Source of the DNA: Pseudoxanthomonas winnipegensis
GTDB lineage: Bacteria; Pseudomonadota; Gammaproteobacteria; Xanthomonadales; Xanthomonadaceae
Direction of reading: 5' to 3'
Length of the DNA: 64,000 bases
NCBI RefSeq assembly: GCF_004283755.1
Contig: NZ_SHMH01000003.1
Location: 248,001-312,000 of the forward strand
The position numbers were made by a program, and so were the translations under genes. The stretch's first letter is position 1. Every line of letters begins with the position of its first letter. A model generated the notes under the pieces. It was not told where the DNA came from. It saw only the letters and a list, made by a program, of their open reading frames with translations, and searched no databases. This document shows, in pieces, positions 1 through 64,000 of this stretch.

Positions 1-23
1 TGTCATTTGGTGCCAGTCAAGGA

Positions 24-950
24 TTAGGTGCCGTTGGGAGAAAGGATGCCAAGCCACGCAACGCTCGCCAAAACCAGAACGGCTAATGTCGCCTCCGTGA
101 ACAGACTCTGCCGTAGCTTGACGACCGCGTGTGCGTGGTTGCCTGTTCTCAATGCCGCCTCCAGACTTGGGCTCAGTCGAAACCGATTGGCTGCCGCCAG
201 CGCGAGCATTCCTCCGAACAACAGGAGTTTTCCTACGAGCAGGCGGCCATAGAGCGTTGAGAAGAGCGGATCAAGCGATGGCCCAGCGATCAACAGGTAA
301 TTCAGGGCTCCGGTCACGACGAGTGCCGCCACGATCACAGTACCTATCTGAGCGAAACCATTGGATGTTCGGCTCAGGATCTCTACTGAGCCTTGCCCGG
401 TATTTGGTTTGTTCGCCGCAAGCACCAAGAACGCGATCAATGCGCCTACCCAGGCACCGGCCGCCCAGAGGTGCGTGATGTCCGAAGCGAGATGAATGTA
501 TCCGCGCACGCCGTCATCCATGTCGCCATGTCCCGCCCATGCAAGGGTCGCCAACGCCACACCACTGGAAGCGGCCATCGCTGCAAAACGCAGTGTTGAA
601 TTCATGCGCAACACGGCGATGAGCACACACGTCACTAACGCCAGGATGCGAATGCACCAGGCGATGCCCATGTGCGTGCCCGTAATGAGCATGTCGAAGA
701 CGTGCATTGACAGCTCCGCGTAGCTCTGGGCACCGGACATGGCCTTGGCCATGACCGTCATGCCCCACATCGACAGGGCAATGCCGATGGCAGCGGATGC
801 GCCAATGAGGACGCGATAGCGGCGCGAGATCGTCGAGGATCGCTCGTCGTTGCCCAAAGCATAGAGACCGAACATGGCGACGCCAAACGCCGCCGCCAGG
901 TCCAGATACAGCGCCAGGCGCAGGACGATGGTCAACCAATCCCCGGCCAT
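24..950 (-). CDS. copD: CopD family inner-membrane copper resistance protein
   Basis: Integral membrane protein of the CopD family, which works with CopC in copper trafficking across the inner membrane. The 308-residue product is hydrophobic nearly throughout, with about eight membrane-spanning stretches, the usual size and topology. It starts 4 bases after the copC stop, so the two are translated from one message, and it is the last gene of the leftward cop operon; its stop lies 24 bases from the window edge. The family call is firm from topology and the copC partner. The direction of copper movement is not settled for the family. Confidence 0.9.
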   Translation of the reverse strand: MAGDWLTIVLRLALYLDLAAAFGVAMFGLYALGNDERSSTISRRYRVLIGASAAIGIALSMWGMTVMAKAMSGAQSYAELSMHVFDMLITGTHMGIAWCIRILALVTCVLIAVLRMNSTLRFAAMAASSGVALATLAWAGHGDMDDGVRGYIHLASDITHLWAAGAWVGALIAFLVLAANKPNTGQGSVEILSRTSNGFAQIGTVIVAALVVTGALNYLLIAGPSLDPLFSTLYGRLLVGKLLLFGGMLALAAANRFRLSPSLEAALRTGNHAHAVVKLRQSLFTEATLAVLVLASVAWLGILSPNGT

Positions 951-954
951 GGGC

Positions 955-1341
955 TTACTTCACCTTGAAGGTGACGTTACCCGTGATCGGATGCGTGTCC
1001 GAGGAGACGGCACGCCATTCGACGCGATAGTCACCGGGCTGGAGCGCCTGTGCCGGCGTGATGACCATGGTCTTGCCGTCGCCGGCAGCCGCGACGCGGG
1101 CGTTGATCTTCATCGGGCCATGGCTCGCCATTCCCGGCATGCCAGTCATGACAAGGCTCGCGGCGGAGAACTGCGGCACCAGCGTCTCGGAGAACTTCAG
1201 TTCGATGGTGGCTGGCGCGGAAACCTGCGACTTGTCGGCCGGCGTTGAAGACACCAGCGAAGGATGCGCGAATGCGGCGGTGGCGAACAGACCAGCAGCG
1301 ATCGGCGCGACGAGCTTGGCGATGAAACCTGAACGGGTCAT
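955..1341 (-). CDS. copC: CopC periplasmic copper-binding protein
   Basis: Periplasmic copper chaperone of 128 residues. The chosen start gives a normal signal peptide (MTRSGFIAKL, hydrophobic core, AFA cleavage site) that leaves His as the first mature residue, the CopC Cu(II) ligand. An in-frame start 24 codons upstream would spoil the signal peptide. A Met/His stretch (VMTGMPGMASHGPM) and the late DTHPITG motif match the Cu(I) and Cu(II) site regions of CopC. It lies 4 bases before copD and 141 bases after the P-type ATPase gene. Confidence 0.92.
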   Translation of the reverse strand: MTRSGFIAKLVAPIAAGLFATAAFAHPSLVSSTPADKSQVSAPATIELKFSETLVPQFSAASLVMTGMPGMASHGPMKINARVAAAGDGKTMVITPAQALQPGDYRVEWRAVSSDTHPITGNVTFKVK

Positions 1342-1482
1342 AGAAGTTTCTACCTGGATGTGTGAGGTGTGGTTTAAGAACGAAATGCCGAGATAAGGCT
1401 TGCACCTTTGCAACGGCGTGGAACGAAAGAAACGGTTCGCTGGTCGATAGCAGGCTCCTGTTGGCTCTGAAAGATGTCTTGG

Positions 1483-3963
1483 TCACAGTCGGGTCGCTCT
1501 CAGCCGCAAGGCGTTGCCTACGACCGATGCCGAACTCAGGCTCATCGCCAATGCTGCGATCAGGGGCGACAGCAACCAGCCCGTGAGGGGATAGAGAACC
1601 CCAGCGGCGACGGGGATGCCCAGCGCGTTGTAGAAGAAGGCGAACATGAGGTTCTCCTTCATGTTGCGCACGGTACTCACCGAGAGCGAGCGAGCGACAG
1701 CGATGCCACGCAGATCGCCTTTGACCAGCGTGACCTGCGCGCTGTTCATCGCCACGTCGGTTCCGGTTCCCATGGCGATGCCCACGTCTGCCTTCGCCAA
1801 GGCCGGCGCATCGTTGATGCCGTCTCCGGCCATGGCGACGATGCGGCCCTCTCTCTGCAAACGTTCGATCAACATGAGCTTGTCCGCCGGCTTGACTTCA
1901 CCATGCACCTCGTCGATGCCCAGGCGTGCACCGACGGCTTTGGCGGTGGTCTGCCCGTCCCCGGTGGCCATGATGACCCGCAGGCCCGCAGCCTTCAACG
2001 CGGCCAGGGCCTCGGGGGTGCTGCCCTTGACCGGATCGGATACGGCGAGCAAGCCCGCGAGCTGCCCGTCCACAGCCAGATACATGACACTGGCCCCTTC
2101 GCCGCGCAGGGCTTCGGCCTGGGGTACGAGCGGCTCAACCGACACGCCAGACTGCTCCATCAGCACCGTATTGCCCAACGCCAGTTGCCGGTGCTCAACC
2201 TTCCCGCGCACGCCGATGCCCGTTCCCGATTCAAAGGTCTGAGGCTTCACGAGTTGGAGGCCCTGGGCACGCGCGGCCTGCACGATGGCGTCGGCCAGGG
2301 GGTGTTCACTGCCCTGGTCCAGGCTGGCCGCAAGACGCAGCACCTCATCGTTCGTAAAGCCGGGCGCTGCGACGACCTGATCGAAAGCAGGTCGGCCTTC
2401 GGTCAGGGTTCCTGTCTTGTCGATGACGAGGGTATCGACCTTGCGAAGATTCTCGATCGCCGCGGCATCGCGGAACAGCACGCCCTGCGTGGCGCCACGG
2501 CCCGTTGCGACCATGATCGACATCGGCGTGGCCAGACCCAGCGCGCACGGGCAGGCGATGATCAGGACGGCCACCGCATTGATGAGTCCATAGACCCAGG
2601 TGGGCTGCGGCCCGAAGAATCCCCAGACAAAGAGCGTCGTGACCGCAATGGCGACGACGGCCATCACGAAGTAGCCGGCAACGACATCGGCCATGCGCTG
2701 CATCGGCGCCTTGGAACGCTGCGCCTGGGCGACCATCTGCACGATCTGCGACAGAACGGTGTCCGAGCCGATCCGCTCCGAACGCATGACCAGCGCGCCA
2801 CTGGTGTTGAGTGTGGCCCCGATGACCTTGTCGCCCACGCGCTTGCTGACGGGCAGCGGTTCGCCGGTCAGCATGGACTCGTCAATCGAGCTGCTGCCCT
2901 CGTGCACGATGCCATCCACCGGCACCTTCTCGCCGGGTCGGATGCGCAGCAGGTCGCCGACGTGCACATGGCTGAGCGGCACGTCTTCCTCGCTGCCGTC
3001 CGCATTGATGCGCCGTGCGGTCTTGGGCGCCAGCCCCAGCAGCGACTTGATGGCCGCCGAAGTCTGGGAGCGGGCTTTGAGTTCCAGCACCTGGCCGAGC
3101 AGTGTCAGCGAGATGATGACGGCGGCGGCCTCGAAATACACGCCGACCCGTCCCATGGACATGAAGGAAGCTGGAAACACTTCCGGCGCAACGGTTGCCA
3201 CAACGCTGTAGATGAATGCCGCACCCGTTCCCAGGCCGATCAGTGTCCACATGTTCGGGCTGCGGTTGACCACGGACAGCCAGCCGCGGGAGAAGAAGGG
3301 CCAGCCGGCCCACAGCACGATCGGCAACGACAGCACCAACTCGACCCAGCTCTGTGTAGCCATGTCCATCAGGTGCAGCCGCTCGCCCAGCATCGCCAGC
3401 GCCAGGACCACGAGCGTCAGCGGCAAGGTCCACCAGAAGCGACGCGAGAAGTCACGCAACTCCGGGTTGTCGTCATCGAGGTCGGGCAGCAGAGGCTCAA
3501 GCGTCATCCCGCACTTGGGGCAGGTTCCCGGATGATCCTGGCGGATCTCCGGGTGCATCGGGCAGGTGTAGATGGTTCCGGGCGCGGTTGGCGATGCCGC
3601 CGGGGCCGGTGAAACTGCGGTGCTGGCATGGTGATGCGGTGCATGGCCGCTGCCTGTGCCTATGCCCGCGTCACCGCTGGCATATCGCGCCGGATCGGCG
3701 TCGAATTTGGCCTTGCATCCGGTGCTGCAAAACAAGTACGTGTTCCCCAAGTGCGTGGAGCGGTGCTCCGACGCCGCCGTGACCGCCATGCCACACACCG
3801 GATCTCGCGTCGCGGCATCGGGCTGCGTGTGGCTTGAGGACCCGCCCGCGTCGTCACTTCCAGCATGGCTGGCGTGATGGTGGTGGGTATGCGGGCCGGA
3901 CGTTGTGGCACCCGCCGCCATGCCTGCGTGCTCATGTCCTGAAGACTTGCTGGGTGAATTCAT
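1483..3963 (-). CDS. Copper-translocating P1B-type ATPase with YHS and heavy-metal-binding N-terminus
   Basis: Copper-exporting P1B-1 ATPase, 826 residues, in the inner membrane. N-terminal order: a His-rich leader, a YHS domain (DPVCGM, then FCSTGC, about residues 55-100), and a second metal-binding segment with YTCPMHPE and CPKCGM (about 130-160), in place of the usual HMA domains. The catalytic core has the CPC metal motif ([10 protein letters not shown]), the phosphorylation site DKTGTLTEG, the SEHPLADAI motif of the nucleotide domain and the hinge [14 protein letters not shown]. This layout is that of the SilP/CopF-like pumps found in plasmid and ICE copper islands. It sits between the DUF2933 gene and copC in the cop operon. 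Cu(I) is the likely substrate; Ag(I) is possible. Confidence 0.95.
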
Positions 3964-4076
3964 AGTGACAAGTGCCCTCCGCCGTTAACTGTTGGTGTCT
4001 GGTGATCGCAGCAGGCCGCAGGCGCGCAAGGAGACAAGCGCGGCGTCGCGTGCTCGCACGGTGCGAGTGCCTCGAC

Positions 4077-4349
4077 TCATTGCTTCTGCTCCTTGGAGGC
4101 TGCGGCACCTTCCTCACCCTGACGCGCGGCATGATCGTGTCCGCCGTGGCCGTGACCACGGTGCATGAACAGGTGCATCAGCGGACAAGCCGCCAGCAGC
4201 AGGAAGGGGAGATAGCCGGCAACATGTGCCGTGTGCTCCTTGAGCAGGAAATACGCGGCGACAGCGGCGATGATGAGGAACGCCACGCCGTAGCGCGATC
4301 GCCAGAACCGGGGACGATCGCTGGGGGTCTGTGTGTGCTGATGCTGCAT
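4077..4349 (-). CDS. DUF2933 small membrane protein
   Basis: A 90-residue DUF2933 protein. One or two hydrophobic segments (about residues 20-60) are followed by a conserved CPLMHLFMH stretch and a His-rich tail (HRGHGHGGHDH). The Cys-Met-His motif and tail suggest binding of Cu(I) or Ag(I) at the inner membrane, but no function is proven for the family. It lies inside the cop operon, 33 bases after the DUF411 gene. DUF2933 genes are common in copper and silver islands, which fits the setting. Confidence 0.8.
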   Translation of the reverse strand: MQHQHTQTPSDRPRFWRSRYGVAFLIIAAVAAYFLLKEHTAHVAGYLPFLLLAACPLMHLFMHRGHGHGGHDHAARQGEEGAAASKEQKQ

Positions 4350-4382
4350 GGCATATCTCCACGGAAAAGAGTTGATGGATGG

Positions 4383-4868
4383 TCAGAGATGCGACTGATA
4401 GACCGTGCTACTACCGTTTTTCCCGATCAGCAGCACGTCGTAGGCGTCCTTGCGTCCACCATAGGCCGGACCATCCATGCCGGGCGAACCGACCGGCATG
4501 CCTGGCGCCGCGAGGCCGATGGCCTGCGGGGCTTCGCGCAGCAAGCGTTGAATGTCCGAGGCAGGCACATGACCCTCGATGGCATAGCCGCCGATCTGCG
4601 CCGTGTGGCACGAACCGTACTTCTGCGGGATGCCCAGCCGCGTGCGCGCTGCCGTGTTCCCGGTGTCAAGAACCTGCACATCGAAGCCTGCGCCTTGCAG
4701 GTGTGAGACCCAGTCCTTGCAGCAACCGCAGCTCGGGTCCTTCCACACCTTGGCGATCGGTCGGCTCTGCGCCAGGCTCGGTCCTGCGAGTGCCATCACC
4801 AACAAGCCAGCGATCAATGCTTGGCGTCTCGGCACTTTGCCCTGGCTTCTGTCGTAGTGCATGTTCAT
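4383..4868 (-). CDS. DUF411 (CopG-like) periplasmic metal-binding protein
   Basis: A 161-residue DUF411 protein with an N-terminal export signal that begins with basic residues before a hydrophobic core ending in SLAQ. The family signature KVWKDPSCGCCKDW sits early in the mature part, and SCHTAQIGGYAIEGHVP further on. The CxCC and CHT motifs are the likely Cu ligands; related CopG proteins bind Cu in the periplasm. An AGAGG ribosome-binding site precedes the ATG at 4868; a second ATG two codons later is possible. It is the third gene of the cop operon after copA and copB. Confidence 0.85.
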   Translation of the reverse strand: MNMHYDRSQGKVPRRQALIAGLLVMALAGPSLAQSRPIAKVWKDPSCGCCKDWVSHLQGAGFDVQVLDTGNTAARTRLGIPQKYGSCHTAQIGGYAIEGHVPASDIQRLLREAPQAIGLAAPGMPVGSPGMDGPAYGGRKDAYDVLLIGKNGSSTVYQSHL

Positions 4869-4905
4869 AGATTGCCTCTCATCAGATGATCAAACCCACA
4901 AGGTT

Positions 4906-5886
4906 CTAGAACCAGAATCGCACGCCAGCCACCCAGCGCGTCTGCTGCGCGCGGCCACCTTCGGCACGCACATAGTCCGCTGTGCGTCCGAAGCTGCCCG
5001 CCCGTTCCACGCCGATGTAGGGAGCGAACTGGCGACTGAATTCATAGCGCAGGCGCAAGCCAGCAGACGCTTCGGCCAAGCCCTTGCCGATACCGCGTTC
5101 CGGGTCGTCCTTGCCATAGAACTGCAATTCGGCACGAGGCTCCAGAATCAGTCGCTGGGTCAGCAGCAGCTCGTAGCTGCCTTCGACACGCAGCGCCGTA
5201 CGTCCGCCACTTCCCACGTAGCCCGTCGCCTCCAGCTCGAACCAGTAGGGGGCGAGGCCCTGGATGCCGAAAGCCAACCATTGACGGCTCGGGCCTTCTC
5301 CGTTATCCACCCGAACGCCGAGCTGGGTGTCCCAGTACGGTGCGACGGCGTGCCCCCAGAGAAGCTCGGTACGCGATTCTTCGAGCTTTCCTTTGGCGAT
5401 ATCGCCTTCGGCCTTCACGACGGCCTTGTTGTAGGTCGTCCCATACCAAGCCTGGAGGTCGTAGGCCGTGGAATCGTCCCCTTTGCGCGTGAAGCGGCGT
5501 TCCAGGGTTTCGCCGCGCAACGAGAAGAACCTGTGTTCGTCGGCCAGCATCAGCCGCGGCACACCGGGTACGGCGTAGTCGCCCGATCCCAATGTCAGGC
5601 CATTGGAGTAGCCATGCGGATCGCGGGCGTCAGGAGGCGCCGACCCGCCCTGCATCTGCATGTTGCCGTGATCCATGGCCGGGGCCGCGGTCGAGCCGCT
5701 CGCCGACGTCGCGTGACCCGCGTGCGGGTCGGCGGCAGGAGCCACGGTCTGAGTGGATGGCGCGGCCGTTTGAGCGTCGGCCTGGCCGTGCGCTGCATGG
5801 TCGTTCTGTGCTTGTGCCTGGGCGGCGACGCTTACCAGGGCCAGAAGCGTCGTGGCCAGTGCGCGAGTGGGGAGTGCTTTGGACAT
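4906..5886 (-). CDS. copB: CopB outer-membrane copper resistance protein
   Basis: Outer-membrane beta-barrel protein of the CopB family, 326 residues. A signal peptide ends near AQAQA, followed by a His/Met-rich linker (DHAAHG, DPHAGH, MDHGNMQMQGG) that probably sequesters copper. The C-terminal 220 residues show alternating beta strands and end in Phe (RFWF), as outer-membrane barrels do. The start at 5886 gives the signal peptide; a longer in-frame start would overlap copA and add nonsense. It lies 25 bases after copA and works with that periplasmic oxidase. Confidence 0.93.
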   Translation of the reverse strand: MSKALPTRALATTLLALVSVAAQAQAQNDHAAHGQADAQTAAPSTQTVAPAADPHAGHATSASGSTAAPAMDHGNMQMQGGSAPPDARDPHGYSNGLTLGSGDYAVPGVPRLMLADEHRFFSLRGETLERRFTRKGDDSTAYDLQAWYGTTYNKAVVKAEGDIAKGKLEESRTELLWGHAVAPYWDTQLGVRVDNGEGPSRQWLAFGIQGLAPYWFELEATGYVGSGGRTALRVEGSYELLLTQRLILEPRAELQFYGKDDPERGIGKGLAEASAGLRLRYEFSRQFAPYIGVERAGSFGRTADYVRAEGGRAQQTRWVAGVRFWF

Positions 5887-5911
5887 TCTTGGTCTTCCTT
5901 GTGCGCTGGGT

Positions 5912-7822
5912 TCAAGACACCACGACTTCGCGGAACATGCCGGCATCCATGTGGAACATCAGGTGGCAGTGCCACGCCCAGCGGCCGAGCGCGTCGGCTG
6001 TCACCAGGAAGCTGATGCGTTGTGCCGGCTGCACCGGCAGGGTGTGGCGGCGCGCAAGGAAGCGACCGTCGGGGCTTTCCAGCTCGCTCCACATGCCGTG
6101 CAGGTGCATGGGATGGGTCATCATGGTGTCGTTGTGCAGAATGACCCGCAGCCGCTCGCCGTGTTTGAAGTGCACCGGCGTGGACTTTCCGAACTCCAGC
6201 CCGTCCAGGGACCATGCGTAGCGTTCCATGTTGCCCGTGAGGTGCAGTTCGACCTCCCGGCCAGGGCCTCTCTTGTCCAGCGGCCCCGACGGGGTATGCA
6301 GATCCGCGAGGGTCAACACTCGCCGACCGTTGTTGCGCAGTCCGATGCCGGGGTCATCGAGGTTGGTGCGCGCCATGTCAACGCGCATGTCCGTGCTGGC
6401 ACCATACTCGGTGCGAGCGTGGCGAGCAGTAGTGCTGGGCACGGCCAGTCCCCCCGCCGCCGCGGCGTGTTGGCTGTGATCCATCGCCATGCCACCGTGG
6501 TTCATGGCGCCGTGATTCATGCCAGCCACCGCCCCATGATCCATCCCGGACATCGAACCCGAGCCCATCCCGGTCATCCCGGTCATCCCGGTCATCCCGG
6601 TCATGCCCGTCATGCCCGTCATCTCCATGGCTTGGCCGGACCCGCCGTGGTCCATGCCCCCCATCATGCTGCCCATCATGTCGTTCATGGTCAGCCATTC
6701 GACCGGATCGAGGGCAGGCACGGGAGCTTGAAGACCTTCACGCACGGCCAGCGTGGCCCGCGCGTAGCCTGTCCGGTCCATCGCCTGGGCGAAGATCGTG
6801 TAAGCGTCATCCCGTGGCTGGACGATCACATCGACGGTTTCGCCCGGACCGAATCGGAACTCATCGACCGTCACCGGCTCCACGTCAACACCATCGACGT
6901 GCACCACCGTGAGTTTCAGTCCGGGAATGCGTACGTCGTAGAAGGTGTTGCCCGCACCGTTGACCATGCGCAGCCGCACGCGCTCACCCGGTCGGAACAG
7001 CGCCGTCCAATTGCCGGCGGGGGTGACGCCGTTGGCCAGATAGGTCAGCGTGGCGGCAGACAGATCGGCGAGATCCGTCGGATTCATCCGCATCTCGTTC
7101 CACATCTTGCGCTTGTCGATCGCAGCGGCCATGCCGTCGCGCGAGGCGTCCCGGAAGAAGTCGAAGACGGTAGGTTGGTTGTAGTTGTAGTAGTCGCTTT
7201 GGGACTTGAGCTTGGTGAACACCCGCATCGGGTCTTCGTCGGTCCAATCCGAGAACAGCAGCACGTGGTCACGGTCGGCGCGGATGGTCTCGGCACCAGC
7301 GGGGTCGATGATGATCGCCCCGTACATGCCCGTGAGTTCCTGGAAGCCGGAGTGCGAGTGGTACCAGTAGGAGCCGCTTTGCTGAACCTTGAAGCGGTAC
7401 GTGAAGGTCTCGCCGGGAGCGATGCCATTGAAGCTGATGCCCGGCACGCCATCCATCTGATACGGCAGGATGATCCCGTGCCAGTGGATGGATGTGGCTT
7501 CACGCAGCTTGTTGGTCACACGGATTGTGACGGTGTCACCCTCACGCCAACGCAATGTCGGTGCCGGCAGCGAGCCGTTGATGGTCGTAGCCACGCCTGG
7601 CTTGCCCGTGAAGTTCACGGGCGATTCGGCGATCACCAAGTCGAACTCGGTGCCCTTCAGCACAGGGGCGGCACCGCGCGTCGCGGAGCCTTGTTGGGCA
7701 AATGCCCTGAGCGCCGGGGTGGACAGCCCGGCCAGGACGCCGCCAGCGGCCAGCCCCTGAACAAAACGCCGACGAGACAGGCCCAGTGGGGGCGCGATTA
7801 CAAAGGGCGAACGAGGCGGCAT
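5912..7822 (-). CDS. copA: CopA periplasmic multicopper oxidase
   Basis: Multicopper oxidase that oxidises Cu(I) and holds copper in the periplasm, 636 residues. The twin-arginine signal SRRRFVQGL lies near residue 20, so it is exported folded by Tat. Copper ligands appear in order: HWHG, HSHSG, then late HPMHLHG and the type-1 block HCHLMFHMDAGM at the C-terminus. Between the second and third cupredoxin domains is a Met/His-rich insert containing a six-fold Thr-Gly-Met repeat. A GGAGG site about 10 bases upstream fixes the ATG at 7822. It is first in the cop operon, next to the CopR-type palindrome. Confidence 0.96.
   Translation of the reverse strand: MPPRSPFVIAPPLGLSRRRFVQGLAAGGVLAGLSTPALRAFAQQGSATRGAAPVLKGTEFDLVIAESPVNFTGKPGVATTINGSLPAPTLRWREGDTVTIRVTNKLREATSIHWHGIILPYQMDGVPGISFNGIAPGETFTYRFKVQQSGSYWYHSHSGFQELTGMYGAIIIDPAGAETIRADRDHVLLFSDWTDEDPMRVFTKLKSQSDYYNYNQPTVFDFFRDASRDGMAAAIDKRKMWNEMRMNPTDLADLSAATLTYLANGVTPAGNWTALFRPGERVRLRMVNGAGNTFYDVRIPGLKLTVVHVDGVDVEPVTVDEFRFGPGETVDVIVQPRDDAYTIFAQAMDRTGYARATLAVREGLQAPVPALDPVEWLTMNDMMGSMMGGMDHGGSGQAMEMTGMTGMTGMTGMTGMTGMGSGSMSGMDHGAVAGMNHGAMNHGGMAMDHSQHAAAAGGLAVPSTTARHARTEYGASTDMRVDMARTNLDDPGIGLRNNGRRVLTLADLHTPSGPLDKRGPGREVELHLTGNMERYAWSLDGLEFGKSTPVHFKHGERLRVILHNDTMMTHPMHLHGMWSELESPDGRFLARRHTLPVQPAQRISFLVTADALGRWAWHCHLMFHMDAGMFREVVVS
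6566..6619 (-). repeat. Nine-base tandem repeat in copA (Thr-Gly-Met x6)
   Basis: Six tandem 9-base units lie inside copA: four of CATCCCGGT on the plus strand and then two of CATGCCCGT. On the coding strand they give repeated Met-Thr-Gly in the methionine-rich domain. The unit is a multiple of three, so slippage would change the number of Met ligands without breaking the frame. Confidence 0.9.
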
Positions 7823-7946
7823 GGCCTGAAATCCTCCATAGATAACTTGAAAGTCGTCTTTAGAGCCGCCTTTGGTCTTGGGCGGCACGGTTCGACGCAT
7901 GGAGGTCATGCTATGGAGTGACCACTTTCGGATGAATGACCCTTGG

Positions 7947-8000
7947 ATTACATTCATGTAATGGTCGCGTCATCTTCGTGGCAGGAAGCGACTATTACAT
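7947..8000. promoter_or_regulatory. CopR-type operator between copA and copRS
   Basis: In the 255-base gap between the divergent copA and copR genes lies a palindrome ATTACATTCATGTAAT (7947-7962), two 7-base arms around TC. A further half-site ATTACAT is at 7994-8000. Response regulators of the CopR/CusR group bind inverted or direct repeats of this kind upstream of cop genes. Assignment to CopR is inferred from position and symmetry. Confidence 0.65.
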
Positions 8001-8077
8001 TGCCCCTAAGAAGCAAATGAATGGGGCATCGTGGGCGGCAAAATTCCTTACGCCGCAGCGATTTCATGGGGCATGCG

Positions 8078-8770
8078 ATGAAGCTGTTGGTCGTTGAAGA
8101 CGAGAACAAGACGGCGGATTACGTCCGCCAAGGTCTCATGGAGGCAGGGTTCGTCGTGGATCTGGCGCGTAACGGATTGGACGGACACCACTTGGCCATG
8201 AGCGAGACCTACGATTTGGTGGTCTTGGATGTCATGCTGCCGGATGTCGATGGCTGGCGCATCGTGCGTTCGCTGCGAGATGCTGGCAAACAAGTCCCTG
8301 TGCTATTTCTAACCGCACGTGGCAGCGTAGATGACCGCGTCAAGGGGTTGGAACTGGGGGCAGACGACTATCTCGTCAAGCCGTTCGCGTTCTCGGAATT
8401 GCTGGCGCGGGTGCGGACGCTGCTGCGACGCGGAAGCGCTCCGAGCCAGCCTGATCGCATCCAAGTTGCCGATTTGGTGCTGGACTTGCCGCGCCGACGT
8501 GCAACGCGCGCTGGTCAGCGCATCAATCTCACCAGCAAGGAGTTCGCGTTGCTCGAACTGCTGGCACGCCGACAGGGTGAAGTTCTGCCGCGTTCGTTGA
8601 TTGCGTCTCAGGTGTGGGACATGAATTTCGACAGCGACAGCAACGTCATTGATGTGGCCATCCGTCGTCTGCGCGCAAAGATCGACGATGCGTTCAATCC
8701 AAAGCTCATCCACACTGTACGTGGCATGGGATACACGCTCGATGCGCCTGATGATGACCTCGCGCCATAA
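8078..8770 (+). CDS. copR: CopR copper-responsive response regulator
   Basis: OmpR-family response regulator of 230 residues. The receiver domain begins [12 protein letters not shown] with the acidic pair; the phospho-acceptor Asp is in [13 protein letters not shown] and the conserved Lys in DYLVKPF. The C-terminal winged helix contains [13 protein letters not shown] and ends near VRGMGYTL. The ATG at 8078 starts exactly at the receiver domain. It is transcribed away from the cop structural operon and overlaps copS, so both are made together. It should activate the cop operon when copper is high. Confidence 0.94.
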
Positions 8771-10175
8771 GCCACGGCGAAGCCGTCCCGCGTCGCTTGC
8801 ATTGAGGGTCACGGCCCTGGTTGGCATTGCCACTACCTTGGTATTTCTAGCGTTCAACTGGGTTGTCGTTAGATCCCTGGAGCACCACTTTGCCCAACAG
8901 GACGCCCATGAACTGGACGCAGTGGTCACGGCCTTGGCAGAGCCGTTGCGACAGATCGCTAATGACATGGACAAAGATGAGTTGCGGCAGCATTTAGCCA
9001 ATGCAGTGGCAGGACATCATGGGATGACCTATGGTGTCTATGATCGGCCGGGCAATACCATCTATGCCACGCCGGGTCCTGACCTGTCGAAACTTGCCAG
9101 CAGCAAAAAGTTGGTCAACCGCATCACCGCCGACGATTTGACGGTGTGGCAAGAGAATCAGAGGTCTTATCGAGGTGTGGCGCTACAACTGCCTGCCGAC
9201 GATTCGGCGGCACCTGGCTACCGCATCGTCGCTGCCATGGACATCGGCTTTCATCTCGATTTCTTGGCAGAGTTCAAGCGCATGCTCTGGTGGGCGACCT
9301 GCCTTGTTCTCTGCATTGCGCTCGGGGTGGCTTGGCTGGCCGTGCAATGGGGCCACCTTCCAATCCGCAAGGTCAACGAGGAGATTCGCACGATCCGCTC
9401 TTCAAAGCTAGATGTGAGACTTGATCCTCTGGACGTACCTATAGAACTGGCTGAACTTGTGGTCGCCTTCAACGACATGCTGGCCAGAATCGAGGAAGGG
9501 TTTGTCCGCCTGTCGCACTTTTCCGCCGACATTGCGCACGAGTTGCGTACACCCGTTACCAACCTGATTACGCAGTCCCATGTGGCGCTCGGGCAACCCC
9601 GCAGTGCAGAGGAATATCGGGAGATCCTCTACTCCAACTTGGAGGAGTTTGATCGCATGAGTCGCATGATCGGCGACATGTTGTTTCTAGCTCAAACGGA
9701 AAATGACCCTCGAAATCTCCGCCTCGGCGAAATCGACTTGGCTGAGTTGATCCGAGGTTTGTTTGACTACTTCGAGGCATTAGCTGAAGACCGCAACATC
9801 ACACTTTACGCAAAGGGTGCTGCCGAACCAATACGGGCGGATCGTGAGATGTTGCTGCGGGCGCTCAACAATCTTCTTTCCAACGCAATCCGTCATACTC
9901 CCTATGGGTCGCGTATTACAGTCGCTTTGGCGCAAGATGAGCGATGGACAACGATAAGTGTCGAAAATCCGGGCGAGCGAATTTCGGAGGCTGATCTGCC
10001 GAAGTTATTCGATCGCTTTTTCCGAGTAGATCCTGCCCGCCAACGAAAGAACGCAGGTGCAGGGCTAGGGCTGGCCATCGTCAAATCAATTGCCGAAGCT
10101 CATGGTGGACATGTGCAGGCAACGTCCAGCGATACAGCGACTAAATTTGATCTAACGCTGCCTCGCATCGCTTAG
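8742..10175 (+). CDS. copS: CopS copper-sensing histidine kinase
   Basis: Membrane sensor kinase of about 477 residues. A first membrane segment is near residue 20 and a second near 190, enclosing a periplasmic sensor region; then a HAMP linker, the phospho-acceptor motif [12 protein letters not shown] (H box), an N box ([13 protein letters not shown]), and a G box ([12 protein letters not shown]). The layout matches the heavy-metal sensor kinases CusS/CopS. Several ATGs cluster at 8742, 8751 and 8754, all overlapping the end of copR by 17-29 bases, and no clear ribosome-binding site separates them, so the exact start is uncertain. Confidence 0.92.
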
Positions 10176-10250
10176 TTGGCCTCTCGCCATTGCGGGAGAA
10201 TGCAGATCGTGGATGGGCGCAGTTTCGACTCGTCGGAAGCAGGTTGCTCG

Positions 10251-12233
10251 TCAGATGATGGACATGCCTTTCTGCCGTCCAATCTCCCATGACACACCGC
10301 CGCCGCGTACAGTGGCAGCAAGTTGCTGACCTAGCCGTTGCTCGATCACTGGTTTCCACGGCACTAGGCTGAATCCCATGCCGTCATCGAGCATCGCGTA
10401 GCGCCCGCTGGCGAGCATGACGCTGCGCCGGTAGATGCCGGCCACGCGCTGCCCATCGGCCACCGGGCGATGCTCCAGGCCGGTTTCGCCGGCAATGTCC
10501 TTCGCGGCTTGTGCCAGTTCCCGGTTGCGCAGCGTGCCCAGCAGGTTGCGCGCCAGGATCACGCGCTGCCCGCGCCGCTCGGCCAGCCCCTGTTCGGCAA
10601 GGAAGTCGGCGCGTTTCTGCAATGCCTCCTTGACCTCGCCGCCAAAGCCCAGGTCCCCCAGGCCCGAGCCGCCGCCGATCAACTGCTGGTCGAGCCAGGT
10701 GGCCCCGATCACGCGCGCCTGCCGCTCGATGGGCAGGTGCGATTTCAGCTCTACAGCCACGCCGCCCAGGCGCTGCGCGTCGTACTGGCGACCGCGCTCG
10801 GCCAGGTCGCCCGGCACCTTCCATAGCCCCTCGGCCACGCGCTCCACGATGCCGCCGCGGCGCAAGGCTTCGAGCCGGCGGACATGGGCGGCGACGACTT
10901 CCTGCGGATCACGGCCCGGCATGGCCTGACCCTGTGCGATGGCGAGGTGGTGGTCGGTGCGGTACAGGCCATCGCTCGCCAGAGCGGCGATGTTCCTGTC
11001 GGCCGCGCGCACGTCGGCCGATCCCTTCACCTCCACCACGGCGCCGGTGGGATAGTTCGCCAGCTCGTCGCGGGCGTTGAGCGCGACGTAGTGGGCCTTG
11101 CCGTCCACCCCGTCGATGACCAGATAGCCCCGGTCGCGCAGCTCGTCGGCCAGCCCCTTCGCAGCCACGCGGCCGAGGATGGTTCGGCCATCGTCGCCCG
11201 GCTCGAACACCGCCAGCTCGCGCGGTTCGCCGCGCATGGCTCGCTGCATGGTGCGGATGATGTCGCCGCGCTCGCCCAGGGTGCGCAGCGTCTTTTCGGC
11301 ATCCGCATGGACGGCCCAGGTGCCCGGCTGCGTCTCGTCGGCGAGGCCCATGCGCTGCAAGCGTGGCAGGCGGCCGATCAGCAGCAGGCGCTGGCGTTGC
11401 AGCCGCGGTTCGTTGAACCGTTCGACATGCACCAGGCCATCGTCGCCCAGTTCGCGTTTGAGCGTGCGATCCAGGCTCGTCCATCGCTCCTGATCCACTT
11501 CACGCTGCAAGGTCTGCTGGATCTCCAGCTCGGTGCGTGGCCCCAGCCATTCGGTCGCCAGCTCGGACGCGCGATGCCGGAAGCCATCGGCGATGTAGTC
11601 GCCCGCGATGATGAGGTCTTTGCCCGTGTCGTCCCGTCCGCGCACGATCAAGTGGGTGTGCGGGTTGTCGGTGTTCCAGTGATCGACCGCCACCCATTCC
11701 AGCCGTGTGCCCAGGTCGGCTTCCATGCGGCCCATGAGATGCCGCGTGTAGGTGCGCAGGTCGTCCAGTTCCGCGCCATCCTCCGGCGAGAGGATGAAGC
11801 GGAAATGGTGCCGGTCGTCGGCGCAGCGTTCCTTGAAGGCGTCGAGGTCGGCAGCATCGGTCTGCGGCCCATAGGCTTGGCCTGGCTCGCCATCGCGGCC
11901 GGCGCCGTCGCGCTCGATGTAGCGCAGGTGCTTGGCGAGCGACTGCGGACTGGCCCGCTGCTGATTGACCAGCAGCGTCTTGATGGTCACGCGCCGCGAC
12001 ATGGGCGTGAGCTTCGCGCCCGCGAAGCGCGCCGCCGTGTGGCCGCGTCCCAGCCGCGAGCCGGGCCGCTGGCCGATGCCGGCGCCCTTGCCACTGCCGC
12101 CAGGACGGCGCACCGCCGACTTGCCGCTGCTGGCCTTTCCTGCCTGCTTGAGCACCTTGGAAACGAAGCCCTGGCCCCGGTTCTTCGGGGCGCTGGGGCG
12201 AATGCGGAAATCGTCATCGCGGCGGTTGGTCAT
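10251..12233 (-). CDS. DUF3363-type relaxase (VirD2/TraI-like)
   Basis: Conjugative relaxase that should nick oriT and pilot the strand, 660 residues. The N-terminal third carries the relaxase fold with a histidine motif in WNTDNPHTHLIVRG, preceded by FRFILSPEDG; the remainder is the DUF3363 region. A basic N-terminal 90 residues precedes the domain. The ATG at 12233 was chosen over an open frame 129 codons longer because the extra part is low-complexity and Arg-rich with no homology. The gene is separated from the TraF-like gene by a 460-base gap. Its position after traF, parA and repA is that of Tn4371-type ICEs. Confidence 0.9.
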   Translation of the reverse strand: MTNRRDDDFRIRPSAPKNRGQGFVSKVLKQAGKASSGKSAVRRPGGSGKGAGIGQRPGSRLGRGHTAARFAGAKLTPMSRRVTIKTLLVNQQRASPQSLAKHLRYIERDGAGRDGEPGQAYGPQTDAADLDAFKERCADDRHHFRFILSPEDGAELDDLRTYTRHLMGRMEADLGTRLEWVAVDHWNTDNPHTHLIVRGRDDTGKDLIIAGDYIADGFRHRASELATEWLGPRTELEIQQTLQREVDQERWTSLDRTLKRELGDDGLVHVERFNEPRLQRQRLLLIGRLPRLQRMGLADETQPGTWAVHADAEKTLRTLGERGDIIRTMQRAMRGEPRELAVFEPGDDGRTILGRVAAKGLADELRDRGYLVIDGVDGKAHYVALNARDELANYPTGAVVEVKGSADVRAADRNIAALASDGLYRTDHHLAIAQGQAMPGRDPQEVVAAHVRRLEALRRGGIVERVAEGLWKVPGDLAERGRQYDAQRLGGVAVELKSHLPIERQARVIGATWLDQQLIGGGSGLGDLGFGGEVKEALQKRADFLAEQGLAERRGQRVILARNLLGTLRNRELAQAAKDIAGETGLEHRPVADGQRVAGIYRRSVMLASGRYAMLDDGMGFSLVPWKPVIEQRLGQQLAATVRGGGVSWEIGRQKGMSII

Positions 12234-12693
12234 GGCTGGGCTCCCTGCAAGCTCTGGCGTGTCCGGGCGTGCGAAGCACGTGGACATGACTGCATCGGCG
12301 CGGGCTTCGCGCCCCAAGCGGCACGGCGGCAAAGCCGCTCCGTGCCGCGCCACCCCCACGTGCAGACAGGCTTTCGACGCGGCCCGGTGCCGCGTCCTTT
12401 TGTCTTGCCTTCCGCCTTTGCCCCTCGCTGGCGCTCCGGGCCGCGGCGGCCCGGCGGCGCTGCTGCGCGAGCAGCCAGCGCGCCGGCGAACGCGCGAACC
12501 AGCGCGGTGAGGGCCGCAGGTCGGGCGCGTTCGAGGCAAGACGCCTGCACGTGGGACGGCTGCGCCGAAGGCAGCGCGAAGTGCGGCGCGGATGCGCTCG
12601 CACTGCACGCGCGACAGCATGGCGACGGACAGCAGAACGACACGCCCGATGGCACGATGAAATGCACGGCAACGTGCAGCGAGTCGGCGGCCA
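12234..12693. other. Intergenic region upstream of relaxase, candidate oriT
   Basis: A 460-base stretch without a convincing gene, between the relaxase start and the TraF-like gene. It is very GC-rich and full of short inverted repeats, for example CGTGC GAA GCACG near 12268 and a GGCGCGGGC/GCGCCCC pair near 12300. Long open frames across it are compositional. Relaxase genes are often next to their nicking site, so this is the best place in the window for oriT, but I cannot identify a nic sequence. Confidence 0.35.
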
Positions 12694-13290
12694 TCATGGG
12701 CGAGACTCCAGCCAGACCGGATGCGCGACGCCGATCACGGCGGATGCGCTGACCGGCCCGAAATACCGGCTGTCGAACGACGCCGGGTTGGTCACACTGA
12801 GCAGGAACAGTTCGCCAGCTTCAAGGCGACGGCACTGCTGCCAGGATGGCAGCGGCCGGCCCCAGCGGTCGGCGGGCAGCGCGGCGGCCGAAGGCACGCC
12901 GTCGATGCGGACGATGCGGCCAGTGATGCACACCTCCTGCGGCGCGATGGCGCCCACGCGCTTGAGCAGCGGGACGCGCGCCGGCAGGTAGCCGCGCTGC
13001 GCGGCCAGCGCGGCAGCGTCTGGCGGCAGCGTGGTCAGGACGATGCTGCCCACGGACAAGGGGCGTGGCAGCGAGCCGGGCTTACGGCCCAGCGGATCGA
13101 CGCGATACCAGCCGACCGCCACGCTGTCGGACGGGTTGTAGATCAGGCGCGGCAGCGGATGCACGAAGGACGCCCAAGCCAGCGCAGCGAGGCCCCAGGC
13201 GGACAGGCTCGCCAGCACGAGGCGAGCGCGCAAACGTGCGCGGGGCGCGCGAGGACGCGGCTCGGTGCCGGCAGGGGAAACGGCGGTCAT
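12694..13290 (-). CDS. traF: S26 family signal peptidase, TraF-like
   Basis: Membrane-anchored serine peptidase of 198 residues, like TraF of IncP plasmids, which matures and cyclises the conjugative pilin. One membrane anchor lies at about residues 22-45, followed by the catalytic Ser motif NPSDSVAVGWY and the Lys motif in PLLKRVGAI. A late FDSRYFGP segment matches the S26 substrate pocket (box E). The start codon shares ATGA with the stop of the DUF2840 gene, so the two are translationally coupled. It belongs to the ICE transfer cluster. Confidence 0.88.
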   Translation of the reverse strand: MTAVSPAGTEPRPRAPRARLRARLVLASLSAWGLAALAWASFVHPLPRLIYNPSDSVAVGWYRVDPLGRKPGSLPRPLSVGSIVLTTLPPDAAALAAQRGYLPARVPLLKRVGAIAPQEVCITGRIVRIDGVPSAAALPADRWGRPLPSWQQCRRLEAGELFLLSVTNPASFDSRYFGPVSASAVIGVAHPVWLESRP

Positions 13291-13820
13291 GGCAGCGCCC
13301 TCCCGGTCAGCCAGGCGGCGTGTCGCTCGGCGGTGTATTCGGGCAACGGCAGGCGCGCGGCGAGCCGGTTGGCGAGCGTGCGCCAGTACGCGGGCGACGC
13401 TCCGATAGGCGCGATGCCCAGCGCCTCGATGGGGTCGATGCGCTCCAGCACGGCGCGCACCTGGTTCTCCCCTTCGGCGTGCAGCAGCAGGCGCGCGCCA
13501 GGCTGCACGCCGGGGATGCGCTGCGCCGCATCGAACGGCGTGCAAGCCTGCATCACCATGAGCTGCCAGCGGATCGTGCCGTAGTCGTTGGCCTGCCAGC
13601 GGATGCGGCACAACATGGCGCCCGGCAGGAACACCGCGCAGCGACGGCTGCGGTCGAGTTGGTGCGTGCGCGCAGGTTCACCGAAGCGCAGGTAGAGCTT
13701 GAAGCGCGGTTCGATGTAGGCCAGTGCCACGCGCGTCAGCGGCGCGCTGGCAAGCTGGCCGGAAGGTGCTGCGAGCGCAGCCGTGGCCGCGCCAGCGGCA
13801 GGCGAAGCGGATGCGGTCAT
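13287..13820 (-). CDS. DUF2840 domain protein
   Basis: A 177-residue protein of the DUF2840 family, which occurs almost only in conjugative elements between ParA and TraF. An Ala-rich leader of about 25 residues precedes the conserved part, which contains YIEPRFKLYLRFGEPARTH and RIRWQANDYGTI. No catalytic motif is visible and the role is unknown. Its ends share ATGA overlaps with both neighbours, making it part of a tightly coupled parA-RHH-DUF2840-traF operon. Confidence 0.8.
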   Translation of the reverse strand: MTASASPAAGAATAALAAPSGQLASAPLTRVALAYIEPRFKLYLRFGEPARTHQLDRSRRCAVFLPGAMLCRIRWQANDYGTIRWQLMVMQACTPFDAAQRIPGVQPGARLLLHAEGENQVRAVLERIDPIEALGIAPIGASPAYWRTLANRLAARLPLPEYTAERHAAWLTGRALP

Positions 13821-14101
13821 GGGGTGTTCTCCCTGCGGTGTTCTGGAAACTCGCGCTCCAGCAAGCCGCGCAGCAGGTCGGAGACGGTCACGCCTTGCGT
13901 GAAGGCCGACACTTTGATGCGCGCCCGCATCGCGGGCGTGATGTCGAGCGTGAGGCGGGCCGTGTAGAGGTCGCCCTTGCCCAGCGCATCGGCGTCGCCC
14001 TGGCGAATCCACGCCTCGGCGTGCGGATTCGCGGGCGGACGCGCGCCGATGCCGACGCGCTTGACCGAGCGTTTGCCGTTCGGTGGCGGCTTTGCGGTCA
14101 T
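13817..14101 (-). CDS. Ribbon-helix-helix partition/regulatory protein
   Basis: A 94-residue protein whose C-terminal half fits a ribbon-helix-helix fold: a short strand (ARLTLDIT), then two helices (AMRARIKVSAF and TVSDLLRGLLEREF). Such proteins accompany ParA as the DNA-binding partner or repress their own operon. The N-terminal 40 residues are basic and Pro-rich. It is coupled by ATGA overlaps to parA upstream and DUF2840 downstream, so a centromere-binding or autoregulatory role is likely but inferred. Confidence 0.7.
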   Translation of the reverse strand: MTAKPPPNGKRSVKRVGIGARPPANPHAEAWIRQGDADALGKGDLYTARLTLDITPAMRARIKVSAFTQGVTVSDLLRGLLEREFPEHRRENTP

Positions 14102-14736
14102 GGCGTCCACCGCAACAGTTCGTCCACCAGCGCGGTGATTTCGCGCGCGGCGGCGCTGTCCGGCGCCGTCTCGCGTGCAAGCCGTCCAGCGGCCACGCTG
14201 TCGGCGAACACGATGCGTTGATGCACTTCCGCGCGCAGCGCAGGAAGCGGCTGGTCGGCGAGTGCCTGGCGCGCTTCGCGTCCGATCACGGTGGTACTGA
14301 CGCGCCGATTGATGACGAAGGCCGCGCGCAGCGCAGGCCGAAACACCTGCGCTTCGCGGATCAGCGCCACCATCTCCGCGCTGGCCCACAGGTCGTAGGG
14401 GCTGGGCTGCACCGGAATCAGCACGCGCTCGGCCGCCAGCAGCGCGGAGCGCGCCAAGGCGGCGATCCTGGGCGGCCCGTCGATGACGACGTGATCGGCC
14501 CGCCTGGCGAGTTCTGGCGCCTCCTGATGCAGCGTTTCGCGTGCGAGGCCCACGGCGCTGAACAGCCTTGGCAAGCCTTGCTGGCTTCTGCGCTGCGTCC
14601 AGTCCAGCGATGAGCCTTGCGGGTCGGCATCCAGCAGCACGACGTGCTGGCCGCGCATCGCCAACTCTCCAGCGATGTGCGTGGCGAGCGTGGTCTTGCC
14701 CACGCCGCCTTTCTGGTTGAGCAGAGCAACGATCAT
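14098..14736 (-). CDS. parA: ParA family partition ATPase
   Basis: Deviant Walker-type ATPase of 212 residues for ICE maintenance while excised or replicating. The P-loop KGGVGKTT is at residues 9-16, followed by the Walker A' motif LLDADPQGSSLDW and the Walker B region VVIDGPPR. There is no N-terminal DNA-binding domain, so it is the short ParA (type Ib) form. It lies just beyond the iterons downstream of repA, and heads the coupled cluster that runs to traF. Confidence 0.92.
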   Translation of the reverse strand: MIVALLNQKGGVGKTTLATHIAGELAMRGQHVVLLDADPQGSSLDWTQRRSQQGLPRLFSAVGLARETLHQEAPELARRADHVVIDGPPRIAALARSALLAAERVLIPVQPSPYDLWASAEMVALIREAQVFRPALRAAFVINRRVSTTVIGREARQALADQPLPALRAEVHQRIVFADSVAAGRLARETAPDSAAAREITALVDELLRWTP

Positions 14737-14899
14737 GGCGCGGCCCTCCGTGTTGGAAAGCCGGGCTGTTGCCGCTGCGCGTCGTGCCGCGTGGCGGTTG
14801 TCCACCGTGGCGCGGCGCTTCTACTACCAGTTAGAGGTTTTAAGTTAGGGAAGTTAGAGGGGCCGCAAACCCGCGCCGTTATTGGCTTTGCGGCCGATT

Positions 14900-14965
14900 C
14901 GTACTCCTGATAGCACGATAGCCGTACTCCCGATAGCACGATACCTCGTACTCCTGATAGCACGA
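14900..14965. repeat. Three iterons between repA and parA
   Basis: Three direct copies of CGTACTCCTGATAGCACGA begin at 14900, 14923 and 14947, with one change (T to C at the ninth base) in the middle copy. The spacing of 23 and 24 bases is about two helical turns, as for replication iterons. They lie directly downstream of repA and upstream of parA and may be the replication origin, a partition site or an operator for parA. Confidence 0.8.
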
Positions 14966-14989
14966 GCCCGTCCACAAGTTGCGCACCGT

Positions 14990-15847
14990 TTATCCCCGTG
15001 CCGTGTATGGCACGGGCCGAAAGGTCAGCAGCTCGGCGCCGTTGTCCGGCATCCGCTCGATGCCCAGGGCGTAGCCCGGCAGCGACTGCCGCGCGACCAG
15101 CGTGCGCAGGTCGTAGGCGAAGTCCGAGAAGCGCGTAGCGCTGCCCGATTTCCGATACAGGTGTCGGAAATCGAACTGCCAGCCGCCCGGCTGTCGGCCA
15201 CCGTGCTTGCGCACCAGCCGGTACAGCCAGCGCTCGATGCCGCCCGTCAGCCGGAAATACGCCGGGTCGATGGTCAGCACCAGGGCGGCGTCCATGACGC
15301 CGGCATAGAACCAGTCCGGCAAGATCAGCTCCAGCCCCAAGGGCGTGCCCTTGGCATCGGCCAGTTCCTTCCACTCGTTGATCCACGAGAAGCGATGCAG
15401 GCGCCGTCCGGTCGTCTCGCGGATCGACGTGGCCACCGTGGTCGATTGCAGCCGGTCGAGGGCGGCCTTGAGGCGCTGGTAGTCGCGCAGCGACGTACCG
15501 CGCCCGATGAACCGCAGGATCTCGTAGGGCGTGGCCTGCATCAGCCGCGACGAGCGGAAGCCCGCGTCGCGGGCTTCCACGATCTGCGAGGCCGCCCATA
15601 TCAGCACGTCCGCGTCCCAAATCGTGGCGATGCCATGCTCGGCCGTGCCTTCCACGCGGATCGTGACGTTCCCCGCCCGGAAGTCGATCGGCGCGACGCG
15701 CCGCGACTTCGCCAGCGAGAAGAACGGAAAGGCCATCAAGTCCTGGCTGTCGCGCGGCGCCATGTCGCCGGGCAAGGCGCGGAACAGGTCGAGCTGTTCG
15801 CGCTCTTGCAACGGCCGCTGCCGGGACGGCAGCGCAGGGCTGGACAT
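14990..15847 (-). CDS. repA: Replication initiator protein A (RPA family)
   Basis: Plasmid-type replication initiator of 285 residues, family RPA. Recognisable blocks include LMAFPFFSLAKSRR, ATIWDADVLIWAASQI, ATPYEILRFIGRG and RWLYRLVRKHGG, typical of the winged-helix initiators in ICEs and broad-host plasmids. The ICE may replicate autonomously after excision, and the iterons just downstream are the likely binding sites. It lies 26 bases after the AlpA-like regulator gene. Confidence 0.88.
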   Translation of the reverse strand: MSSPALPSRQRPLQEREQLDLFRALPGDMAPRDSQDLMAFPFFSLAKSRRVAPIDFRAGNVTIRVEGTAEHGIATIWDADVLIWAASQIVEARDAGFRSSRLMQATPYEILRFIGRGTSLRDYQRLKAALDRLQSTTVATSIRETTGRRLHRFSWINEWKELADAKGTPLGLELILPDWFYAGVMDAALVLTIDPAYFRLTGGIERWLYRLVRKHGGRQPGGWQFDFRHLYRKSGSATRFSDFAYDLRTLVARQSLPGYALGIERMPDNGAELLTFRPVPYTARG

Positions 15848-15873
15848 GGCGATGGCCTCCCGCGCTCCAGTGG

Positions 15874-16155
15874 TCAGCGCGCACGGCTGTCGGCCGAGTG
15901 GTGCTCGGCGTATTCGGGATCGGAAGTCGTCTCGAAGCTGCGGTCGGCGGCCCAGGCATCGAGGTCGGCCACGGCGTACATGACGCGCCGGCCGAACTTG
16001 CGAAAGCGCGGGCCGCCGCCGATCACGCGCTGCTTTTCCAGCGTGCGCGGCGACAGGCGCAGGTATTCGGCGGCTTCGTCGTTGGTCAGATAGCGTTGGG
16101 GCTGCGCGGCAGCAGTTGAGACAGCGGCGGCAGGCCGCAAAGGAGCGGGACGCAT
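15874..16155 (-). CDS. AlpA/MerR-type helix-turn-helix regulator
   Basis: A 93-residue DNA-binding protein with an excisionase/AlpA-like winged helix: YLTNDEAAEYLRLSPRTLEK followed by GPRFRKFGRRVMYAVADLDAW. The start at 16155 has a GGAGG site 8 bases upstream; a start five codons earlier would sit on that site. Its place directly before repA suggests it controls replication or excision genes of the ICE. That role is inferred from position. Confidence 0.8.
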   Translation of the reverse strand: MRPAPLRPAAAVSTAAAQPQRYLTNDEAAEYLRLSPRTLEKQRVIGGGPRFRKFGRRVMYAVADLDAWAADRSFETTSDPEYAEHHSADSRAR

Positions 16156-16239
16156 GAGATGAACCTCCATCGGTTGCAAAGCTCCGGCCACACAGCGCAA
16201 CCGGATGGAAGCCAGTCTCAGAAAACGAAGCTGCTCTGC

Positions 16240-17004
16240 TCAGGGACGTTTTGCGTCTCCATCAAAACGTCCCTTCTCAAGCGGCGACAGTTGTGCTAGG
16301 CGGCGGTAGCCGCCGCGCATCAACGCATCGCCGCGCCGCACCAGGCGGCGCACGCGGGCACGCAGATCGCCATCGGCGTGCCAGTCGGCAGCCACGGCAT
16401 CGGCGCCGAACAGACCTTCGGCCACGTCGCGCAAGGACGCACCCGCCAGGGTCGCGTCGAGCGCCTGCAAGGTGTGCAGTTCCAGCAGCGCGGCAGGTGT
16501 CGGCCTACGTCTGGCATCGGCCAGTGCCGCGCCGAACACATGACCGCGCGCAGGCGCGGCAGCGCCGCCGCGGTGGGCATAGGCGACGGCCATGCCGTCT
16601 TCGAGCCCAGCCGCCAGCGCAAAGCGCAGGCAATGGCGTGGACTGCGCGCGATCAGCGCCAGTTTCTTGCCGTCGTGGAACAGTTGCTTTTGGCCGGGGA
16701 TGCGCCAGAACGCGAAGGATTCGGCATCCACGGGCGGATCGGCATCGGGGTAGAGTTGCACCACGGCAGCGTGGCCGGGTAGCCAGGCTGGATGCGCGTC
16801 GCGCGCATCCAGGGCTGGGTCTTCCAGCAGGCGCAAGCCCCAGCGATGCGCTGCTTCACGCCGGCGATGACGGCGCAGCCAGTCGAGCCGGTAGTCTGGA
16901 TGCCTGCGCAGGTACTCCCAGGCGAGCGCGAGCGCATCCAGCCAAAAGACATACAGGTATGCGGCAGTGGGATACCAATGCGCGAGGTGATGAGGATTGA
17001 CCAT
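16240..17004 (-). CDS. DUF6499/DUF2285 transcriptional activator-like protein
   Basis: A 254-residue protein with an N-terminal DUF6499 segment (HLAHWYPTAAYLYVFWLDAL and WEYLRRHPDY) and a C-terminal DUF2285 domain (RHCLRFALAAGLEDG, then LLELHTLQALDA, GDLRARVRRLVRRGDALM). Proteins of this layout are found in ICEs, and some DUF2285 proteins take part in activating transfer genes. It precedes the AlpA-like gene by 85 bases and reads in the same direction, towards repA. Confidence 0.75.
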   Translation of the reverse strand: MVNPHHLAHWYPTAAYLYVFWLDALALAWEYLRRHPDYRLDWLRRHRRREAAHRWGLRLLEDPALDARDAHPAWLPGHAAVVQLYPDADPPVDAESFAFWRIPGQKQLFHDGKKLALIARSPRHCLRFALAAGLEDGMAVAYAHRGGAAAPARGHVFGAALADARRRPTPAALLELHTLQALDATLAGASLRDVAEGLFGADAVAADWHADGDLRARVRRLVRRGDALMRGGYRRLAQLSPLEKGRFDGDAKRP

Positions 17005-17312
17005 GACGCCTCCTCCTGCGAACAGGACTCGCCGCCACGGAAGAGCTACGCGCTACATCGCCTTCGTCGGAACGTCAGGGGTGAAAACAGCGGATGGGGC
17101 TATCAAGACCGATTGGCTCCGATGTGTTGCGGTATTCGTCTCAATGCTGCGGCGGCAGCGCCCCGACCGAGGGCACCGCACAAGCCAGCCTGCCGCAGCC
17201 CGCGTCAAGCATCCTGTCTATTTGGATCAGATTGGTAGGGCTTCGCCGCAAGAATCTCGATTGAGACCTACCCGGTATGACACCAGACTGAAAAAGTCAC
17301 AGTAGGCCGTAT
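17005..17312. other. Intergenic region with no recognised gene
   Basis: A stretch of 308 bases between the DUF2285 gene and the first DUF2958 gene. Short open frames exist on both strands but have no conserved features and differ in composition from neighbouring genes. It should hold the promoter for the leftward regulator genes. I see no repeat, RNA gene or clear promoter in it. Confidence 0.5.
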
Positions 17313-17663
17313 TCAGTCCGGGATCGCTCCGTCGCGCTCGGCCAGCCGGGTGTATTCCGACAGCGTGCGCGTGGGGCGGAAATAGAGGTCGCGCATCACG
17401 GGCTGCTGGCGCGGCCCGACGATGCCAGCCAGGTCGGATAGCTTGACGGTGCCCTGCGCCGGCATCCCGATTCCCAGGTCGATGAGGCCCCAGGCGGTGT
17501 CGCCATCGGCGGGATCGAGCGCGGCCAGCAGCCAGGTCACATGCGCGTCCGGCGTGAACAGCCGCACCACGGGCACGGGGTCGATGGCCCGGCCAGCGGC
17601 GCGGGCCGCGCCGTTGGCGAGCAGTTGCGCGCGCTCCGGGGCGGTGGCGAGTGGCTGGGGCAT
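17313..17663 (-). CDS. DUF2958 protein (copy 1)
   Basis: A 116-residue DUF2958 protein. The family pattern is present in order: AQLLANG, PVVRLFTPDAHVTWLLA, LDPADGDTAWGLIDLGIG and MRDLYFRP. Function is unknown; these small proteins are carried by many plasmids and ICEs. The chosen ATG at 17663 leaves only the family domain; a longer frame upstream is Arg-rich and unlike it. A second, equally long copy lies at 24337-24687. Confidence 0.78.
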   Translation of the reverse strand: MPQPLATAPERAQLLANGAARAAGRAIDPVPVVRLFTPDAHVTWLLAALDPADGDTAWGLIDLGIGMPAQGTVKLSDLAGIVGPRQQPVMRDLYFRPTRTLSEYTRLAERDGAIPD

Positions 17664-17839
17664 GGTCGGCAATCCCACAAATCCAATGATGCACGGATGC
17701 GGTTTCACGCCCAAGCGCAGAACCGCCGAACCGGATTTACGCCTTCGTGCGCAAGCACGGATGCGCCTGCGTGGCTTTGCTGGAATCCGCCGATGCGGAT
17801 TTCCGTAAAGGCACAAAAACGTAGAGCACCAAATGAACA

Positions 17840-17860
17840 CTATAGATTGTAGTCCTATAG
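17840..17860. promoter_or_regulatory. Paired CTATAG motif upstream of the XRE regulator
   Basis: Two copies of the self-complementary hexamer CTATAG start 15 bases apart (17840 and 17855) in the gap between the leftward DUF2958 gene and the rightward XRE-type regulator gene. The position and spacing fit an operator for that regulator, overlapping a promoter. This is inferred from symmetry only. Confidence 0.4.
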
Positions 17861-17903
17861 GGCGCAATGGGCTGTCATCTTGGTTTTTCGAGGGAAACCA
17901 TAG

Positions 17904-18209
17904 GTGGCGGCTGGGAACTCATTGGCGAAGGCGTTGAAGATAGTTAGAAAGGCGCGTGGCTTGAGCCAGGAAGCCTTCTCTGACGTGTCCAGCCGCACCT
18001 ATATGAGCACCCTCGAACGCGACCTCAAAAGCCCGACCCTGCACAAGCTGGCCGAGCTGTGCGAGGTGATGGAGATTCACCCGCTCACGCTGCTGACGCT
18101 CGCCTACGCGGGCGACAGCCCGCACAAGGCCGACGAGCTGCTGGCGCAGGTGCGCCAGGAGCTGGAGGCGGTGTTGAAGGAACGCGACGCGGCGAAGCCG
18201 CGCGCGTGA
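17904..18209 (+). CDS. XRE-family helix-turn-helix regulator
   Basis: A 101-residue DNA-binding protein with a single HTH (IVRKARGLSQEAFSDVSSRT, then STLERDLKSPTLHKLAELCE). It starts with GTG at 17904, a few bases after an AGGGA site. The C-terminal third is charged and helical. It reads against its neighbours, with a possible paired operator upstream, so it may be an ICE regulator controlling itself. Target genes cannot be told from sequence. Confidence 0.8.
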   Translation: MAAGNSLAKALKIVRKARGLSQEAFSDVSSRTYMSTLERDLKSPTLHKLAELCEVMEIHPLTLLTLAYAGDSPHKADELLAQVRQELEAVLKERDAAKPRA

Positions 18210-18272
18210 CGTGGTGATGTGCTGCGAACAGCAGCACAGTGCCCCGCCGCGATGGGCGGGGCGCTGCGGCGG

Positions 18273-18587
18273 TTACGCCGCCTGGGGCTTGCTGCGCGAC
18301 CAGATCAGGTCGTGCGTGCCGTCCTCGCCTTCGATCAGGCGGGCATAGACCGGAGCCGGGAACGAAGGATCGTCGAGGGTCACGGACTTGTATTCCCGCC
18401 CGGCCTCGCTGGTCTTGTTCCACGCCGCGCCGATGTCGTGGCCGGCGGCCTGGAGGCGGAAGTCGGGGGCGTTCTCGCTGCTGCCCTTGTCGTTGGGAAC
18501 CAGCTTGACCTTGACGTTGAGCGTCAGGGTGCGAAGCGTGCCGGTGAAGCCCTCTTTGTCGGTGGTGAAGGTGCCGATGTTGGCCAT
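18273..18587 (-). CDS. DUF736 protein
   Basis: A 104-residue DUF736 protein, a family common in plasmids and ICEs of proteobacteria, with unknown function. It opens with MANIGTFTT and contains the conserved pieces [20 protein letters not shown] and [12 protein letters not shown], ending with a Trp-Ser-Arg motif (LIWSRSK). A GGAG site lies upstream of the ATG at 18587. It is transcribed alone towards the XRE gene. Confidence 0.82.
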
Positions 18588-19403
18588 GATGCTTTCTCCT
18601 TTCGGTTGAACAAGGTTCGCGCCCATCGCGTCCTTGTTGTGATCCGGCCGGCGAGGGACGGGCGGGCTGCACCGCTTGCGGTCGCAACGCAGTGGAGAAC
18701 CGGAAGGCGAAAAGAATTTGCTGCGCGAGGAAGCCGCGCAGCGGCGGGGAAATTGTTTTCGCCGGACGGTTGCAGCCATGAAGCCCGAGGCGCAGCCGCG
18801 CCCCCGCCAGGATTCACAACGAGACAAGGACGCCTTGGGCCGAACCGCTCCGAAAGGAGATGGGGCCGACTCGGCATCCCCGCCCGAAGGCTTCCCCGGT
18901 GCGCTTCCTGACGCGGGACAGGTCAACCACCCGACGACAGGCGAGAACGCCCCTGCCGCACCTTGCGGTGCCGGTCTTGAGGCGTGGCGTGGAAGCTCCA
19001 TAGCGATGCCGGGCGGGTTGTCCGTGAACCGTCCTTCGTGACGTGATGGGCAGGAGCCGCCAGCGTTGAGGACGGCACGCACCTGCACAACCTGTCGCAG
19101 CAAGCGCCAGCGTGTTCGCCAGTGCCCCGCCCATCGCGGCGGGGCGCTGGTCGGGCCGATCCGGCGCAGCCGGTTCGGCCGCATCGAGGGGCGCCAAGCT
19201 GCGCGCGGCGGGGATAGCCCGCAGGGCTTTCCCTTGGAGGCAAGCGAAGCGCGCAGCGCCGCAGGCGCGAAGGCGTAAGGGATTGAAGCCGAATGGCCGT
19301 GATTCGGCACGAAGCACGGGGCGCAGCCCGAAAGCCCGGCGGCGCTGCGCGCCGACACGCCCAAGCCGTTCTATATTTTCAGGAAGGAATCCAAGACAAG
19401 CCC
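18588..19403. other. Long GC-rich intergenic region with dispersed ICE repeats
   Basis: About 816 bases with no supported gene. It contains repeat A copy 1 (19155-19260) and a segment from 19286 (AAGCCGAATGGCC, then GATTCGGCACGAAGC) that recurs in diverged form at 25738. Several short hairpins occur, such as CCGGCGCAGCCGG. The long open frames here lack family features. It could hold a structured RNA or regulatory region, but I cannot show that. Confidence 0.5.
19155..19260. repeat. ICE intergenic repeat A, copy 1
   Basis: About 106 bases nearly identical to 23859-23965. Both begin GCCGATCCGGCGCAGCCGG and share GGGGATAGCCCGCAGGGCTT and GCAAGC.AAGCGCGCAGCGCC. Both copies lie in gene-free stretches of the ICE core in the same orientation. 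Confidence 0.85.
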
Positions 19404-19922
19404 ATGACCCTCCAGCTACGACACGAAGCCCCGGACGACATCGCTGCCATCGAAGCCGTCACGACGGCCGCTTTCGCCGATGCGCCTCACACCAGCCACA
19501 CCGAGCAATTCATCGTGCGTGCCTTGCGTGCAGCCAATGAACTGACGCTTTCCATCGTGGCCGAGGAACATGGGCAGATCGTCGGCCACGTCGCATTGTC
19601 CCTCGTCACGATCACCGACGACCAAGGGCGAAAGGCGGATGGCTGGTACGAGTTGGGGCCGATCTCCGTCTTGCCGCAAAGGCAAGGGCACGGCATCGGC
19701 TCGCGCCTGATGGAACAGGCGCTGTCTGAACTGCGGGCGATGCGGGCCGCTGGTTGTGTGCTGCTGGGCGATCCCGCGTACTACGGGCGCTTTGGTTTTC
19801 AGGCCCATGCGGGCCTGCAACTGCCGGGCGTGCCGCCCGGCTACTTTATTGCGCTGGCCCTGCATGGGCCAGCGCCGGAAGGCATCGCGCGCTACAGCGA
19901 TGCCTTCAACGCCGCCGCCTGA
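19404..19922 (+). CDS. GNAT family N-acetyltransferase
   Basis: A 172-residue acetyltransferase of the GNAT fold. The acetyl-CoA-binding motif QRQGHGIGSRLM is in the middle, preceded by the beta4 strand (YELGPISVLP); the later GDPAYYGRFGF motif is typical of the YhbS-like subgroup. The AGGAAGGAA stretch upstream and the ATG at 19404 agree. It is the only metabolic-looking gene in the ICE core between DUF736 and parB and reads rightward. The substrate is unknown. Confidence 0.88.
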   Translation: MTLQLRHEAPDDIAAIEAVTTAAFADAPHTSHTEQFIVRALRAANELTLSIVAEEHGQIVGHVALSLVTITDDQGRKADGWYELGPISVLPQRQGHGIGSRLMEQALSELRAMRAAGCVLLGDPAYYGRFGFQAHAGLQLPGVPPGYFIALALHGPAPEGIARYSDAFNAAA

Positions 19923-20053
19923 GCCACCGCGAAGGCGGCGGCGTTCTGATTCGACTGTTGGCCTTGAACACCGGGCGCGGCCACTGCCGCGCCCGGATTT
20001 TTGCGTTTCACCGCGCCCAGGACGGAACGGCCTGGGCGCGGTACTGAACGCGG

Positions 20054-20263
20054 TTAATCCTTCGTCTCGATGAGCCACCACACGGCACGCGGCAAGGCGC
20101 GGCCCGTGATGGGGTGAATGTCGGTGAGGTCTGCGCGGGCCGACCAGCCCGAGGGCGGGCGGTAGCCGCGCACGTCGCCGTCGCCGTGCCAGCGGCGGAC
20201 GCGCACCGTGCCGGGGGCGTAGATCGCCGCCATGCGCGGGCGGCTGGTGGTGGTGCGGGTCAT
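20054..20263 (-). CDS. Small conserved ICE protein of unknown function
   Basis: A 69-residue protein I do not recognise, with a basic N-terminus and a Trp-rich middle (RRWHGDGDVRGYRP, GWSARADLTDIHP, RAVWWLIETKD). A GGAGAAG site precedes the ATG at 20263. It follows parB by 62 bases in the same direction and its codon use is like its neighbours', so it is probably real. Confidence 0.6.
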   Translation of the reverse strand: MTRTTTSRPRMAAIYAPGTVRVRRWHGDGDVRGYRPPSGWSARADLTDIHPITGRALPRAVWWLIETKD

Positions 20264-20325
20264 GGGGGCTTCTCCTTGCAGCGAAGCGCCCCGGTCGAGG
20301 CCGGGGCGCTTGCCTTCGGCGCGGG

Positions 20326-22374
20326 TCAAGCGGCCAGCGCCTCTGCGGGTTCATCCGCCACGGCATCGGCATCCTCCGGGGCGTCCTGCGCCTGCGTTTC
20401 CGCCGGCGCAGCTTCCGGGCCTTCGGCCTTGAAGATGGCGGGCATCCAGCCCGTGCCATCGGCCAGCCGTTCGGCTTCGCTGGCAATGTCGGCCTTCTTC
20501 AACTTCGCCAGTCGGGTGACGGATTCCGGTGCAAACGCGGCCACGGCATCCAGAATCACGGCCTTGGAAATGTGCTTGAAGTAGCCTTCTGCGGTCGGCT
20601 TCCACCATGCGGCCATGTCGAGGCCCACGGCCTGCGCCAGTTCCTCGCCGGGTTGCTGCACCGTGGCGCGAGGCGTCACCACGTCCACCGTGGAAGCCAC
20701 GCACACGGCCAGCAGCCGCACCAGTTCGTCTTGCGATTTCGCCAGCAGCACGGCGAACAGTTCGGCGCTGTCCTCCGGCAAGGCTTCACCGGCCACCTGT
20801 TGCAGTTCGCGCAGCGCCACGGCGGCGGGCGATTCCGGCCAGTCCGGGGCCATGCCTTCCAGTCGGTATTGCGTCGTGAGGCGCACGCCGAGCGGCAGGC
20901 CATCGCCGTAGGCGTCGGGCTGCAAGACGGTCTGCACCATGCCATGCACCAGCGCGGCCAGCGCGACGTGCGGATGCCGTGCGACTTCGATTTGCAGCGC
21001 CGCCGTGCGGTGGGCGCTCAACCGCTGCGCCAGCCGGTCGGACAGGCTCGCGGCTTTGGGCGCGTCGTCGGCGTCCTCGTGCTCGTCGTTGGCGGCTTCG
21101 CCTTCGGCACTGCCGAAACCGCGCCGCAGCTTTTCCAGCGTGCGCAGCGCCTTGGCCTCGGCTTCGCGCAGCAGGCCGCGATGAATGACGGCCTCGCCGT
21201 TGCGGTCGATGGTGACGATGGCACCGGCCACCTCGCGCACCTCGGGGGCATAGCCCTGCAAGGCATCCTCCGCGTCTTGCAGTTCCCCGACCACCTGATC
21301 GCGCCGCTGTTCCAGCTTCTCGGCCTTGGCCTCGTCCTCGGCGTCGCAGGCTTCTTCCAGTTCGGCGTCGATCTTTTCGAGGCGGGTTTCCAGCGAGGCG
21401 ATGCGGCGGGCTTCGCGGGTGGTCGGCTCGCGACGATGGCGCGGGGCGTTCTGGAACGCCTGCCGTTCCTCGTAGGCCAGATGCGGCACGGCCTCCACCC
21501 ATGCCCACCCCTCGGCGCGCACGTCCTCGGCCAGCGTTGCAAGCTTGTCGCGCACCAGCGTTTCCAGCACTGCGGTATCGGTGAGGTAGGTTCCGGCATC
21601 GCCTTCTGCGAACAGGTCGCGGCGGATGCCACCGCCTGCCTGCTGGTAGGTATCCAGCCCGACGAAGCGCACCAGCGCGTGCGTGGCGTCGATTTCGCGC
21701 TCGGTCAGGCGCTCGCGCAGCTTGGACGGGCTGCGCTGCCATTCCGGCGCACCATAGAACGCGGCTTCCTGCGCGGCGTGGTCGTCGGTGATGGTCAAGG
21801 CCATCAACTGTTCCAGCGTCACACCACCGGCCCGGTAGTCGGCCATCAGGCGCGGCGATACGTTCGCCAGCTTCAAGCGGCGCTGCACCACCAGCGGGGA
21901 CACGCCGAAGTCGGCGGCAATGTCTTCGACGGGCCGGCCTTCCTTGACCAGCGCGGCGAAGGCCGCGAACTGGTCGGCGGGGTGCATGTTCTCGCGCTGC
22001 ACGTTCTCCGCGAGGCTGACGGTGCGCGCGGACGCATCGGCCACCAGCAGGCACGGCACTTCGTAGTCGGCGGGGATGCGCTTCTTCTTCGCCAGCAGCT
22101 TCAAGGCGGTCAGGCGGCGGTCGCCTGCCACCACTTCGTAAGCCTCGCCATCGGTGGAAAGGATGACGATCAGGTTTTGCAGCAGGCCGATGCGGGCAAT
22201 GCTCGCGGCCAGTTCGGGGATGGACTGGCGCGGGGTCGTGCGGACGTTGCGCTTGGAGCGGCGCGGCAACAGTTGCGACAGCGGAACCAAGATCAGGTTC
22301 TTGGTCGGGTCTGCCACTTCCAGCGGTGCGGCGGCTTCGATGGCGACGGTTTCGGTTTTGAGTACGGCGTTCAT
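20326..22374 (-). CDS. parB: ParB/RepB/Spo0J family partition protein
   Basis: Large ParB-family protein of 682 residues. The N-terminal CTP/nuclease-type domain (about 30-130) contains GLLQNLIVI, EVVAGDRRLTALK and LAENVQRENMHPADQ; an HTH region follows (VEDIAADFGVSPLVVQRRLK). A charged coiled-coil stretch lies at about 310-370. The C-terminal 300 residues are specific to ICE-borne ParBs. It is separated from parA by 5.6 kb. With DUF932 upstream, it resembles the ParB-DUF932 pair of many plasmids and may act in DNA maintenance more than partition. Confidence 0.88.
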   Translation of the reverse strand: MNAVLKTETVAIEAAAPLEVADPTKNLILVPLSQLLPRRSKRNVRTTPRQSIPELAASIARIGLLQNLIVILSTDGEAYEVVAGDRRLTALKLLAKKKRIPADYEVPCLLVADASARTVSLAENVQRENMHPADQFAAFAALVKEGRPVEDIAADFGVSPLVVQRRLKLANVSPRLMADYRAGGVTLEQLMALTITDDHAAQEAAFYGAPEWQRSPSKLRERLTEREIDATHALVRFVGLDTYQQAGGGIRRDLFAEGDAGTYLTDTAVLETLVRDKLATLAEDVRAEGWAWVEAVPHLAYEERQAFQNAPRHRREPTTREARRIASLETRLEKIDAELEEACDAEDEAKAEKLEQRRDQVVGELQDAEDALQGYAPEVREVAGAIVTIDRNGEAVIHRGLLREAEAKALRTLEKLRRGFGSAEGEAANDEHEDADDAPKAASLSDRLAQRLSAHRTAALQIEVARHPHVALAALVHGMVQTVLQPDAYGDGLPLGVRLTTQYRLEGMAPDWPESPAAVALRELQQVAGEALPEDSAELFAVLLAKSQDELVRLLAVCVASTVDVVTPRATVQQPGEELAQAVGLDMAAWWKPTAEGYFKHISKAVILDAVAAFAPESVTRLAKLKKADIASEAERLADGTGWMPAIFKAEGPEAAPAETQAQDAPEDADAVADEPAEALAA

Positions 22375-22452
22375 GGTGATAACTCCTTGCGGTTGGGATG
22401 CAGCAGCGAGAGAAGCGGCAAGGGCTGCTGCCTGCCCCTGCCGCGTGGGGAT

Positions 22453-23277
22453 TCAGGCTTTCAACTGGCGCAGGCCATCGGCCAGCAGCCACAGGGCGCG
22501 ATTGAGGCGCACGCTTTGGTCGATGCCCTGTACGGGCCGGGTGGTCTGGCGGCGGCCATTCGCGGCGCGGGCGGACAGGCCGCCTTTGGTCAAGTTCTCC
22601 TGCGTGCGGTTGAACACGCTCCACAGGTCGCGGCGGTCGTCGTCGTGGCGGCGCGGCATCAGGATTTGCGATTCCGTGATGGGCGCGGGCTTGTCCTCGT
22701 CGTACTTCAACGCCAGCGCAGCGCGGGCGAACACTTCCGATTCCCCGGCGTCGAGCGTGATGGCGCGCATAGCATCGCGGGATTCCTGCGCCCGGTCGAA
22801 GCCGTGCAGGACTTCGTAAGCGCCTTCGATGACGTGTCCGGCTACGTCGCCCTTGTGCGGCACGCGCACGTCGGCCACGGTGTCGCCGCAGACAAGCCCA
22901 TTGCTGCAAACGAAGCGGAACATCCCGGCCAGCATCTGATAGCTGCTGGTGCCGTCATGGGAGTTCAGCAGGATGATTTCGTTGGCCTCGCGGCCGTTGA
23001 TCTGGCTGGCGTGGCGCAGCCGGATCATGTGCTTGGTGTAGTCGCGGCGGTCGTCGTGGCGCACGCGGGTCTGCGTCACCATGAAAGGCTCGAAGCCTTC
23101 CCCGCGCAGTTCTTGCAACACCGTGGCAGTGGGGATGTAGCTGTACCGCTCGGAGCGGCTTTCGTGCGGGGCGTCCGCGAAGATGGACGGGGCCACGGCC
23201 CGGATTTGGTCGTCGGACAAGGGGCGTTCCGAACGCAGCATCGGGGAACGGGAAGCGAAGCGGGATGCGAGTTGCAT
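22453..23277 (-). CDS. DUF932 protein
   Basis: A 274-residue protein of the DUF932 family (phage/plasmid-like TIGR03299 group). Typical segments are ERYSYIPTATVLQELRGEGF, RLRHASQINGREANEIILLN, FRFVCSNGLVCGD and VFNRTQENLTKGG. The start at 23277 was chosen because an upstream extension of 77 codons has no family features. The function is unknown. It precedes parB by 78 bases in the same direction, an order conserved in many ICEs and plasmids. Confidence 0.82.
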   Translation of the reverse strand: MQLASRFASRSPMLRSERPLSDDQIRAVAPSIFADAPHESRSERYSYIPTATVLQELRGEGFEPFMVTQTRVRHDDRRDYTKHMIRLRHASQINGREANEIILLNSHDGTSSYQMLAGMFRFVCSNGLVCGDTVADVRVPHKGDVAGHVIEGAYEVLHGFDRAQESRDAMRAITLDAGESEVFARAALALKYDEDKPAPITESQILMPRRHDDDRRDLWSVFNRTQENLTKGGLSARAANGRRQTTRPVQGIDQSVRLNRALWLLADGLRQLKA

Positions 23278-23985
23278 GGCATTTCTCCTGACAAAGAAAA
23301 AAGGTTTGCTGTTCACCGCACACCGGATTCCTAGATTCGGAGCCCAGCCTTTCGGCTGTTTGGTGCGGTCGGCACGAGGAACCCGGTTGGCCCTGTTGCC
23401 ACCGTCTTTCCTGAGTTCATCGCCCGCGACGGTCAGGAGCGCGCGAACGAGGGCCGTCAAGGAGGCAAGCGCAGGGTTGGTGCGGCCCGCAGGCGCAGCC
23501 GAGGACACGGCCCTGCGCGCCTTGACGGCACACGGCCGCGGGCTACAGTCGCGGACAAGGTGATGAAGTCAGGGGAGACGGCTGGACATGGCAACGGCCC
23601 TCCAACACGCTGACCGCACGGCAAGCGAAGCGCGCAGGCCCGAAGCTGGAAGCCGGGCCGGAGGCGTCAGCCGAGCGGAGCGAGGGAACGATGGAAGCCC
23701 GGAAGGGGCGAGACGCCGCAGGCGGCTCGATGCGCAGCGCGCACGACAGCGCGACCGGCCATGTTTCTTGGCCGGGGACGCACAGCCTTCAATGCTCGAT
23801 GCACAAGCTCATGCGCCGGTCATGGGGAAGCGTGTTCGACAGCGACTGCTGCGGTCTGGCCGATCCGGCGCAGCCGGTTCGGCGGTCTTTGAGGGGCGCC
23901 AAGCACCGCGCGGCGGGGATAGCCCGCAGGGCTTTCCCCTGGAGGCAAGCAAAGCGCGCAGCGCCCCGCAAGGGGCGCGTAGGCA
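23278..23985. other. GC-rich intergenic region with ICE repeats
   Basis: About 708 bases upstream of DUF932 with no supported gene. It contains repeat A copy 2 (23859-23965) and several tracts resembling other ICE gaps (GCCGGAGGCGTCA, AAGCGAAGCGCGCAGG). Frames open here are compositional. It should carry the DUF932-parB promoter. Confidence 0.5.
23859..23965. repeat. ICE intergenic repeat A, copy 2
   Basis: About 107 bases matching 19155-19260 in the same orientation, 4.7 kb apart. The copies differ by scattered substitutions and small length changes near the middle, so they are not a recent duplication. Confidence 0.85.
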
Positions 23986-24264
23986 TCACGCCGAGTCGTC
24001 AGGGCGCAGGCTGGATTCCAATACCGGCATCCACGGCGATGACGAGTCCAGCAGGTAGCGCGCACCGCGCGCGTACAGACCCGACAGCCCGGTGGGCTGG
24101 TAGAACCCGGTGACGCGGCGGCGGAACTGTGCGCCGTACTCGTTGGTGTAGATCACCGCGTCGCCGATCTTGAAGCGCAAGGGCTGGCCGTTCTCCGGCG
24201 CGAACGGTTTGAGCGCATCGTGCTGCGCGGTGATTTCGATGATGTAGTCGTGATGGCTGCTCAT
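23986..24264 (-). CDS. Small conserved ICE protein of unknown function
   Basis: A 92-residue protein beginning MSSHHDYIIEITAQHDALKP. It contains a beta-rich middle (LRFKIGDAVIYTNEYGAQFR, RVTGFYQP) suggestive of a small SH3-like or PilZ-like barrel, but I recognise no family. A GGAGAT site lies just upstream of the ATG at 24264. It lies between two gene-poor repeats and follows the second DUF2958 gene in the same direction. Confidence 0.6.
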   Translation of the reverse strand: MSSHHDYIIEITAQHDALKPFAPENGQPLRFKIGDAVIYTNEYGAQFRRRVTGFYQPTGLSGLYARGARYLLDSSSPWMPVLESSLRPDDSA

Positions 24265-24336
24265 GGCATGGATCTCCTTCGATGGTCGAGAAAGCACAAA
24301 GCACAAGGAGCGCCTTGCGGCGCTCCCAAGGCCAGG

Positions 24337-24687
24337 TCAGACAGCGATCCGCCCGGCCAGCCGCGCATCGCGCGCATAGACGCTCAACCGCTTCTCGGCG
24401 CGGAAAGACAGGTCGCGCTCGATCGGCAGGCCCAGCCCGCCGCGCACCGTCGCCAGCTCGCCCAGGCTGACCCAGCCGATTTCCGGCGCCCCCAGGCCCA
24501 GGTCGCAAAGACCAAAGGCGTGGTCGTGGTCGTCGGGATCAATCTCGGTCAGCAGCCAGGTCGCGCCGGCGTCCGGCGTGAACAGCTTGACCACGGGGGC
24601 CGGATCGAAGTCCGGGTTCTCCAACGATTCGCGGCCGTTGGCCAGCAGCACGACGCGCTGCTCGTCAGTAATGAGTGCGTTGTTCAT
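24337..24687 (-). CDS. DUF2958 protein (copy 2)
   Basis: A 116-residue DUF2958 protein with the full family pattern: LLANGRESLENP, PVVKLFTPDAGATWLLTEID, HAFGLCDLGLGAPE and GLPIERDLSF. It is the canonical form; the copy at 17313 has the same length but has diverged. The upstream region (24736-24865) is nearly identical to that of radC, so the two genes probably share regulation. Confidence 0.85.
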   Translation of the reverse strand: MNNALITDEQRVVLLANGRESLENPDFDPAPVVKLFTPDAGATWLLTEIDPDDHDHAFGLCDLGLGAPEIGWVSLGELATVRGGLGLPIERDLSFRAEKRLSVYARDARLAGRIAV

Positions 24688-24735
24688 GGTGAACTCCTGA
24701 AAGGATGCCGGGCGGAATTGCCCGACCCTTCCGGG

Positions 24736-24865
24736 GCACGGCGCAGCGCAAGCAGTCAGGGGTCGCAGACGGCCGCCAGGACGCAAGCGCGCATGGCGCG
24801 CATGGCGCGCGCCGCCCTTGACGGCGAGAACGCCGTGGCACGATGAAGGGAACAGCAAGACCGCC
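24736..24865. repeat. ICE leader repeat B, copy 1 (upstream of DUF2958)
   Basis: A segment of 130 bases nearly identical to 25536-25656 upstream of radC. This copy has an extra 9-base GCGCATGGC unit. Shared pieces include AGCAGTCAGGGGTCGCAGAC and GACGGCGAGAACGCCGTG. Both copies sit just upstream of a leftward gene, so the repeat probably carries a promoter or leader. Confidence 0.85.
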
Positions 24866-24982
24866 TCCCTCGCACCTCCACGCAGTCCCGTTTTCGGCAA
24901 GTGCGCAGCACGCGTAGGCCCGCGAGGGCCGGAGTTGCGCCGCCGGGCGCAGCAAAAAAAAGGGGGCCGAAGCCCCCAAGGG

Positions 24983-25489
24983 TCAAAGCAGGCCGCGCTC
25001 GGCGAATGACGTGGTACGGCTTCCCGCGACGATGATGTGATCCAACGTGCGAACGTCCACCAGCGCCAGCGCCTGCCGAAGCTGCGAGGTCAGCGCCTTA
25101 TCGGCCGCGCTCGGCTCGGGGTTCCCGCTCGGATGGTTGTGCGAAACGATGACCGCCGCCGCATTGAGTCGCAGCGCCTGCTTCACTACCTCGCGCGGAT
25201 GCACCTCGGCGGCGTCGATCGTGCCGTGGAACATCTCCACGTAGTCGATCAGCCGATGGCGCGTGTCGAGGAACAACACCGCGAAGACTTCGTGCTCGAA
25301 GCCGGCCAGCTTGGCGCGCAGGTAGTCCTTCACCGCCTCCGGCGACGTGAACGTCGCGCCACGCTGCATCTTCTGTTCGATGACCTGGCGTGCGGCTTCC
25401 AGAATCTGGTCGGCGTCCGCCGGCCGATAGCGCCCACGGCCATCGCGCACCATCAGCGGGGTATCGAGAGAGAGGGTCAGTTGCGACAT
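24983..25489 (-). CDS. radC: RadC family JAB-domain protein
   Basis: A 168-residue RadC/YeeS-type protein that keeps only the MPN+/JAMM metalloprotease-like domain. The zinc-binding motif is SHNHPSGNPEPSAAD with an upstream Glu in the HGTIDAAEVHPREVVKQA region. It lacks the N-terminal helix-hairpin-helix of chromosomal RadC, as usual for mobile elements. RadC is a standard core gene of Tn4371-type ICEs. Its function is unknown; a role in DNA repair is no longer accepted for the family. Confidence 0.9.
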   Translation of the reverse strand: MSQLTLSLDTPLMVRDGRGRYRPADADQILEAARQVIEQKMQRGATFTSPEAVKDYLRAKLAGFEHEVFAVLFLDTRHRLIDYVEMFHGTIDAAEVHPREVVKQALRLNAAAVIVSHNHPSGNPEPSAADKALTSQLRQALALVDVRTLDHIIVAGSRTTSFAERGLL

Positions 25490-25535
25490 GATCGTGCTCC
25501 GGTTGCTCGGGCGGAATTGCCCGGAACCGGCGCCA

Positions 25536-25656
25536 GCACGGCGCAGCGCAAGCAGTCAGGGGTCGCAGACGGCCGCCAGGACGCAAGCGCGCATGGCGCG
25601 CGCCGCCCTTGACGGCGAGAACGCCGTGATACGGTGAAGGGAACAGCAAGACCGCC
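25536..25656. repeat. ICE leader repeat B, copy 2 (upstream of radC)
   Basis: A segment of 121 bases matching 24736-24865 in the same orientation. It differs by a 9-base deletion in the GCGCATGGC tract and a few substitutions near GCCGTGATACGGTG. Confidence 0.85.
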
Positions 25657-25776
25657 CACACCCGCCCACTGCACACAGTCGGCTTTTGGGGCAAGCGGAG
25701 CGCGCAGGCCCGAGAGGGCCGGAGGCGTCAGGGGTCAAAGCCGAATGGCCGCGATTCGGCACGAAGCGCGGGGCGT

Positions 25777-25811
25777 AGCCCGCGAACCCGACGGCGGCAC
25801 GCCGGGACGCC
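25777..25811 (+). repeat. 35-base direct repeat flanking the metal cargo, left copy
   Basis: This 35-base sequence (beginning AGCCCGCGAACCCGACG, ending CACGCCGGGACGCC) recurs at 45314-45348 in the same orientation with a single mismatch. The two copies bracket the whole ars/transposon/mer block. Confidence 0.85.
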
Positions 25812-25845
25812 ATGAGGTTCTGTTTGCTAGCTCCTTGCACAATGA

Positions 25846-25869
25846 TTCAATAAATGTTGTATTATCGAA
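25846..25869 (+). promoter_or_regulatory. Putative ArsR operator
   Basis: An AT-rich imperfect dyad immediately before arsR: TTCAATAAATGT facing TGTATTATCGAA, 7 of 12 positions symmetric. The local base composition drops sharply compared with the surrounding GC-rich DNA. ArsR repressors bind such dyads overlapping their own promoter. Confidence 0.6.
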
Positions 25870-25871
25870 CC

Positions 25872-26201
25872 ATGAACGAAGATCAAGCCGTTTCCGCCCT
25901 TGGTGCCCTGGCCCATACCCAGCGCCTGCGCGTGTTCCGCGCCCTGGTCGTCGCCGGCCCCGAAGGGCTGACGCCCAGCGTCCTCGCCGACCAGCTCGAC
26001 GTGGCCCGCAACTCTTTGTCCTTTCACTTGAAGGAACTGGCCCACGCCGGCCTCGTCACCATCGAGCAGCAAGGCCGCAACCTGATCTACCGCGCCGACT
26101 TCGCGCAGATGAACAGCCTGCTCGGCTATATGACCGAGCACTGCTGCCAGGGCAGCGCCTGCGAAGTCACCGAGTCCTCCTCCGCCTGCAAGTCCTGCTG
26201 A
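25872..26201 (+). CDS. arsR: ArsR arsenic-responsive repressor
   Basis: Winged-helix repressor of 109 residues that opens the arsenic operon. The recognition helix region LDVARNSLSFHLKELAHAGL is clear. As(III) ligands are probably the Cys-rich C-terminus (EHCCQGSACE and SSACKSC), a layout seen in ArsR subtypes whose Cys residues are C-terminal rather than in the classic CVCDL motif. The start at 25872 follows the AT-rich operator by 2 bases; a start six codons earlier would lie inside it. Confidence 0.92.
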   Translation: MNEDQAVSALGALAHTQRLRVFRALVVAGPEGLTPSVLADQLDVARNSLSFHLKELAHAGLVTIEQQGRNLIYRADFAQMNSLLGYMTEHCCQGSACEVTESSSACKSC

Positions 26202-26213
26202 AAGGAAATCCCC

Positions 26214-26666
26214 ATGAAACGCTTTCACGTCCACCTCCACGTCGATGACCTGAACCGCAGCATCGGCTTCTACTCCCAACTGTTCGCTGCACAACCCACG
26301 CGCATCGAAGACGACTACGCGAAGTGGATGCTTGAAGACCCGCCAGTCAACTTCGCTGTCTCCACGCGCGGCAGCAAGCCAGGCATCGACCACTTGGGCA
26401 TCCAGACCGACGATGCCGAGGAACTGGCTGCGCTGAAGGCCCGTGCGCAGGCCGCCGACATGACGCTGCTGGACGAAGGCACTACGACTTGCTGCTACGC
26501 GCGCAGCGAGAAGCACTGGATCACCGACCCGCAGGGCGTGGCTTGGGAACACTTCCACACGCTGGGCAACATCCCCGTCTTCAACGAAGCACCCCAGCCC
26601 GTACCCGGTGCCGCTGCGGCGTGCTGCGCGCCACGCGCTGCGAAATCGACTACTTCCTGCTGCTGA
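26214..26666 (+). CDS. arsI: ArsI/CadI-type vicinal-oxygen-chelate protein
   Basis: A 150-residue vicinal-oxygen-chelate dioxygenase of the ArsI type, which cleaves the C-As bond of trivalent organoarsenicals such as MAs(III). The vicinal thiol pair is present in TTCCYARSEKHW, and the Fe ligands fit HVHLHVDD, GIDHLGIQ and WEHFH. A Cys-rich tail (AACCAPRAAKSTTSCC) is extra. It begins 12 bases after arsR with a GGAAA site. CadI, the cadmium-induced homologue, is the alternative label, but the thiol pair and ars context favour ArsI. Confidence 0.88.
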   Translation: MKRFHVHLHVDDLNRSIGFYSQLFAAQPTRIEDDYAKWMLEDPPVNFAVSTRGSKPGIDHLGIQTDDAEELAALKARAQAADMTLLDEGTTTCCYARSEKHWITDPQGVAWEHFHTLGNIPVFNEAPQPVPGAAAACCAPRAAKSTTSCC

Positions 26667-26678
26667 CGCGAGGCGCAT

Positions 26679-27176
26679 ATGACGACAGAACCTACCTACA
26701 ACGCCTTGTTCCTCTGCACGGGCAATTCGGCCCGGTCGATCCTCGCCGAAGGCATCCTCAACGCCTTGGGCCAAGGGCGCTTTCGCGCCTATTCGGCGGG
26801 CAGTCATCCGAAAGGCGAAGTGCATCCCTTGGCGCTCGCCACGCTGGAGCGCCTGCACCTGCCGGCGACCGGCTACCGCAGCAAGAGCTGGGACGAGTTC
26901 GTGGCGCCGGGTGCGCCGTTGTTCGACTTCATCTTCACCGTCTGCGACAACGCCGCTGGCGAGGCTTGCCCGCTGTGGCCGGGTAAGCCGGTATCGGCCC
27001 ATTGGGGCGTGCCCGACCCGGCGGCCGTCGACGAAACGGAGGAACAGCAGCGCAAGGCGTTCACGGACGCCGCGATCACCCTGCGCCGGCGCATCGAGCT
27101 GTTCCTGTCGCTGCCCCTGAAAAGCCTTGATGCCATGTCCTTGCAGCGCGAGCTGCGCGACATTGGCCACCAGTGA
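26679..27176 (+). CDS. arsC: Arsenate reductase, low-molecular-weight phosphatase type
   Basis: A 165-residue arsenate reductase of the protein-tyrosine-phosphatase fold that converts As(V) to As(III). The P-loop CTGNSAR (C-x5-R) is near the N-terminus, and the family Asp in VPDPAAVD. The length is slightly above the family norm. It lies 12 bases after arsI in the ars operon. A second, unrelated arsenate reductase of the glutaredoxin fold ends the same operon. Confidence 0.9.
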   Translation: MTTEPTYNALFLCTGNSARSILAEGILNALGQGRFRAYSAGSHPKGEVHPLALATLERLHLPATGYRSKSWDEFVAPGAPLFDFIFTVCDNAAGEACPLWPGKPVSAHWGVPDPAAVDETEEQQRKAFTDAAITLRRRIELFLSLPLKSLDAMSLQRELRDIGHQ

Positions 27177-27186
27177 GGCCCGCGCG

Positions 27187-28269
27187 ATGACCGCAGGAAC
27201 CGATACCGCCGGCCGCGCGCCGGTGGCGCCCGCCATGAGCGTCTTCGAGCGTTACCTGACCGTGTGGGTGCTGCTATGCATCGTCGCCGGCATCGCCCTG
27301 GGCCAGCTTGCGCCCGGCGTGTTCCAGGCCATCGGCCGCATGGAAGTGGCCCAGGTCAATCTGCCGGTGGGCCTGCTGATCTGGATCATGGTGATTCCGA
27401 TGCTGCTCAAGGTGGACTTCGGCGCGCTGGGCCAGGTCAGGCAGCATTGGCGCGGCATCGGCGTCACGCTGTTCGTCAATTGGGCGGTCAAGCCGTTCTC
27501 GATGGCGCTGCTGGCGTGGATATTCATCCGTCAGGTCTTCGCCGAATGGCTGCCGGCCGACCAGCTCGACAGCTACGTGGCCGGCCTGATCCTGCTGGCC
27601 GCCGCGCCCTGCACGGCGATGGTGTTCGTCTGGAGCCGGCTGACTGGCGGCGATCCGGTGTTCACGCTGTCGCAAGTGGCCTTGAACGACACCATCATGG
27701 TTTTCGCCTTCGCGCCCATCGTCGGCCTGCTGCTGGGCCTGTCGGCCATCACGGTGCCGTGGGACACGCTGCTGGTGTCGGTGGTGCTCTACATCGTCAT
27801 CCCGGTCATCATCGCGCAGCTCTGGCGCCGCGCGCTTCTGCGCCGGGGCCAGGCCGCGTTCGATCGGGCCTTGGAGCGCATCGGCCCGCTGTCCATTGCG
27901 GCGCTGCTGCTGACGCTGGTATTGCTGTTCGCTTTCCAGGGCCAGGCCATCCTGCAACAGCCGCTGGTCATCGCCATGTTGGCGGTGCCCATTCTGATCC
28001 AAGTGTTCTTCAATTCTGGCCTGGCTTACTGGCTCAACCGCAAGGTGGGCGAGAAGCACAACATCGCCTGTCCTTCGGCGCTGATCGGCGCGAGCAACTT
28101 CTTCGAGCTGGCCGTGGCGGCGGCTATCAGCCTGTTCGGCTTCCATTCCGGCGCGGCGCTGGCCACCGTGGTCGGAGTGCTGATCGAGGTGCCGGTGATG
28201 CTGCTGGTCGTGCGCGTGGTCAACCGATCGCGCGGTTGGTATGAACGCGAGCAGTCCGCGGCACGATGA
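27187..28269 (+). CDS. acr3: ACR3 family arsenite efflux permease
   Basis: Arsenite exporter of the ACR3 family with ten predicted membrane segments, 360 residues. Family markers are LMIWIMVIPMLLKVDFGAL-like text near residue 60 (here LIWIMVIPMLLKVDF), the conserved Cys in AAPCTAMVFVWS and CPSALIGASNFFELAVAAAI with its Cys and Glu. The ATG at 27187 lies 10 bases after arsC. It removes the As(III) made by the two reductases. Confidence 0.94.
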   Translation: MTAGTDTAGRAPVAPAMSVFERYLTVWVLLCIVAGIALGQLAPGVFQAIGRMEVAQVNLPVGLLIWIMVIPMLLKVDFGALGQVRQHWRGIGVTLFVNWAVKPFSMALLAWIFIRQVFAEWLPADQLDSYVAGLILLAAAPCTAMVFVWSRLTGGDPVFTLSQVALNDTIMVFAFAPIVGLLLGLSAITVPWDTLLVSVVLYIVIPVIIAQLWRRALLRRGQAAFDRALERIGPLSIAALLLTLVLLFAFQGQAILQQPLVIAMLAVPILIQVFFNSGLAYWLNRKVGEKHNIACPSALIGASNFFELAVAAAISLFGFHSGAALATVVGVLIEVPVMLLVVRVVNRSRGWYEREQSAAR

Positions 28270-29573
28270 AAGCGGCCATGAACCTCGCCGAACAGCTCAA
28301 TCTTTCCTGTGCATGTCGCACGCTCGATGCAACACGGCTGCACCAAAGCCTGCCCACGTCGCTGGCCGACAGCCATCCCCACTTGTTTTCGGAAACGGCG
28401 GTGTTCATCGACATGCCAACCCGCAACGCCATCGCCCAGGCCGTGGCGACGCTGGAGCGTGTCACCTGCCTGCCGGGCTATCGGCAGGCGGTGGTGGAAC
28501 GCGCGCACGGCACGGACACGCTGGCGCCGGACTTCGGCCCATCTGGCGTGTTCATGGGGTACGACTTCCACCTGGGAGCGGACGGCCCGCGTCTCATCGA
28601 GATCAACACCAATGCGGGCGGCGCGCTGCTTAGTGCCGCGCTGGCCGGGGCGCAGAACACCTGCTGCGCGGCGATGGAGCAGTGGCTGGGCCGTGCCGAC
28701 CTCACGCAAGCCTTCATCGACATGTTCCGCGCCGAATGGCGGGCACAGCGGGGTGTGCAGTCCTGGCGCACGGCGGTCGTGGTCGATGACGATCCGCAGC
28801 AGCAGTACCTCGCCCCCGAGTTCGAGCTTGTCCGGCGGCTGTTCGAGCATCATGGCGTCCGGGCTATCGTGGCCGACCCGCGCGAACTCCAATGGCGCGA
28901 CGGTGCCTTGTGGCACCCGGCGCTTCCCGCCGATTTGCCAATCGACATGGTTTACAACCGGCTCACCGACTTCGACTTGTCGGAGTCTTCGCATGCGGCG
29001 CTGCGCAGCGCCTATCAGGTGGGCGCGGTGGTGCTGACGCCGCACCCACGAGCGCACGCTATGCACGCAGACAAGCGCAATCTGATCTGGCTGGGGGATG
29101 ACGTACAGATGGCCCGCTGGGGTGCCGGCGAGGCCGACCGTGCCGTGCTGCGCGCGGTGGTTCCCGCCGCCCAAGCTGTCCTGCCGGCCAATGCGGAAGT
29201 CCTCTGGCGCGAGCGGCGTCAATGGTTCTTCAAGCCGATGGCGGGCTACGGGGGCAAGGCCGCCTATCGGGGCGACAAGCTGACGCGCAAGACATGGGAG
29301 CACATCACTGCCGGCGGCTTCGTCGCCCAGGCGCTGGTGCCGCCCAGCGAGCGCATGGTCACAGTCGATGATGTGCCGATGCGGCTCAAAGTGGACATGC
29401 GGGCCTATGCCTATCGGGGACGTGTCCTGCTGCTGGCGGCACGCACCTATGCCGGCCAGACCACCAACTTGCGGACGCCCGGCGGCGGGTTCGCGCCCGT
29501 GCTGGTTTTGCCATTTGGTGATGCGGCGCAAGCGAACGATTCTTCCATCACGGTTCAGAAGATGCTGGCATGA
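28266..29573 (+). CDS. ATP-grasp-like protein in the ars operon
   Basis: A 435-residue protein I cannot name. Its pattern suggests a peptide-synthetase-like ATP-grasp fold: FMGYDFHLGADG followed by RLIEINTNAGGALL (acidic residue and Asn as Mg ligands), and later WFFKPMAGYGGKAAYRGDKL and a segment GGFVAQALVPPSERMV, which look like nucleotide-binding elements, possibly in circularly permuted order. It overlaps acr3 and the last arsC by ATGA junctions, so it is part of the arsenic operon. A role in making an As-binding thiol or peptide is possible, but inferred. Confidence 0.55.
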   Translation: MKAAMNLAEQLNLSCACRTLDATRLHQSLPTSLADSHPHLFSETAVFIDMPTRNAIAQAVATLERVTCLPGYRQAVVERAHGTDTLAPDFGPSGVFMGYDFHLGADGPRLIEINTNAGGALLSAALAGAQNTCCAAMEQWLGRADLTQAFIDMFRAEWRAQRGVQSWRTAVVVDDDPQQQYLAPEFELVRRLFEHHGVRAIVADPRELQWRDGALWHPALPADLPIDMVYNRLTDFDLSESSHAALRSAYQVGAVVLTPHPRAHAMHADKRNLIWLGDDVQMARWGAGEADRAVLRAVVPAAQAVLPANAEVLWRERRQWFFKPMAGYGGKAAYRGDKLTRKTWEHITAGGFVAQALVPPSERMVTVDDVPMRLKVDMRAYAYRGRVLLLAARTYAGQTTNLRTPGGGFAPVLVLPFGDAAQANDSSITVQKMLA

Positions 29574-29965
29574 GTGACATCACGATCTACCACAACCCGG
29601 ATTGCGGCACGTCGCGCAATACGCTGGCGCTGATCCGCGCCAGCGGCATCGCGCCCACGGTCATCGAGTATCTGAAGACGCCGCCCGACCGCGAAACCCT
29701 AAAGGCGCTGATCGCACGGATGGGCATGCACGTGCGGGACGTGCTGCGCGTCAAGGGCACGCCTTACAAGGAACTCGGGCTGGATGCCGTCCATTGGAGC
29801 GACGACGAATTGATCGACCAGATGCTGGCGCACCCGATCCTCATCAATCGACCCATCGTGGTTTCGCCCCTGGGCGTGCGCCTGTGCCGCCCCTCGGACA
29901 TGGTGATCGAACTGCTGCCACAGCGGCCGGCGGGCGAGATTGGGGTTCAGCCGACATACGTGTAA
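29570..29965 (+). CDS. arsC: Arsenate reductase, glutaredoxin type
   Basis: A 131-residue ArsC of the Spx/ArsC fold that reduces arsenate with glutathione and glutaredoxin. The catalytic Cys is in HNPDCGTSRNTLALIR near residue 12, with the Arg-containing segment HPILINRPIVV and GVRLCRPSD later, as in plasmid R773 ArsC. Its start shares ATGA with the stop of the ATP-grasp-like gene. It is the last gene of the ars operon, 69 bases before the convergent end of the transposase gene. Confidence 0.93.
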   Translation: MSDITIYHNPDCGTSRNTLALIRASGIAPTVIEYLKTPPDRETLKALIARMGMHVRDVLRVKGTPYKELGLDAVHWSDDELIDQMLAHPILINRPIVVSPLGVRLCRPSDMVIELLPQRPAGEIGVQPTYV

Positions 29966-30033
29966 AAATGGCTCACAAGATTGGTTTTCATCCGATGAAT
30001 CAGTGAGTTAGCGGATATTTTCTGGCGGCAAGA

Positions 30034-32994
30034 CTACGCCGCCAACGCCAGTTCAATCTCATACGGCTCCGGGATCGCCTCCACGTCGATCAGGTAGTCC
30101 CCGAACCGTTTCACATGGCTGGTCACGTACGGGCTGAGGAAAGCCACGTCCTCCCGGGTGATCTTCCACCCCTGCCGCATCAGGGACTTCATGATCCGGG
30201 TCTGTTCGACCACGTTGTAGAAGATGACGGCATTGGAGACCAGGTCGTTGTATTTGACGGCCTTCTCCTGCTCGACGGGGTCGTTGTCGGCAATCACCCC
30301 TTCCCCGCCGAAGAAGAAATACTTCGCGAAGCCGTTGTAGGCCTCCACCTTGTTGGTCGAGGCCGTGATCTGCTCGCGCAGTTCGCGGTTGGAGATGTAC
30401 TGCAGCAGGAACAAGGTGCGCACAGCCGAACCGAGCGCCTTGAAGGCTTGGTACAGGCGGTTCTTGCGGCTGTAGTTGCCCAGCTTGCGCAGCAGCGTCG
30501 AGGCCGCGATCTTGCCGGTTTTGATCGAGAGCACGACCTGCATCAGGTCCTTCCAGTGGGTCTCGATCAGATCCCAGTCGACCGTGTCGCGGAACAGCGG
30601 CTCGATGTGCTCGTAGCGGATGCCCTCGTCCGGGCGGAAGAACTTGTATTCGCGCCAGTTGCGGATGCGCGGCATCAGTTGGATGCCCAACAGGTGCGAG
30701 AGCCCGAATACCGGCAGCGACTGCCCCTGCGTGTCAGCATGGACGGTGTCCGGTTGGATGTCGGAGGTGTTCTTCAGCAGGCCGTCAATGATGTAGACCG
30801 CTTCCCAGACGCCGCACGGGATGAAGTGGCTGAACAGCGCGACGTAGGTATCGGAGACGTGGTGATAGGCGATGCCGCCGTAGCCACCATAGCGGATGTG
30901 GTACGAGGCGAGCAGGTTCTGGTCGTAGAGGTCGTATTTGGTGCCATCGGCGGCCGCGCTCTTGCCATCGCCCCAGAATTTGGGGAGCTGCAGACCGGCG
31001 TAGCTGTTGATGATGTCGCGGCAAGCCGCCGCCAGCTTGTTGGCGTCCACGTGCCGGCGGTTAACGAACGACAACATGTGCGCCGAAACAGCGCCGCGTA
31101 GGTGCCGGGCGGCTTGGGCCGGCCCAAGGTTGCAGCCATAGGTGAAAGTGGTGAGGACGTAGCGCTCGGTTGGCTGTTCGATCTTGGCGTCCGAACCGGA
31201 CAGCGGCCCGAAATGCCGCGTCCAGCGCGTCCAATGCGCCACGTCGCACAGGATCTCGATGACGCTGCGTTCGCGCAGGCGTTCGAGGATTGCGGTTTCC
31301 AGGGCACGTGCCCCACTGCTCATCTCCTTGGCCTTGCTGCGCTTGAGTACCGGGATGCCGTCCTCGCCGATGATGACTTGGCCGTTCTCCAGATAGCCCT
31401 GATCGGTCAGTTCGGCGACCTGCATCAGACGCGATTGCAGTGCGTTGACGAAGCCCACGGCCGTTGCCGGTAGGCCGACCTGGCGACAGTAGTCCTCCAG
31501 CATGGGCTCGCATTGCTCCCACGGCAGCAACTGTTCGCGGTAGTCGGCGTAGGTTTCCGATCCGCGCACGGCCACGTCGCCCGATTTCAGCTCGTTGGCT
31601 AGCGACGAGAACACGCAGACCTCGAACAGGCGCCGGTGGATGCGCTCCTCGCCTTGTTCGGTGCGATGGACGATGGTCTTGCGCCAGAGCTGGGTGGTGA
31701 ACGCCAGATCGACCGATTCATCCAACCAGTCGCCGCGGGCGCGCTCCTGCGTCAGGATCAGCTCGATCGCGTCGATCAGTGAGCGGTCCTCCGTGGTCGA
31801 GGCCAGGTCCAGCATGCGTACCATCCGCAGGATGGTGGCGCGGTGGCTCTTGTAGAACGGCCACAGCAGCGGCAAATGGTTGTCACCACTGTGTGCCGCG
31901 ATGGCATTGCAGTCGGCCTGCAGGGTCTGCACGCCGCCGTGGGCGTTGACCAGGCGGCGGATTTCCCGTCCCGCCTCGATGTCGCTGGGATGATGGTCGA
32001 GGACGCGGACCACATCCGACATCGTCGCCACGATCGCCTCGGTCTTCTCGCGATAGCGCGCCCGCAACCGCTCCAGTTCCTCACGACCTCGGTTGTGGAT
32101 GTTGCCCATGCGCTTGATGAACATCTCCGCGAGATCGTCGCGAGTCTGGACCCGGGCCCTGTGAATCAGGCACACCAACACTGCGTAGCGCTTGGCGGGA
32201 CGAAACTTGCGCAGTTCGGAAGCATCCAGCGCCCGCGCCTCGGCGGCGAAGTGCTTGCGCTTGATCTCTGGGACGCCAGCGAGGTGCAACTCGCTGCCGA
32301 CCAACTCGCCCAGTTCGGCGATATGGTCGATCAACTCCTGGAAGTGCTGCAGTGAAGAGCGCTTGGGCAGGCGCTTGATCACGTGCAACGGGCTCTTCTG
32401 GCGCCCCTCTTCAACTTGCAGGAGGCCTTCAAGGCGCTGCTTTTCGTCGACGGTCAGCCGAGCTTCAATCTGGGCGAAATAGCGCCCGTTGACCAGTGTG
32501 CGGATACGTCGGGTCAGGCGATCCAGGGTGGAGAACGCCGGCAGCTCGACGCGATCGCGCACGAGTTGTTCGATGGCGACGTTGATCAGATCCGCGGGGT
32601 TGTCCATCACCGCAGCGGCTTCGTATACCGCTCGTGCCGCGACCTTTAGCCTCCCATCGCTGTAGGCACGGACCTGCAGAAATTGGCGAATCCGGCGGTA
32701 GTAGCGATAGCGCGAGGCATTGGCGAGGGCCGCCGGCTTGACTTGCACTCTTAGCTTCAACGCGCCGCGGATATGGCGGACCACCGCCGGTGGCACCTCA
32801 TCCAGTGCGGGGAAATACCCCAGCCGCTGGAACGTCTTGAGCAGGATCGCCAGCGTCAGGCGGTGCGCAGGTTGCCGAGTGTTCTGGGCAACAAAGGCCA
32901 GTTCTGGGTCGGTCGGCGTGTAGGCCGCAACCAGTTCTCGTACAACGGGGTTGCGCTTGAATTGCGGGTATGCGGTCCGTTCGATCGACGCCAT
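30034..32994 (-). CDS. tnpA: Tn3 family transposase
   Basis: Full-length Tn3-family DDE transposase of 986 residues. The catalytic acidic residues fit SAAADGTKYDLYDQNL (first Asp), VHADTQGQSLPVFGLSHLLG (second Asp) and NKVEAYNGFAKYFF (Glu). The N-terminal DNA-binding region is intact. It lies 9 bases after a tyrosine recombinase gene, in the same direction, as in TnpI-bearing members of the family. I did not find the expected 38-base terminal repeats with GGGG ends on either side, so the transposon limits are undefined. Confidence 0.94.
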   Translation of the reverse strand: MASIERTAYPQFKRNPVVRELVAAYTPTDPELAFVAQNTRQPAHRLTLAILLKTFQRLGYFPALDEVPPAVVRHIRGALKLRVQVKPAALANASRYRYYRRIRQFLQVRAYSDGRLKVAARAVYEAAAVMDNPADLINVAIEQLVRDRVELPAFSTLDRLTRRIRTLVNGRYFAQIEARLTVDEKQRLEGLLQVEEGRQKSPLHVIKRLPKRSSLQHFQELIDHIAELGELVGSELHLAGVPEIKRKHFAAEARALDASELRKFRPAKRYAVLVCLIHRARVQTRDDLAEMFIKRMGNIHNRGREELERLRARYREKTEAIVATMSDVVRVLDHHPSDIEAGREIRRLVNAHGGVQTLQADCNAIAAHSGDNHLPLLWPFYKSHRATILRMVRMLDLASTTEDRSLIDAIELILTQERARGDWLDESVDLAFTTQLWRKTIVHRTEQGEERIHRRLFEVCVFSSLANELKSGDVAVRGSETYADYREQLLPWEQCEPMLEDYCRQVGLPATAVGFVNALQSRLMQVAELTDQGYLENGQVIIGEDGIPVLKRSKAKEMSSGARALETAILERLRERSVIEILCDVAHWTRWTRHFGPLSGSDAKIEQPTERYVLTTFTYGCNLGPAQAARHLRGAVSAHMLSFVNRRHVDANKLAAACRDIINSYAGLQLPKFWGDGKSAAADGTKYDLYDQNLLASYHIRYGGYGGIAYHHVSDTYVALFSHFIPCGVWEAVYIIDGLLKNTSDIQPDTVHADTQGQSLPVFGLSHLLGIQLMPRIRNWREYKFFRPDEGIRYEHIEPLFRDTVDWDLIETHWKDLMQVVLSIKTGKIAASTLLRKLGNYSRKNRLYQAFKALGSAVRTLFLLQYISNRELREQITASTNKVEAYNGFAKYFFFGGEGVIADNDPVEQEKAVKYNDLVSNAVIFYNVVEQTRIMKSLMRQGWKITREDVAFLSPYVTSHVKRFGDYLIDVEAIPEPYEIELALAA

Positions 32995-33003
32995 TCGGTT
33001 TCC

Positions 33004-33969
33004 TCAGGTGGTCGCAGGCCCTGGCAGCCTGGGCGTTTCCGGCAAGCTCGCTTCGATCCGCTGGCGGGCGAACGGATCGCCGCCATCGAGGTAGCGCATG
33101 GCCGAGTGCACATCGCGCCAGCCGACGTATTCCATCAATGCCTTCACGTCCCAACCGTTCGCATTGGCCCAGCCGGCGAAGCCGCGGCGCAGGGAGTGGC
33201 TGCTGTACTCCTCGGCGTCCGGCAGCCCAGCGCACGTCAGCAACCGGCGCAGCAGCGGGATCAGGCTGTTGGGGTGCAGCGCTTCGTCCGCGATGTGGCC
33301 CCAGCGATCGATGCCGCGCAACAGGGGACCCTCGGTCAGTCCGGCGGCGTCGATCCACTCGCACGTGGCCGTCACCGGGCACAGCCGCGACAACGCCGGC
33401 ACCTTGTACGTGTTGCCCTGCGCTTGCCGGTCACCCTTGCTGCGCGGCAGGAAACAGGTCATGCCTTCACCCGGCACCAGACGCAGGTGCTCGACCTGCA
33501 CCCGGATCAGTTCGTCGCCGCGGAAGCCGCGCCAGAAGCCCAGAAGGATCAGCGAGCGATCGCGGCGATGACGCAATTCGTCCGCATGATCGCCGCGCTC
33601 GCGTGCGGCGGTGATCGCGGCGCCAAGCCAACCGTCCACCTGTGCCAATCGGGTCAGTTGCAACGGCTCGGCCTGCTTCTCTACCGACGGATGCAACGTC
33701 TGGATGCCCTTGAGCACCTTGCGCACCAGCGGTGCCCGAGTCGGATCGACGAAACCGTGCTCGCGGTGCCAGCCCGCCAGTGCGGCGAGCCGGTGCCGCA
33801 GTGTGTTGGTGGAGAGTTGACCTGCATGATCGGCCAGATAGCGGGCCACGCTGTCCGGCGTCGCCGGCAGGTGGCCGCCCCATTCGACCTCGAAGTGGCG
33901 CAGCGCCGAGGCGTAGCTGCGCTGCGTGTTTTCGCGTTCGGCGGCCTCCAGGTACCGTTCCAGCGTCAT
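33004..33969 (-). CDS. Tyrosine recombinase (TnpI-like, transposon resolution)
   Basis: Phage-integrase-fold recombinase of 321 residues. The N-terminal SAM-like core-binding domain contains RYLADHAGQLSTNTLRHRL; the catalytic residues appear as Arg in LGFWRGFRGDEL, HSLRRGFAGWAN (H-x-x-R), GWRDVHSAMRYLDG (Trp and Tyr nucleophile). It takes the place of the serine resolvase usual in Tn3 transposons. Its ATG shares ATGA with the stop of the upstream MerR-type gene, so regulator, recombinase and transposase appear to form one operon. Confidence 0.85.
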   Translation of the reverse strand: MTLERYLEAAERENTQRSYASALRHFEVEWGGHLPATPDSVARYLADHAGQLSTNTLRHRLAALAGWHREHGFVDPTRAPLVRKVLKGIQTLHPSVEKQAEPLQLTRLAQVDGWLGAAITAARERGDHADELRHRRDRSLILLGFWRGFRGDELIRVQVEHLRLVPGEGMTCFLPRSKGDRQAQGNTYKVPALSRLCPVTATCEWIDAAGLTEGPLLRGIDRWGHIADEALHPNSLIPLLRRLLTCAGLPDAEEYSSHSLRRGFAGWANANGWDVKALMEYVGWRDVHSAMRYLDGGDPFARQRIEASLPETPRLPGPATT

Positions 33970-34397
33970 CGGCGGCACTCCGGATCCGTACACGAAGTCG
34001 GCGCGTTGTCCGTGTGCCGCAGTTCCCCCAGGATGGTGCACGTTCCGCGCTCGCCGCCGGCGCACTGGACAATCACCCGCTCCAGTTCCGCAGCCATGCG
34101 TTGCAGTTCCTCGATCCGCTGATGGATGTCGGCCAGGTGCGCACGGGCTAGCACATCGACATCGCCGCACGACAGCTTCGGATCGTCGTTCAGGCGCAGC
34201 AGGCTGCGGATCTCCTCCAGGCTGAAACCCAGCTCGCGCCCGCGGCTGATGAATCGCAGCCGCTCGACATCGTGCGGCGCGTAGGCGCGGTAGCCGCTCC
34301 CGGTCCGCGTCGGCCGTGGCATAAGCCCGACACGCTCGTAGTAGCGGATGGTTTCCAGATGGCAGCCGCTGGCGGCCGCGGCTTCACTGATTTTCAT
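33966..34397 (-). CDS. MerR family heavy-metal regulator (PbrR/CadR-like)
   Basis: MerR-type activator of 143 residues. The winged helix is ISEAAAASGCHLETIRYYERVGL and FISRGRELGFSLEEIRSLL; metal-binding Cys residues are in KLSCGD (end of the first helix) and QCAGGERGTC (C-x7-C loop), followed by a further Cys pair (SCTDPEC) at the end. The divergent operator promoter at 34409 and the PbrT-like gene beyond it point to Pb, Cd or Zn as effector. A second ATG two codons upstream (34403) is possible. Confidence 0.88.
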   Translation of the reverse strand: MKISEAAAASGCHLETIRYYERVGLMPRPTRTGSGYRAYAPHDVERLRFISRGRELGFSLEEIRSLLRLNDDPKLSCGDVDVLARAHLADIHQRIEELQRMAAELERVIVQCAGGERGTCTILGELRHTDNAPTSCTDPECRR

Positions 34398-34408
34398 TCG
34401 CATTGGGC

Positions 34409-34439
34409 TTGACTCCGTAGCAGCTACGGACTTTATGCT
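34409..34439 (+). promoter_or_regulatory. MerR-type promoter for the PbrT-like gene
   Basis: A -35 box TTGACT (34409-34414) and a -10 box TATGCT (34434-34439) are separated by 19 bases, the long spacer that MerR-family activators correct by twisting DNA. Inside the spacer is a perfect dyad CCGTAGC A GCTACGG. It lies between the divergent regulator and permease genes. Confidence 0.88.
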
Positions 34440-34479
34440 GGTCTTGCCTCCGCTGCCACCCCCGTCGACCAGCCGCCCC

Positions 34480-36429
34480 ATGTTCCCGCCGATTGCCCTG
34501 ATCCGGTCCAGCCTGTTCGCCCTTCTGATCGGTTGGGCTGCGCTGCTGCCGGTCCGCGCCGAATCGCCCTCGGCCAACCCGCGCCAGACCTGGCAGATGC
34601 TCGATTACATCGCGGTGGACTATGCCGGTGCCGTCCAGAGCGGCCGCATCGTCGCCCCGGGCGAATACGCCGAGATGCAGGAGTTCGCCGGCGCAGTCCG
34701 TGCGCAACTGGCCAGGCTGCCCGTCACCCCGGAGCAGCCGGTGTTGCTGGGCGAAGCCGACCGGTTGACGGCGGCGGTGGCCGCCAAAGCTGAGCCCACG
34801 GAAGTGGCGGCGCTGGCCCGCAGGCTGGCCGACGACCTGCTGGCCAGCTACCCCATCGGGGCGGTGCCGGCCTCACCCCCGGACCTGAGCCGAGGCGCGG
34901 CGCTCTACGCCCAGCAGTGCGCGGCCTGCCACGGCCCAAGCGGACACGGCGACGGTCTGGCGGCCGCAGGGTTGGATCCGCCGCCCATCGCCTTCACCGA
35001 TGCCGCGCGTGCCGCCCAGCGCACGCCCTTCGCGCTGTACGAGGTGATCTCGCAGGGCGTACCGGGCACCGCAATGGCCAGCTTTGCCGGATTGTCCGAA
35101 GCCGACCGTTGGGCGCTGGCGTTCTACGTGGGAAGCCTGGCGTATTCGCCGCAAGCCCGCACCGACGGCGAGGCGCTCTGGCGCCAGAACGCCGACGCGC
35201 ATGGCCGCATCCCCACGCTGGAAGCACTGACCCGCACCCGTGAAGCCGATCTCGCGGCGATGCTGTCCGCCGAACAGGCCCACGCCATCGTTGCCTACCT
35301 GCGTTCCCGGCCGCAGGCCGTCAACGACGCGGTGGCGGGTGCCGGTCCCTTGGCGCTGGCGCGGCAGCGCCTGGCCGACAGCCAGCGTGCCTACGCCGCC
35401 GGCGATACCGCGCACGCCTCGACGTTGGCGTTGTCGGCCTACCTGGACGGCGTGGAGCCAATCGAGCCGACCCTGGCCACGCGCAACGCAGCGCTGCTGC
35501 GCGAGATCGAATCCGCCATGGCCCGCTACCGCACCCAGCTGGGCCGCCGCACGGCGCCGGCGGACATCGCCACGCAGGCAACACAGATCAACGCCTTGTT
35601 CGATCGCGCCGAGGCAGTGCTGCAGGATTCGCACACGGACACGACCACGGCGTTCCTCGGCAGCTTCACCATCCTGGTGCGCGAGGGGCTGGAAGCGTTG
35701 CTGATCGTGATTGGCATGATCGCGTTCCTGCGCAAGGCCGAGCGCCGTGAGGTGCTGCCCTATGTGCATGCCGGTTGGGTCGGCGCCTTGCTGGCCGGTG
35801 CGGCGACATGGGCGGTGGCGACCTATCTGGTGGACATCAGCGGCGCCAACCGCGAAGTGACCGAAGGCGTGTCGGCGTTGTTCGCCGCCGCCGTGCTGCT
35901 CAGCGTGGGCATCTGGATGCACCAGAAGAGCCTGGCCGGCCGCTGGCAGCAGTACCTGCACGCGAAGCTGTCGGCGGCGCTGACGCGGCGCTCGGCGATC
36001 TTCCTGTTCGTGCTCGCCTTCGTCGCGGTCTACCGCGAGGTGTTCGAGACGATCCTGTTCTACATCGCGATGTGGAGCGAACAGGCGTCCGGCGCGATCC
36101 TCGCCGGCCTCGCGGCCGGCAGCGTGGTCCTGGCCGCGGTGGCGTACTGGATGTTGCGCGTGAGCAAGCGCCTGCCGATCGGCCGGTTCTTCTCGATCAG
36201 TTCGATCCTGATCGCCGTACTGGCGGTCATCCTCGTCGGCAAAGGTGTCGCTGCCTTGCAGGAAGCCGGCTGGGTCTCGCAGGCGTTGGTCCACGCACCG
36301 CGCATCGAGTGGCTCGGACTCTATCCCTCCTGGCAGTCGCTGCTGGCGCAAGTAGCGGTGGCCGTTGCGGCGATCGTGGGGTTCGTGGTGAACACCCGCT
36401 CGGTACCGGCACCTGCCAAGCGGCCATGA
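34480..36429 (+). CDS. Cytochrome c / FTR1-type permease, PbrT-like
   Basis: A 649-residue fusion of a periplasmic part and an FTR1-type iron/lead permease. A signal peptide (hydrophobic to PVRAE) leads to a c-type heme motif CAACHG near residue 146. The C-terminal half has about seven membrane segments with the two REXXE motifs of FTR1 permeases, REGLE and REVFE. This layout matches PbrT of Cupriavidus, a Pb(II) uptake protein next to pbrR. The start at 34480 is the first ATG after the promoter that gives a signal peptide; a frame open further upstream would begin inside the -10 box. Confidence 0.87.
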   Translation: MFPPIALIRSSLFALLIGWAALLPVRAESPSANPRQTWQMLDYIAVDYAGAVQSGRIVAPGEYAEMQEFAGAVRAQLARLPVTPEQPVLLGEADRLTAAVAAKAEPTEVAALARRLADDLLASYPIGAVPASPPDLSRGAALYAQQCAACHGPSGHGDGLAAAGLDPPPIAFTDAARAAQRTPFALYEVISQGVPGTAMASFAGLSEADRWALAFYVGSLAYSPQARTDGEALWRQNADAHGRIPTLEALTRTREADLAAMLSAEQAHAIVAYLRSRPQAVNDAVAGAGPLALARQRLADSQRAYAAGDTAHASTLALSAYLDGVEPIEPTLATRNAALLREIESAMARYRTQLGRRTAPADIATQATQINALFDRAEAVLQDSHTDTTTAFLGSFTILVREGLEALLIVIGMIAFLRKAERREVLPYVHAGWVGALLAGAATWAVATYLVDISGANREVTEGVSALFAAAVLLSVGIWMHQKSLAGRWQQYLHAKLSAALTRRSAIFLFVLAFVAVYREVFETILFYIAMWSEQASGAILAGLAAGSVVLAAVAYWMLRVSKRLPIGRFFSISSILIAVLAVILVGKGVAALQEAGWVSQALVHAPRIEWLGLYPSWQSLLAQVAVAVAAIVGFVVNTRSVPAPAKRP

Positions 36430-36477
36430 ATTGATCCGCCGTCCCCAACACAACTTCCTGTTTCCTGGAGAACCCCA

Positions 36478-37101
36478 ATGAGCGATTGCGGCTGCCATCA
36501 CGAAGCGAAGAATGCCCAGGAGCGGCGAATCCTGCGGATCGCCCTGGCGCTCAATGCCGCGATGGCGGTGATCGGTGGCATCGCAGGCTGGATCGCGCAG
36601 TCCACCGGGTTGCTCGCCGATGCGCTGGACATGCTCTCCGACGCCACCGCCTACACGATCGGCTTGATCGCGATCGGGCGAACGGCTCGCTTCAAAGCCA
36701 ACGCCGCCTGGCTCAGCGGCAGCATCCTTCTGCTGCTGGGCGTTGGTGTACTGGTGGAAGTGGGCCGCCGCATCGCCTACGGCGCCGAACCGCTCAGCGG
36801 CTGGATGATCGGCACCGCCTTGCTCTCGTTGGCGGTCAACTTCAGCGTGCTGCGTATGTTGGCACCATTGAAAACGGGCGAAGTGCACCTGCGCGCTACG
36901 TGGCTGTTCACCCGCGCCGATGTCGTCGCCAATGTCGGCGTGATCGCCGCCGGCGTGCTGGTGTTCTGGCTGAGTTCGCCGTATCCGGATTACGTCATCG
37001 GCACGCTGATCGGCCTGTACGTGATCAAGGAGGCCGTGGAGATCCTGGGTGACGCGCGCAAGGCACGTGCCGGGGGCGACAACGGTCAATCCGCGGCGTG
37101 A
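36478..37101 (+). CDS. Cation diffusion facilitator, short form without cytoplasmic domain
   Basis: Membrane part of a CDF (CzcD-like) metal exporter, 207 residues. It begins with a Cys/His motif (SDCGCHHE), then six membrane segments with the metal site residues in GLLADALDMLSDATAY and TRADVVANVGVIAAG. It ends right after the sixth segment with a short charged tail, so the C-terminal dimerisation domain of normal CDFs (about 90 residues) is missing. A separate small gene at 42559 resembles that domain. It is 48 bases downstream of the PbrT-like gene and upstream of czcC. Confidence 0.85.
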   Translation: MSDCGCHHEAKNAQERRILRIALALNAAMAVIGGIAGWIAQSTGLLADALDMLSDATAYTIGLIAIGRTARFKANAAWLSGSILLLLGVGVLVEVGRRIAYGAEPLSGWMIGTALLSLAVNFSVLRMLAPLKTGEVHLRATWLFTRADVVANVGVIAAGVLVFWLSSPYPDYVIGTLIGLYVIKEAVEILGDARKARAGGDNGQSAA

Positions 37102-37124
37102 ACTGACCCCTGGTGGAGATCCCC

Positions 37125-38401
37125 ATGCGCATCAGACTCGCGGCCGTGGCCGCGTGGTTGGCCGGCTGTGTCCTGATCGGACCGGCGACCGCCGCTGACA
37201 GACTGACCTTGGACGATGCCTTTGCCCGCGTCGCCCAGTCCCATCCCGAGTTGCGTCTGGTGGAGGCCCGCGCAACGATCCTGGCCGCAGAACGCGATCG
37301 CGCCGCGCAGCGTCCCCCGTGGAGCTTAGGGGCCGAGGTCGAGAACGCACTCGGCACGGGCGAGACCCGCGCCCTGGATCGCGCGGAACTGACCCTCAGC
37401 CTGGCCTCGGTGCTGGAGCGCGGCGGCAAGCTCGACGCGCGGCGTGCGCTCGCGCAAAGCCGCATCAATGCGTTGGCCGTCGAGCGCGAGACCCGCCGGC
37501 TGGATCTGCTGGCCGAAACGGCCCGCCGTTATCTCGCGGTGGTCGCGGCACAGCGGACGCAGGCGCTGGCGGCCCTCGACGTCGAACAGCGACAGCGCAC
37601 GGTCGGCGCGGCGCGACAGCGTCTGCAGGCCGGCGCCTCGCCCGAATCGGTGGTGCTCACGGCGCAGGCGGCACTGGCCCGCGCGGAGCTGGCGCGCGAT
37701 CGCGCGGCACAACAACTGAGCGCCGCCCGGCAGCATCTGGGCGCGTTGTGGAATGAACGTGCGCCCAGGTTCGACGCCGCCGGCGACCCCTTGGCCTTGC
37801 CGACCATCGCGCCGCTCGAAGCCCTGGCCGCCGAATTGGAACGCACGCCGGAACTGGTGCAGTTCGCCGATGCGCGACGCATCGGGGAAGCACGCCTGCA
37901 ACTCGCGCGCTCGGCCGCGGCCCCCGATCTGGAGTGGCAGGTCGGTGTGCGCCGCCTGCAGGAGAGTGGCGACACCGCCCTGGTCGCCGGCGTATCGCTG
38001 CCGCTGGGAACCCGGGCACGCGCGCAGCCGGAGATCCGCGCCGCAGGCGCGGAGCTGGAAGCGCTGTCGATCGAACGCGAGGCCAAGGGCATGGCCTTGT
38101 ACTCGACGCTGGTCGAGGCGCACGGCCGCTACGTCGTCGCGCAGGCCGAGGTCGAACGCCTGCAGCGCGACGTGCTGCCCAAACTCACTCGTGCCGAACA
38201 CGCAGCCGAGCGCGCCTACCGTGCCGGCGCCATCAGCTATCTGGAGTGGGCGCAACTGCAATCGGAGCAGACGGCCACTCGCCAGCAGCAACTCGACGTC
38301 GCGCTCGATGCGCAGCGCGCCCTCATCGAAATCCAGCGGCTCACCGGCCAGGCATTCGTGACCCTGCCGGCAGCAGCCACTCCGTCCGGAGATGCCACCC
38401 C

Positions 38402-38405
<4 letters not shown>
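37125..38405 (+). CDS. czcC: CzcC-like outer-membrane efflux protein
   Basis: TolC-fold outer-membrane factor of a heavy-metal RND pump, 426 residues. A signal peptide ends near TAAD, and two long helical repeats follow, each opening with pattern LTLDDAFARVAQSHPEL (first) and a corresponding segment in the second half. The GGAGAT site upstream supports the ATG at 37125 rather than the one four codons earlier. Its stop shares ATGA with czcB. It forms the exit duct for the CzcCBA pump. Confidence 0.9.
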
Positions 38406-42539
<4,134 letters not shown>

Positions 42540-42558
42540 AGCCCGCGAGGGAAAGCAG

Positions 42559-42840
42559 ATGCATGAAGTCGATATCGAAGCCGTGCGCATGGCGATGTTC
42601 GTCCATTCCGGCGTGAAGGCGGTGGACTCGCCGCGCCTGTATCGGTCGGCGACCGGCATCGGCCTGGCCGCCACCCTCACGGTGGCGGCCCCCGATGTCG
42701 ACCAGACCAACGTCCGCGACACGATCGCCACCGTCCTGCGCGAGCGGTTCGGTATCGACGAGGTGGACTTGCAGTTCCACGACCCCGGACCGATTCCACA
42801 CACGATCAATCTCTCGCGTGGTCTGATCGAAAAGAAGTAG
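42559..42840 (+). CDS. Small protein resembling a detached CDF cytoplasmic domain
   Basis: A 93-residue protein 19 bases after czcA. Its run IEAVRMAMFVHSGVKAVDSP, then GIGLAATLTVA and IATVLRERFGIDEVDLQF has the spacing of the C-terminal cytoplasmic (ferredoxin-like, dimerising) domain of CDF exporters, where the text is of the form valine-x-x-VH-D, then LxxHV and LxxRFGIxHxTLQ. The histidines of that domain are largely absent. The CDF at 36478 in the same operon lacks this domain. The match is by eye and moderate; a GGGAAA site precedes the ATG. Confidence 0.5.
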   Translation: MHEVDIEAVRMAMFVHSGVKAVDSPRLYRSATGIGLAATLTVAAPDVDQTNVRDTIATVLRERFGIDEVDLQFHDPGPIPHTINLSRGLIEKK

Positions 42841-42970
42841 AGCTAGTCGGTTCGCGCTGCTGTTCATTGCCACCGGCTCGCCAAAGACGCTGCCACCGGG
42901 TTCGTAGTGGCGCATCGTCCCAGCCAGCGCTCCGTGGATGCCCTCGATGACGCCCACGGACATCGCGCTT

Positions 42971-43024
42971 ACCGAAATGCAACAGCAGCATGATCGAGTT
43001 GCGCAACGTGATGCCGAACAGGGT
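42971..43024 (-). pseudogene. Remnant of a CzcA-like gene
   Basis: On the minus strand the bases encode TLFGITLRNSIMLLLHFG without a start or stop. This closely resembles a transmembrane segment motif of heavy-metal RND pumps (GITLRNSIML). No further homology continues in frame, so it is a fragment left from another czcA-like gene between the czc operon and merR. Confidence 0.45.
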
Positions 43025-43047
43025 CCACGGTCGTCACGTGGCGGTAC

Positions 43048-43449
43048 TCAGTGCATCGCCGCGATCAACGGACACGACACCTTGCCGCGGCCCGTGCGGC
43101 ACGCGGCCACAAGCTGGGAGAGCGCGGCTTCCATGCGCTGAAGATCCATCAGCCGGGCGCGCACGTCGGCCAAGCGCGCTGCCCCGAGTTCGGCAGCCTC
43201 CTGGCAGTGGGTGCCGTCCTCCAGACGAAGCAGTTGGGCAACATCGTCCAGGCTGAAACCTAGGCGCTGCGCCGACTTGATGAACCTCACCCGGGCCACG
43301 TCCGCAGCGCCGTAGCGACGAATGCCGCCAACCGGCCGGTCCGGTTCCGGGAGCAACCCTTTGCGCTGGTAGAAGCGGATGGTCTCGACGTTGACCTCGG
43401 CCGCCCGCGCCAAGGCCCCGATCGTCAGCGGGTGCAGATCGCCCACCAT
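43048..43449 (-). CDS. merR: MerR mercury-responsive regulator
   Basis: Mercury-specific MerR of 133 residues. The winged helix contains [20 protein letters not shown] and [20 protein letters not shown]. The Hg(II) ligands are present: Cys in GTHCQEAA and the pair in [10 protein letters not shown] (C-x8-C), matching Cys82, 117 and 126 of Tn501 MerR. The start at 43449 is 5 bases from the merT promoter -35 box; a longer frame would run through the operator. Confidence 0.94.
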
Positions 43450-43454
43450 GGTGC

Positions 43455-43485
43455 TTGACTCCGTACTTGAGTACGGAAGTAAGGT
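43455..43485 (+). promoter_or_regulatory. mer operator-promoter
   Basis: The classic mer promoter: -35 TTGACT (43455-43460), a 19-base spacer carrying the dyad CCGTAC TTGA GTACGG, and -10 TAAGGT (43480-43485). This is nearly identical to the Tn501/Tn21 merT promoter. It drives merT, merP and the genes after them. Confidence 0.95.
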
Positions 43486-43520
43486 TAACGCATCCAGCGA
43501 GAATCGGCAGGAGCACATGC

Positions 43521-43871
43521 ATGGCTGAAACCGGAAATGGCCGTGGTGCCCTGGCGGCGGGCGGTCTTGCCGCTGTCCTCGCCTCGACCTGTTGTTTCGG
43601 CCCGCTAGTGCTGGTCACGCTCGGGTTCTCCGGTGCCTGGATCGGCAACCTGACCGTGCTGGAACCGTACCGGCCAATCTTCATTGGCGTCGGGTTGGGC
43701 GCGCTGTTCTTTGCGTGGCGCCGCATCTTCCGACCAGTTCGTGCCTGCCGCCCGGATGAGGTGTGTGCTGTACCGCAGGCGCGAACGACCTACAAGATGC
43801 TTTTCTGGATCGTCGCCGCCTTGATGCTGGTGGCGCTCGCATTCCCCTACGTCATGCCACTGTTCTATTGA
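43521..43871 (+). CDS. merT: MerT mercuric transport protein
   Basis: Inner-membrane Hg(II) transporter of 116 residues with three membrane segments. The first carries the Cys pair in [12 protein letters not shown]; a second pair is in the loop CRPDEVC. It starts 36 bases after the -10 box. A GGAG site lies upstream of the ATG at 43521. It hands Hg(II) from MerP to cytosolic reductase; no merA follows in this cluster. Confidence 0.94.
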
Positions 43872-43883
43872 AAGGAGACTGCC

Positions 43884-44168
43884 ATGAAGAAGTTCGTCGC
43901 TATTTTCGGACTGCTCGCGGCGCTGAGTGCGCCGGCTTGGGCTGCCACCCGAACCGTCACGCTGTCCGTGCCGAGCATGACCTGCGCGACCTGTCCAATC
44001 ACAGTTAGAAAGGCCCTGCAGAAAGTGGGGGGCGTTATCGAGGCCAAGGTCACTTGGGAGCCCAGGGAGGCGATCGTTACCTTCGATGACACCCGGACCA
44101 ATGCCCAGGCGTTGACCGAAGCGACCCGCAACGCCGGCTATCCCTCGACCGTGAAGACGCAGCCATGA
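43884..44168 (+). CDS. merP: MerP periplasmic mercury-binding protein
   Basis: Periplasmic Hg(II) scavenger of 94 residues with a signal peptide (to SAPAWA) and the HMA-type motif SMTCATCPITVRKAL (GMTCxxC form with Ser). It lies 12 bases after merT behind an AAAGGAG site, and its stop overlaps the next start (ATGA). Confidence 0.95.
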   Translation: MKKFVAIFGLLAALSAPAWAATRTVTLSVPSMTCATCPITVRKALQKVGGVIEAKVTWEPREAIVTFDDTRTNAQALTEATRNAGYPSTVKTQP

Positions 44169-44536
44169 GCACCACCACCACGAATCCGTTCCATGCCACG
44201 GCGGCGCATGTCGAGCAGATGCGCCAAGTGGCGCTGTACACCAATGGCGCGCTGAGCGCACGCATCAAGGTGCTGGCAGCGCTTCTATGGTCGGTAAGCG
44301 TGCGCTGCGAGCCTTGCGTGGCGCACTACGCGCGCAAGGCGGTGGAACTGGGAGCCTCCCGGGAGGAGTTGGCCGAGATGCTCGCAATCGCCCCAACCAT
44401 GGGCGGCTGCGTTGGCGAGACGTGGGCGCTGAAGGCGTTTGCGGCAGTGCGCGGGGTCGCGCCCAGCAACGATCAGCTCGAAGAAACGTGTTGCGCCTCG
44501 ACGGGAGGCAATTTTGATCCAAGCACGTACAAATAG
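44165..44536 (+). CDS. Carboxymuconolactone decarboxylase (AhpD-like) family protein
   Basis: A 123-residue AhpD/CMD-fold protein. The redox motif RCEPCVAHYARKAVELG (C-x-x-C-x-x-x-H) is present, as in thiol-peroxidase partners, with GASREELAEMLAIA and MGGCVGETWALKAF as in the family. An extra Cys pair closes the protein (ETCCAS). It overlaps merP by ATGA and is therefore under the mer promoter, in the position where merA would be. A role in thiol or metal redox is possible. No mercury function is known to me for this family. Confidence 0.8.
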   Translation: MSTTTTNPFHATAAHVEQMRQVALYTNGALSARIKVLAALLWSVSVRCEPCVAHYARKAVELGASREELAEMLAIAPTMGGCVGETWALKAFAAVRGVAPSNDQLEETCCASTGGNFDPSTYK

Positions 44537-44570
44537 CATCATGCATGCCTAGGAGCTAATGGAGACATCC

Positions 44571-44927
44571 ATGCCATTGAGCATTAATAGCCTCAAGCCC
44601 TACGTTCCTGCCAAAGACTTCGAGTTATCCAAGCGGTTCTACACCGCTCTAGGCTTCACCATGTCGGATGGCTGGGGCGGTACCGCAGACTTCGCGCTCA
44701 ATGGCCACGCCTTCCGGCTTCAGGATTATTACGTGCAGGATTGGGCAAACAACTTCATGCTAGTCATTGGCGTCGATGACGTTGACGCTTGGCATCAACG
44801 CTCGCTTGAACTGCTCAGCAGCAATGCTTACCCAGGCATGCGAGTAAAGCCGCCTGAGCCAGTTGATGACTCAATGGTCCTTCACGTCGTTGACCCAACC
44901 GGTGTTCTGTTGGTCTTTGTACAGTAG
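44571..44927 (+). CDS. VOC family (glyoxalase/bleomycin-resistance fold) protein
   Basis: A 118-residue vicinal-oxygen-chelate protein: VPAKDFELSKRFYTALGFT, ALNGHAFRLQDYYV, LHVVDPTGVLLVFVQ. Metal-ligand positions are partly absent, so it may bind rather than catalyse. Two ATGs (44559 and 44571) both have a GGAG-type site; the second gives the normal N-terminus. GC content is lower than in neighbouring genes, and it directly precedes an insertion-sequence remnant, which suggests a separate origin. Substrate unknown. Confidence 0.75.
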   Translation: MPLSINSLKPYVPAKDFELSKRFYTALGFTMSDGWGGTADFALNGHAFRLQDYYVQDWANNFMLVIGVDDVDAWHQRSLELLSSNAYPGMRVKPPEPVDDSMVLHVVDPTGVLLVFVQ

Positions 44928-44978
44928 TTGCCACGGTTGGCGCCCGACCTGAATCCGATCGAGAAACTGTTCGCCTAG
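44928..44978 (+). pseudogene. C-terminal fragment of an IS630-type transposase
   Basis: Starting next to the VOC gene stop, the frame reads LPRLAPDLNPIEKLFA and then a stop. The PDLNPIEKLF block is the conserved third DDE segment of IS630-like transposases. Nothing else of the gene remains, so this marks an old insertion and rearrangement point at the end of the mer cluster. Confidence 0.7.
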
Positions 44979-44994
44979 CTCACATCAACGAAGA

Positions 44995-45023
44995 CCGAAA
45001 GGCGGCCATAGGCCGCCTTTCGG
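44995..45023 (-). terminator. Strong palindromic hairpin downstream of the CusF fragment
   Basis: A perfect 13-base stem (CCGAAAGGCGGCC and GGCCGCCTTTCGG) with an ATA loop. It lies 14 bases beyond the leftward CusF-like frame and would work as a terminator for it, or in both directions; no long T run follows on either strand. Confidence 0.6.
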
Positions 45024-45037
45024 GTTGAGGTGGCCAC

Positions 45038-45277
45038 CTATTTCGTTGGGGTGATGCGGGTGATGGTGCTGTCCATGCCCTTGGCCTCGAACTCGAATTC
45101 CACCTGCTGACCGGCCTTCACCGACGCCAGCTGTTCCGGCGATGCCTTGAACGCCATGGTCATCGCCGGCCACTTCAGTGCTTCGACCGGACCATGGGCG
45201 ATGGTGATCTTGCCCGCGCCGGTGTCCACCGGCGACGCGGCAGGCTGCGAGCTTGTGTCCTGCCAGCGCAGCGTTGC
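45038..45277 (-). pseudogene. 5'-truncated CusF-type periplasmic Cu/Ag-binding protein
   Basis: The minus strand encodes a CusF domain: GKITIAHGPVEALKWPAMTM, then FKASPEQLASVKAGQQVEF. The Trp-Met pair (WPAMTM) and His are the known Cu(I)/Ag(I) ligands. Reading upstream, the frame opens only to a stop at 45278 with no signal peptide; a GTG at 45229 could start a leaderless domain that would stay in the cytosol. The upstream break coincides with the edge of the 35-base repeat region, so the 5' end was probably lost by recombination. Confidence 0.75.
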
Positions 45278-45313
45278 TTAGGCGGCCGATTTATCTGTAG
45301 CGCAGGCTGGCGC

Positions 45314-45348
45314 AGCCCGCGAACCCGACGCCGGCACGCCGGGACGCC
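45314..45348 (+). repeat. 35-base direct repeat flanking the metal cargo, right copy
   Basis: Same 35-base sequence as at 25777-25811 with one mismatch, in direct orientation, ending 3 bases before the DUF1016 stop. It marks the right edge of the cargo block. Confidence 0.85.
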
Positions 45349-45350
45349 TG

Positions 45351-46514
45351 CTATTGCGGGAGCTTCCTGGGCTGCTTCGCTGCGCGCGACTCCAGCAGGC
45401 GCCGTGTGGTTTCCAGCTCCTTCTGCAACAGCTCGGCATCCGGCAGGACGGTGCGGTAGTTCGCCGCCATCACCTTCGTCGGCAAGCCCTCCAAGGCATA
45501 CCGCGCCAGGGCATGGCCCTTGTCGGCGCACAAGATCAAGCCTACGGGCGGGTTTTCATCGGGATAGGCCCAATGCTCCTTGGCATAGTTGCAATACATA
45601 TGCATCTGGCCCACGTCCGCATGGGTCAGGCTACCCAGCTTCAAGTCGATGATGACCAGGCAGCGCAGCCGCCGGTGGAAGAACAGCAGATCCACCCGAT
45701 ACCACGTCTGGTCGATGCGCAAGCGCCGCTGCCGCCCGACGAAGGTGAACCCTTCGCCCAGCTCCAGCAGAAAATCCTCCAGCCGCTGGATCAGGGCCGC
45801 TTCGAGGTCGGATTCCGAATACTCATCCTTGAGGTTCAGGAACTCCAGCACATACGGGTCTTTGATCGCATCGTCCGGCCTGACGGCATCCTCCGGCCTG
45901 GGCGCAGCGCCCTTGACCAGCATCGCCGCCTTGTCCTTCGACAAGGCGGTGCGCTCGTAGAACTGGCTGCCGATCTGCCGGTCAAGCTGACGCACGCTCC
46001 AGCCGCCGCGCAGCGCCTCCGCCTCGTAGAACCGGCGGGCGTTCTCGTCCTTGACCGACAGCAGCCGCACGTAGGCCGACCACGGCAGCGTGAACACCTG
46101 CGCCAGCTCGCCCAAGGCCAATTTCCGAGACACGGTCTCGGATTTCTCGGCAGGCAGTCCGTCCCCCGATTTCCGAGACAGTGCCTCGGAAATCACCGGC
46201 CGGGGATAGGCGGCGAAGAACCGCCGCATGTTCTCCAGGTTGTCCGGGCTGAACCCGCGCCCGAAGCGCGCAGTCAGGTCGGCGGACAGCCGGGCAATCA
46301 ACTGTTCGCCGTACCCTGCGCGCCGCTTGCCCTGTTGCTCGGCCTCCACGATGCGGCGGCCAATCTCCCAATAGCTGGCCGTCATCAGCGCATTGACGCT
46401 GCGCGCCGCCGCTTGGCGGGCGGCATCGAGCAGTTCCACGATGCCGCCGTGGATGCCGGCGTAGCCGGCAGGCACGGCAGCGCCTTTTACTGCTTTGGGC
46501 GTCCGGGCGCTCAT
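45351..46514 (-). CDS. PDDEXK nuclease, DUF1016 (YhcG) family
   Basis: A 387-residue DUF1016/YhcG protein. The N-terminal helical domain includes WEIGRRIVEAEQQGKRRAGY; the C-terminal PD-(D/E)XK fold has RVDLLFFHRRLRCLVIIDLK (D-x-n-D-x-K) and GQMHMYCNYA. In the middle, a phrase SRKSGDGLPAEKSETVSRK forms a diverged tandem repeat. The ATG shares ATGA with the integrase stop, so it is co-translated with the ICE integrase. Such proteins are linked with mobile elements and may act in excision, recombination or defence. Confidence 0.88.
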   Translation of the reverse strand: MSARTPKAVKGAAVPAGYAGIHGGIVELLDAARQAAARSVNALMTASYWEIGRRIVEAEQQGKRRAGYGEQLIARLSADLTARFGRGFSPDNLENMRRFFAAYPRPVISEALSRKSGDGLPAEKSETVSRKLALGELAQVFTLPWSAYVRLLSVKDENARRFYEAEALRGGWSVRQLDRQIGSQFYERTALSKDKAAMLVKGAAPRPEDAVRPDDAIKDPYVLEFLNLKDEYSESDLEAALIQRLEDFLLELGEGFTFVGRQRRLRIDQTWYRVDLLFFHRRLRCLVIIDLKLGSLTHADVGQMHMYCNYAKEHWAYPDENPPVGLILCADKGHALARYALEGLPTKVMAANYRTVLPDAELLQKELETTRRLLESRAAKQPRKLPQ

Positions 46515-47716
46515 GCCGTGGCCTCCTGGGGCTGGCGTTGCCGCGCCTTCGTGATGGTCTGGCGCCGGGTCGCCACCAGCTCGGCCGCCTGGCGCACAGG
46601 ATCGTCCTCGGTGTGGACATAGCGCATGAACATCGCCACGGTCTTGTGCGCTGTCAGCGCCATGCCGACCTTGAGCGGTACGCCCGAATTGGCAATGTCC
46701 GTCGCCGAGCGGTGGCGGATGCCGTGGGTGCCGACCTTCGGCACACCGGCACGGTCAAGGATGCGCCGCCACGCCTGATAGTAGGAGTGGGGGCTTAGCG
46801 GCTTCTTGTGATCGAGGATCGCGGGGCAAACGTAGGGCGAATCGCCATAGTGGGGGGCACTCTCCAACAGGCGGCGAGCCTCGGCGCTTAGGGGCTTGGA
46901 CATATCGCCGGTCTTGCTGTCCGGCCAGACCACCCGGCCGTTGGGCAGGTCGAGCCAATCCCATTGCAACAGCAGGATTTCCGACATGCGCGCCGCGAAC
47001 TCGAATTGCAGCCGGACGGCCAGCAGGTGGATGGGATGTTCCAAGCCCTCGGCCTCGGCCTTCTCCAGATAGGCGAACAGCTTGGTCATCTGGTCGTCGG
47101 TAATGAGCCGGGTCGAACCCTTCTCCGGGTACTTGGGAACGTGGCGGCAGGGATTGGAGCCATCGGGCCGGTAGCCCCACAGCTCGGCCAGGTTGAACAT
47201 CTTGCGGACGAGCGACAGCACGCGGTTGGCCTGGGTGGGCGACTTCTCCATGCGCTTCATCAGCGCGGTGATGTCGTTGCGCGTGACCTCATGAACCTTC
47301 TTGCTGCCGAAGGCCGGGATGACGAAGCTGTCAATCTGGTACTGGTAGCCGGCCTGCGTGCTGGGCTTGTTGTGCGGCTTGGAGTGGTCGTCCATGAACC
47401 GGCCGCACAGCTCCTTGACCGTCGGCGCCTTGCGGGCTTCGGCCTTGTCGAGTCCGGGATCGCCTCCGCGCCGGACTTCGGCCAGCCAGTCTTGTGCCAG
47501 CGATCGGGCCTGTTCGACCGTCAGCTCGCCGAACTGGCCGATTGCCGGCTTGCGCCGCACGCCGGAGTTCGTGCGGTACTGAACCATGAATACCTTGCGG
47601 CCGGTCGGTGTAACCTTGCACAAGAAGCCCGGAACGAGCGTATCCCGGAGTTCCACGTCGCAGGTCTGCGCCTGCGCCGTGTCAACGACGGACTTGGTGA
47701 GTTTGATCTTTGCCAT
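46511..47716 (-). CDS. int: P4-type tyrosine integrase of the ICE
   Basis: Integrase of 401 residues. An N-terminal DUF4102-type domain (GFLCKVTPTGRKVFMVQYR) precedes the core-binding domain; the catalytic residues are Arg in LQFEFAARMSEILLLQW, the HGIRHRSAT box (H-x-x-R), and the Tyr in MRYVHTEDD with His in LTAHKT. It lies 177 bases from the tRNA-Leu fragment and reads away from it. It should integrate and excise the element at that tRNA gene. It is first in an operon with the DUF1016 gene. Confidence 0.93.
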   Translation of the reverse strand: MAKIKLTKSVVDTAQAQTCDVELRDTLVPGFLCKVTPTGRKVFMVQYRTNSGVRRKPAIGQFGELTVEQARSLAQDWLAEVRRGGDPGLDKAEARKAPTVKELCGRFMDDHSKPHNKPSTQAGYQYQIDSFVIPAFGSKKVHEVTRNDITALMKRMEKSPTQANRVLSLVRKMFNLAELWGYRPDGSNPCRHVPKYPEKGSTRLITDDQMTKLFAYLEKAEAEGLEHPIHLLAVRLQFEFAARMSEILLLQWDWLDLPNGRVVWPDSKTGDMSKPLSAEARRLLESAPHYGDSPYVCPAILDHKKPLSPHSYYQAWRRILDRAGVPKVGTHGIRHRSATDIANSGVPLKVGMALTAHKTVAMFMRYVHTEDDPVRQAAELVATRRQTITKARQRQPQEATA

Positions 47717-48099
47717 GAGGTGCTCCTGAAAGGCCCCGATTCCAGGGGCCGGCTAGGAGCCAGGCGGAGGAGAACCGGGGCGGTTTGCATCGCGCACCGG
47801 GATATGATCGAAGGCATTGGTCTGGCGGAAAACCTGCTACAGCAAGCCACATCCAAGTCCAGCGTTAGCCCGGTGCGGATGCCATGCTCTGGCTTAAAAT
47901 CCGCCGGGAGCAATCCCTTGCCGGTTCGATTCCGGCTCCGGGCACCAGCACGTTCACCCGAGGCACAACGGATAGGTACGTTTTCGCCACAATCCGCAAC
48001 GGAATCAGTGGCTTGACCCATCCGACCTCCACGCACACGGCACGAATCGCCCGTGTTCGCACATAGCCACTCCCCAGAAATTCCCCATACGATGCCCCC
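47717..48099. other. ICE/prophage junction region
   Basis: The 383 bases between the ICE integrase (leftward) and the phage integrase (rightward). It includes the tRNA-Leu 3' fragment (47893-47947). The part before the fragment is ICE sequence; the part after it, up to the phage integrase, has no gene and may hold integrase-binding arms. Confidence 0.6.
47893..47947 (+). other. att site: 3' fragment of a tRNA-Leu(TAA) gene
   Basis: These 55 bases are the 3' part of a class II tRNA-Leu: anticodon loop CTTAAAA, 3' anticodon stem TCCGC, a long variable arm with the GGGA/TCCC stem, the T arm GCCGGTTCGATTCCGGC, the acceptor strand TCCGGGC and ACCA. The bases just upstream (TCTGG) do not pair with TCCGC, and there is no D arm, so the gene is not intact. 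It is the crossover product of site-specific integration, with the ICE to its left and the prophage to its right. Confidence 0.8.
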
Positions 48100-49089
48100 A
48101 TGGCGAGCATCAAGCAGAACGGCAAGGGTTACCGGGTCCAGCTGTACGTGGCCGGCGTCCGCGATTCCAAGACGTTCGACACCCGGAAGGAAGCGGCCCA
48201 GTGGGCGCTGGAGCGCGAGGCCGAGCTTCGCGGTAAGCGGCTGCCCGACAAGACGCTACTGGACGCCATGCGGCGCTACGCGCGTGACGAGGCGCCGAAG
48301 CGCGCTGGCGAGAAATGGGAGCTGCTGAGGCTGACTGCGTTCGAGAGGTTGCCGATGGCGCGCCGGCGCGTCGCTTCGCTGACGCCCGACGACTTCTCGA
48401 CCTGGCGCGACGACCGCTTGAAGGTGGTCAAGCCTGGCAGCGTGGCGCGCGACATGACGTTGATGCGTGGCGTACTGGAGGCGGCCCGCCGCGACTGGCG
48501 CTGGATCCGCGACAACCCCATGAAGGACGTGCGCTGGCCGCAGTCACCGCCAGGGCGCGCGCGCCGGATCATGCCGGCCGAGGAGGAGGCGCTGCGCCGC
48601 GGATTCGGAGTGTGGGACGACCTGCCGACCACGACAGTAACCAACCGCGTCGGACTGGCCTTCATCTTCGCGCTGGAAACCGCGATGCGCTCTGGCGAGA
48701 TCCTGGCGCTGACCTGGCCCAACATCCATCTGTCCGAACAGTACGTCCGCATCCCGACATCGAAGAACGGCGAAGCGCGCGACGTACCGCTGACGAAGCG
48801 CGCCTGCCAGATCCTCGACGCGCTTCCGCGCACGTTCGGTCCGGTGTTCGACATGGACGCCAAGCTGCGCGATGCGATGTGGCGGAAGGTGAGGGACCGC
48901 GTGGAGCTGCCTGACGGCGGCACGGTGCGCGACATCCATTTCCATGATTCCCGGGCCGAGGCGATCTGGCGCCTGTCGAAGAAGCTGGATGTGCTCCAGC
49001 TGGCCCGGATGATTGGGCATCGCGACCTGAAGTCGCTGATGCATTACTACAACGAGAGCGCCAGCTCGATGGCTAGGCAGCTCGGTTGA
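48100..49089 (+). CDS. int: Prophage tyrosine integrase
   Basis: Phage integrase of 329 residues. A short N-terminal arm-type domain (ASIKQNGKGYRVQLYV) resembles Arm-DNA-bind families; the catalytic domain has Arg in ALETAMRSGEILALTW, HDSRAEA (H-x-x-R), the GHRDLKSLMHYY box with His and Tyr. It begins 153 bases after the tRNA fragment and reads into the prophage, converging on the leftward operon with a 17-base overlap. It places the prophage attachment at the same tRNA. Confidence 0.93.
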   Translation: MASIKQNGKGYRVQLYVAGVRDSKTFDTRKEAAQWALEREAELRGKRLPDKTLLDAMRRYARDEAPKRAGEKWELLRLTAFERLPMARRRVASLTPDDFSTWRDDRLKVVKPGSVARDMTLMRGVLEAARRDWRWIRDNPMKDVRWPQSPPGRARRIMPAEEEALRRGFGVWDDLPTTTVTNRVGLAFIFALETAMRSGEILALTWPNIHLSEQYVRIPTSKNGEARDVPLTKRACQILDALPRTFGPVFDMDAKLRDAMWRKVRDRVELPDGGTVRDIHFHDSRAEAIWRLSKKLDVLQLARMIGHRDLKSLMHYYNESASSMARQLG

Positions 49090-49327
49090 TCCGCGCCTCG
49101 TCGTCGGCCCACTTCAGAACCTTCGACTTCTTCCACTTCTTCTCGTTGCCGATGACCAGCGGGGCAGGGAAGCTGCCACGCACGGCGACGCGCTCCAGGA
49201 AGCCGCGGCGGTTCGGCGATCCCTCCTTCGTGGTCAGCCCCAGCAGCACCGCGCAAGCGTCCGCCGAGAGATAGCAATCGCCGGTAGCCAGCGCGGCGAT
49301 CAGGTCTATGACCTCTGTCTTGTCCAT
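49073..49327 (-). CDS. Small phage DNA-binding protein, possible excisionase
   Basis: An 84-residue protein whose C-terminal part looks like a winged-helix excisionase: CAVLLGLTTKEGSPNRRGFL and SFPAPLVIGNEKKWKKSKVLKW. Last gene of the leftward early operon and next to the integrase, where excisionases (Xis) usually lie. Its start overlaps the stop of the preceding gene (TGATG). Confidence 0.65.
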   Translation of the reverse strand: MDKTEVIDLIAALATGDCYLSADACAVLLGLTTKEGSPNRRGFLERVAVRGSFPAPLVIGNEKKWKKSKVLKWADDEARINRAA

Positions 49328-49548
49328 CACCCTCGCCCCTCCTGCGCCGCCTGTTCCTCGGTTGCATCTTTGGCGCGACCCTCTACCCCCACACCGAGCG
49401 GGCACCAAGAGGGCGGGGTAAATGGCGTCCTCAATTGTTTACCTCCGCCAGGCCTGAGCGATGGCTTTTCGTCTGGCATTGCCGTGCAGTAGTAGTAATG
49501 CCAGTCGAAGATCGCAAGATGAGGGCAACGCTTGCAGGACTCAGCCAT
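49327..49548 (-). CDS. Small Cys-rich phage protein
   Basis: A 73-residue protein with a putative zinc-binding arrangement: CKRCPHLAIFDWHYYYC early and a later Cys-Pro-Leu-Gly. No family recognised. Translationally linked to the excisionase-like gene by TGATG. A GTG two codons upstream is an alternative start. Confidence 0.6.
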   Translation of the reverse strand: MAESCKRCPHLAIFDWHYYYCTAMPDEKPSLRPGGGKQLRTPFTPPSWCPLGVGVEGRAKDATEEQAAQEGRG

Positions 49549-49723
49549 CACCACCCTCCCGCGCGGCCCTCGCCGCGTCGATCACTGCACGTGGATCATC
49601 GCTGTCACCAAATGCGATCCGCGCGCGATGGCGGATGAAATGCACTGCGCAGCCGTCCTTGATACGCCAGGGGCGCAGGATTGCGGCGTTTGGCGGCACG
49701 GACTTAGAAGCTTCGCGGCCCAT
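49541..49723 (-). CDS. Small phage protein of unknown function
   Basis: A 60-residue protein (begins MGREASKSVPPNAAIL, ends ARAAREGGDG) with no recognised family. It is supported mainly by operon structure: its ATG overlaps the stop of the XF1762-type gene by TGATG and its end overlaps the next start. Strand, spacing and composition fit the leftward operon. Confidence 0.5.
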   Translation of the reverse strand: MGREASKSVPPNAAILRPWRIKDGCAVHFIRHRARIAFGDSDDPRAVIDAARAAREGGDG

Positions 49724-50229
49724 CAGCGCTTCTCCCCGGCCTGGGCGTCATCACTGGCCCATCGACCAGCCGGCGCGAGGCTTTCCCATGCGCCCCAGCC
49801 CCAGGCCTGCTTGTCCTCTGTGGGGTGCTTGTCGGTCCTTGGCCGCGATGGCGTGTCCCAGCTGCGCCCGCGAACGTCCCAGAGGTGGGCCCATCCGGCT
49901 GCGCGCAGCGACGCGCCTGACTCGGACGCGAGGATGTACGTCAGGCCGCGTCGATAGCCCTTGTCTTGGGCCACTCGCCGCGCGGCGGCGTACAGCATGC
50001 TGCAGGCGTTCGGGGTGCCGTCTGTGCATAGGCGCGTGACTTCAACCGTCATGCCGTCATCCAGGGCGCGCGCGACCGGTCGGCCGGACACTGCGACCCC
50101 GATCAGCTTGCCGCTGTCGTCGTGCACTGCCTGCCTCCATAGGGCTCCGACCGGGACGCCGTGGTGGCGGTGATGCTGACGGATGAATCCGTCGCCTTCC
50201 TCGCGGGTGATCGGTCGAAGCTCGATCAT
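49723..50229 (-). CDS. XF1762 family phage protein
   Basis: A 168-residue protein of the XF1762 family, first seen in Xylella prophages, with an acetyltransferase-like (GNAT/Mom-related) look: IRQHHRHHGVPVGALW, GVAVSGRPVARALDDG, TRLCTDGTPNACSMLYAAA, RVAQDKGYRRGLTYIL. The function is unknown. Mom-like base modification is an untested possibility. It points to a Xanthomonadaceae host. Overlaps both neighbours. Confidence 0.8.
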   Translation of the reverse strand: MIELRPITREEGDGFIRQHHRHHGVPVGALWRQAVHDDSGKLIGVAVSGRPVARALDDGMTVEVTRLCTDGTPNACSMLYAAARRVAQDKGYRRGLTYILASESGASLRAAGWAHLWDVRGRSWDTPSRPRTDKHPTEDKQAWGWGAWESLAPAGRWASDDAQAGEKR

Positions 50230-50480
50230 GGCGCCTTCTCCCCGGCCTTGGATGCCAACAGCCGATCCGCCTCGTCAAGAACCTCGCTGACGGTCCTCCT
50301 GACCTCGTCCCGCACCAGAAGGTCGCTCTCCCGAATCTGCACGCGGTGCTTAGCCGCAGCCTGTAGTCCGGCTGCGGTCCATCGCAGAGAAGACTCCAAC
50401 TCGCCGATGCGTGCGTACAGCGCATCGCAGCATCGGCGTAGGTCTTCCGCCATAGGATTCCCGATCACGCCATTAGCCAT
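50226..50480 (-). CDS. Helical phage protein of unknown function
   Basis: An 84-residue, mostly helical protein (ARIGELESSLRWTAAGLQAA, LVRDEVRRTVSEVLDEADRL) with heptad-like spacing that suggests a coiled coil. A GAGGAG site precedes the ATG at 50480. Overlaps the previous gene by 15 bases and the next by ATGA. Family not recognised. Confidence 0.6.
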   Translation of the reverse strand: MANGVIGNPMAEDLRRCCDALYARIGELESSLRWTAAGLQAAAKHRVQIRESDLLVRDEVRRTVSEVLDEADRLLASKAGEKAP

Positions 50481-51478
50481 CGGACTTCTCCTCGGCCTGG
50501 GCGGCGATGGCGATAGCGAGAGCCCCCTTGGGGCGCGGGCGGGGCAGCGGCGGGCTCGGGGTGGATCGGACTGGACCACGACACTGGGTCTATTCGCGTC
50601 GCGGTGGTCGAGTCGATGAAGCCGATGCCGGGCTCGTAGCGACCTTGCCGGATGCTCGGGCCGCCGTCGGCTGGCTGCTCGCCCAGGTACAGCGCCAAGC
50701 CAACCACCGCGCCGTATTCCAAGGGCCAAGTCGGCGGCATGCATGCGGTAATCCACGCACTGCGCGCCCCTCCCTGCGGATACAACAGCCCATCGGCAAC
50801 GAGTGACGCGGCTTCAGGATTGATCGGATTGCAAATCCACTGCCCGTATTCGTTGACGCCCTCGACCTTCGCCACAGCCTCGCCCACACCCACCGCAGGT
50901 GCGAGCAGACCCGCAGCCATATCGTCGGCCATCGCTTGATAGTCGGTCGTGTCCCAGATTGCTCCGATCCCGCCGCATTCATCACAGCCGCCGCCAAGGT
51001 GGCACTGCAGGGTCTGGCTCACCGGTCCGGTCGGATTTCCCTCGTTATGTTCATGGCAGCCTGTGCAGGTCCGCCATATCCCGCCGCCTCCAGCAATTGC
51101 AGCGGCAACGCCGGTCAGTTCGACAGGCGCAGGGGCGGCGGCCTTGGCGGTCAGGGCGTTGGCGGCTTCGCGGATGAGCGACACGGGCACAGTGACTGAC
51201 GTGGACGCAATGCTCTGCGCATCGAGGACGATTGCTCGCAGCCGCTCCACCAGCCCACCCCGGCCAGCGTCGGCGGGCGGCGCGGGGGCGGCCCTATGGG
51301 CATGGTCCTCGAAACCGAAGTTCAGCAGCTGATTGATCAGCCGAAGCTCGGTGTCATAGCTCTCCAGGTCGACAGATGCGAGGACATTCTCGGATTCCTG
51401 TGGATGCCCCCATTCGCTGAGGCAGGTGGCCAGAATCTCCTGCGCACGCTCCACCAGCTTCTCTCGTTCGTTGCTCAT
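50465..51478 (-). CDS. Phage protein with a zinc-ribbon-like centre
   Basis: A 337-residue protein of unknown function. It has a helical N-terminus (EREKLVERAQEILATCLSEW), an Ala-rich linker, a Cys/His cluster (RTCTGCHEHNEG then CHLGGGCDECGG) that could bind zinc, and a beta-rich C-terminal part containing DTTDYQAMADDMAAGLL. Proteins like this are common in early regions of Xanthomonas and Stenotrophomonas phages. It overlaps its neighbours on both sides, so it is a real operon member. Confidence 0.6.
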   Translation of the reverse strand: MSNEREKLVERAQEILATCLSEWGHPQESENVLASVDLESYDTELRLINQLLNFGFEDHAHRAAPAPPADAGRGGLVERLRAIVLDAQSIASTSVTVPVSLIREAANALTAKAAAPAPVELTGVAAAIAGGGGIWRTCTGCHEHNEGNPTGPVSQTLQCHLGGGCDECGGIGAIWDTTDYQAMADDMAAGLLAPAVGVGEAVAKVEGVNEYGQWICNPINPEAASLVADGLLYPQGGARSAWITACMPPTWPLEYGAVVGLALYLGEQPADGGPSIRQGRYEPGIGFIDSTTATRIDPVSWSSPIHPEPAAAPPAPQGGSRYRHRRPGRGEVRWLMA

Positions 51479-51666
51479 GTCCTGTGCCTCCAGTGCGTGG
51501 GGCGGTAGTAGACGTACATCACGTCCTCGCCTCGTTCGTCGGTGATGTACCAGAGCGAGCGCCGCCGGCGCAGCGGGCCTTCATTGCGCACGCCGTCGGC
51601 GTCGTCGATCTTGGTATCGACGATCACGCCTTCGGGGGCTGTGTCGATCGGCAACCAGTTGCTCAT
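51475..51666 (-). CDS. DUF551-like small phage protein
   Basis: A 63-residue protein starting MSNWLPIDTAPEGVIVDTK, the W-x-P-I-x-T-A-P opening of DUF551-type phage proteins, followed by a short beta-rich region (RSLWYITDERGEDVMYVYYR) and THW. It shares ATGA with the next gene. The role of the family is unknown. Confidence 0.65.
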   Translation of the reverse strand: MSNWLPIDTAPEGVIVDTKIDDADGVRNEGPLRRRRSLWYITDERGEDVMYVYYRPTHWRHRT

Positions 51667-51667
51667 G

Positions 51668-51808
51668 TCACTCTCCCTTGAGGGCTGCACGGATGACCCG
51701 GCGCCACTTGATCGCTGCCGTCAGACTCATCGGGTGAGCCCTTTGCAGTTCGTCGATGGTCGGCACGCGATCGCGGTACATCCGCGCCAGCTTGTAGGCC
51801 ACCAGCAT
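51668..51808 (-). CDS. Small helix-turn-helix phage protein
   Basis: A 46-residue protein: LVAYKLARMYRDRVPTIDEL then HPMSLTAAIKWRRVIRAAL, which reads as a helix-turn-helix (an entry helix, Pro-Thr, then a recognition helix with Trp-Arg-Arg). It lies between DUF551 and the RT gene and overlaps the RT tail in another frame by 82 bases. A GTG 17 codons upstream (51859) could be the real start. Confidence 0.5.
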   Translation of the reverse strand: MLVAYKLARMYRDRVPTIDELQRAHPMSLTAAIKWRRVIRAALKGE

Positions 51809-53187
51809 CGTCGGCTCGCGGATCTCGCCGCGCTTGGCGAAGGGGCGCTCACCGACTCGCTGGCACAGCTGGTCACCCCTCCAGCCGGAGGCGATGCGTG
51901 CACGGATGACATCGCCGCCCACGGGAAGCGGCGTGTGAGGTGCTGGGTGAGTCGGCGCGCATTGGCGTGACGGAAGTGGCCGCCGTAGCTGGCAAGGACC
52001 GCTTGCACGCGCTGGAGCGCTTCGGGGGCGAAGTGCGGCTGCCCGTCTCGCGGGAGAGCTGCCTCGATCTTTTGCAGGGCCGCCTTGGCGTGTGCCACGA
52101 CGCGCGGGCGCACCAGCGTATGCGTCGGCCGGATGACATAGCCGAGGAAGTCCAGGCCATCGTCGAGGCGACGCAGGCGGATCTCGGCCTTCAGGCCGAG
52201 GTGCAGCTGACGGCCGAGGAAGTCGGTGATCTGCGCCTGCCATGCTTCCAGCTGCGCGCGGTCCCGGTGGAACAGCACGAAGTCGTCCACGTAGCGCAGG
52301 TAGCGCTTGGCCTTGAGCTGGTGCTTGGCGAGCTGGTCCAAGGCGTCCAGGTAGACGTTGGCGAAGAACTGCGACGACAGGTTGCCGATCGGCAGGCCGC
52401 AGCCCGGCCCGGCGTTGCACAAGCGCTTGTGCGCGGGGACCTGGGCCAACTCGGCAGCCGTGGCGCGCGTCTGCGCGCCAGGGTGCAGCGGATCGCGACG
52501 CAGGAGCGCGTGGGTCGTCTGCAGGGCATGCGGATGCAGGCCGGCACGCAGCAGCCGTGGCTTTAGCATCGCCCACAGAGTGGGTCGGTGGATGCTGTTG
52601 AAGTAGTTGGCGATGTCCAGCTGCAGATACCAGCCGCCGCCCTGGCCGCTGGCCAGCTGTCGGCAGAACGCCTGCGCGCGGCGGACCGCGGCGTGGCTGC
52701 CCTTGCCGGCGCGGTTGGCATAGCTGTCGTGGATGAAGCCCGGTTCGTAGATCGCCTCCAGCTGAGGCACTAGCCAGTGGTGCACAACGCGGTCAGCGAA
52801 GTCCGGCGCGTGGATCTCACGCGCCTTGGGCCGGGTTGCGATGAAGCAGGTGGAAGGCCGCGGCGACCAGGTGCCGCTGGCGATCTCTTCTTGCAACTGG
52901 ATCAGGTTGTCCATCCAGCGCGTGTCGAAGCGCCGCTGGTTGTGGCTGGGCACTTTTTGCCGGCGGGCGCGCTTCCACGCCCGGTGCAATCCCTGCAGTG
53001 TCACTCCCCCTTGAAACTCACCGGCACGACGCACGGCCAACGCGAACCCGTTGTTGTTGCGGTGGTTGTTGTTGACGTTGCCGTTGTTGAAATTGACGTT
53101 CCACGCGGACGACGCGGACCACGCCGCCGCATCCCTGCGCACTTGGGACATCGCTGACCATCCGGCTGGGTAGGACAGGTTCGTCAT
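51727..53187 (-). CDS. DGR reverse transcriptase
   Basis: Reverse transcriptase of a diversity-generating retroelement. The frame is 486 codons from ATG 53187, which shares ATGA with the avd stop. Residues 20-56 are the translated template repeat (Asn-rich); the RT domain follows from about residue 65: LDIANYFNSI (189-198), GLPIGNLSSQFFANVYLD (264-281), the YVDD active site (299-302) and LDFLGYVIRP. An AAGGGGGAG site just after the TR suggests a second start near residue 62 (GTG) that would give a conventional RT without the Asn stretch. The last 60 residues are unusual and overlap another gene. Confidence 0.93.
   Translation of the reverse strand: MTNLSYPAGWSAMSQVRRDAAAWSASSAWNVNFNNGNVNNNHRNNNGFALAVRRAGEFQGGVTLQGLHRAWKRARRQKVPSHNQRRFDTRWMDNLIQLQEEIASGTWSPRPSTCFIATRPKAREIHAPDFADRVVHHWLVPQLEAIYEPGFIHDSYANRAGKGSHAAVRRAQAFCRQLASGQGGGWYLQLDIANYFNSIHRPTLWAMLKPRLLRAGLHPHALQTTHALLRRDPLHPGAQTRATAAELAQVPAHKRLCNAGPGCGLPIGNLSSQFFANVYLDALDQLAKHQLKAKRYLRYVDDFVLFHRDRAQLEAWQAQITDFLGRQLHLGLKAEIRLRRLDDGLDFLGYVIRPTHTLVRPRVVAHAKAALQKIEAALPRDGQPHFAPEALQRVQAVLASYGGHFRHANARRLTQHLTRRFPWAAMSSVHASPPAGGVTSCASESVSAPSPSAARSASRRCWWPTSWRGCTAIACRPSTNCKGLTR
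53020..53129 (-). repeat. DGR template repeat (TR)
   Basis: A 110-base sequence matching VR1 (53657-53766) and VR2 (54116-54225) with no gaps. On the coding strand it contains exactly 23 adenines, all inside one 50-base block made of eleven AAY codons and one CAC; the flanks have none. VR1 differs from it at 17 of these adenines and VR2 at 13. The only other difference is one C-to-T (coding) in VR1. Just beyond the 3' end (coding), TR reads GAGTTTCA where both VRs read CAGTAATT, as expected for the IMH/IMH* boundary. Confidence 0.96.
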
Positions 53188-53627
53188 CGTGTAGCCCCCG
53201 CGGAGGCGGCACAGGTACTCAGTTTCTGGCCACGCTGCGGCACGGCTCCGACGCCGGCCGCATTCTGGGCTTGAGGGGTTGCCTGGTGCCGGCGCCATCC
53301 GCCGGCCTGGGCGCCAAGCTGGTGCGCCGCCCGTGCTAGGGCTTCGAACTGCCTGAAGCTGGCGAAGGCGTGCAACAGCTTGGCGACCTGCAGGTGCTGC
53401 TTGAGCTCGTCGATGTCCCACACCAGCTGCGCCACGCGCTCGGCTTGGTGCTGGCGGTCCCGCCACGCCCGGTCGGCGTTGCGATAGACAGCCATGGCCT
53501 GGCGCCGAAGGTCAGCACCGATCTGGTAGCGGTGGTAGCGCGGGAAGCGTCGCACGGCCTGCTCGATGTCGACGAGCAGCCGTTCGGCGGTCTTCACGAT
53601 GGGTGGGAGCTGGAAGCGTGAGGGCAT
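53184..53627 (-). CDS. avd: DGR accessory protein Avd
   Basis: Accessory variability determinant, 147 residues, a four-helix bundle that binds the RT and is needed for mutagenic cDNA synthesis. The sequence is typical of the family: FQLPPIVKTAERLLVDIEQA, RRFPRYHRYQIGADLRRQAM, VWDIDELKQHLQVAKLLHAF and AHQLGAQAGGW. An Arg/Gln-rich tail of about 30 residues is extra. It lies between the VR1 gene and TR, as in Bordetella phage BPP-1 (target, avd, TR, RT). Confidence 0.93.
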   Translation of the reverse strand: MPSRFQLPPIVKTAERLLVDIEQAVRRFPRYHRYQIGADLRRQAMAVYRNADRAWRDRQHQAERVAQLVWDIDELKQHLQVAKLLHAFASFRQFEALARAAHQLGAQAGGWRRHQATPQAQNAAGVGAVPQRGQKLSTCAASAGATR

Positions 53628-53650
53628 GGACGGATCAACAGAGAGTCAAA

Positions 53651-54076
53651 TTACTGACCGGCACGACGCACGGCCAACGCGAACCCGACGTAGCCGCGGT
53701 GGCCGTAGCTGACGACGCCGAGGTCGAAATCGACGAACCACGCGGACGACGCAGACCACGCCGCCGGCGTGATGCTCCAGTACCAGTCGTTCCGGATGTC
53801 CTGGAAGAATTCGGTGTCGATCGCCGGCTCGTAGCGACTGCGGTCGATCAGCAGCTGCAACTCGTCGATGGTCGGCAGGTCCCAGTCACTGTGACCTGCC
53901 AGCGTCAGCGACTTGCACGCTTCCAGGCACTTCTCCTGCGGCACGTCGGTGTTCACGACGCTGGTGGCGCTGAAGGTCAGGCCATGCACCGGCAGATGCA
54001 CGGCGACCCAATCCTTCGCGTCGGCGGGAAGCTGCTGGCCGTCCGCCCCGATCTTGATGTACTTCGGCTGTTCCAT
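53651..54076 (-). CDS. DGR target protein 1, DUF1566 domain with VR
   Basis: A 141-residue DUF1566 (Lcl C-terminal, C-type-lectin-like) protein. The DUF1566 signature is seen in GHSDWDLPTIDELQLLIDRS and the following DTEFFQDIRNDWYWSIT. Its last 37 residues are the variable repeat (AAWSASSAW to RRAGQ). An AGGAG site precedes ATG 54076. No signal peptide and no membrane segment. Variable proteins of this fold normally present a diversified ligand-binding surface at the end of a larger particle or cell surface; where this one acts is not evident. Confidence 0.88.
   Translation of the reverse strand: MEQPKYIKIGADGQQLPADAKDWVAVHLPVHGLTFSATSVVNTDVPQEKCLEACKSLTLAGHSDWDLPTIDELQLLIDRSRYEPAIDTEFFQDIRNDWYWSITPAAWSASSAWFVDFDLGVVSYGHRGYVGFALAVRRAGQ
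53657..53766 (-). repeat. DGR variable repeat 1 (VR1)
   Basis: 110 bases, aligning to TR without gaps. Seventeen of the 23 TR adenine positions (coding strand) are substituted; all other bases match except one (53753). The changes fall in the codons for surface positions of the encoded C-type-lectin fold. VR1 ends at the gene's stop codon. Confidence 0.96.
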
Positions 54077-54109
54077 GGTGTTGCTCCTGTTGGTGATCAG
54101 AGAGGCCAA

Positions 54110-54658
54110 TTACTGACCGGCACGACGCACGGCCAACGCGAACCCGCTGTAGCTGCGGCGGAAGCTGTAGACGTAGCCGTAGCTGAAATCGACGTACCAC
54201 GCGGACGACGCGGACCACGCCGCCGCTGTGCTGGTCCAGTGCCAGCGCGGTTTCACGCGCGGGAACAGGGCGGTGTCGATCGCGGGCTCGTGGCGGGTGT
54301 CATCGACCAGGCCTTCCAGCTCCTTGCGCGTGGGCAGCCGCCAATCGTCGTACCCCAGAAGACGCAGCTCCGCGCAGCGCCTTTCGCAGGCGTCCTGGCT
54401 GATGCCGCTGTCGGGGTCCTTCGGATCCCCGAGCGATTCCACAGACCACATGAGGCTGGTGGCGTTGTCGATCACCGCGACGTGGTCGGTGCGCGAATCG
54501 GCGCCGGGTAGGTGGGTGCCGTCGGCGAGAACTTTCGTGTACCGGGGCGCGACGTGGCTGAAGGTCTCTAGGTGTGCGGGCAGCGTGATGTCGTTGGTGA
54601 GATTGGCCGGAAGATGGAGATGCATCTCCAGGCGGCGGATGTTGACCGTGGTGCTCAT
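54110..54658 (-). CDS. DGR target protein 2, DUF1566 domain with VR
   Basis: A 182-residue DUF1566 protein, longer than target 1. The core is YDDWRLPTRKELEGLVDD, then HEPAIDTALFPRVKPRWHWT, and the last 37 residues are VR2. The first 60 residues (beta-rich, LPANLTNDITLPAHLETFSH) are extra. It overlaps the preceding small gene by ATGA. Sequence outside the VR differs widely from target 1, so they are old paralogues, while their VR backbones stay nearly identical, consistent with copying from one TR. Confidence 0.88.
   Translation of the reverse strand: MSTTVNIRRLEMHLHLPANLTNDITLPAHLETFSHVAPRYTKVLADGTHLPGADSRTDHVAVIDNATSLMWSVESLGDPKDPDSGISQDACERRCAELRLLGYDDWRLPTRKELEGLVDDTRHEPAIDTALFPRVKPRWHWTSTAAAWSASSAWYVDFSYGYVYSFRRSYSGFALAVRRAGQ
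54116..54225 (-). repeat. DGR variable repeat 2 (VR2)
   Basis: 110 bases, no gaps against TR; 13 of 23 TR adenine positions are substituted and no other base differs. Confidence 0.96.
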
Positions 54659-54849
54659 GCGGCCACCTTCTCGGCGGGCACGCGCACGCGCGGCTTAACG
54701 GTCGAGGCCAGTGCCTGGTCGTGCTTCCACTCACTGGCGCGCTGGCGGAAGACGGCTGCGTTGATCTCGTTGCCGTTCGCCAACTCGGCGTCGGCGACTG
54801 CTAGCAGGAAGTCTGGGCCGCTAAGGCGGCTAGGGTCGGTATCGAACAT
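54655..54849 (-). CDS. Small phage protein of unknown function
   Basis: A 64-residue protein (MFDTDPSRLSGPDFLLAVAD, then ANGNEINAAVFRQRASEWKHD), mostly helical. No family recognised. Ends in an ATGA overlap with DGR target 2, which links the DGR to the operon above. Confidence 0.6.
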   Translation of the reverse strand: MFDTDPSRLSGPDFLLAVADAELANGNEINAAVFRQRASEWKHDQALASTVKPRVRVPAEKVAA

Positions 54850-54859
54850 AGTTGCTCCT

Positions 54860-55399
54860 TTAGGCGGGCACGAAGCTGCCGCGCTTGGCTGGGTTGATGA
54901 CGAACGGCTTGGGGCCCTTGGCCGCCTGTTTGGCCTCGAGGCGCAGGGATTCCCCTGTCGCGCCGCGCGGCACGATCTCGATACGGTTGCCGGGCTGGGA
55001 GAGAAACTTGGCTAGATCGGCCTGCAACTGCTCGCGCAGCGGTTGCCGCGCCGCAACGGTTGCATCGTGCAGTGCCTGAGACTGCCGCTGGTGCCCGGTC
55101 ACCGGCTTGCTGCCGTTCGGCGTGATCTGCTTGGGTGGAAGGCTGAATGGCGTGGGCGGCGCAATCGTGGCGAGGATGCGATCCCCGGCGAACCAGGTAA
55201 CGCCGCGCCCAACCCTGACTTGGCGTACCAGGCCGGCATCGTGCAGCTGCCGCAACGTGCTCGTCGCTTGTTCCCGACTGACCTTGATGCCTTCCTTGGA
55301 AAGTAGCGCACTGAGTTCAAGTGCGGTTACGCCCGATGGCGCGACCGCCAATAGCGCACGGATGCGTGCCGCGCGGCTGTTGCGTTGGTAGCCCGTCAC
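54860..55399 (-). CDS. Winged-helix phage protein
   Basis: A 179-residue protein with an N-terminal winged helix (RIRALLAVAPSGVTALELSA, GIKVSREQATSTLRQLHDAG, LVRQVRVGRGVTWFAGD) and a basic helical C-terminal part. It is probably a DNA-binding early protein. Its start overlaps the stop of the next gene upstream (ATGA). Confidence 0.65.
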   Translation of the reverse strand: MTGYQRNSRAARIRALLAVAPSGVTALELSALLSKEGIKVSREQATSTLRQLHDAGLVRQVRVGRGVTWFAGDRILATIAPPTPFSLPPKQITPNGSKPVTGHQRQSQALHDATVAARQPLREQLQADLAKFLSQPGNRIEIVPRGATGESLRLEAKQAAKGPKPFVINPAKRGSFVPA

Positions 55400-55689
55400 G
55401 CTGCCCCCGCCTTCGGCTGCTGTGACAGTTGGGCCTGCAGAAGATCAGCAAGTGCACTACCGCGCGTGGTCAGCTTCGCCTCTCGCGGGAACGACTCGTC
55501 ATCCAGCACGAGCAGGAAGCTGCGATACATGGCGCGAACCAGGCGAGAGGTGAAAACGGTCGACGAAGGATTCCCGCTTGCCTCGGCCTGGAAGCCGCCG
55601 CACGTGCGCTTCAGAGAGCCACTGCCGGATGTCTTCGCTGCGAGCAGCGCTTCGCGCTGCAACGGGGAGAGGTCCGCCAGTTGGATCAT
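55396..55689 (-). CDS. Small phage protein of unknown function
   Basis: A 97-residue protein beginning MIQLADLSPLQREALLAAK; two helical blocks flank a more open middle. Not recognised. Coupled to both neighbours by ATGA overlaps. Confidence 0.6.
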   Translation of the reverse strand: MIQLADLSPLQREALLAAKTSGSGSLKRTCGGFQAEASGNPSSTVFTSRLVRAMYRSFLLVLDDESFPREAKLTTRGSALADLLQAQLSQQPKAGAA

Positions 55690-56324
55690 GTGGCAGCCTC
55701 CGTCGCTTGCGAGCGGAAGTAGGAGGGAATGCCGCTGGGAGAACTCGAGACCACATCGTCCGTCATACCCATGACCAGCCCGAAGCCACTGCCATCGAGC
55801 GTGAAAAGGGTCAGTGCCGCGTTCTCCGGACGGTGGTAGAAGCGCGCAGCGGATGGCTTGGGCCCGTACGCGTGCGCCTGTCGCACCTGGTCAAGCAGCT
55901 TCGGGTTGAACCCGCCCACGAGTCCCGGCTGATAGCTCTCGACATCACCAGCGACCGAGCGCAGGTCGGGAAACTTTCCCTCGATCAGTGGCACCGTGGA
56001 CACCCACAACGGGAATCCAGAGCTGTCGCTGATCCAGGTGGTGCCTTCGGGGCTCACCAGCAAATGGGTGCCGCGCTTGAGTGCGGCCTTCTGCTCCTTG
56101 CCTACCGGAATCAGCATCGGCCGGTCCGCGCGCCCACCGATGTCGCTCAGGCAAATGGCTGCGTAGCCGTCGGTGGCCATGACCAGCACCCCATCGTCGC
56201 CCGCGGGCTGCAATGCGATGGCGTTGATGTAGTAGCGGATGTCGCCGTAAGGCCGAAAGGGCAGGGCCATCAGGATGCGCGAGGTATCGACGCGGGCGAT
56301 GGCGTTGTTAGGATCGAGGTTCAT
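55686..56324 (-). CDS. Sliding-clamp-like (DnaN-related) phage protein
   Basis: A 212-residue protein that looks like part of a beta sliding clamp: INAIALQPAGDDGVLVMATDGYAAICLSD matches clamp text (ATDGHRLA region), VPLIEGKFPDLRSV resembles the clamp motif LIDGKFPDYxxVIP, and FTLDGSGFGLVMGMT the final domain. It is about half the length of DnaN (366), so it would have one or two clamp domains only. Clamp-like proteins in phages can recruit or imitate the host polymerase clamp. This is inferred from short motifs. Confidence 0.6.
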   Translation of the reverse strand: MNLDPNNAIARVDTSRILMALPFRPYGDIRYYINAIALQPAGDDGVLVMATDGYAAICLSDIGGRADRPMLIPVGKEQKAALKRGTHLLVSPEGTTWISDSSGFPLWVSTVPLIEGKFPDLRSVAGDVESYQPGLVGGFNPKLLDQVRQAHAYGPKPSAARFYHRPENAALTLFTLDGSGFGLVMGMTDDVVSSSPSGIPSYFRSQATEAAT

Positions 56325-56337
56325 GTCGTCTCCGGCC

Positions 56338-56640
56338 TTAGGCCGCGTGGCGTAGATCGGCCAGCACGCGATTGCGGGCCTGCCCGAGTTGAGAGATCGG
56401 AATCAGCTGCGCTGAGAGGGTCGGGTCGGTCCAGCGAAGCTCTGCGATCGCGCGGCTTGGATGAGGCTGAGTGGCACGCTGGCGCCGCGCGCATTCGATA
56501 TGCCAGGTCTCAGGGCATGGCGTGCCGATGCGATGGCCCTGCGGCGCGCCAGCAGTGCGTACAAGCTGTGGCGTGTGACCGGGCTGGCAACCTGTGCCCA
56601 TTGGGACACCAGGCGGCAGGCGTGTGGCTTCCTGGCGCAT
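56338..56640 (-). CDS. Small Cys/His-rich phage protein
   Basis: A 100-residue protein with a possible zinc site (GCQPGHTPQL, GTPCPETWHIECARR) and a DNA-binding-like basic middle. Not recognised as a family. Translated right after the gene upstream (TGATG). Confidence 0.55.
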   Translation of the reverse strand: MRQEATRLPPGVPMGTGCQPGHTPQLVRTAGAPQGHRIGTPCPETWHIECARRQRATQPHPSRAIAELRWTDPTLSAQLIPISQLGQARNRVLADLRHAA

Positions 56641-56948
56641 CAGCCGCGGTCCTGGGCTTCGTGGCCCTGGACCAGTTGCTCTGGCGTCAGGTCTGTGAGG
56701 TCGCTATTGCCGCGCTGAATGCCATCAAAGTTATGAGATTCGGCGGGCGACCAGTCGACACGGTGCTGGCGCCGTTGTGCGAAGCCATCGAGATTGCATA
56801 GGTCGGCGGACACCTGGGCGTCGAGGCGTTCGATCGCGTCCGCAACCTCACGCGTTCGTTCGGCGTCGAAGATGAGGACTAGACCAGCTTTCGTTTCCTG
56901 CCGGGGGGCGCCCTGGAGCGCGCACAGCAGGTCGACAAGCGCGCTCAC
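56640..56948 (-). CDS. Phage protein of unknown function
   Basis: A 102-residue acidic protein (VDLLCALQGAPRQETKAGLV, DAERTREVADAIERLDAQVS). No family recognised. Overlaps on both ends place it in the operon. Confidence 0.55.
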   Translation of the reverse strand: MSALVDLLCALQGAPRQETKAGLVLIFDAERTREVADAIERLDAQVSADLCNLDGFAQRRQHRVDWSPAESHNFDGIQRGNSDLTDLTPEQLVQGHEAQDRG

Positions 56949-57160
56949 GCGGCACCGCCCGGGAGCTGCGGCGCAGCCATCCGCACTTGGCGCACGCGCT
57001 CGGAGAGTTCGGTGAGATAGGCCCGGCTATAGCCACAACGCACAAACTCGTTGACTGCCAGGCGCGGGTCCATGCCGGCGCGCTCAGCGATCCGGCGGAC
57101 GGTGTTCACGTCGTAGCGAACCGACGCCTCTCGGGGGAAGTGAAGAATCACCGCGGCCAT
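56945..57160 (-). CDS. Small phage protein, possible DNA-binding
   Basis: A 71-residue protein: VILHFPREASVRYDVNTVRR, MDPRLAVNEFVRCGYSRAYL and a helix that follows. The text resembles helix-turn-helix proteins of Xylella/Xanthomonas prophages, but the assignment is weak. The ATG at 57160 lies 1 base before the next gene ends. Confidence 0.55.
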   Translation of the reverse strand: MAAVILHFPREASVRYDVNTVRRIAERAGMDPRLAVNEFVRCGYSRAYLTELSERVRQVRMAAPQLPGGAA

Positions 57161-57161
57161 G

Positions 57162-57359
57162 TCAGCGGACCTGTGAGCGCAGATCGCGCGAGCGGGATTC
57201 GGTGCTGGCGGCAAGCTTGGAAAGATGCGAGGCGCGCGCGTGGCGCCTCATGCGCTTGCTGCCGCGTGCATTGCGTTGCTGACGTGCTTGAGCATGGTCC
57301 CTGGCCGCCAGCGCGCAAAGGGCGCGCCTGGCTGCGGGAAAAGCGTCGAAGTCCAACAT
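57162..57359 (-). CDS. Small basic protein opening the leftward operon
   Basis: A 65-residue, Arg/Ala-rich protein (ALCALAARDHAQARQQRNAR). It is the first frame after the leftward promoter. Composition alone could keep the frame open, so it may be a leader rather than a conserved gene. Confidence 0.4.
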   Translation of the reverse strand: MLDFDAFPAARRALCALAARDHAQARQQRNARGSKRMRRHARASHLSKLAASTESRSRDLRSQVR

Positions 57360-57484
57360 GAGCGCCTCCGGTTGAAGGGAGGGCTGCCGAGCAACAGCTG
57401 AGGGAAGGCTGCTGCTCGGCGCCGCGTTGCCGCTAGAGATGGGCGGCGGGCGGTTGCCCTGCCGACGGGTCGCCGGCAGAGAGA

Positions 57485-57526
57485 AATCTACGGGATGCCA
57501 TAGAACGTTGTCAACGGTATCCCATA
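57485..57526 (-). promoter_or_regulatory. Leftward early promoter PL with repressor operators
   Basis: On the minus strand: -35 TTGACA (plus coordinates 57509-57514), an 18-base spacer, and -10 TAGATT (57485-57490). An operator TACGGGATGCCATA (57489-57502) overlaps the spacer and -10, and a second, inverted one TATGGGATACCGTT lies at 57513-57526 over the -35. The arrangement is the same as at the rightward promoter near 59885. It should start the leftward early operon and be shut by the repressor. Confidence 0.8.
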
Positions 57527-57543
57527 ACTTTCTCGAGTCTCAC

Positions 57544-57567
57544 AAAAAAACCCCGCCGGAGCGGGGT
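57544..57567 (-). terminator. Rho-independent terminator of the lysogeny operon
   Basis: A stem ACCCCGC / GCGGGGT with a TCCG loop (read on the minus strand) followed by seven T residues. It lies 31 bases after the DUF3037 stop and upstream of PL, so it ends the repressor-HipA-DUF3037 transcript. Confidence 0.9.
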
Positions 57568-57597
57568 CTGCAGATCATTGAGCTAGCGCGGGCACGC

Positions 57598-58428
57598 CTA
57601 CAGCAGGGGTTGCGCCTCGCGCGCAAACTCCACGATGCGCATCCGATCGCTAGCGGGCAAGATGTCGGCGCCAAGCTGGCCAAGGTCGTCCATGATCTCT
57701 TTGGCGGCACGGCCTGGACGGCCGTCTTGAGCTGCGTCGACTGCGAACAGCAGCTTTCCGGGCAGTGCGCCGTGCCGCTTGAGGCGTGCGATGCGGCCAA
57801 CCCACTGAGTGCCATGGTCCAGGACCTTGCTGGCCTCTTCCTGAGCGAGATGCAGCGGCTTGATCACCAGTTGCGGCTTCCCGTGGTGATCCTCATGGAC
57901 GTAAGGGAACTTGACCTCGTAGTCGGCATTGCCCACCTGTGCCGCTTTGAAGCGTGCGCGCAGGTTCGCAGCTGACAATGTTTTGCCAATCAATGCCGTC
58001 AGGCGTTGCTCGTGATACTCGCGCGTGGCGAAGTCGCGCTCCACCAGGCGATTGAACAACCGCAGCAGCGCCTCATCTGGATGGCCCGTAACCATCAGGG
58101 CGCGGGGTGCGCTGTAGCGGATCAGAGTCTCGCGCGGGCGCGTGATCTCGGCAAAAGCTGGCCCGGCTGAGATCCATCCTTCCTGGACCTCGACACTGAT
58201 GCGCTGGAGGTCGCGCTCGACGTACTTGATCGCCTCGCGATAAATGCGTGCATCCAGGCCCTCCCAAAAATCCGTGATGCGCTTGCTGCGGCGGGGCGCG
58301 GCCAGCTTGACGCCCAGGTATCGAAAAGGCGCGCACGCCAGTACCACCCCGACGTTGGCGAACTCGTTCGTCTCGGGGTAGGGCATGAACTCTACGATGG
58401 CGTATTGGCAGGGGACGCGCATAGTCAT
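57598..58428 (-). CDS. DUF3037 protein
   Basis: A 276-residue DUF3037 protein. The opening CQYAIVEFMPYPETNEFANV is the family signature, followed by FRYLGVKLAAPRRSKRITDF. DUF3037 genes are often next to HipA-like kinases. It overlaps the HipA-like gene by ATGA and is followed by a strong terminator, so it is the last gene expressed in the lysogen. It may act with the kinase as a toxin-antitoxin or phage-defence pair; this is inferred. Confidence 0.82.
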   Translation of the reverse strand: MTMRVPCQYAIVEFMPYPETNEFANVGVVLACAPFRYLGVKLAAPRRSKRITDFWEGLDARIYREAIKYVERDLQRISVEVQEGWISAGPAFAEITRPRETLIRYSAPRALMVTGHPDEALLRLFNRLVERDFATREYHEQRLTALIGKTLSAANLRARFKAAQVGNADYEVKFPYVHEDHHGKPQLVIKPLHLAQEEASKVLDHGTQWVGRIARLKRHGALPGKLLFAVDAAQDGRPGRAAKEIMDDLGQLGADILPASDRMRIVEFAREAQPLL

Positions 58429-59189
58429 GAGGAAAAATTCCAGAAATCGTCTTGGGTGTAGCGCTCGAGAAGCCGACGGCTGGCCGAAAGGTCAAAGTCC
58501 GTGGCGATGCTCGCTTCTTCGTCGTGATGTAGCCAATCCAGGGGGATCGAAGCTTGGATCCGATCCCAATGCGCTAGGGCGCTCGCCAGTCGCTCACTAT
58601 AGTCTGCCCGTGCATACAAATCCTGTTGAAGCCCAGGGATATCGTGACGAAAGACGTGCAGCTTCGTGAACGCGGAGACGTTGAAATCGCGGTCAAATGC
58701 CTGGTTGTAGTCGATGGTGACCAGACGGCTTTCACTGGGCGACCATAGGAGATTGGGGTTGCCCCCATGGCTGGTCAAGGTCCTGTCGTTATTGTGCAGC
58801 CACCAATCGAGCAATAGGACATCCCTGCGCACGTTCTGGGGGACATCTTGGACGCTGGACCAGGTAAGTTCCGCCAGGTTGGGGACCTCGCGTGAGGCAA
58901 AACCGGCAGCGTGCCCCAGATCCGATCCATCCGGGATGGCGGGCAGAAGCAGCACGCTCGCACGCGCGCGTCCAAAAGGTGGCAACTCAAGTCCGAATGC
59001 GGCGGCCAGCTGGCCGGCGATCCATTCACAAAGGTGGCTGCGTGTGCCTGCTGAGCGGCCTTTCACGAAATAGGTGTGCTCGTCTGCGCCGACGCAGCGG
59101 AATGGCTTGGTGATGCCTTGGCTGCTGCGTCCAAGCACCTCAACTATCTCAATCTCATCTGGGATGAGGCTGGAAGGCGGCGAGTTCAA
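58425..59189 (-). CDS. HipA-like protein kinase
   Basis: A 254-residue protein with the core of a HipA-type Ser/Thr kinase fold: an ATP-binding Lys in THTYFVKGRSAGTRSHL-type text (here EHTYFVKGRSAG), the catalytic loop WWLHNNDRTLTSHGGNPNLL and the metal motif VTIDYNQAFD. It is much shorter than HipA (440), lacking the N-terminal subdomain, like the small kinases paired with DUF3037. Coupled by ATGA overlaps to the repressor upstream and DUF3037 downstream. Confidence 0.78.
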   Translation of the reverse strand: MNSPPSSLIPDEIEIVEVLGRSSQGITKPFRCVGADEHTYFVKGRSAGTRSHLCEWIAGQLAAAFGLELPPFGRARASVLLLPAIPDGSDLGHAAGFASREVPNLAELTWSSVQDVPQNVRRDVLLLDWWLHNNDRTLTSHGGNPNLLWSPSESRLVTIDYNQAFDRDFNVSAFTKLHVFRHDIPGLQQDLYARADYSERLASALAHWDRIQASIPLDWLHHDEEASIATDFDLSASRRLLERYTQDDFWNFSS

Positions 59190-59836
59190 TCTTCCCAGCT
59201 CCCAATCCAGCGCACTCGCCCCACGATGCTGACCGGTTCGCGCTTGTTGTCCAGGCGCTTGGGGCGTCCCCAGTTGTGGTCCCCCCTGGGGTTGTCGCTT
59301 TCGACCAGCACGATGTCGTCGGCCATCTTGATGCGCTTTACGTACTGCTCGCCTCGCCAGGTGACGATGTAGAGCCCGTTGTGCACAGGCTGGACGTCGT
59401 CCTGATCGAATAGCAGCGCATCCCCGGAGTGGATGCGCGGTTCCATGCTGTCGCCGCTGGCGTAGTAGACGGCCAGTCGGCGATTAAGAAGTCCTTTGCG
59501 CCGCAGGCTGTTCGCTCGGAACTTGAGCGCGTGCGTCTCTGCGTATTCCTGTACTTCGGTGCCGGCACCGGCGCCTACCGCCTGGGCGTAGCCAAGCACG
59601 TCCTTCCAGTCGGGATCTCCGGACTCATCTGCGACCATCGACCCCTTCCCAGTCTGCAGCCAGTGCACGGACACTCCGAGCGCCGATGCAATCTGTGGAA
59701 GTTGGGTAGTGCCGCTCTGGTCGTTGTTTTCTATTCCGGCGAGGGTCGAATAGGGGATCTTGGCCTTCTCGGCCAACGCTGGTCGCTTGAGGCCCATCTT
59801 GTCTCGGGCCTGCCTGATTCGTTCACCTACGGTCAT
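59186..59836 (-). CDS. CI-type prophage repressor with S24 peptidase domain
   Basis: Lysogeny repressor of 216 residues. The N-terminal HTH (IRQARDKMGLKRPALAEKAK, STLAGIENND) binds operators; the C-terminal LexA/S24 domain has the Ser nucleophile in YASGDSMEPRI (Ser130) and the Lys in RGEQYVKRIK (Lys167), with an Ala-Gly cleavage region near 88-92. It can be inactivated by RecA-stimulated self-cleavage. It starts at 59836, divergent from the Cro-like gene, and leads a three-gene operon with HipA and DUF3037. Confidence 0.92.
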   Translation of the reverse strand: MTVGERIRQARDKMGLKRPALAEKAKIPYSTLAGIENNDQSGTTQLPQIASALGVSVHWLQTGKGSMVADESGDPDWKDVLGYAQAVGAGAGTEVQEYAETHALKFRANSLRRKGLLNRRLAVYYASGDSMEPRIHSGDALLFDQDDVQPVHNGLYIVTWRGEQYVKRIKMADDIVLVESDNPRGDHNWGRPKRLDNKREPVSIVGRVRWIGSWED

Positions 59837-59847
59837 CCGCAAATTCT

Positions 59848-59902
59848 TATGGGAAACCGTTATGGCATCCCGTTGACATCGAGCTATGGGATGCCATAGA
59901 TT
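59848..59902 (+). promoter_or_regulatory. Rightward early promoter PR with three repressor operators
   Basis: -35 TTGACA (59873-59878), an 18-base spacer, -10 TAGATT (59897-59902). Operator copies: TATGGGAAACCGTT (59848-59861), TATGGCATCCCGTT (59861-59874) and the fully symmetric TATGGGATGCCATA (59885-59898). The last is in the spacer, as at PL. The other two lie over and before the -35 and towards the repressor start, so they could also control repressor synthesis. Confidence 0.85.
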
Positions 59903-59909
59903 GCGTTCC

Positions 59910-60131
59910 ATGAACTGGTCCGCCTGCATTTCCTCCCTCGAAACCCTGGGCTGGTCTCTGACCGGCATCGGCAAGGCCATCGGCCTATCGCCCCAGGCCG
60001 TCAGCGACATCAAGCAGGGCCGGACCAAGGCACCCAGCGGCATGGCCGCCGTCCGCCTGCACGACCTGCACGAGCGCGGCGAAGGTCCGCCGCGCGACAC
60101 CAGCGAACCCACCACGGCTGAGGCCGCCTGA
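59910..60131 (+). CDS. cro: Cro-like helix-turn-helix regulator
   Basis: A 73-residue Cro-like protein: MNWSACISSLETLGWSLTGI, then KAIGLSPQAVSDIKQGRTKA, the classic turn of small Cro proteins. The ATG at 59910 is only 8 bases after the -10 box, so the transcript would have almost no leader, and no ribosome-binding site is visible. First gene of the rightward early operon. Confidence 0.83.
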   Translation: MNWSACISSLETLGWSLTGIGKAIGLSPQAVSDIKQGRTKAPSGMAAVRLHDLHERGEGPPRDTSEPTTAEAA

Positions 60132-60132
60132 T

Positions 60133-60441
60133 ATGTCGGAATCCATCCCTCCTCGCCGCGTGCGTGTCCCGTACACGGCTGAGTTCATTGATTGCACGTG
60201 CGGCGCTGCAACCAGCGCCGGATGCGCGTTCATGCCGCTTGCCGGTGTCGTTGTCGGGGTCACATCCGCAGCGTCCATCAGCAATGGGCTCCATTTGAAA
60301 AAAAACTGCAGCCACCTCGCCTGCGCCTCTCAAGGTGTGGAAGTGGCGCAGGGCGGTGAAGCGGAGTGGCGCATTCGACGGCATGCCCACATGGTGCTGC
60401 GCGGCAAGAATCAGGAATACGTTTCCAGGGGGCGTCCATGA
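60133..60441 (+). CDS. Phage protein of unknown function
   Basis: A 102-residue protein with several Cys (CTCGAATSAGC, NCSHLACASQG) but no recognised family. It begins 1 base after the Cro-like stop and shares ATGA with the CII gene. Confidence 0.6.
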   Translation: MSESIPPRRVRVPYTAEFIDCTCGAATSAGCAFMPLAGVVVGVTSAASISNGLHLKKNCSHLACASQGVEVAQGGEAEWRIRRHAHMVLRGKNQEYVSRGRP

Positions 60442-60896
60442 ACGTTGTCGATTCGGCGCATGCCACCGTGCATCAGTACCCAGGCGGAAGCGAGAGCCTC
60501 GCGCCGCGGCTGGGGATGTCGGCAGCTGTGCTCAACAGCAAAGTCAATCCAAAGACCGCCACGCACCACCTGTCACTGGTGGAGGCCCAGTGCATCATGG
60601 ACCTCACCGGCGACCACCGGATCCTGCATGACCTGGCGCACGCCCTGGGTTACGTCCTCACACCGGTGTCGGACGACGTGCGCGGCGACGAGACGGTGAT
60701 GGAGCTGGTCCTGGATCTCAACGCCGCCCAGGGCGAGTTGGCGCGCGAGCTGCACGATGCGCTCGCCGATGAGGTGTTGACCCTAAACGAGCTCAACGAG
60801 GTTGCCAAGGACTGCCACGGCAGCATCAGTGCCATCCTCATCCTGTTGCGCAAGTTGCGAGCGGTGGCCAGGCAACAGGCGGTGCGCCATGGGTGA
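60438..60896 (+). CDS. Phage CII-family regulatory protein
   Basis: A 152-residue protein of the phage regulatory CII family (Phage_CII). Family features: YPGGSESLAPRLGMSAAVLN, NPKTATHHLSLVEAQCIMDL and TGDHRILHDLAHALGYVL. Such proteins steer lysis-lysogeny or early replication transcription. It follows the Cro-like gene in the rightward operon, as in many Pseudomonas and Xanthomonas phages. Confidence 0.85.
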   Translation: MNVVDSAHATVHQYPGGSESLAPRLGMSAAVLNSKVNPKTATHHLSLVEAQCIMDLTGDHRILHDLAHALGYVLTPVSDDVRGDETVMELVLDLNAAQGELARELHDALADEVLTLNELNEVAKDCHGSISAILILLRKLRAVARQQAVRHG

Positions 60897-61116
60897 CTTG
60901 ATGGACCGCGTGCAGGCTCAGACCGAGGCACAGCTGGCCAATGCGCTGGAGCACCTCGCCCGGCGCGTAACCCGGCCAGGCTTGACGCACTGCGAGGACG
61001 CGGACTGCCGGGAGCCGATCGCGCCGGCGCGTACGGCCATGGGCGCGCGGCTCTGCATCGACTGCGCCCTCGCGGACGAACATCGCGTCCAGCAAAACCG
61101 GGGCCGTGGTGTCTGA
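60889..61116 (+). CDS. DksA/TraR-type zinc finger protein
   Basis: A 75-residue protein with the C4 zinc finger of TraR/DksA: CEDADC and CIDCA, with basic flanks (ARTAMGARL). TraR-like proteins bind RNA polymerase through the secondary channel and mimic DksA plus ppGpp. It overlaps the CII gene by 8 bases. Confidence 0.85.
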   Translation: MGDLMDRVQAQTEAQLANALEHLARRVTRPGLTHCEDADCREPIAPARTAMGARLCIDCALADEHRVQQNRGRGV

Positions 61117-61121
61117 CTGCC

Positions 61122-61349
61122 GTGTATCGCTCGCGCCCGCCCTCGCAAAGCAAGGTGAGCCGCGACTGGCCCAAGGCCGTGGCGACCGCGAGTGCCTCGC
61201 GCGGCCTTCAGGCCGCACTGCAGGCGCTCTATGGCGACACCACATGCGAGCTGGGCGAGGCAGGCATTGCCGAACGCGACCAGCGCCACCGCGAGGCGAT
61301 TGCGGCGGATGCGGGGCAGGGCTGCCTCCGCTTGGTCTCACGGCCATGA
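61122..61349 (+). CDS. Small phage protein of unknown function
   Basis: A 75-residue protein starting with GTG at 61122; the middle is helical (SASRGLQAALQALYGDTTCE). Not recognised. It fills the space between the zinc finger gene and the next gene, overlapping the latter by ATGA. Confidence 0.5.
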   Translation: MYRSRPPSQSKVSRDWPKAVATASASRGLQAALQALYGDTTCELGEAGIAERDQRHREAIAADAGQGCLRLVSRP

Positions 61350-61666
61350 GCGCAAGCAGCGAAAATGCCGCTATCGAAGACTTTCGACGGCAATGTGAGG
61401 CGCGCCATTGGCTCGCCCATGGCTACGGCGTTCCTGGAAAGATAGATCAGCTGATGGCGCGCATCAGCGCCAAGCGAGGGTCCGAGGCTGCCAATGCACT
61501 GCGCGAGGAGATGCGAGTGCAGTGGCGTGCAGCTGCCGCCCGCAGTTCGGCTAAAGATTACCCAGTTTCTGGACGAGACCGGTCCGCGCTACAGCCGCCA
61601 TCACCGCCTCCTTCTTCGCGCTGCCAAGAGGGTGTTTCACCTGAACGCTCTGGAGAGCATCCGTGA
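61346..61666 (+). CDS. DUF7696-like phage protein
   Basis: A 106-residue protein. The part FRRQCEARHWLAHGYG, then MARISAKRGSEAANALREEM and VQWR matches small phage proteins of the DUF7696 type. The last 40 residues are Pro/Ser-rich and overlap a leftward gene on the other strand. Function unknown. Confidence 0.65.
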   Translation: MSASSENAAIEDFRRQCEARHWLAHGYGVPGKIDQLMARISAKRGSEAANALREEMRVQWRAAAARSSAKDYPVSGRDRSALQPPSPPPSSRCQEGVSPERSGEHP

Positions 61667-61808
61667 GCGCGTCTCTCAACGCCGAATTGTTCGGCGCCAA
61701 TCCGTGCACTAGTGCTCCGACAAGAGCTACAAGCACTTCGCGCTCCGCCTCGAGCGCCTCAACGCGCTTGGCAATATCGCCAAGCGAAACCGGTGCTGGG
61801 TTTGCCAT
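61551..61808 (-). CDS. Small coiled-coil phage protein on the opposite strand
   Basis: An 85-residue protein: LGDIAKRVEALEAEREVLVA forms a heptad repeat, then LVGALVHGLAPNNSALRDAL and a small C-terminal helix. A GGGAGG site 7 bases before the ATG at 61808 supports expression. It is the only leftward gene within the rightward operon and overlaps the previous gene by 116 bases. Similar antisense genes of this type occur in prophages; function unknown. Confidence 0.65.
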   Translation of the reverse strand: MANPAPVSLGDIAKRVEALEAEREVLVALVGALVHGLAPNNSALRDALTDALQSVQVKHPLGSAKKEAVMAAVARTGLVQKLGNL

Positions 61809-61868
61809 TCCCGATACCTCCCTGTGTGTGTCCACCGAGCCTAGCAGGACAGCGCGAGGCGTGGCAGC

Positions 61869-62903
61869 GTGAGTATTGGTCGCATCGATACCGCCGCAGT
61901 CTTGGCGGGCGTGGATATCGTCCAGGTCGTGGGCGCATACGTGCAGCTGAAGAAGGACGGCAAGGAGTACAGGGGCCGCTGCCCCTTCCATGAAGAGCGC
62001 ACGCCAAGCTTCTACGTCAGCCCAGCCAAGGGCTTTGCGCACTGCTTTGGATGCGGTGCGCACCACGATGCCATCGGCTTCCTGATGGCGTACGAAAGCC
62101 TGTCCTTCCCCCAGGCGTGCGGGCGATTGGGCAACCGCGAGTTCGCGCCAGCGCGGGGCATCGCGCCCCCCGAGTCGACGGCCGCAAAGCCAGCGGCGGG
62201 AATGTGGCGGCCGGTGCTGCCGGTGCCGGCCGGCATCCCGGATCTGTTCCGCGATGACAGCGGCTGGACAGTGCCGCTGTGGAACCCGAAACGGGACAAG
62301 TGGTCGCGCTTCAAGCCCACGCGCGCCGATGCCTATCGGCATCACGACGGCCGGTTGCTGGGCTACGTGCTGCGCTGCGAGTTCGACGACGGCAAGATCA
62401 CGCCTACGGTGACGTGGTGCGTGGGGCCCGATGGCGCGCAGACTTGGTGCATCAACCACTTCCCCAAGCCACGGCCGCTGTGCGGCCTTGATGAGCTGGC
62501 AACGCGGCCTGACGCGCCGGTACTGCTAAGCGAGGGCGAGAAATGTCGCGCGGCCTGCGCTGGCGCGCTGCCGATGTACGTCAGCGTGACCTGGCCGGGC
62601 GGTGGCAAGGGGGTGTCCTACGTGGACTGGAGTCCACTGGCTGGGCGCGATGTCGTGCTGTGGCCCGACGCCGATGAGCCCGGGCAGCAGGCGATGTTCG
62701 GCTGGCGGGACGTGCCCGGGCATTTCCACATGGGCGTTGCGCAGTACCTGCACCGCATCGGCGTCAAGTCGATGCGGGCCATCGACACCGAGGGCCAGCC
62801 GAAAGGCTGGGATATCGCGGACGCGATCGATGAAGGGTGGACGCCCAAGCAGTTGGCCAGCTGGGCGGCGACGCGCGTCCAGCAGATCGAGGTTGGAGCA
62901 TGA
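61869..62903 (+). CDS. Phage DNA primase with CHC2 zinc finger and TOPRIM domain
   Basis: A 344-residue primase that starts with GTG at 61869. The CHC2 zinc-binding motif is in CPFHEERTPSF and HCFGCG (residues about 38-66), and a TOPRIM-like region follows in VLLSEGEKCRAACAGALP and DVVLWPDADEPGQQAM with the Glu and DxD acidic residues. It overlaps the next gene by ATGA and works with that helicase in phage DNA replication. Confidence 0.9.
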   Translation: MSIGRIDTAAVLAGVDIVQVVGAYVQLKKDGKEYRGRCPFHEERTPSFYVSPAKGFAHCFGCGAHHDAIGFLMAYESLSFPQACGRLGNREFAPARGIAPPESTAAKPAAGMWRPVLPVPAGIPDLFRDDSGWTVPLWNPKRDKWSRFKPTRADAYRHHDGRLLGYVLRCEFDDGKITPTVTWCVGPDGAQTWCINHFPKPRPLCGLDELATRPDAPVLLSEGEKCRAACAGALPMYVSVTWPGGGKGVSYVDWSPLAGRDVVLWPDADEPGQQAMFGWRDVPGHFHMGVAQYLHRIGVKSMRAIDTEGQPKGWDIADAIDEGWTPKQLASWAATRVQQIEVGA

Positions 62904-64000
62904 GCAAGCAGGGGAAGTTGCGCGTGGTCGACGGTGGCGCTTCGCCTCCGCCTGACAGCGAGAGCTGGAAGGAGCAGTTGACGTTCAACCGTGACGGCAA
63001 CGTCGAGGGCACGCTGCACAACCTGATCCTGATCTTCGACAACGACAAGCGCCTGGCGAAGCTTTGGTGGCTCAACGACAGCAGCAACCAGATCGAGCTG
63101 ACGCGAGACCCACCGTGGAGCGGTGGCAAGCGGACCGAGTTCATCGACTCGGACGCCTACGAACTGGCAGCGTGGCTGCAGCACCCGAAGAACTACAACG
63201 CCAAATGCAGCGACGAGGCTGTTCTAAAAAGCGTCATCGCGGTGGCGCGCCGCTATCGGAGGCACCCAATTCGCGATTACCTCCATTCACTGGTTTGGGA
63301 TGGACAGCCACGCGTCGAGGCGATGCTTGTGGAGATGTTCGGCGCCGCAGACACGACCTACAGCAGGCGCGCAGCGCAATGCTTCGCGGTCAGCGCGGTG
63401 GCCCGCATCCTGTGGGAGGACCCCAAGCAGCCTCACGTCGGCGCGCAGGTGGATTTCATGCTGGTACTGGAAGGCGAGCAGGGAAAGCGCAAGTCCAGCA
63501 GCCTGCGCGCGATCTTCGGCAGTGAGTGGTTTGTCGAAACCAGCGAATCACCCAGCGGCAAAGACTTCTATCAGGTGATCCAAGGCGCTTGGGGCGTCGA
63601 GATCGGCGAGATGGACAGCTTCAGCAAAGGTGATGTGACCAGCGTCAAGACAGCTATCACCCGACGTGTCGACAAGTTTCGTGCGCCCTATGAGCGCGTT
63701 CCGCGAAGCTACCGGCGCGAGTGCGTTTTCGCGGGCACCACGAACGAGCATCAGTACCTGCGCGACCCGACTGGCGGCCGGCGCTTCCTGCCGGTGCGCA
63801 CTGATGGCGAGGCGCGCATCGAGGCGATCAAAGCGGCGCGGGATCAGCTGTGGGCCGAGGCGGTGCAGATGTTCCTCGCTGGCTTCGAGTGGTGGCTGCT
63901 GCCAGAGGACGCAGCCGAGCAACAGGCCGCGCGGTACGTGGGCGACAGCTGGGAGGGCAGGGTAGAGCGATGGGTCGACGTACGCAGCGACCCGGGCAAG
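62900..64000 (+). CDS. VapE-family replicative helicase, cut by the window edge
   Basis: Runs off the right edge; 367 codons are visible. Starts MSKQGKLRVVDGGAS. The VapE (virulence-associated E, P4 helicase-like) features are DYLHSLVWDGQPRVEAMLVE, a P-loop in LEGEQGKRKSSSLRAIFG (G-x-x-G-x-K-S form), the Walker B-like WGVEIGEMDSF, sensor text FAGTTNEHQYL and the arginine finger GGRRFLPV. It partners the upstream primase. Confidence 0.9.
   Translation, partial: MSKQGKLRVVDGGASPPPDSESWKEQLTFNRDGNVEGTLHNLILIFDNDKRLAKLWWLNDSSNQIELTRDPPWSGGKRTEFIDSDAYELAAWLQHPKNYNAKCSDEAVLKSVIAVARRYRRHPIRDYLHSLVWDGQPRVEAMLVEMFGAADTTYSRRAAQCFAVSAVARILWEDPKQPHVGAQVDFMLVLEGEQGKRKSSSLRAIFGSEWFVETSESPSGKDFYQVIQGAWGVEIGEMDSFSKGDVTSVKTAITRRVDKFRAPYERVPRSYRRECVFAGTTNEHQYLRDPTGGRRFLPVRTDGEARIEAIKAARDQLWAEAVQMFLAGFEWWLLPEDAAEQQAARYVGDSWEGRVERWVDVRSDPGK

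Follow-up and report, generated by a model that had tools for sequence, protein, structure and literature searches.

To our knowledge, the start of cDNA synthesis and the discrimination of template from target in diversity-generating retroelements (DGRs) have been described in detail for BPP-1 only. A DGR in Pseudoxanthomonas winnipegensis (GCF_004283755.1, contig NZ_SHMH01000003.1, positions 248,001–312,000 of the forward strand) raises the question of whether other elements of this kind use the same template RNA. All positions given here are those within the window, the whole 64,000-nt stretch that we analyzed.

A complete DGR in a lambda-like prophage

The element lies within a lambda-like prophage and is encoded on the minus strand. 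The left end of the prophage carries a phage integrase (48100..49089, plus strand; Pfam Phage_integrase, E = 6e-16), and the element shares a leftward gene block with a CI-like repressor (59186..60115, minus strand; PHROG 4, E = 4e-42). A preliminary description had proposed a complete prophage DGR with two targets, avd, TR, and reverse transcriptase (RT) in that order, and we found all five on the minus strand: target gene 2 (54110..54658, 182 aa; Pfam PF07603, E = 6e-26), target gene 1 (53651..54076, 141 aa; PF07603, E = 1e-20), avd (53184..53627; PHROG 3206 [Avd], E = 1e-18), TR (53020..53129), and the RT frame (51727..53187, from the ATG at 53187; PHROG 1423, E = 5e-96). The longest frame of target gene 1 extends to 54109, and its start is probably the ATG at 54076. 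For Avd, Pfam bAvd and NCBIfam Avd match too, both scoring under their own cut-offs. PHROG 1423 is named only as reverse transcriptase; the translation, in which the RT domain begins at about 53000, contains YVDD and LPIGNLSSQ, the latter of which we take to be the DGR-type RT motif. RT relatives carry TR/VR pairs, with a VR of at least 90 nt on the RT strand in 132 of the 151 tabulated. Conservation of the RT wanes near 51880, and the remaining open reading frame to 51727 is not conserved.

Both targets are Lcl_C proteins, matched above the Pfam cut-off, and in each the domain ends in the VR. We take Lcl_C to be lectin-like, and both proteins are candidate C-type-lectin-fold targets; the BPP-1 target is lectin-like. 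Searching solved chains with the target profile gave one weak match (8q4e, E = 0.005). DGRs with more than one VR per TR are known; according to work cited in PMC10743442, Treponema denticola and Stenotrophomonas sp. have as many as eight targets. Here there are two, and searches of the host genome for extra ones returned no TR/VR copies beyond the three and no Lcl_C proteins beyond the two.

TR aligns with both VRs over 110 nt without a gap. VR1 (53657..53766, minus strand) differs from TR at 17 of 23 adenines and at 1 of 87 other bases, a C to T change, and VR2 (54116..54225, minus strand) at 13 of 23 adenines and none of the other 87 bases (Fisher p = 4e-14 for VR1, 4e-11 for VR2), reproducing the alignment on which the preliminary description had based an adenine-only pattern and past activity on both targets. 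Comparison with relatives bears this out. Against the window, a sister element whose RT is 97.8% identical (L117) differs in VR1 at 13/23 adenine positions and 0/87 others, in VR2 at 14/23 and 1/88, and in TR at 0/23 and 1/87; the proposed check on sister elements thus found VRs varying almost solely at adenines. TR is likewise constant while VRs differ when a second sister, L118, is included, and non-adenine TR changes in L117 and L118 recur in both VRs of each, as expected from copying out of TR. Across 73 near relatives with 144 VRs, 2108 of 3480 TR adenines differ, compared with 30 of 12,552 other bases. These comparisons support a complete DGR with adenine-only diversification that has acted on both of its targets. 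As a DGR, the element is ordinary.

The template RNA appears to differ from that of BPP-1

The element shares with BPP-1 (NC_005357) the target-avd-TR-RT order on one strand, adenine-only mutagenesis, Avd, and the RT family. Among solved sequences, the one nearest to its RT comes from entry 8ub7 and is a reverse transcriptase, presumably that of BPP-1. These likenesses would fit a plain BPP-1-type DGR in which a functional spacer RNA lies among the RT codons downstream of TR and structure on the 5′ side plays only a secondary role. The spacing speaks against it: BPP-1 has 144 nt between TR and brt, whereas here there are 12 nt and TR lies inside the RT frame. From the end of TR to the RT domain we measured 4–24 nt in 73/73 near relatives and 140–186 nt in 56/56 BPP-1 relatives, and in the clade we found no structured spacer, some 140 nt long, on the 3′ side between TR and RT. 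A spacer hidden in RT codons was also discarded as a candidate, with no consensus structure 3′ of TR and synonymous identity not raised there (0.52–0.62, compared with 0.43–0.80 in the RT body). The same procedure applied to 44 BPP-1 relatives as a positive control picked up strong structure within their 3′ spacer and nothing on the 5′ side of TR. We therefore regard this reading as very improbable.

The target side differs as well. BPP-1 has a hairpin with a GAAA loop after the VR, as described in PMC3240598; a GC-rich hairpin of this type, with a GRNA loop, followed 0 of 128 distinct VR flanks in the clade and was rejected there, compared with 36 of 45 in the control. Unlike BPP-1, the element has two targets, no such hairpin after the VR, and its RNA structure on the 5′ side. 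The BPP-1 order of the preliminary description holds for the genes and fails for the cis-acting RNA and DNA parts, and by these comparisons the template RNA appears to be built differently from that of BPP-1.

The RT frame runs through TR

In all 73 near relatives with both TR and avd located, the TGA that ends avd shares bases with the RT start codon, as ATGA. A conserved RT-frame leader lies upstream of TR (53130..53187, minus strand), and the most likely start of the RT frame is the ATG at 53187, ahead of TR, which places the 110-nt TR in frame within the RT gene. An open frame through TR in a single sequence was rejected as evidence of translation: the BPP-1 brt frame is likewise open for 699 nt upstream, with TR between, so the family test alone counts. 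In that test, the frame from the ATG through TR is free of stops in 73/73 near relatives, the other two frames having stops in 73 and 69, and 14 different lengths occur, every one a multiple of 3. One locus (L113) keeps ATGA with the RT out of that frame, and among distant loci with both parts located the layout occurs in only 1 of 39. PMC3521204 describes an annotation class in which TR likewise overlaps the RT frame at its 5′ end; there the overlap is one of annotation, whereas here start, frame, and coupling are conserved across 73 loci, which argues for translation of TR. Such translation would couple synthesis of Avd and RT to the template RNA.

A structured module 5′ of TR pairs with the TR 3′ flank

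When consensus folds were slid along 34 relatives, z fell under −3 solely in windows lying between −125 and +75 relative to the RT start codon. The best window reached a fold z of −14 and a covariation z of +6.5, the signal lying just 5′ of TR and extending into its first bases. By itself, the window RNA showed no folding advantage over shuffled sequence (z = 0.72), and the one match from an Rfam scan of 51500–54800 (to E = 5) was to an unrelated family of sRNAs, whose E of 2.1 falls far short of its cut-off. The module comprises, on the minus strand, the 5′ strand of helix b (b1, 53274..53278), hairpin P1/P2 inside the avd 3′ end (53228..53271, with covariation), the 5′ strand of helix a (a1, GAAACU, 53221..53226), an invariant G directly 3′ of a1 (53220), and hairpin P3 (53194..53207). 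The partner strands, both in RT codons, are a2 (AGUUUC, 53013..53018) and b2 (53007..53011), which covaries with b1. ACUGAGU is invariant in 54/54.

P1/P2 and P3 are paired in 95.1% of cells compared with 78.3% after shuffling, and all five helices, including the long-range ones, in 91.8% compared with 77.5%; in either case 0 of 500 shuffles did as well. Slid controls of the five helices reached 34–55%, and double-changed cells numbered 154, compared with 54 in shuffled alignments. Helix a is fully paired in 71 of 72 near loci, with a mismatch in L164. When partners were permuted and placement was re-optimised each time, the mean stem with the own partner exceeded that with permuted partners in near loci (5.98 vs 4.71) and in far loci (5.62 vs 4.52), with 0/2000 permutations as good in each. 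An earlier shuffle had held the best placement of each locus constant; as this gives the own partner an advantage among far loci, the re-optimised test replaced it. Variation of helix a within the near clade falls mainly on one pair, and a tree-based independent-pair test had only 2–3 contrasts on supported branches, too few. Helix b also scores above permuted partners (5.02 vs 3.70, 0/300) and has only 76.7% of cells paired. Comparison across relatives thus shows a predicted pairing of the module in the avd 3′ end with about 12 nt directly 3′ of TR. Since helices a and b join the module to the TR 3′ flank, TR would be looped out, the loop being closed at the TR 3′ end. A BPP-1 counterpart of this 5′ pairing may already be known.

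Two other roles for the module were weighed. It could control or couple translation of avd and RT, unrelated to priming: it overlaps the avd end and the RT start, and P3 holds a G-rich, ribosome-binding-like stretch, about 7 nt ahead of the ATGA start, that the hairpin would hide. We consider this unlikely, however, because helices a and b, which covary, close at the very point where TR and VR cease to be identical, and because distant DGRs retain the module where the ATGA-through-TR layout is nearly absent. Alternatively, the module could be the cDNA terminator known in BPP-1 by its position, a motif at the avd 3′ end, with priming done otherwise. It occupies the identical place, at the avd end 5′ of TR, as far as PMC12875486 describes it. 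Here, however, the module pairs with the TR 3′ flank, where synthesis would begin, and we found no further conserved local structure between TR and 1175 nt past the RT start codon; we judge the terminator reading similarly improbable.

The module in distant DGRs

Among 73 distant DGRs, 38 match a model of the module, which had been built with 16 of those 38, and the other 35 gave no match at E = 0.01. A second model (R1), built solely from near loci, hit 33 sites across 89 other sources at E up to 1, and of its matches with a located TR, 22 of 24 end 38–186 nt ahead of TR. The module can also serve as a sequence marker for locating TRs. Seven of the 26 far loci carrying the motif form at most three pairs, counted from the ACU end. 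Extension of helix a to motif-less DGRs or to BPP-1 was dropped because a complementarity search without a guide was not significant.

Likeness to retrons, and a model for priming

In retron msr-msd RNA, as presented in PMC6868368, a 5′ strand ending directly before a conserved G pairs with a strand 3′ of the copied region, and helix a has this arrangement, ending at the invariant G and pairing 3′ of the template. The same source places the retron priming G in an AGC-type context, whereas here it stands in CUGA or CUGU (ACUGAG). The proteins differ too: the RT relatives here are DGR RTs, and one retron RT model matched, at 37 of 235 bits, far under cut-off. Retrons yield a 2′-5′ branched RNA-DNA product; the cDNA of this element serves mutagenic homing.

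From the retron geometry we infer that the invariant G may prime cDNA synthesis. RT and Avd would bind the 5′ module, and a nucleotide beside helix a, namely the invariant G if the retron parallel holds or else one close by, would prime cDNA at the TR 3′ end; the cDNA, with errors at A, would then replace the VR. The junction may also tell target from template. The first base 3′ of the 110-nt alignment is a TR-specific G (53019, minus strand), where both VRs have C; TR has G here in 72/72, and CAGT follows the VR in 135/141, including VR1 (53656–53653) and VR2 (54115–54112). VR CAGT could pair with the ACUG of the RNA, which TR GAGT cannot. Taken as a whole, the locus is probably best explained as a complete DGR of a phage, in which two small Lcl_C proteins are diversified through mutagenic retrohoming specific to adenines and the template RNA is unlike that of BPP-1. 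More tentatively, a large DGR branch, from this prophage clade to several phyla, may make mutagenized cDNA from a retron-like RNA whose 5′ module folds onto the TR 3′ flank and whose invariant G primes, with target CAGT and template (G/A)AGT read by the module's ACUG; the BPP-1 spacer mechanism would then be just one design out of two for DGR RNA.

Should a 5′ module of retron geometry be in use in other DGRs, the priming rule would not be universal. DGRs and retrons would then have more in common than their RTs, and the minimal RNA of a second, spacer-free DGR would be defined and testable in vitro.

The DGR and its prophage

The components of the DGR follow the minus-strand order target 2, target 1, avd (53184–53627), TR and RT. 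TR (53129–53020) aligns without a gap over 110 nt with both VR1 (53766–53657) and VR2 (54225–54116); 17 of its 23 adenines are altered in VR1 and 13 in VR2, and among its 87 non-adenine bases one is altered in VR1 and none in VR2. The preliminary description had given the alignment length and adenine counts exactly. The first base past the identical stretch is G in TR and C in both VRs. Searches of the host genome returned no further TR/VR copies and no additional Lcl_C proteins.

By phage gene content (ten proteins scanned), the host element is a lambda-like prophage, with an integrase (48100–49089), a primase and a CI-like repressor (59186–60115) in the window and, over the following 37 kb, genes for terminase, portal, spanin and the central tail fibre J. 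A 20-bp repeat (47928–47947) recurs 43.6 kb rightward, at 91539 in continued window coordinates; it ends in CACCA, resembling a tRNA end, and tRNA prediction at both copies found none. The 43-kb IMG/VR contig L116 is identical to the window across the 10,928 bases compared. The DGR sits in the repressor's leftward gene block, about 30 kb from the sole identified tail gene, and near relatives (defined below) carry another target 3–6 kb upstream of RT (22 VR entries, copies counted). On the repressor side of the prophage, a DUF3037 protein adjoins a HipA-like kinase (57598–59189, minus strand).

Among relatives, RT conservation is lost past about codon 435, and a second minus-strand frame (51668–51908) overlaps this C-terminus; the true RT end may lie elsewhere, or the frame may be a small overlapping gene. 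Separately, positions 7999–8249 of the prophage contig L189 mainly match window 51658–51908, a small region downstream of RT, at 92%, and RT was not found in the stretch of L189 examined. This sequence comparison raises the possibility that the DGR is removable as a block.

Adenine-specific diversification across relatives

We collected 165 candidate loci, comprising the best 80 of 87 from genome contigs, the best 80 of 81 from viral contigs and L007–L011 from whole genomes. We tabulated 151, leaving out L007 and L011 (only plus strand read) and 12 loci without an RT match from near the RT start. Near loci have RT identity of at least 54% (n = 78, counting the window's own L116) and far loci less than 54% (n = 73); the sample includes copies of one element (e.g., L036 and L128).

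In near loci, 2108 of 3480 TR adenines and 30 of 12552 non-adenine bases differ in VRs (73 loci, 144 VRs of at least 90 nt); in far loci, the figures are 1565/3576 and 114/7512 (59 loci, 85 VRs), from a VR set that retains probable misassigned repeats such as L102, L060, L056 and L092. The expectation that sister elements would differ in their VRs at adenine positions while TR stays constant there was borne out by L117, whose RT is 97.8% identical: relative to the window, its VR1 differs at 13/23 adenine positions and 0/87 others, its VR2 at 14/23 and 1/88, and its TR at 0/23 and 1/87. For a second sister, L118, the differences are 13/23 adenine positions and 3/87 others in VR1, 18/23 and 5/88 in VR2, and 0/23 and 4/87 in TR. 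The TR changes of L117 and L118 recur in both VRs of each sister, as homing predicts.

TR lies inside the RT reading frame

In all 73 near loci with TR and avd located, an ATG preceded by a G-rich stretch overlaps the avd stop (ATGA; ATG at 53187 in the window) and begins a frame that continues uninterrupted across TR to RT, an arrangement found in 1/39 of the far set. From ATG to RT, frame 0 contains no stops in 73/73, the other frames have stops in 73 and 69, and 14 different ATG-to-RT distances occur, ranging between 171 and 210 nt, every one a multiple of three; these loci include many close kin, 54 being left below 93% identity. In L181, L167, L162 and L168 the TR frame differs, yet ATG and RT remain in frame. 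The exception is L113 (7330–7720), a near relative that keeps the ATGA and the RNA module described below and has RT out of the ATGA frame; a VR was looked for there and none was found, and the locus may be a degenerate element or contain a sequencing error. We interpret these reading frames to mean that translation includes the TR-encoded stretch, as the N-terminus of RT. TR overlapping the RT ORF is a known annotation class, as PMC3521204 describes.

A conserved RNA module precedes TR

For 34 non-redundant relatives, we computed sliding consensus folds (100-nt windows, 20 column shuffles each). Only four windows reached z < −3, all of them within the region −125 to +75 relative to the ATG; the best was −14 at −100 to 0, and none did so further on, out to +1175. 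Synonymous identity among 35 close relatives is 0.97–0.99 in the TR core, 0.71–0.78 in the leader, 0.52–0.62 just past TR and 0.43–0.80 in the RT body. The module, at the avd 3′ end, consists of strand b1, hairpin P1/P2, strand a1, an invariant G and hairpin P3. In 54 sequences, P1/P2 and P3 are paired in 95.1% of cells versus 78.3% when shuffled (0/500), with 98 double-changed cells versus 27.6. ACUGAGU is unvarying in 54/54 sequences, despite the synonymous freedom of the two six-codon residues (Leu, Ser) that it spans in the avd frame.

Two long-range helices join the module to the 3′ flank of TR. Helix a pairs the strand 5′ of the invariant G (53221–53226) with the flank immediately 3′ of TR (53013–53018), and all six pairs form in 71/72 near loci with the motif (L164 is mismatched). 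Its fourth pair is A-U, C-G, U-A or U-G among near loci, with 13 state changes on a 90-row RT tree (quick method) and few independent contrasts. Far loci show compensating changes elsewhere in the helix (GAUCACU/AGUGAUC, GAACACU/AGUGUUC, AUUCACU/AGUGAAU), and 7/26 make three or fewer pairs counted from the ACU end. When partners were swapped and placement re-optimised (2000 permutations per set), the mean stem was 5.98 for own partners versus 4.71 permuted in 46 unique near loci and 5.62 versus 4.52 in 26 far loci (0/2000 each). Helix b pairs the strand 5′ of P1 (53274–53278) with the flank 3′ of a2 (53007–53011), scoring 5.02 versus 3.70 permuted (0/300) in 54 unique near loci, of which 11, mis-anchored by eye, were retained.

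Jointly, the five helices are 91.8% paired versus 77.5% shuffled in 50 sequences (helix a 99.7%, helix b 76.7%), with 154 double-changed cells versus 54.2 and covariation of 0.381 versus 0.146 (0/500 throughout); slid controls are 34–55% paired. Both long helices appear in the minimum-energy structure of the window RNA, but its folding energy is not unusual (z 0.72), and an unguided complementarity search does not pick out helices a and b. The covariation demonstrates the RNA structure.

Spread of the module and comparison with BPP-1

We searched with RNA model R1, built from near loci only and run on 90 sources (the window, L241–L243 and 86 other loci). It gave 34 matches to E 1; 33 lay outside the window, 32 of them on the RT strand, and 22/24 with a located TR end 38–186 nt 5′ of it. 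R2, rebuilt with 18 additional loci, gave 46 matches, 27 in loci outside its building set. At E < 0.01, 38/73 far loci matched (16 of those used in building) and 35 did not; judged by record title, the 38 fall into six named phyla, with two unassigned.

Ten contigs (L200, L203, L210, L218, L220, L226, L230, L233, L236 and L240) carry VR-like family sequence with no RT match in the partial stretches examined, and these could be targets served in trans. L220 additionally carries the RNA module, and L236 shares an IMG genome number with L151.

In the BPP-1 model, as set out in PMC12875486 and PMC3240598, a structured 3′ spacer recruits RT-Avd and primes, the end of avd contains a stop motif, and VR is followed by a stem-loop. 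As controls, we put 67 BPP-1 RT relatives through the same procedure (63 with an RT start, 56 giving TR/VR). Their TR-to-RT gap is 140–186 nt (56/56), in contrast to 4–24 nt from the TR end to the RT domain (P0001 residue 67) in near loci. In 44 non-redundant BPP-1 relatives, strong structure occupies the spacer, at −205 to +45 relative to the RT start, with z of −7 to −31 in the windows for which it is defined; in the 34 relatives folded above it lies −125 to +75 from the ATG. No structure was found 5′ of TR in these 44, bar one −0.1 kcal/mol window with non-folding shuffles; one window within the RT gene (−1.2 kcal/mol) also has a large z. A GRNA-loop hairpin 3′ of VR occurs in 36/45 BPP-1 relatives but in 0/128 cases in the window DGR's family, and R2 made a single match (E 0.12) in 68 sources of BPP-1-relative loci. 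A comparable 5′ module was not found in portions of the DGR and retron literature (PMC3521204, PMC8144416, PMC10743442, PMC3240598, PMC12875486, PMC10907252, PMC8867640, PMC6868368); key BPP-1 papers fall outside this comparison, and we make no claim that the module is unpublished.

A proposed model for priming and target marking

In retrons, according to PMC6868368, the 5′ end pairs with the 3′ end, and the priming G either lies within the 5′ strand or directly follows it; here, a1 ends directly 5′ of the invariant G. The TR base facing this G is always G in near loci (72/72); among 26 far loci it is G in 12, A in 11, C in 2 and T in 1. VRs have CAGT at this position in 135/141 near and 32/41 far cases, including 53653–53656 (VR1) and 54112–54115 (VR2). 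The invariant G is thus mostly unpairable in the template and pairable in the target. In the family, CAGT often precedes a pyrimidine-rich stretch (AATTxGxCyyTyTG by eye), at the position of BPP-1's hairpin. Conservation of CAGT may instead be coding, as Gln-stop. Under the priming model, we infer that the module binds protein and that the invariant G, or a neighbour, would prime cDNA at the TR 3′ end, with ACUG–CAGT pairing marking the target.
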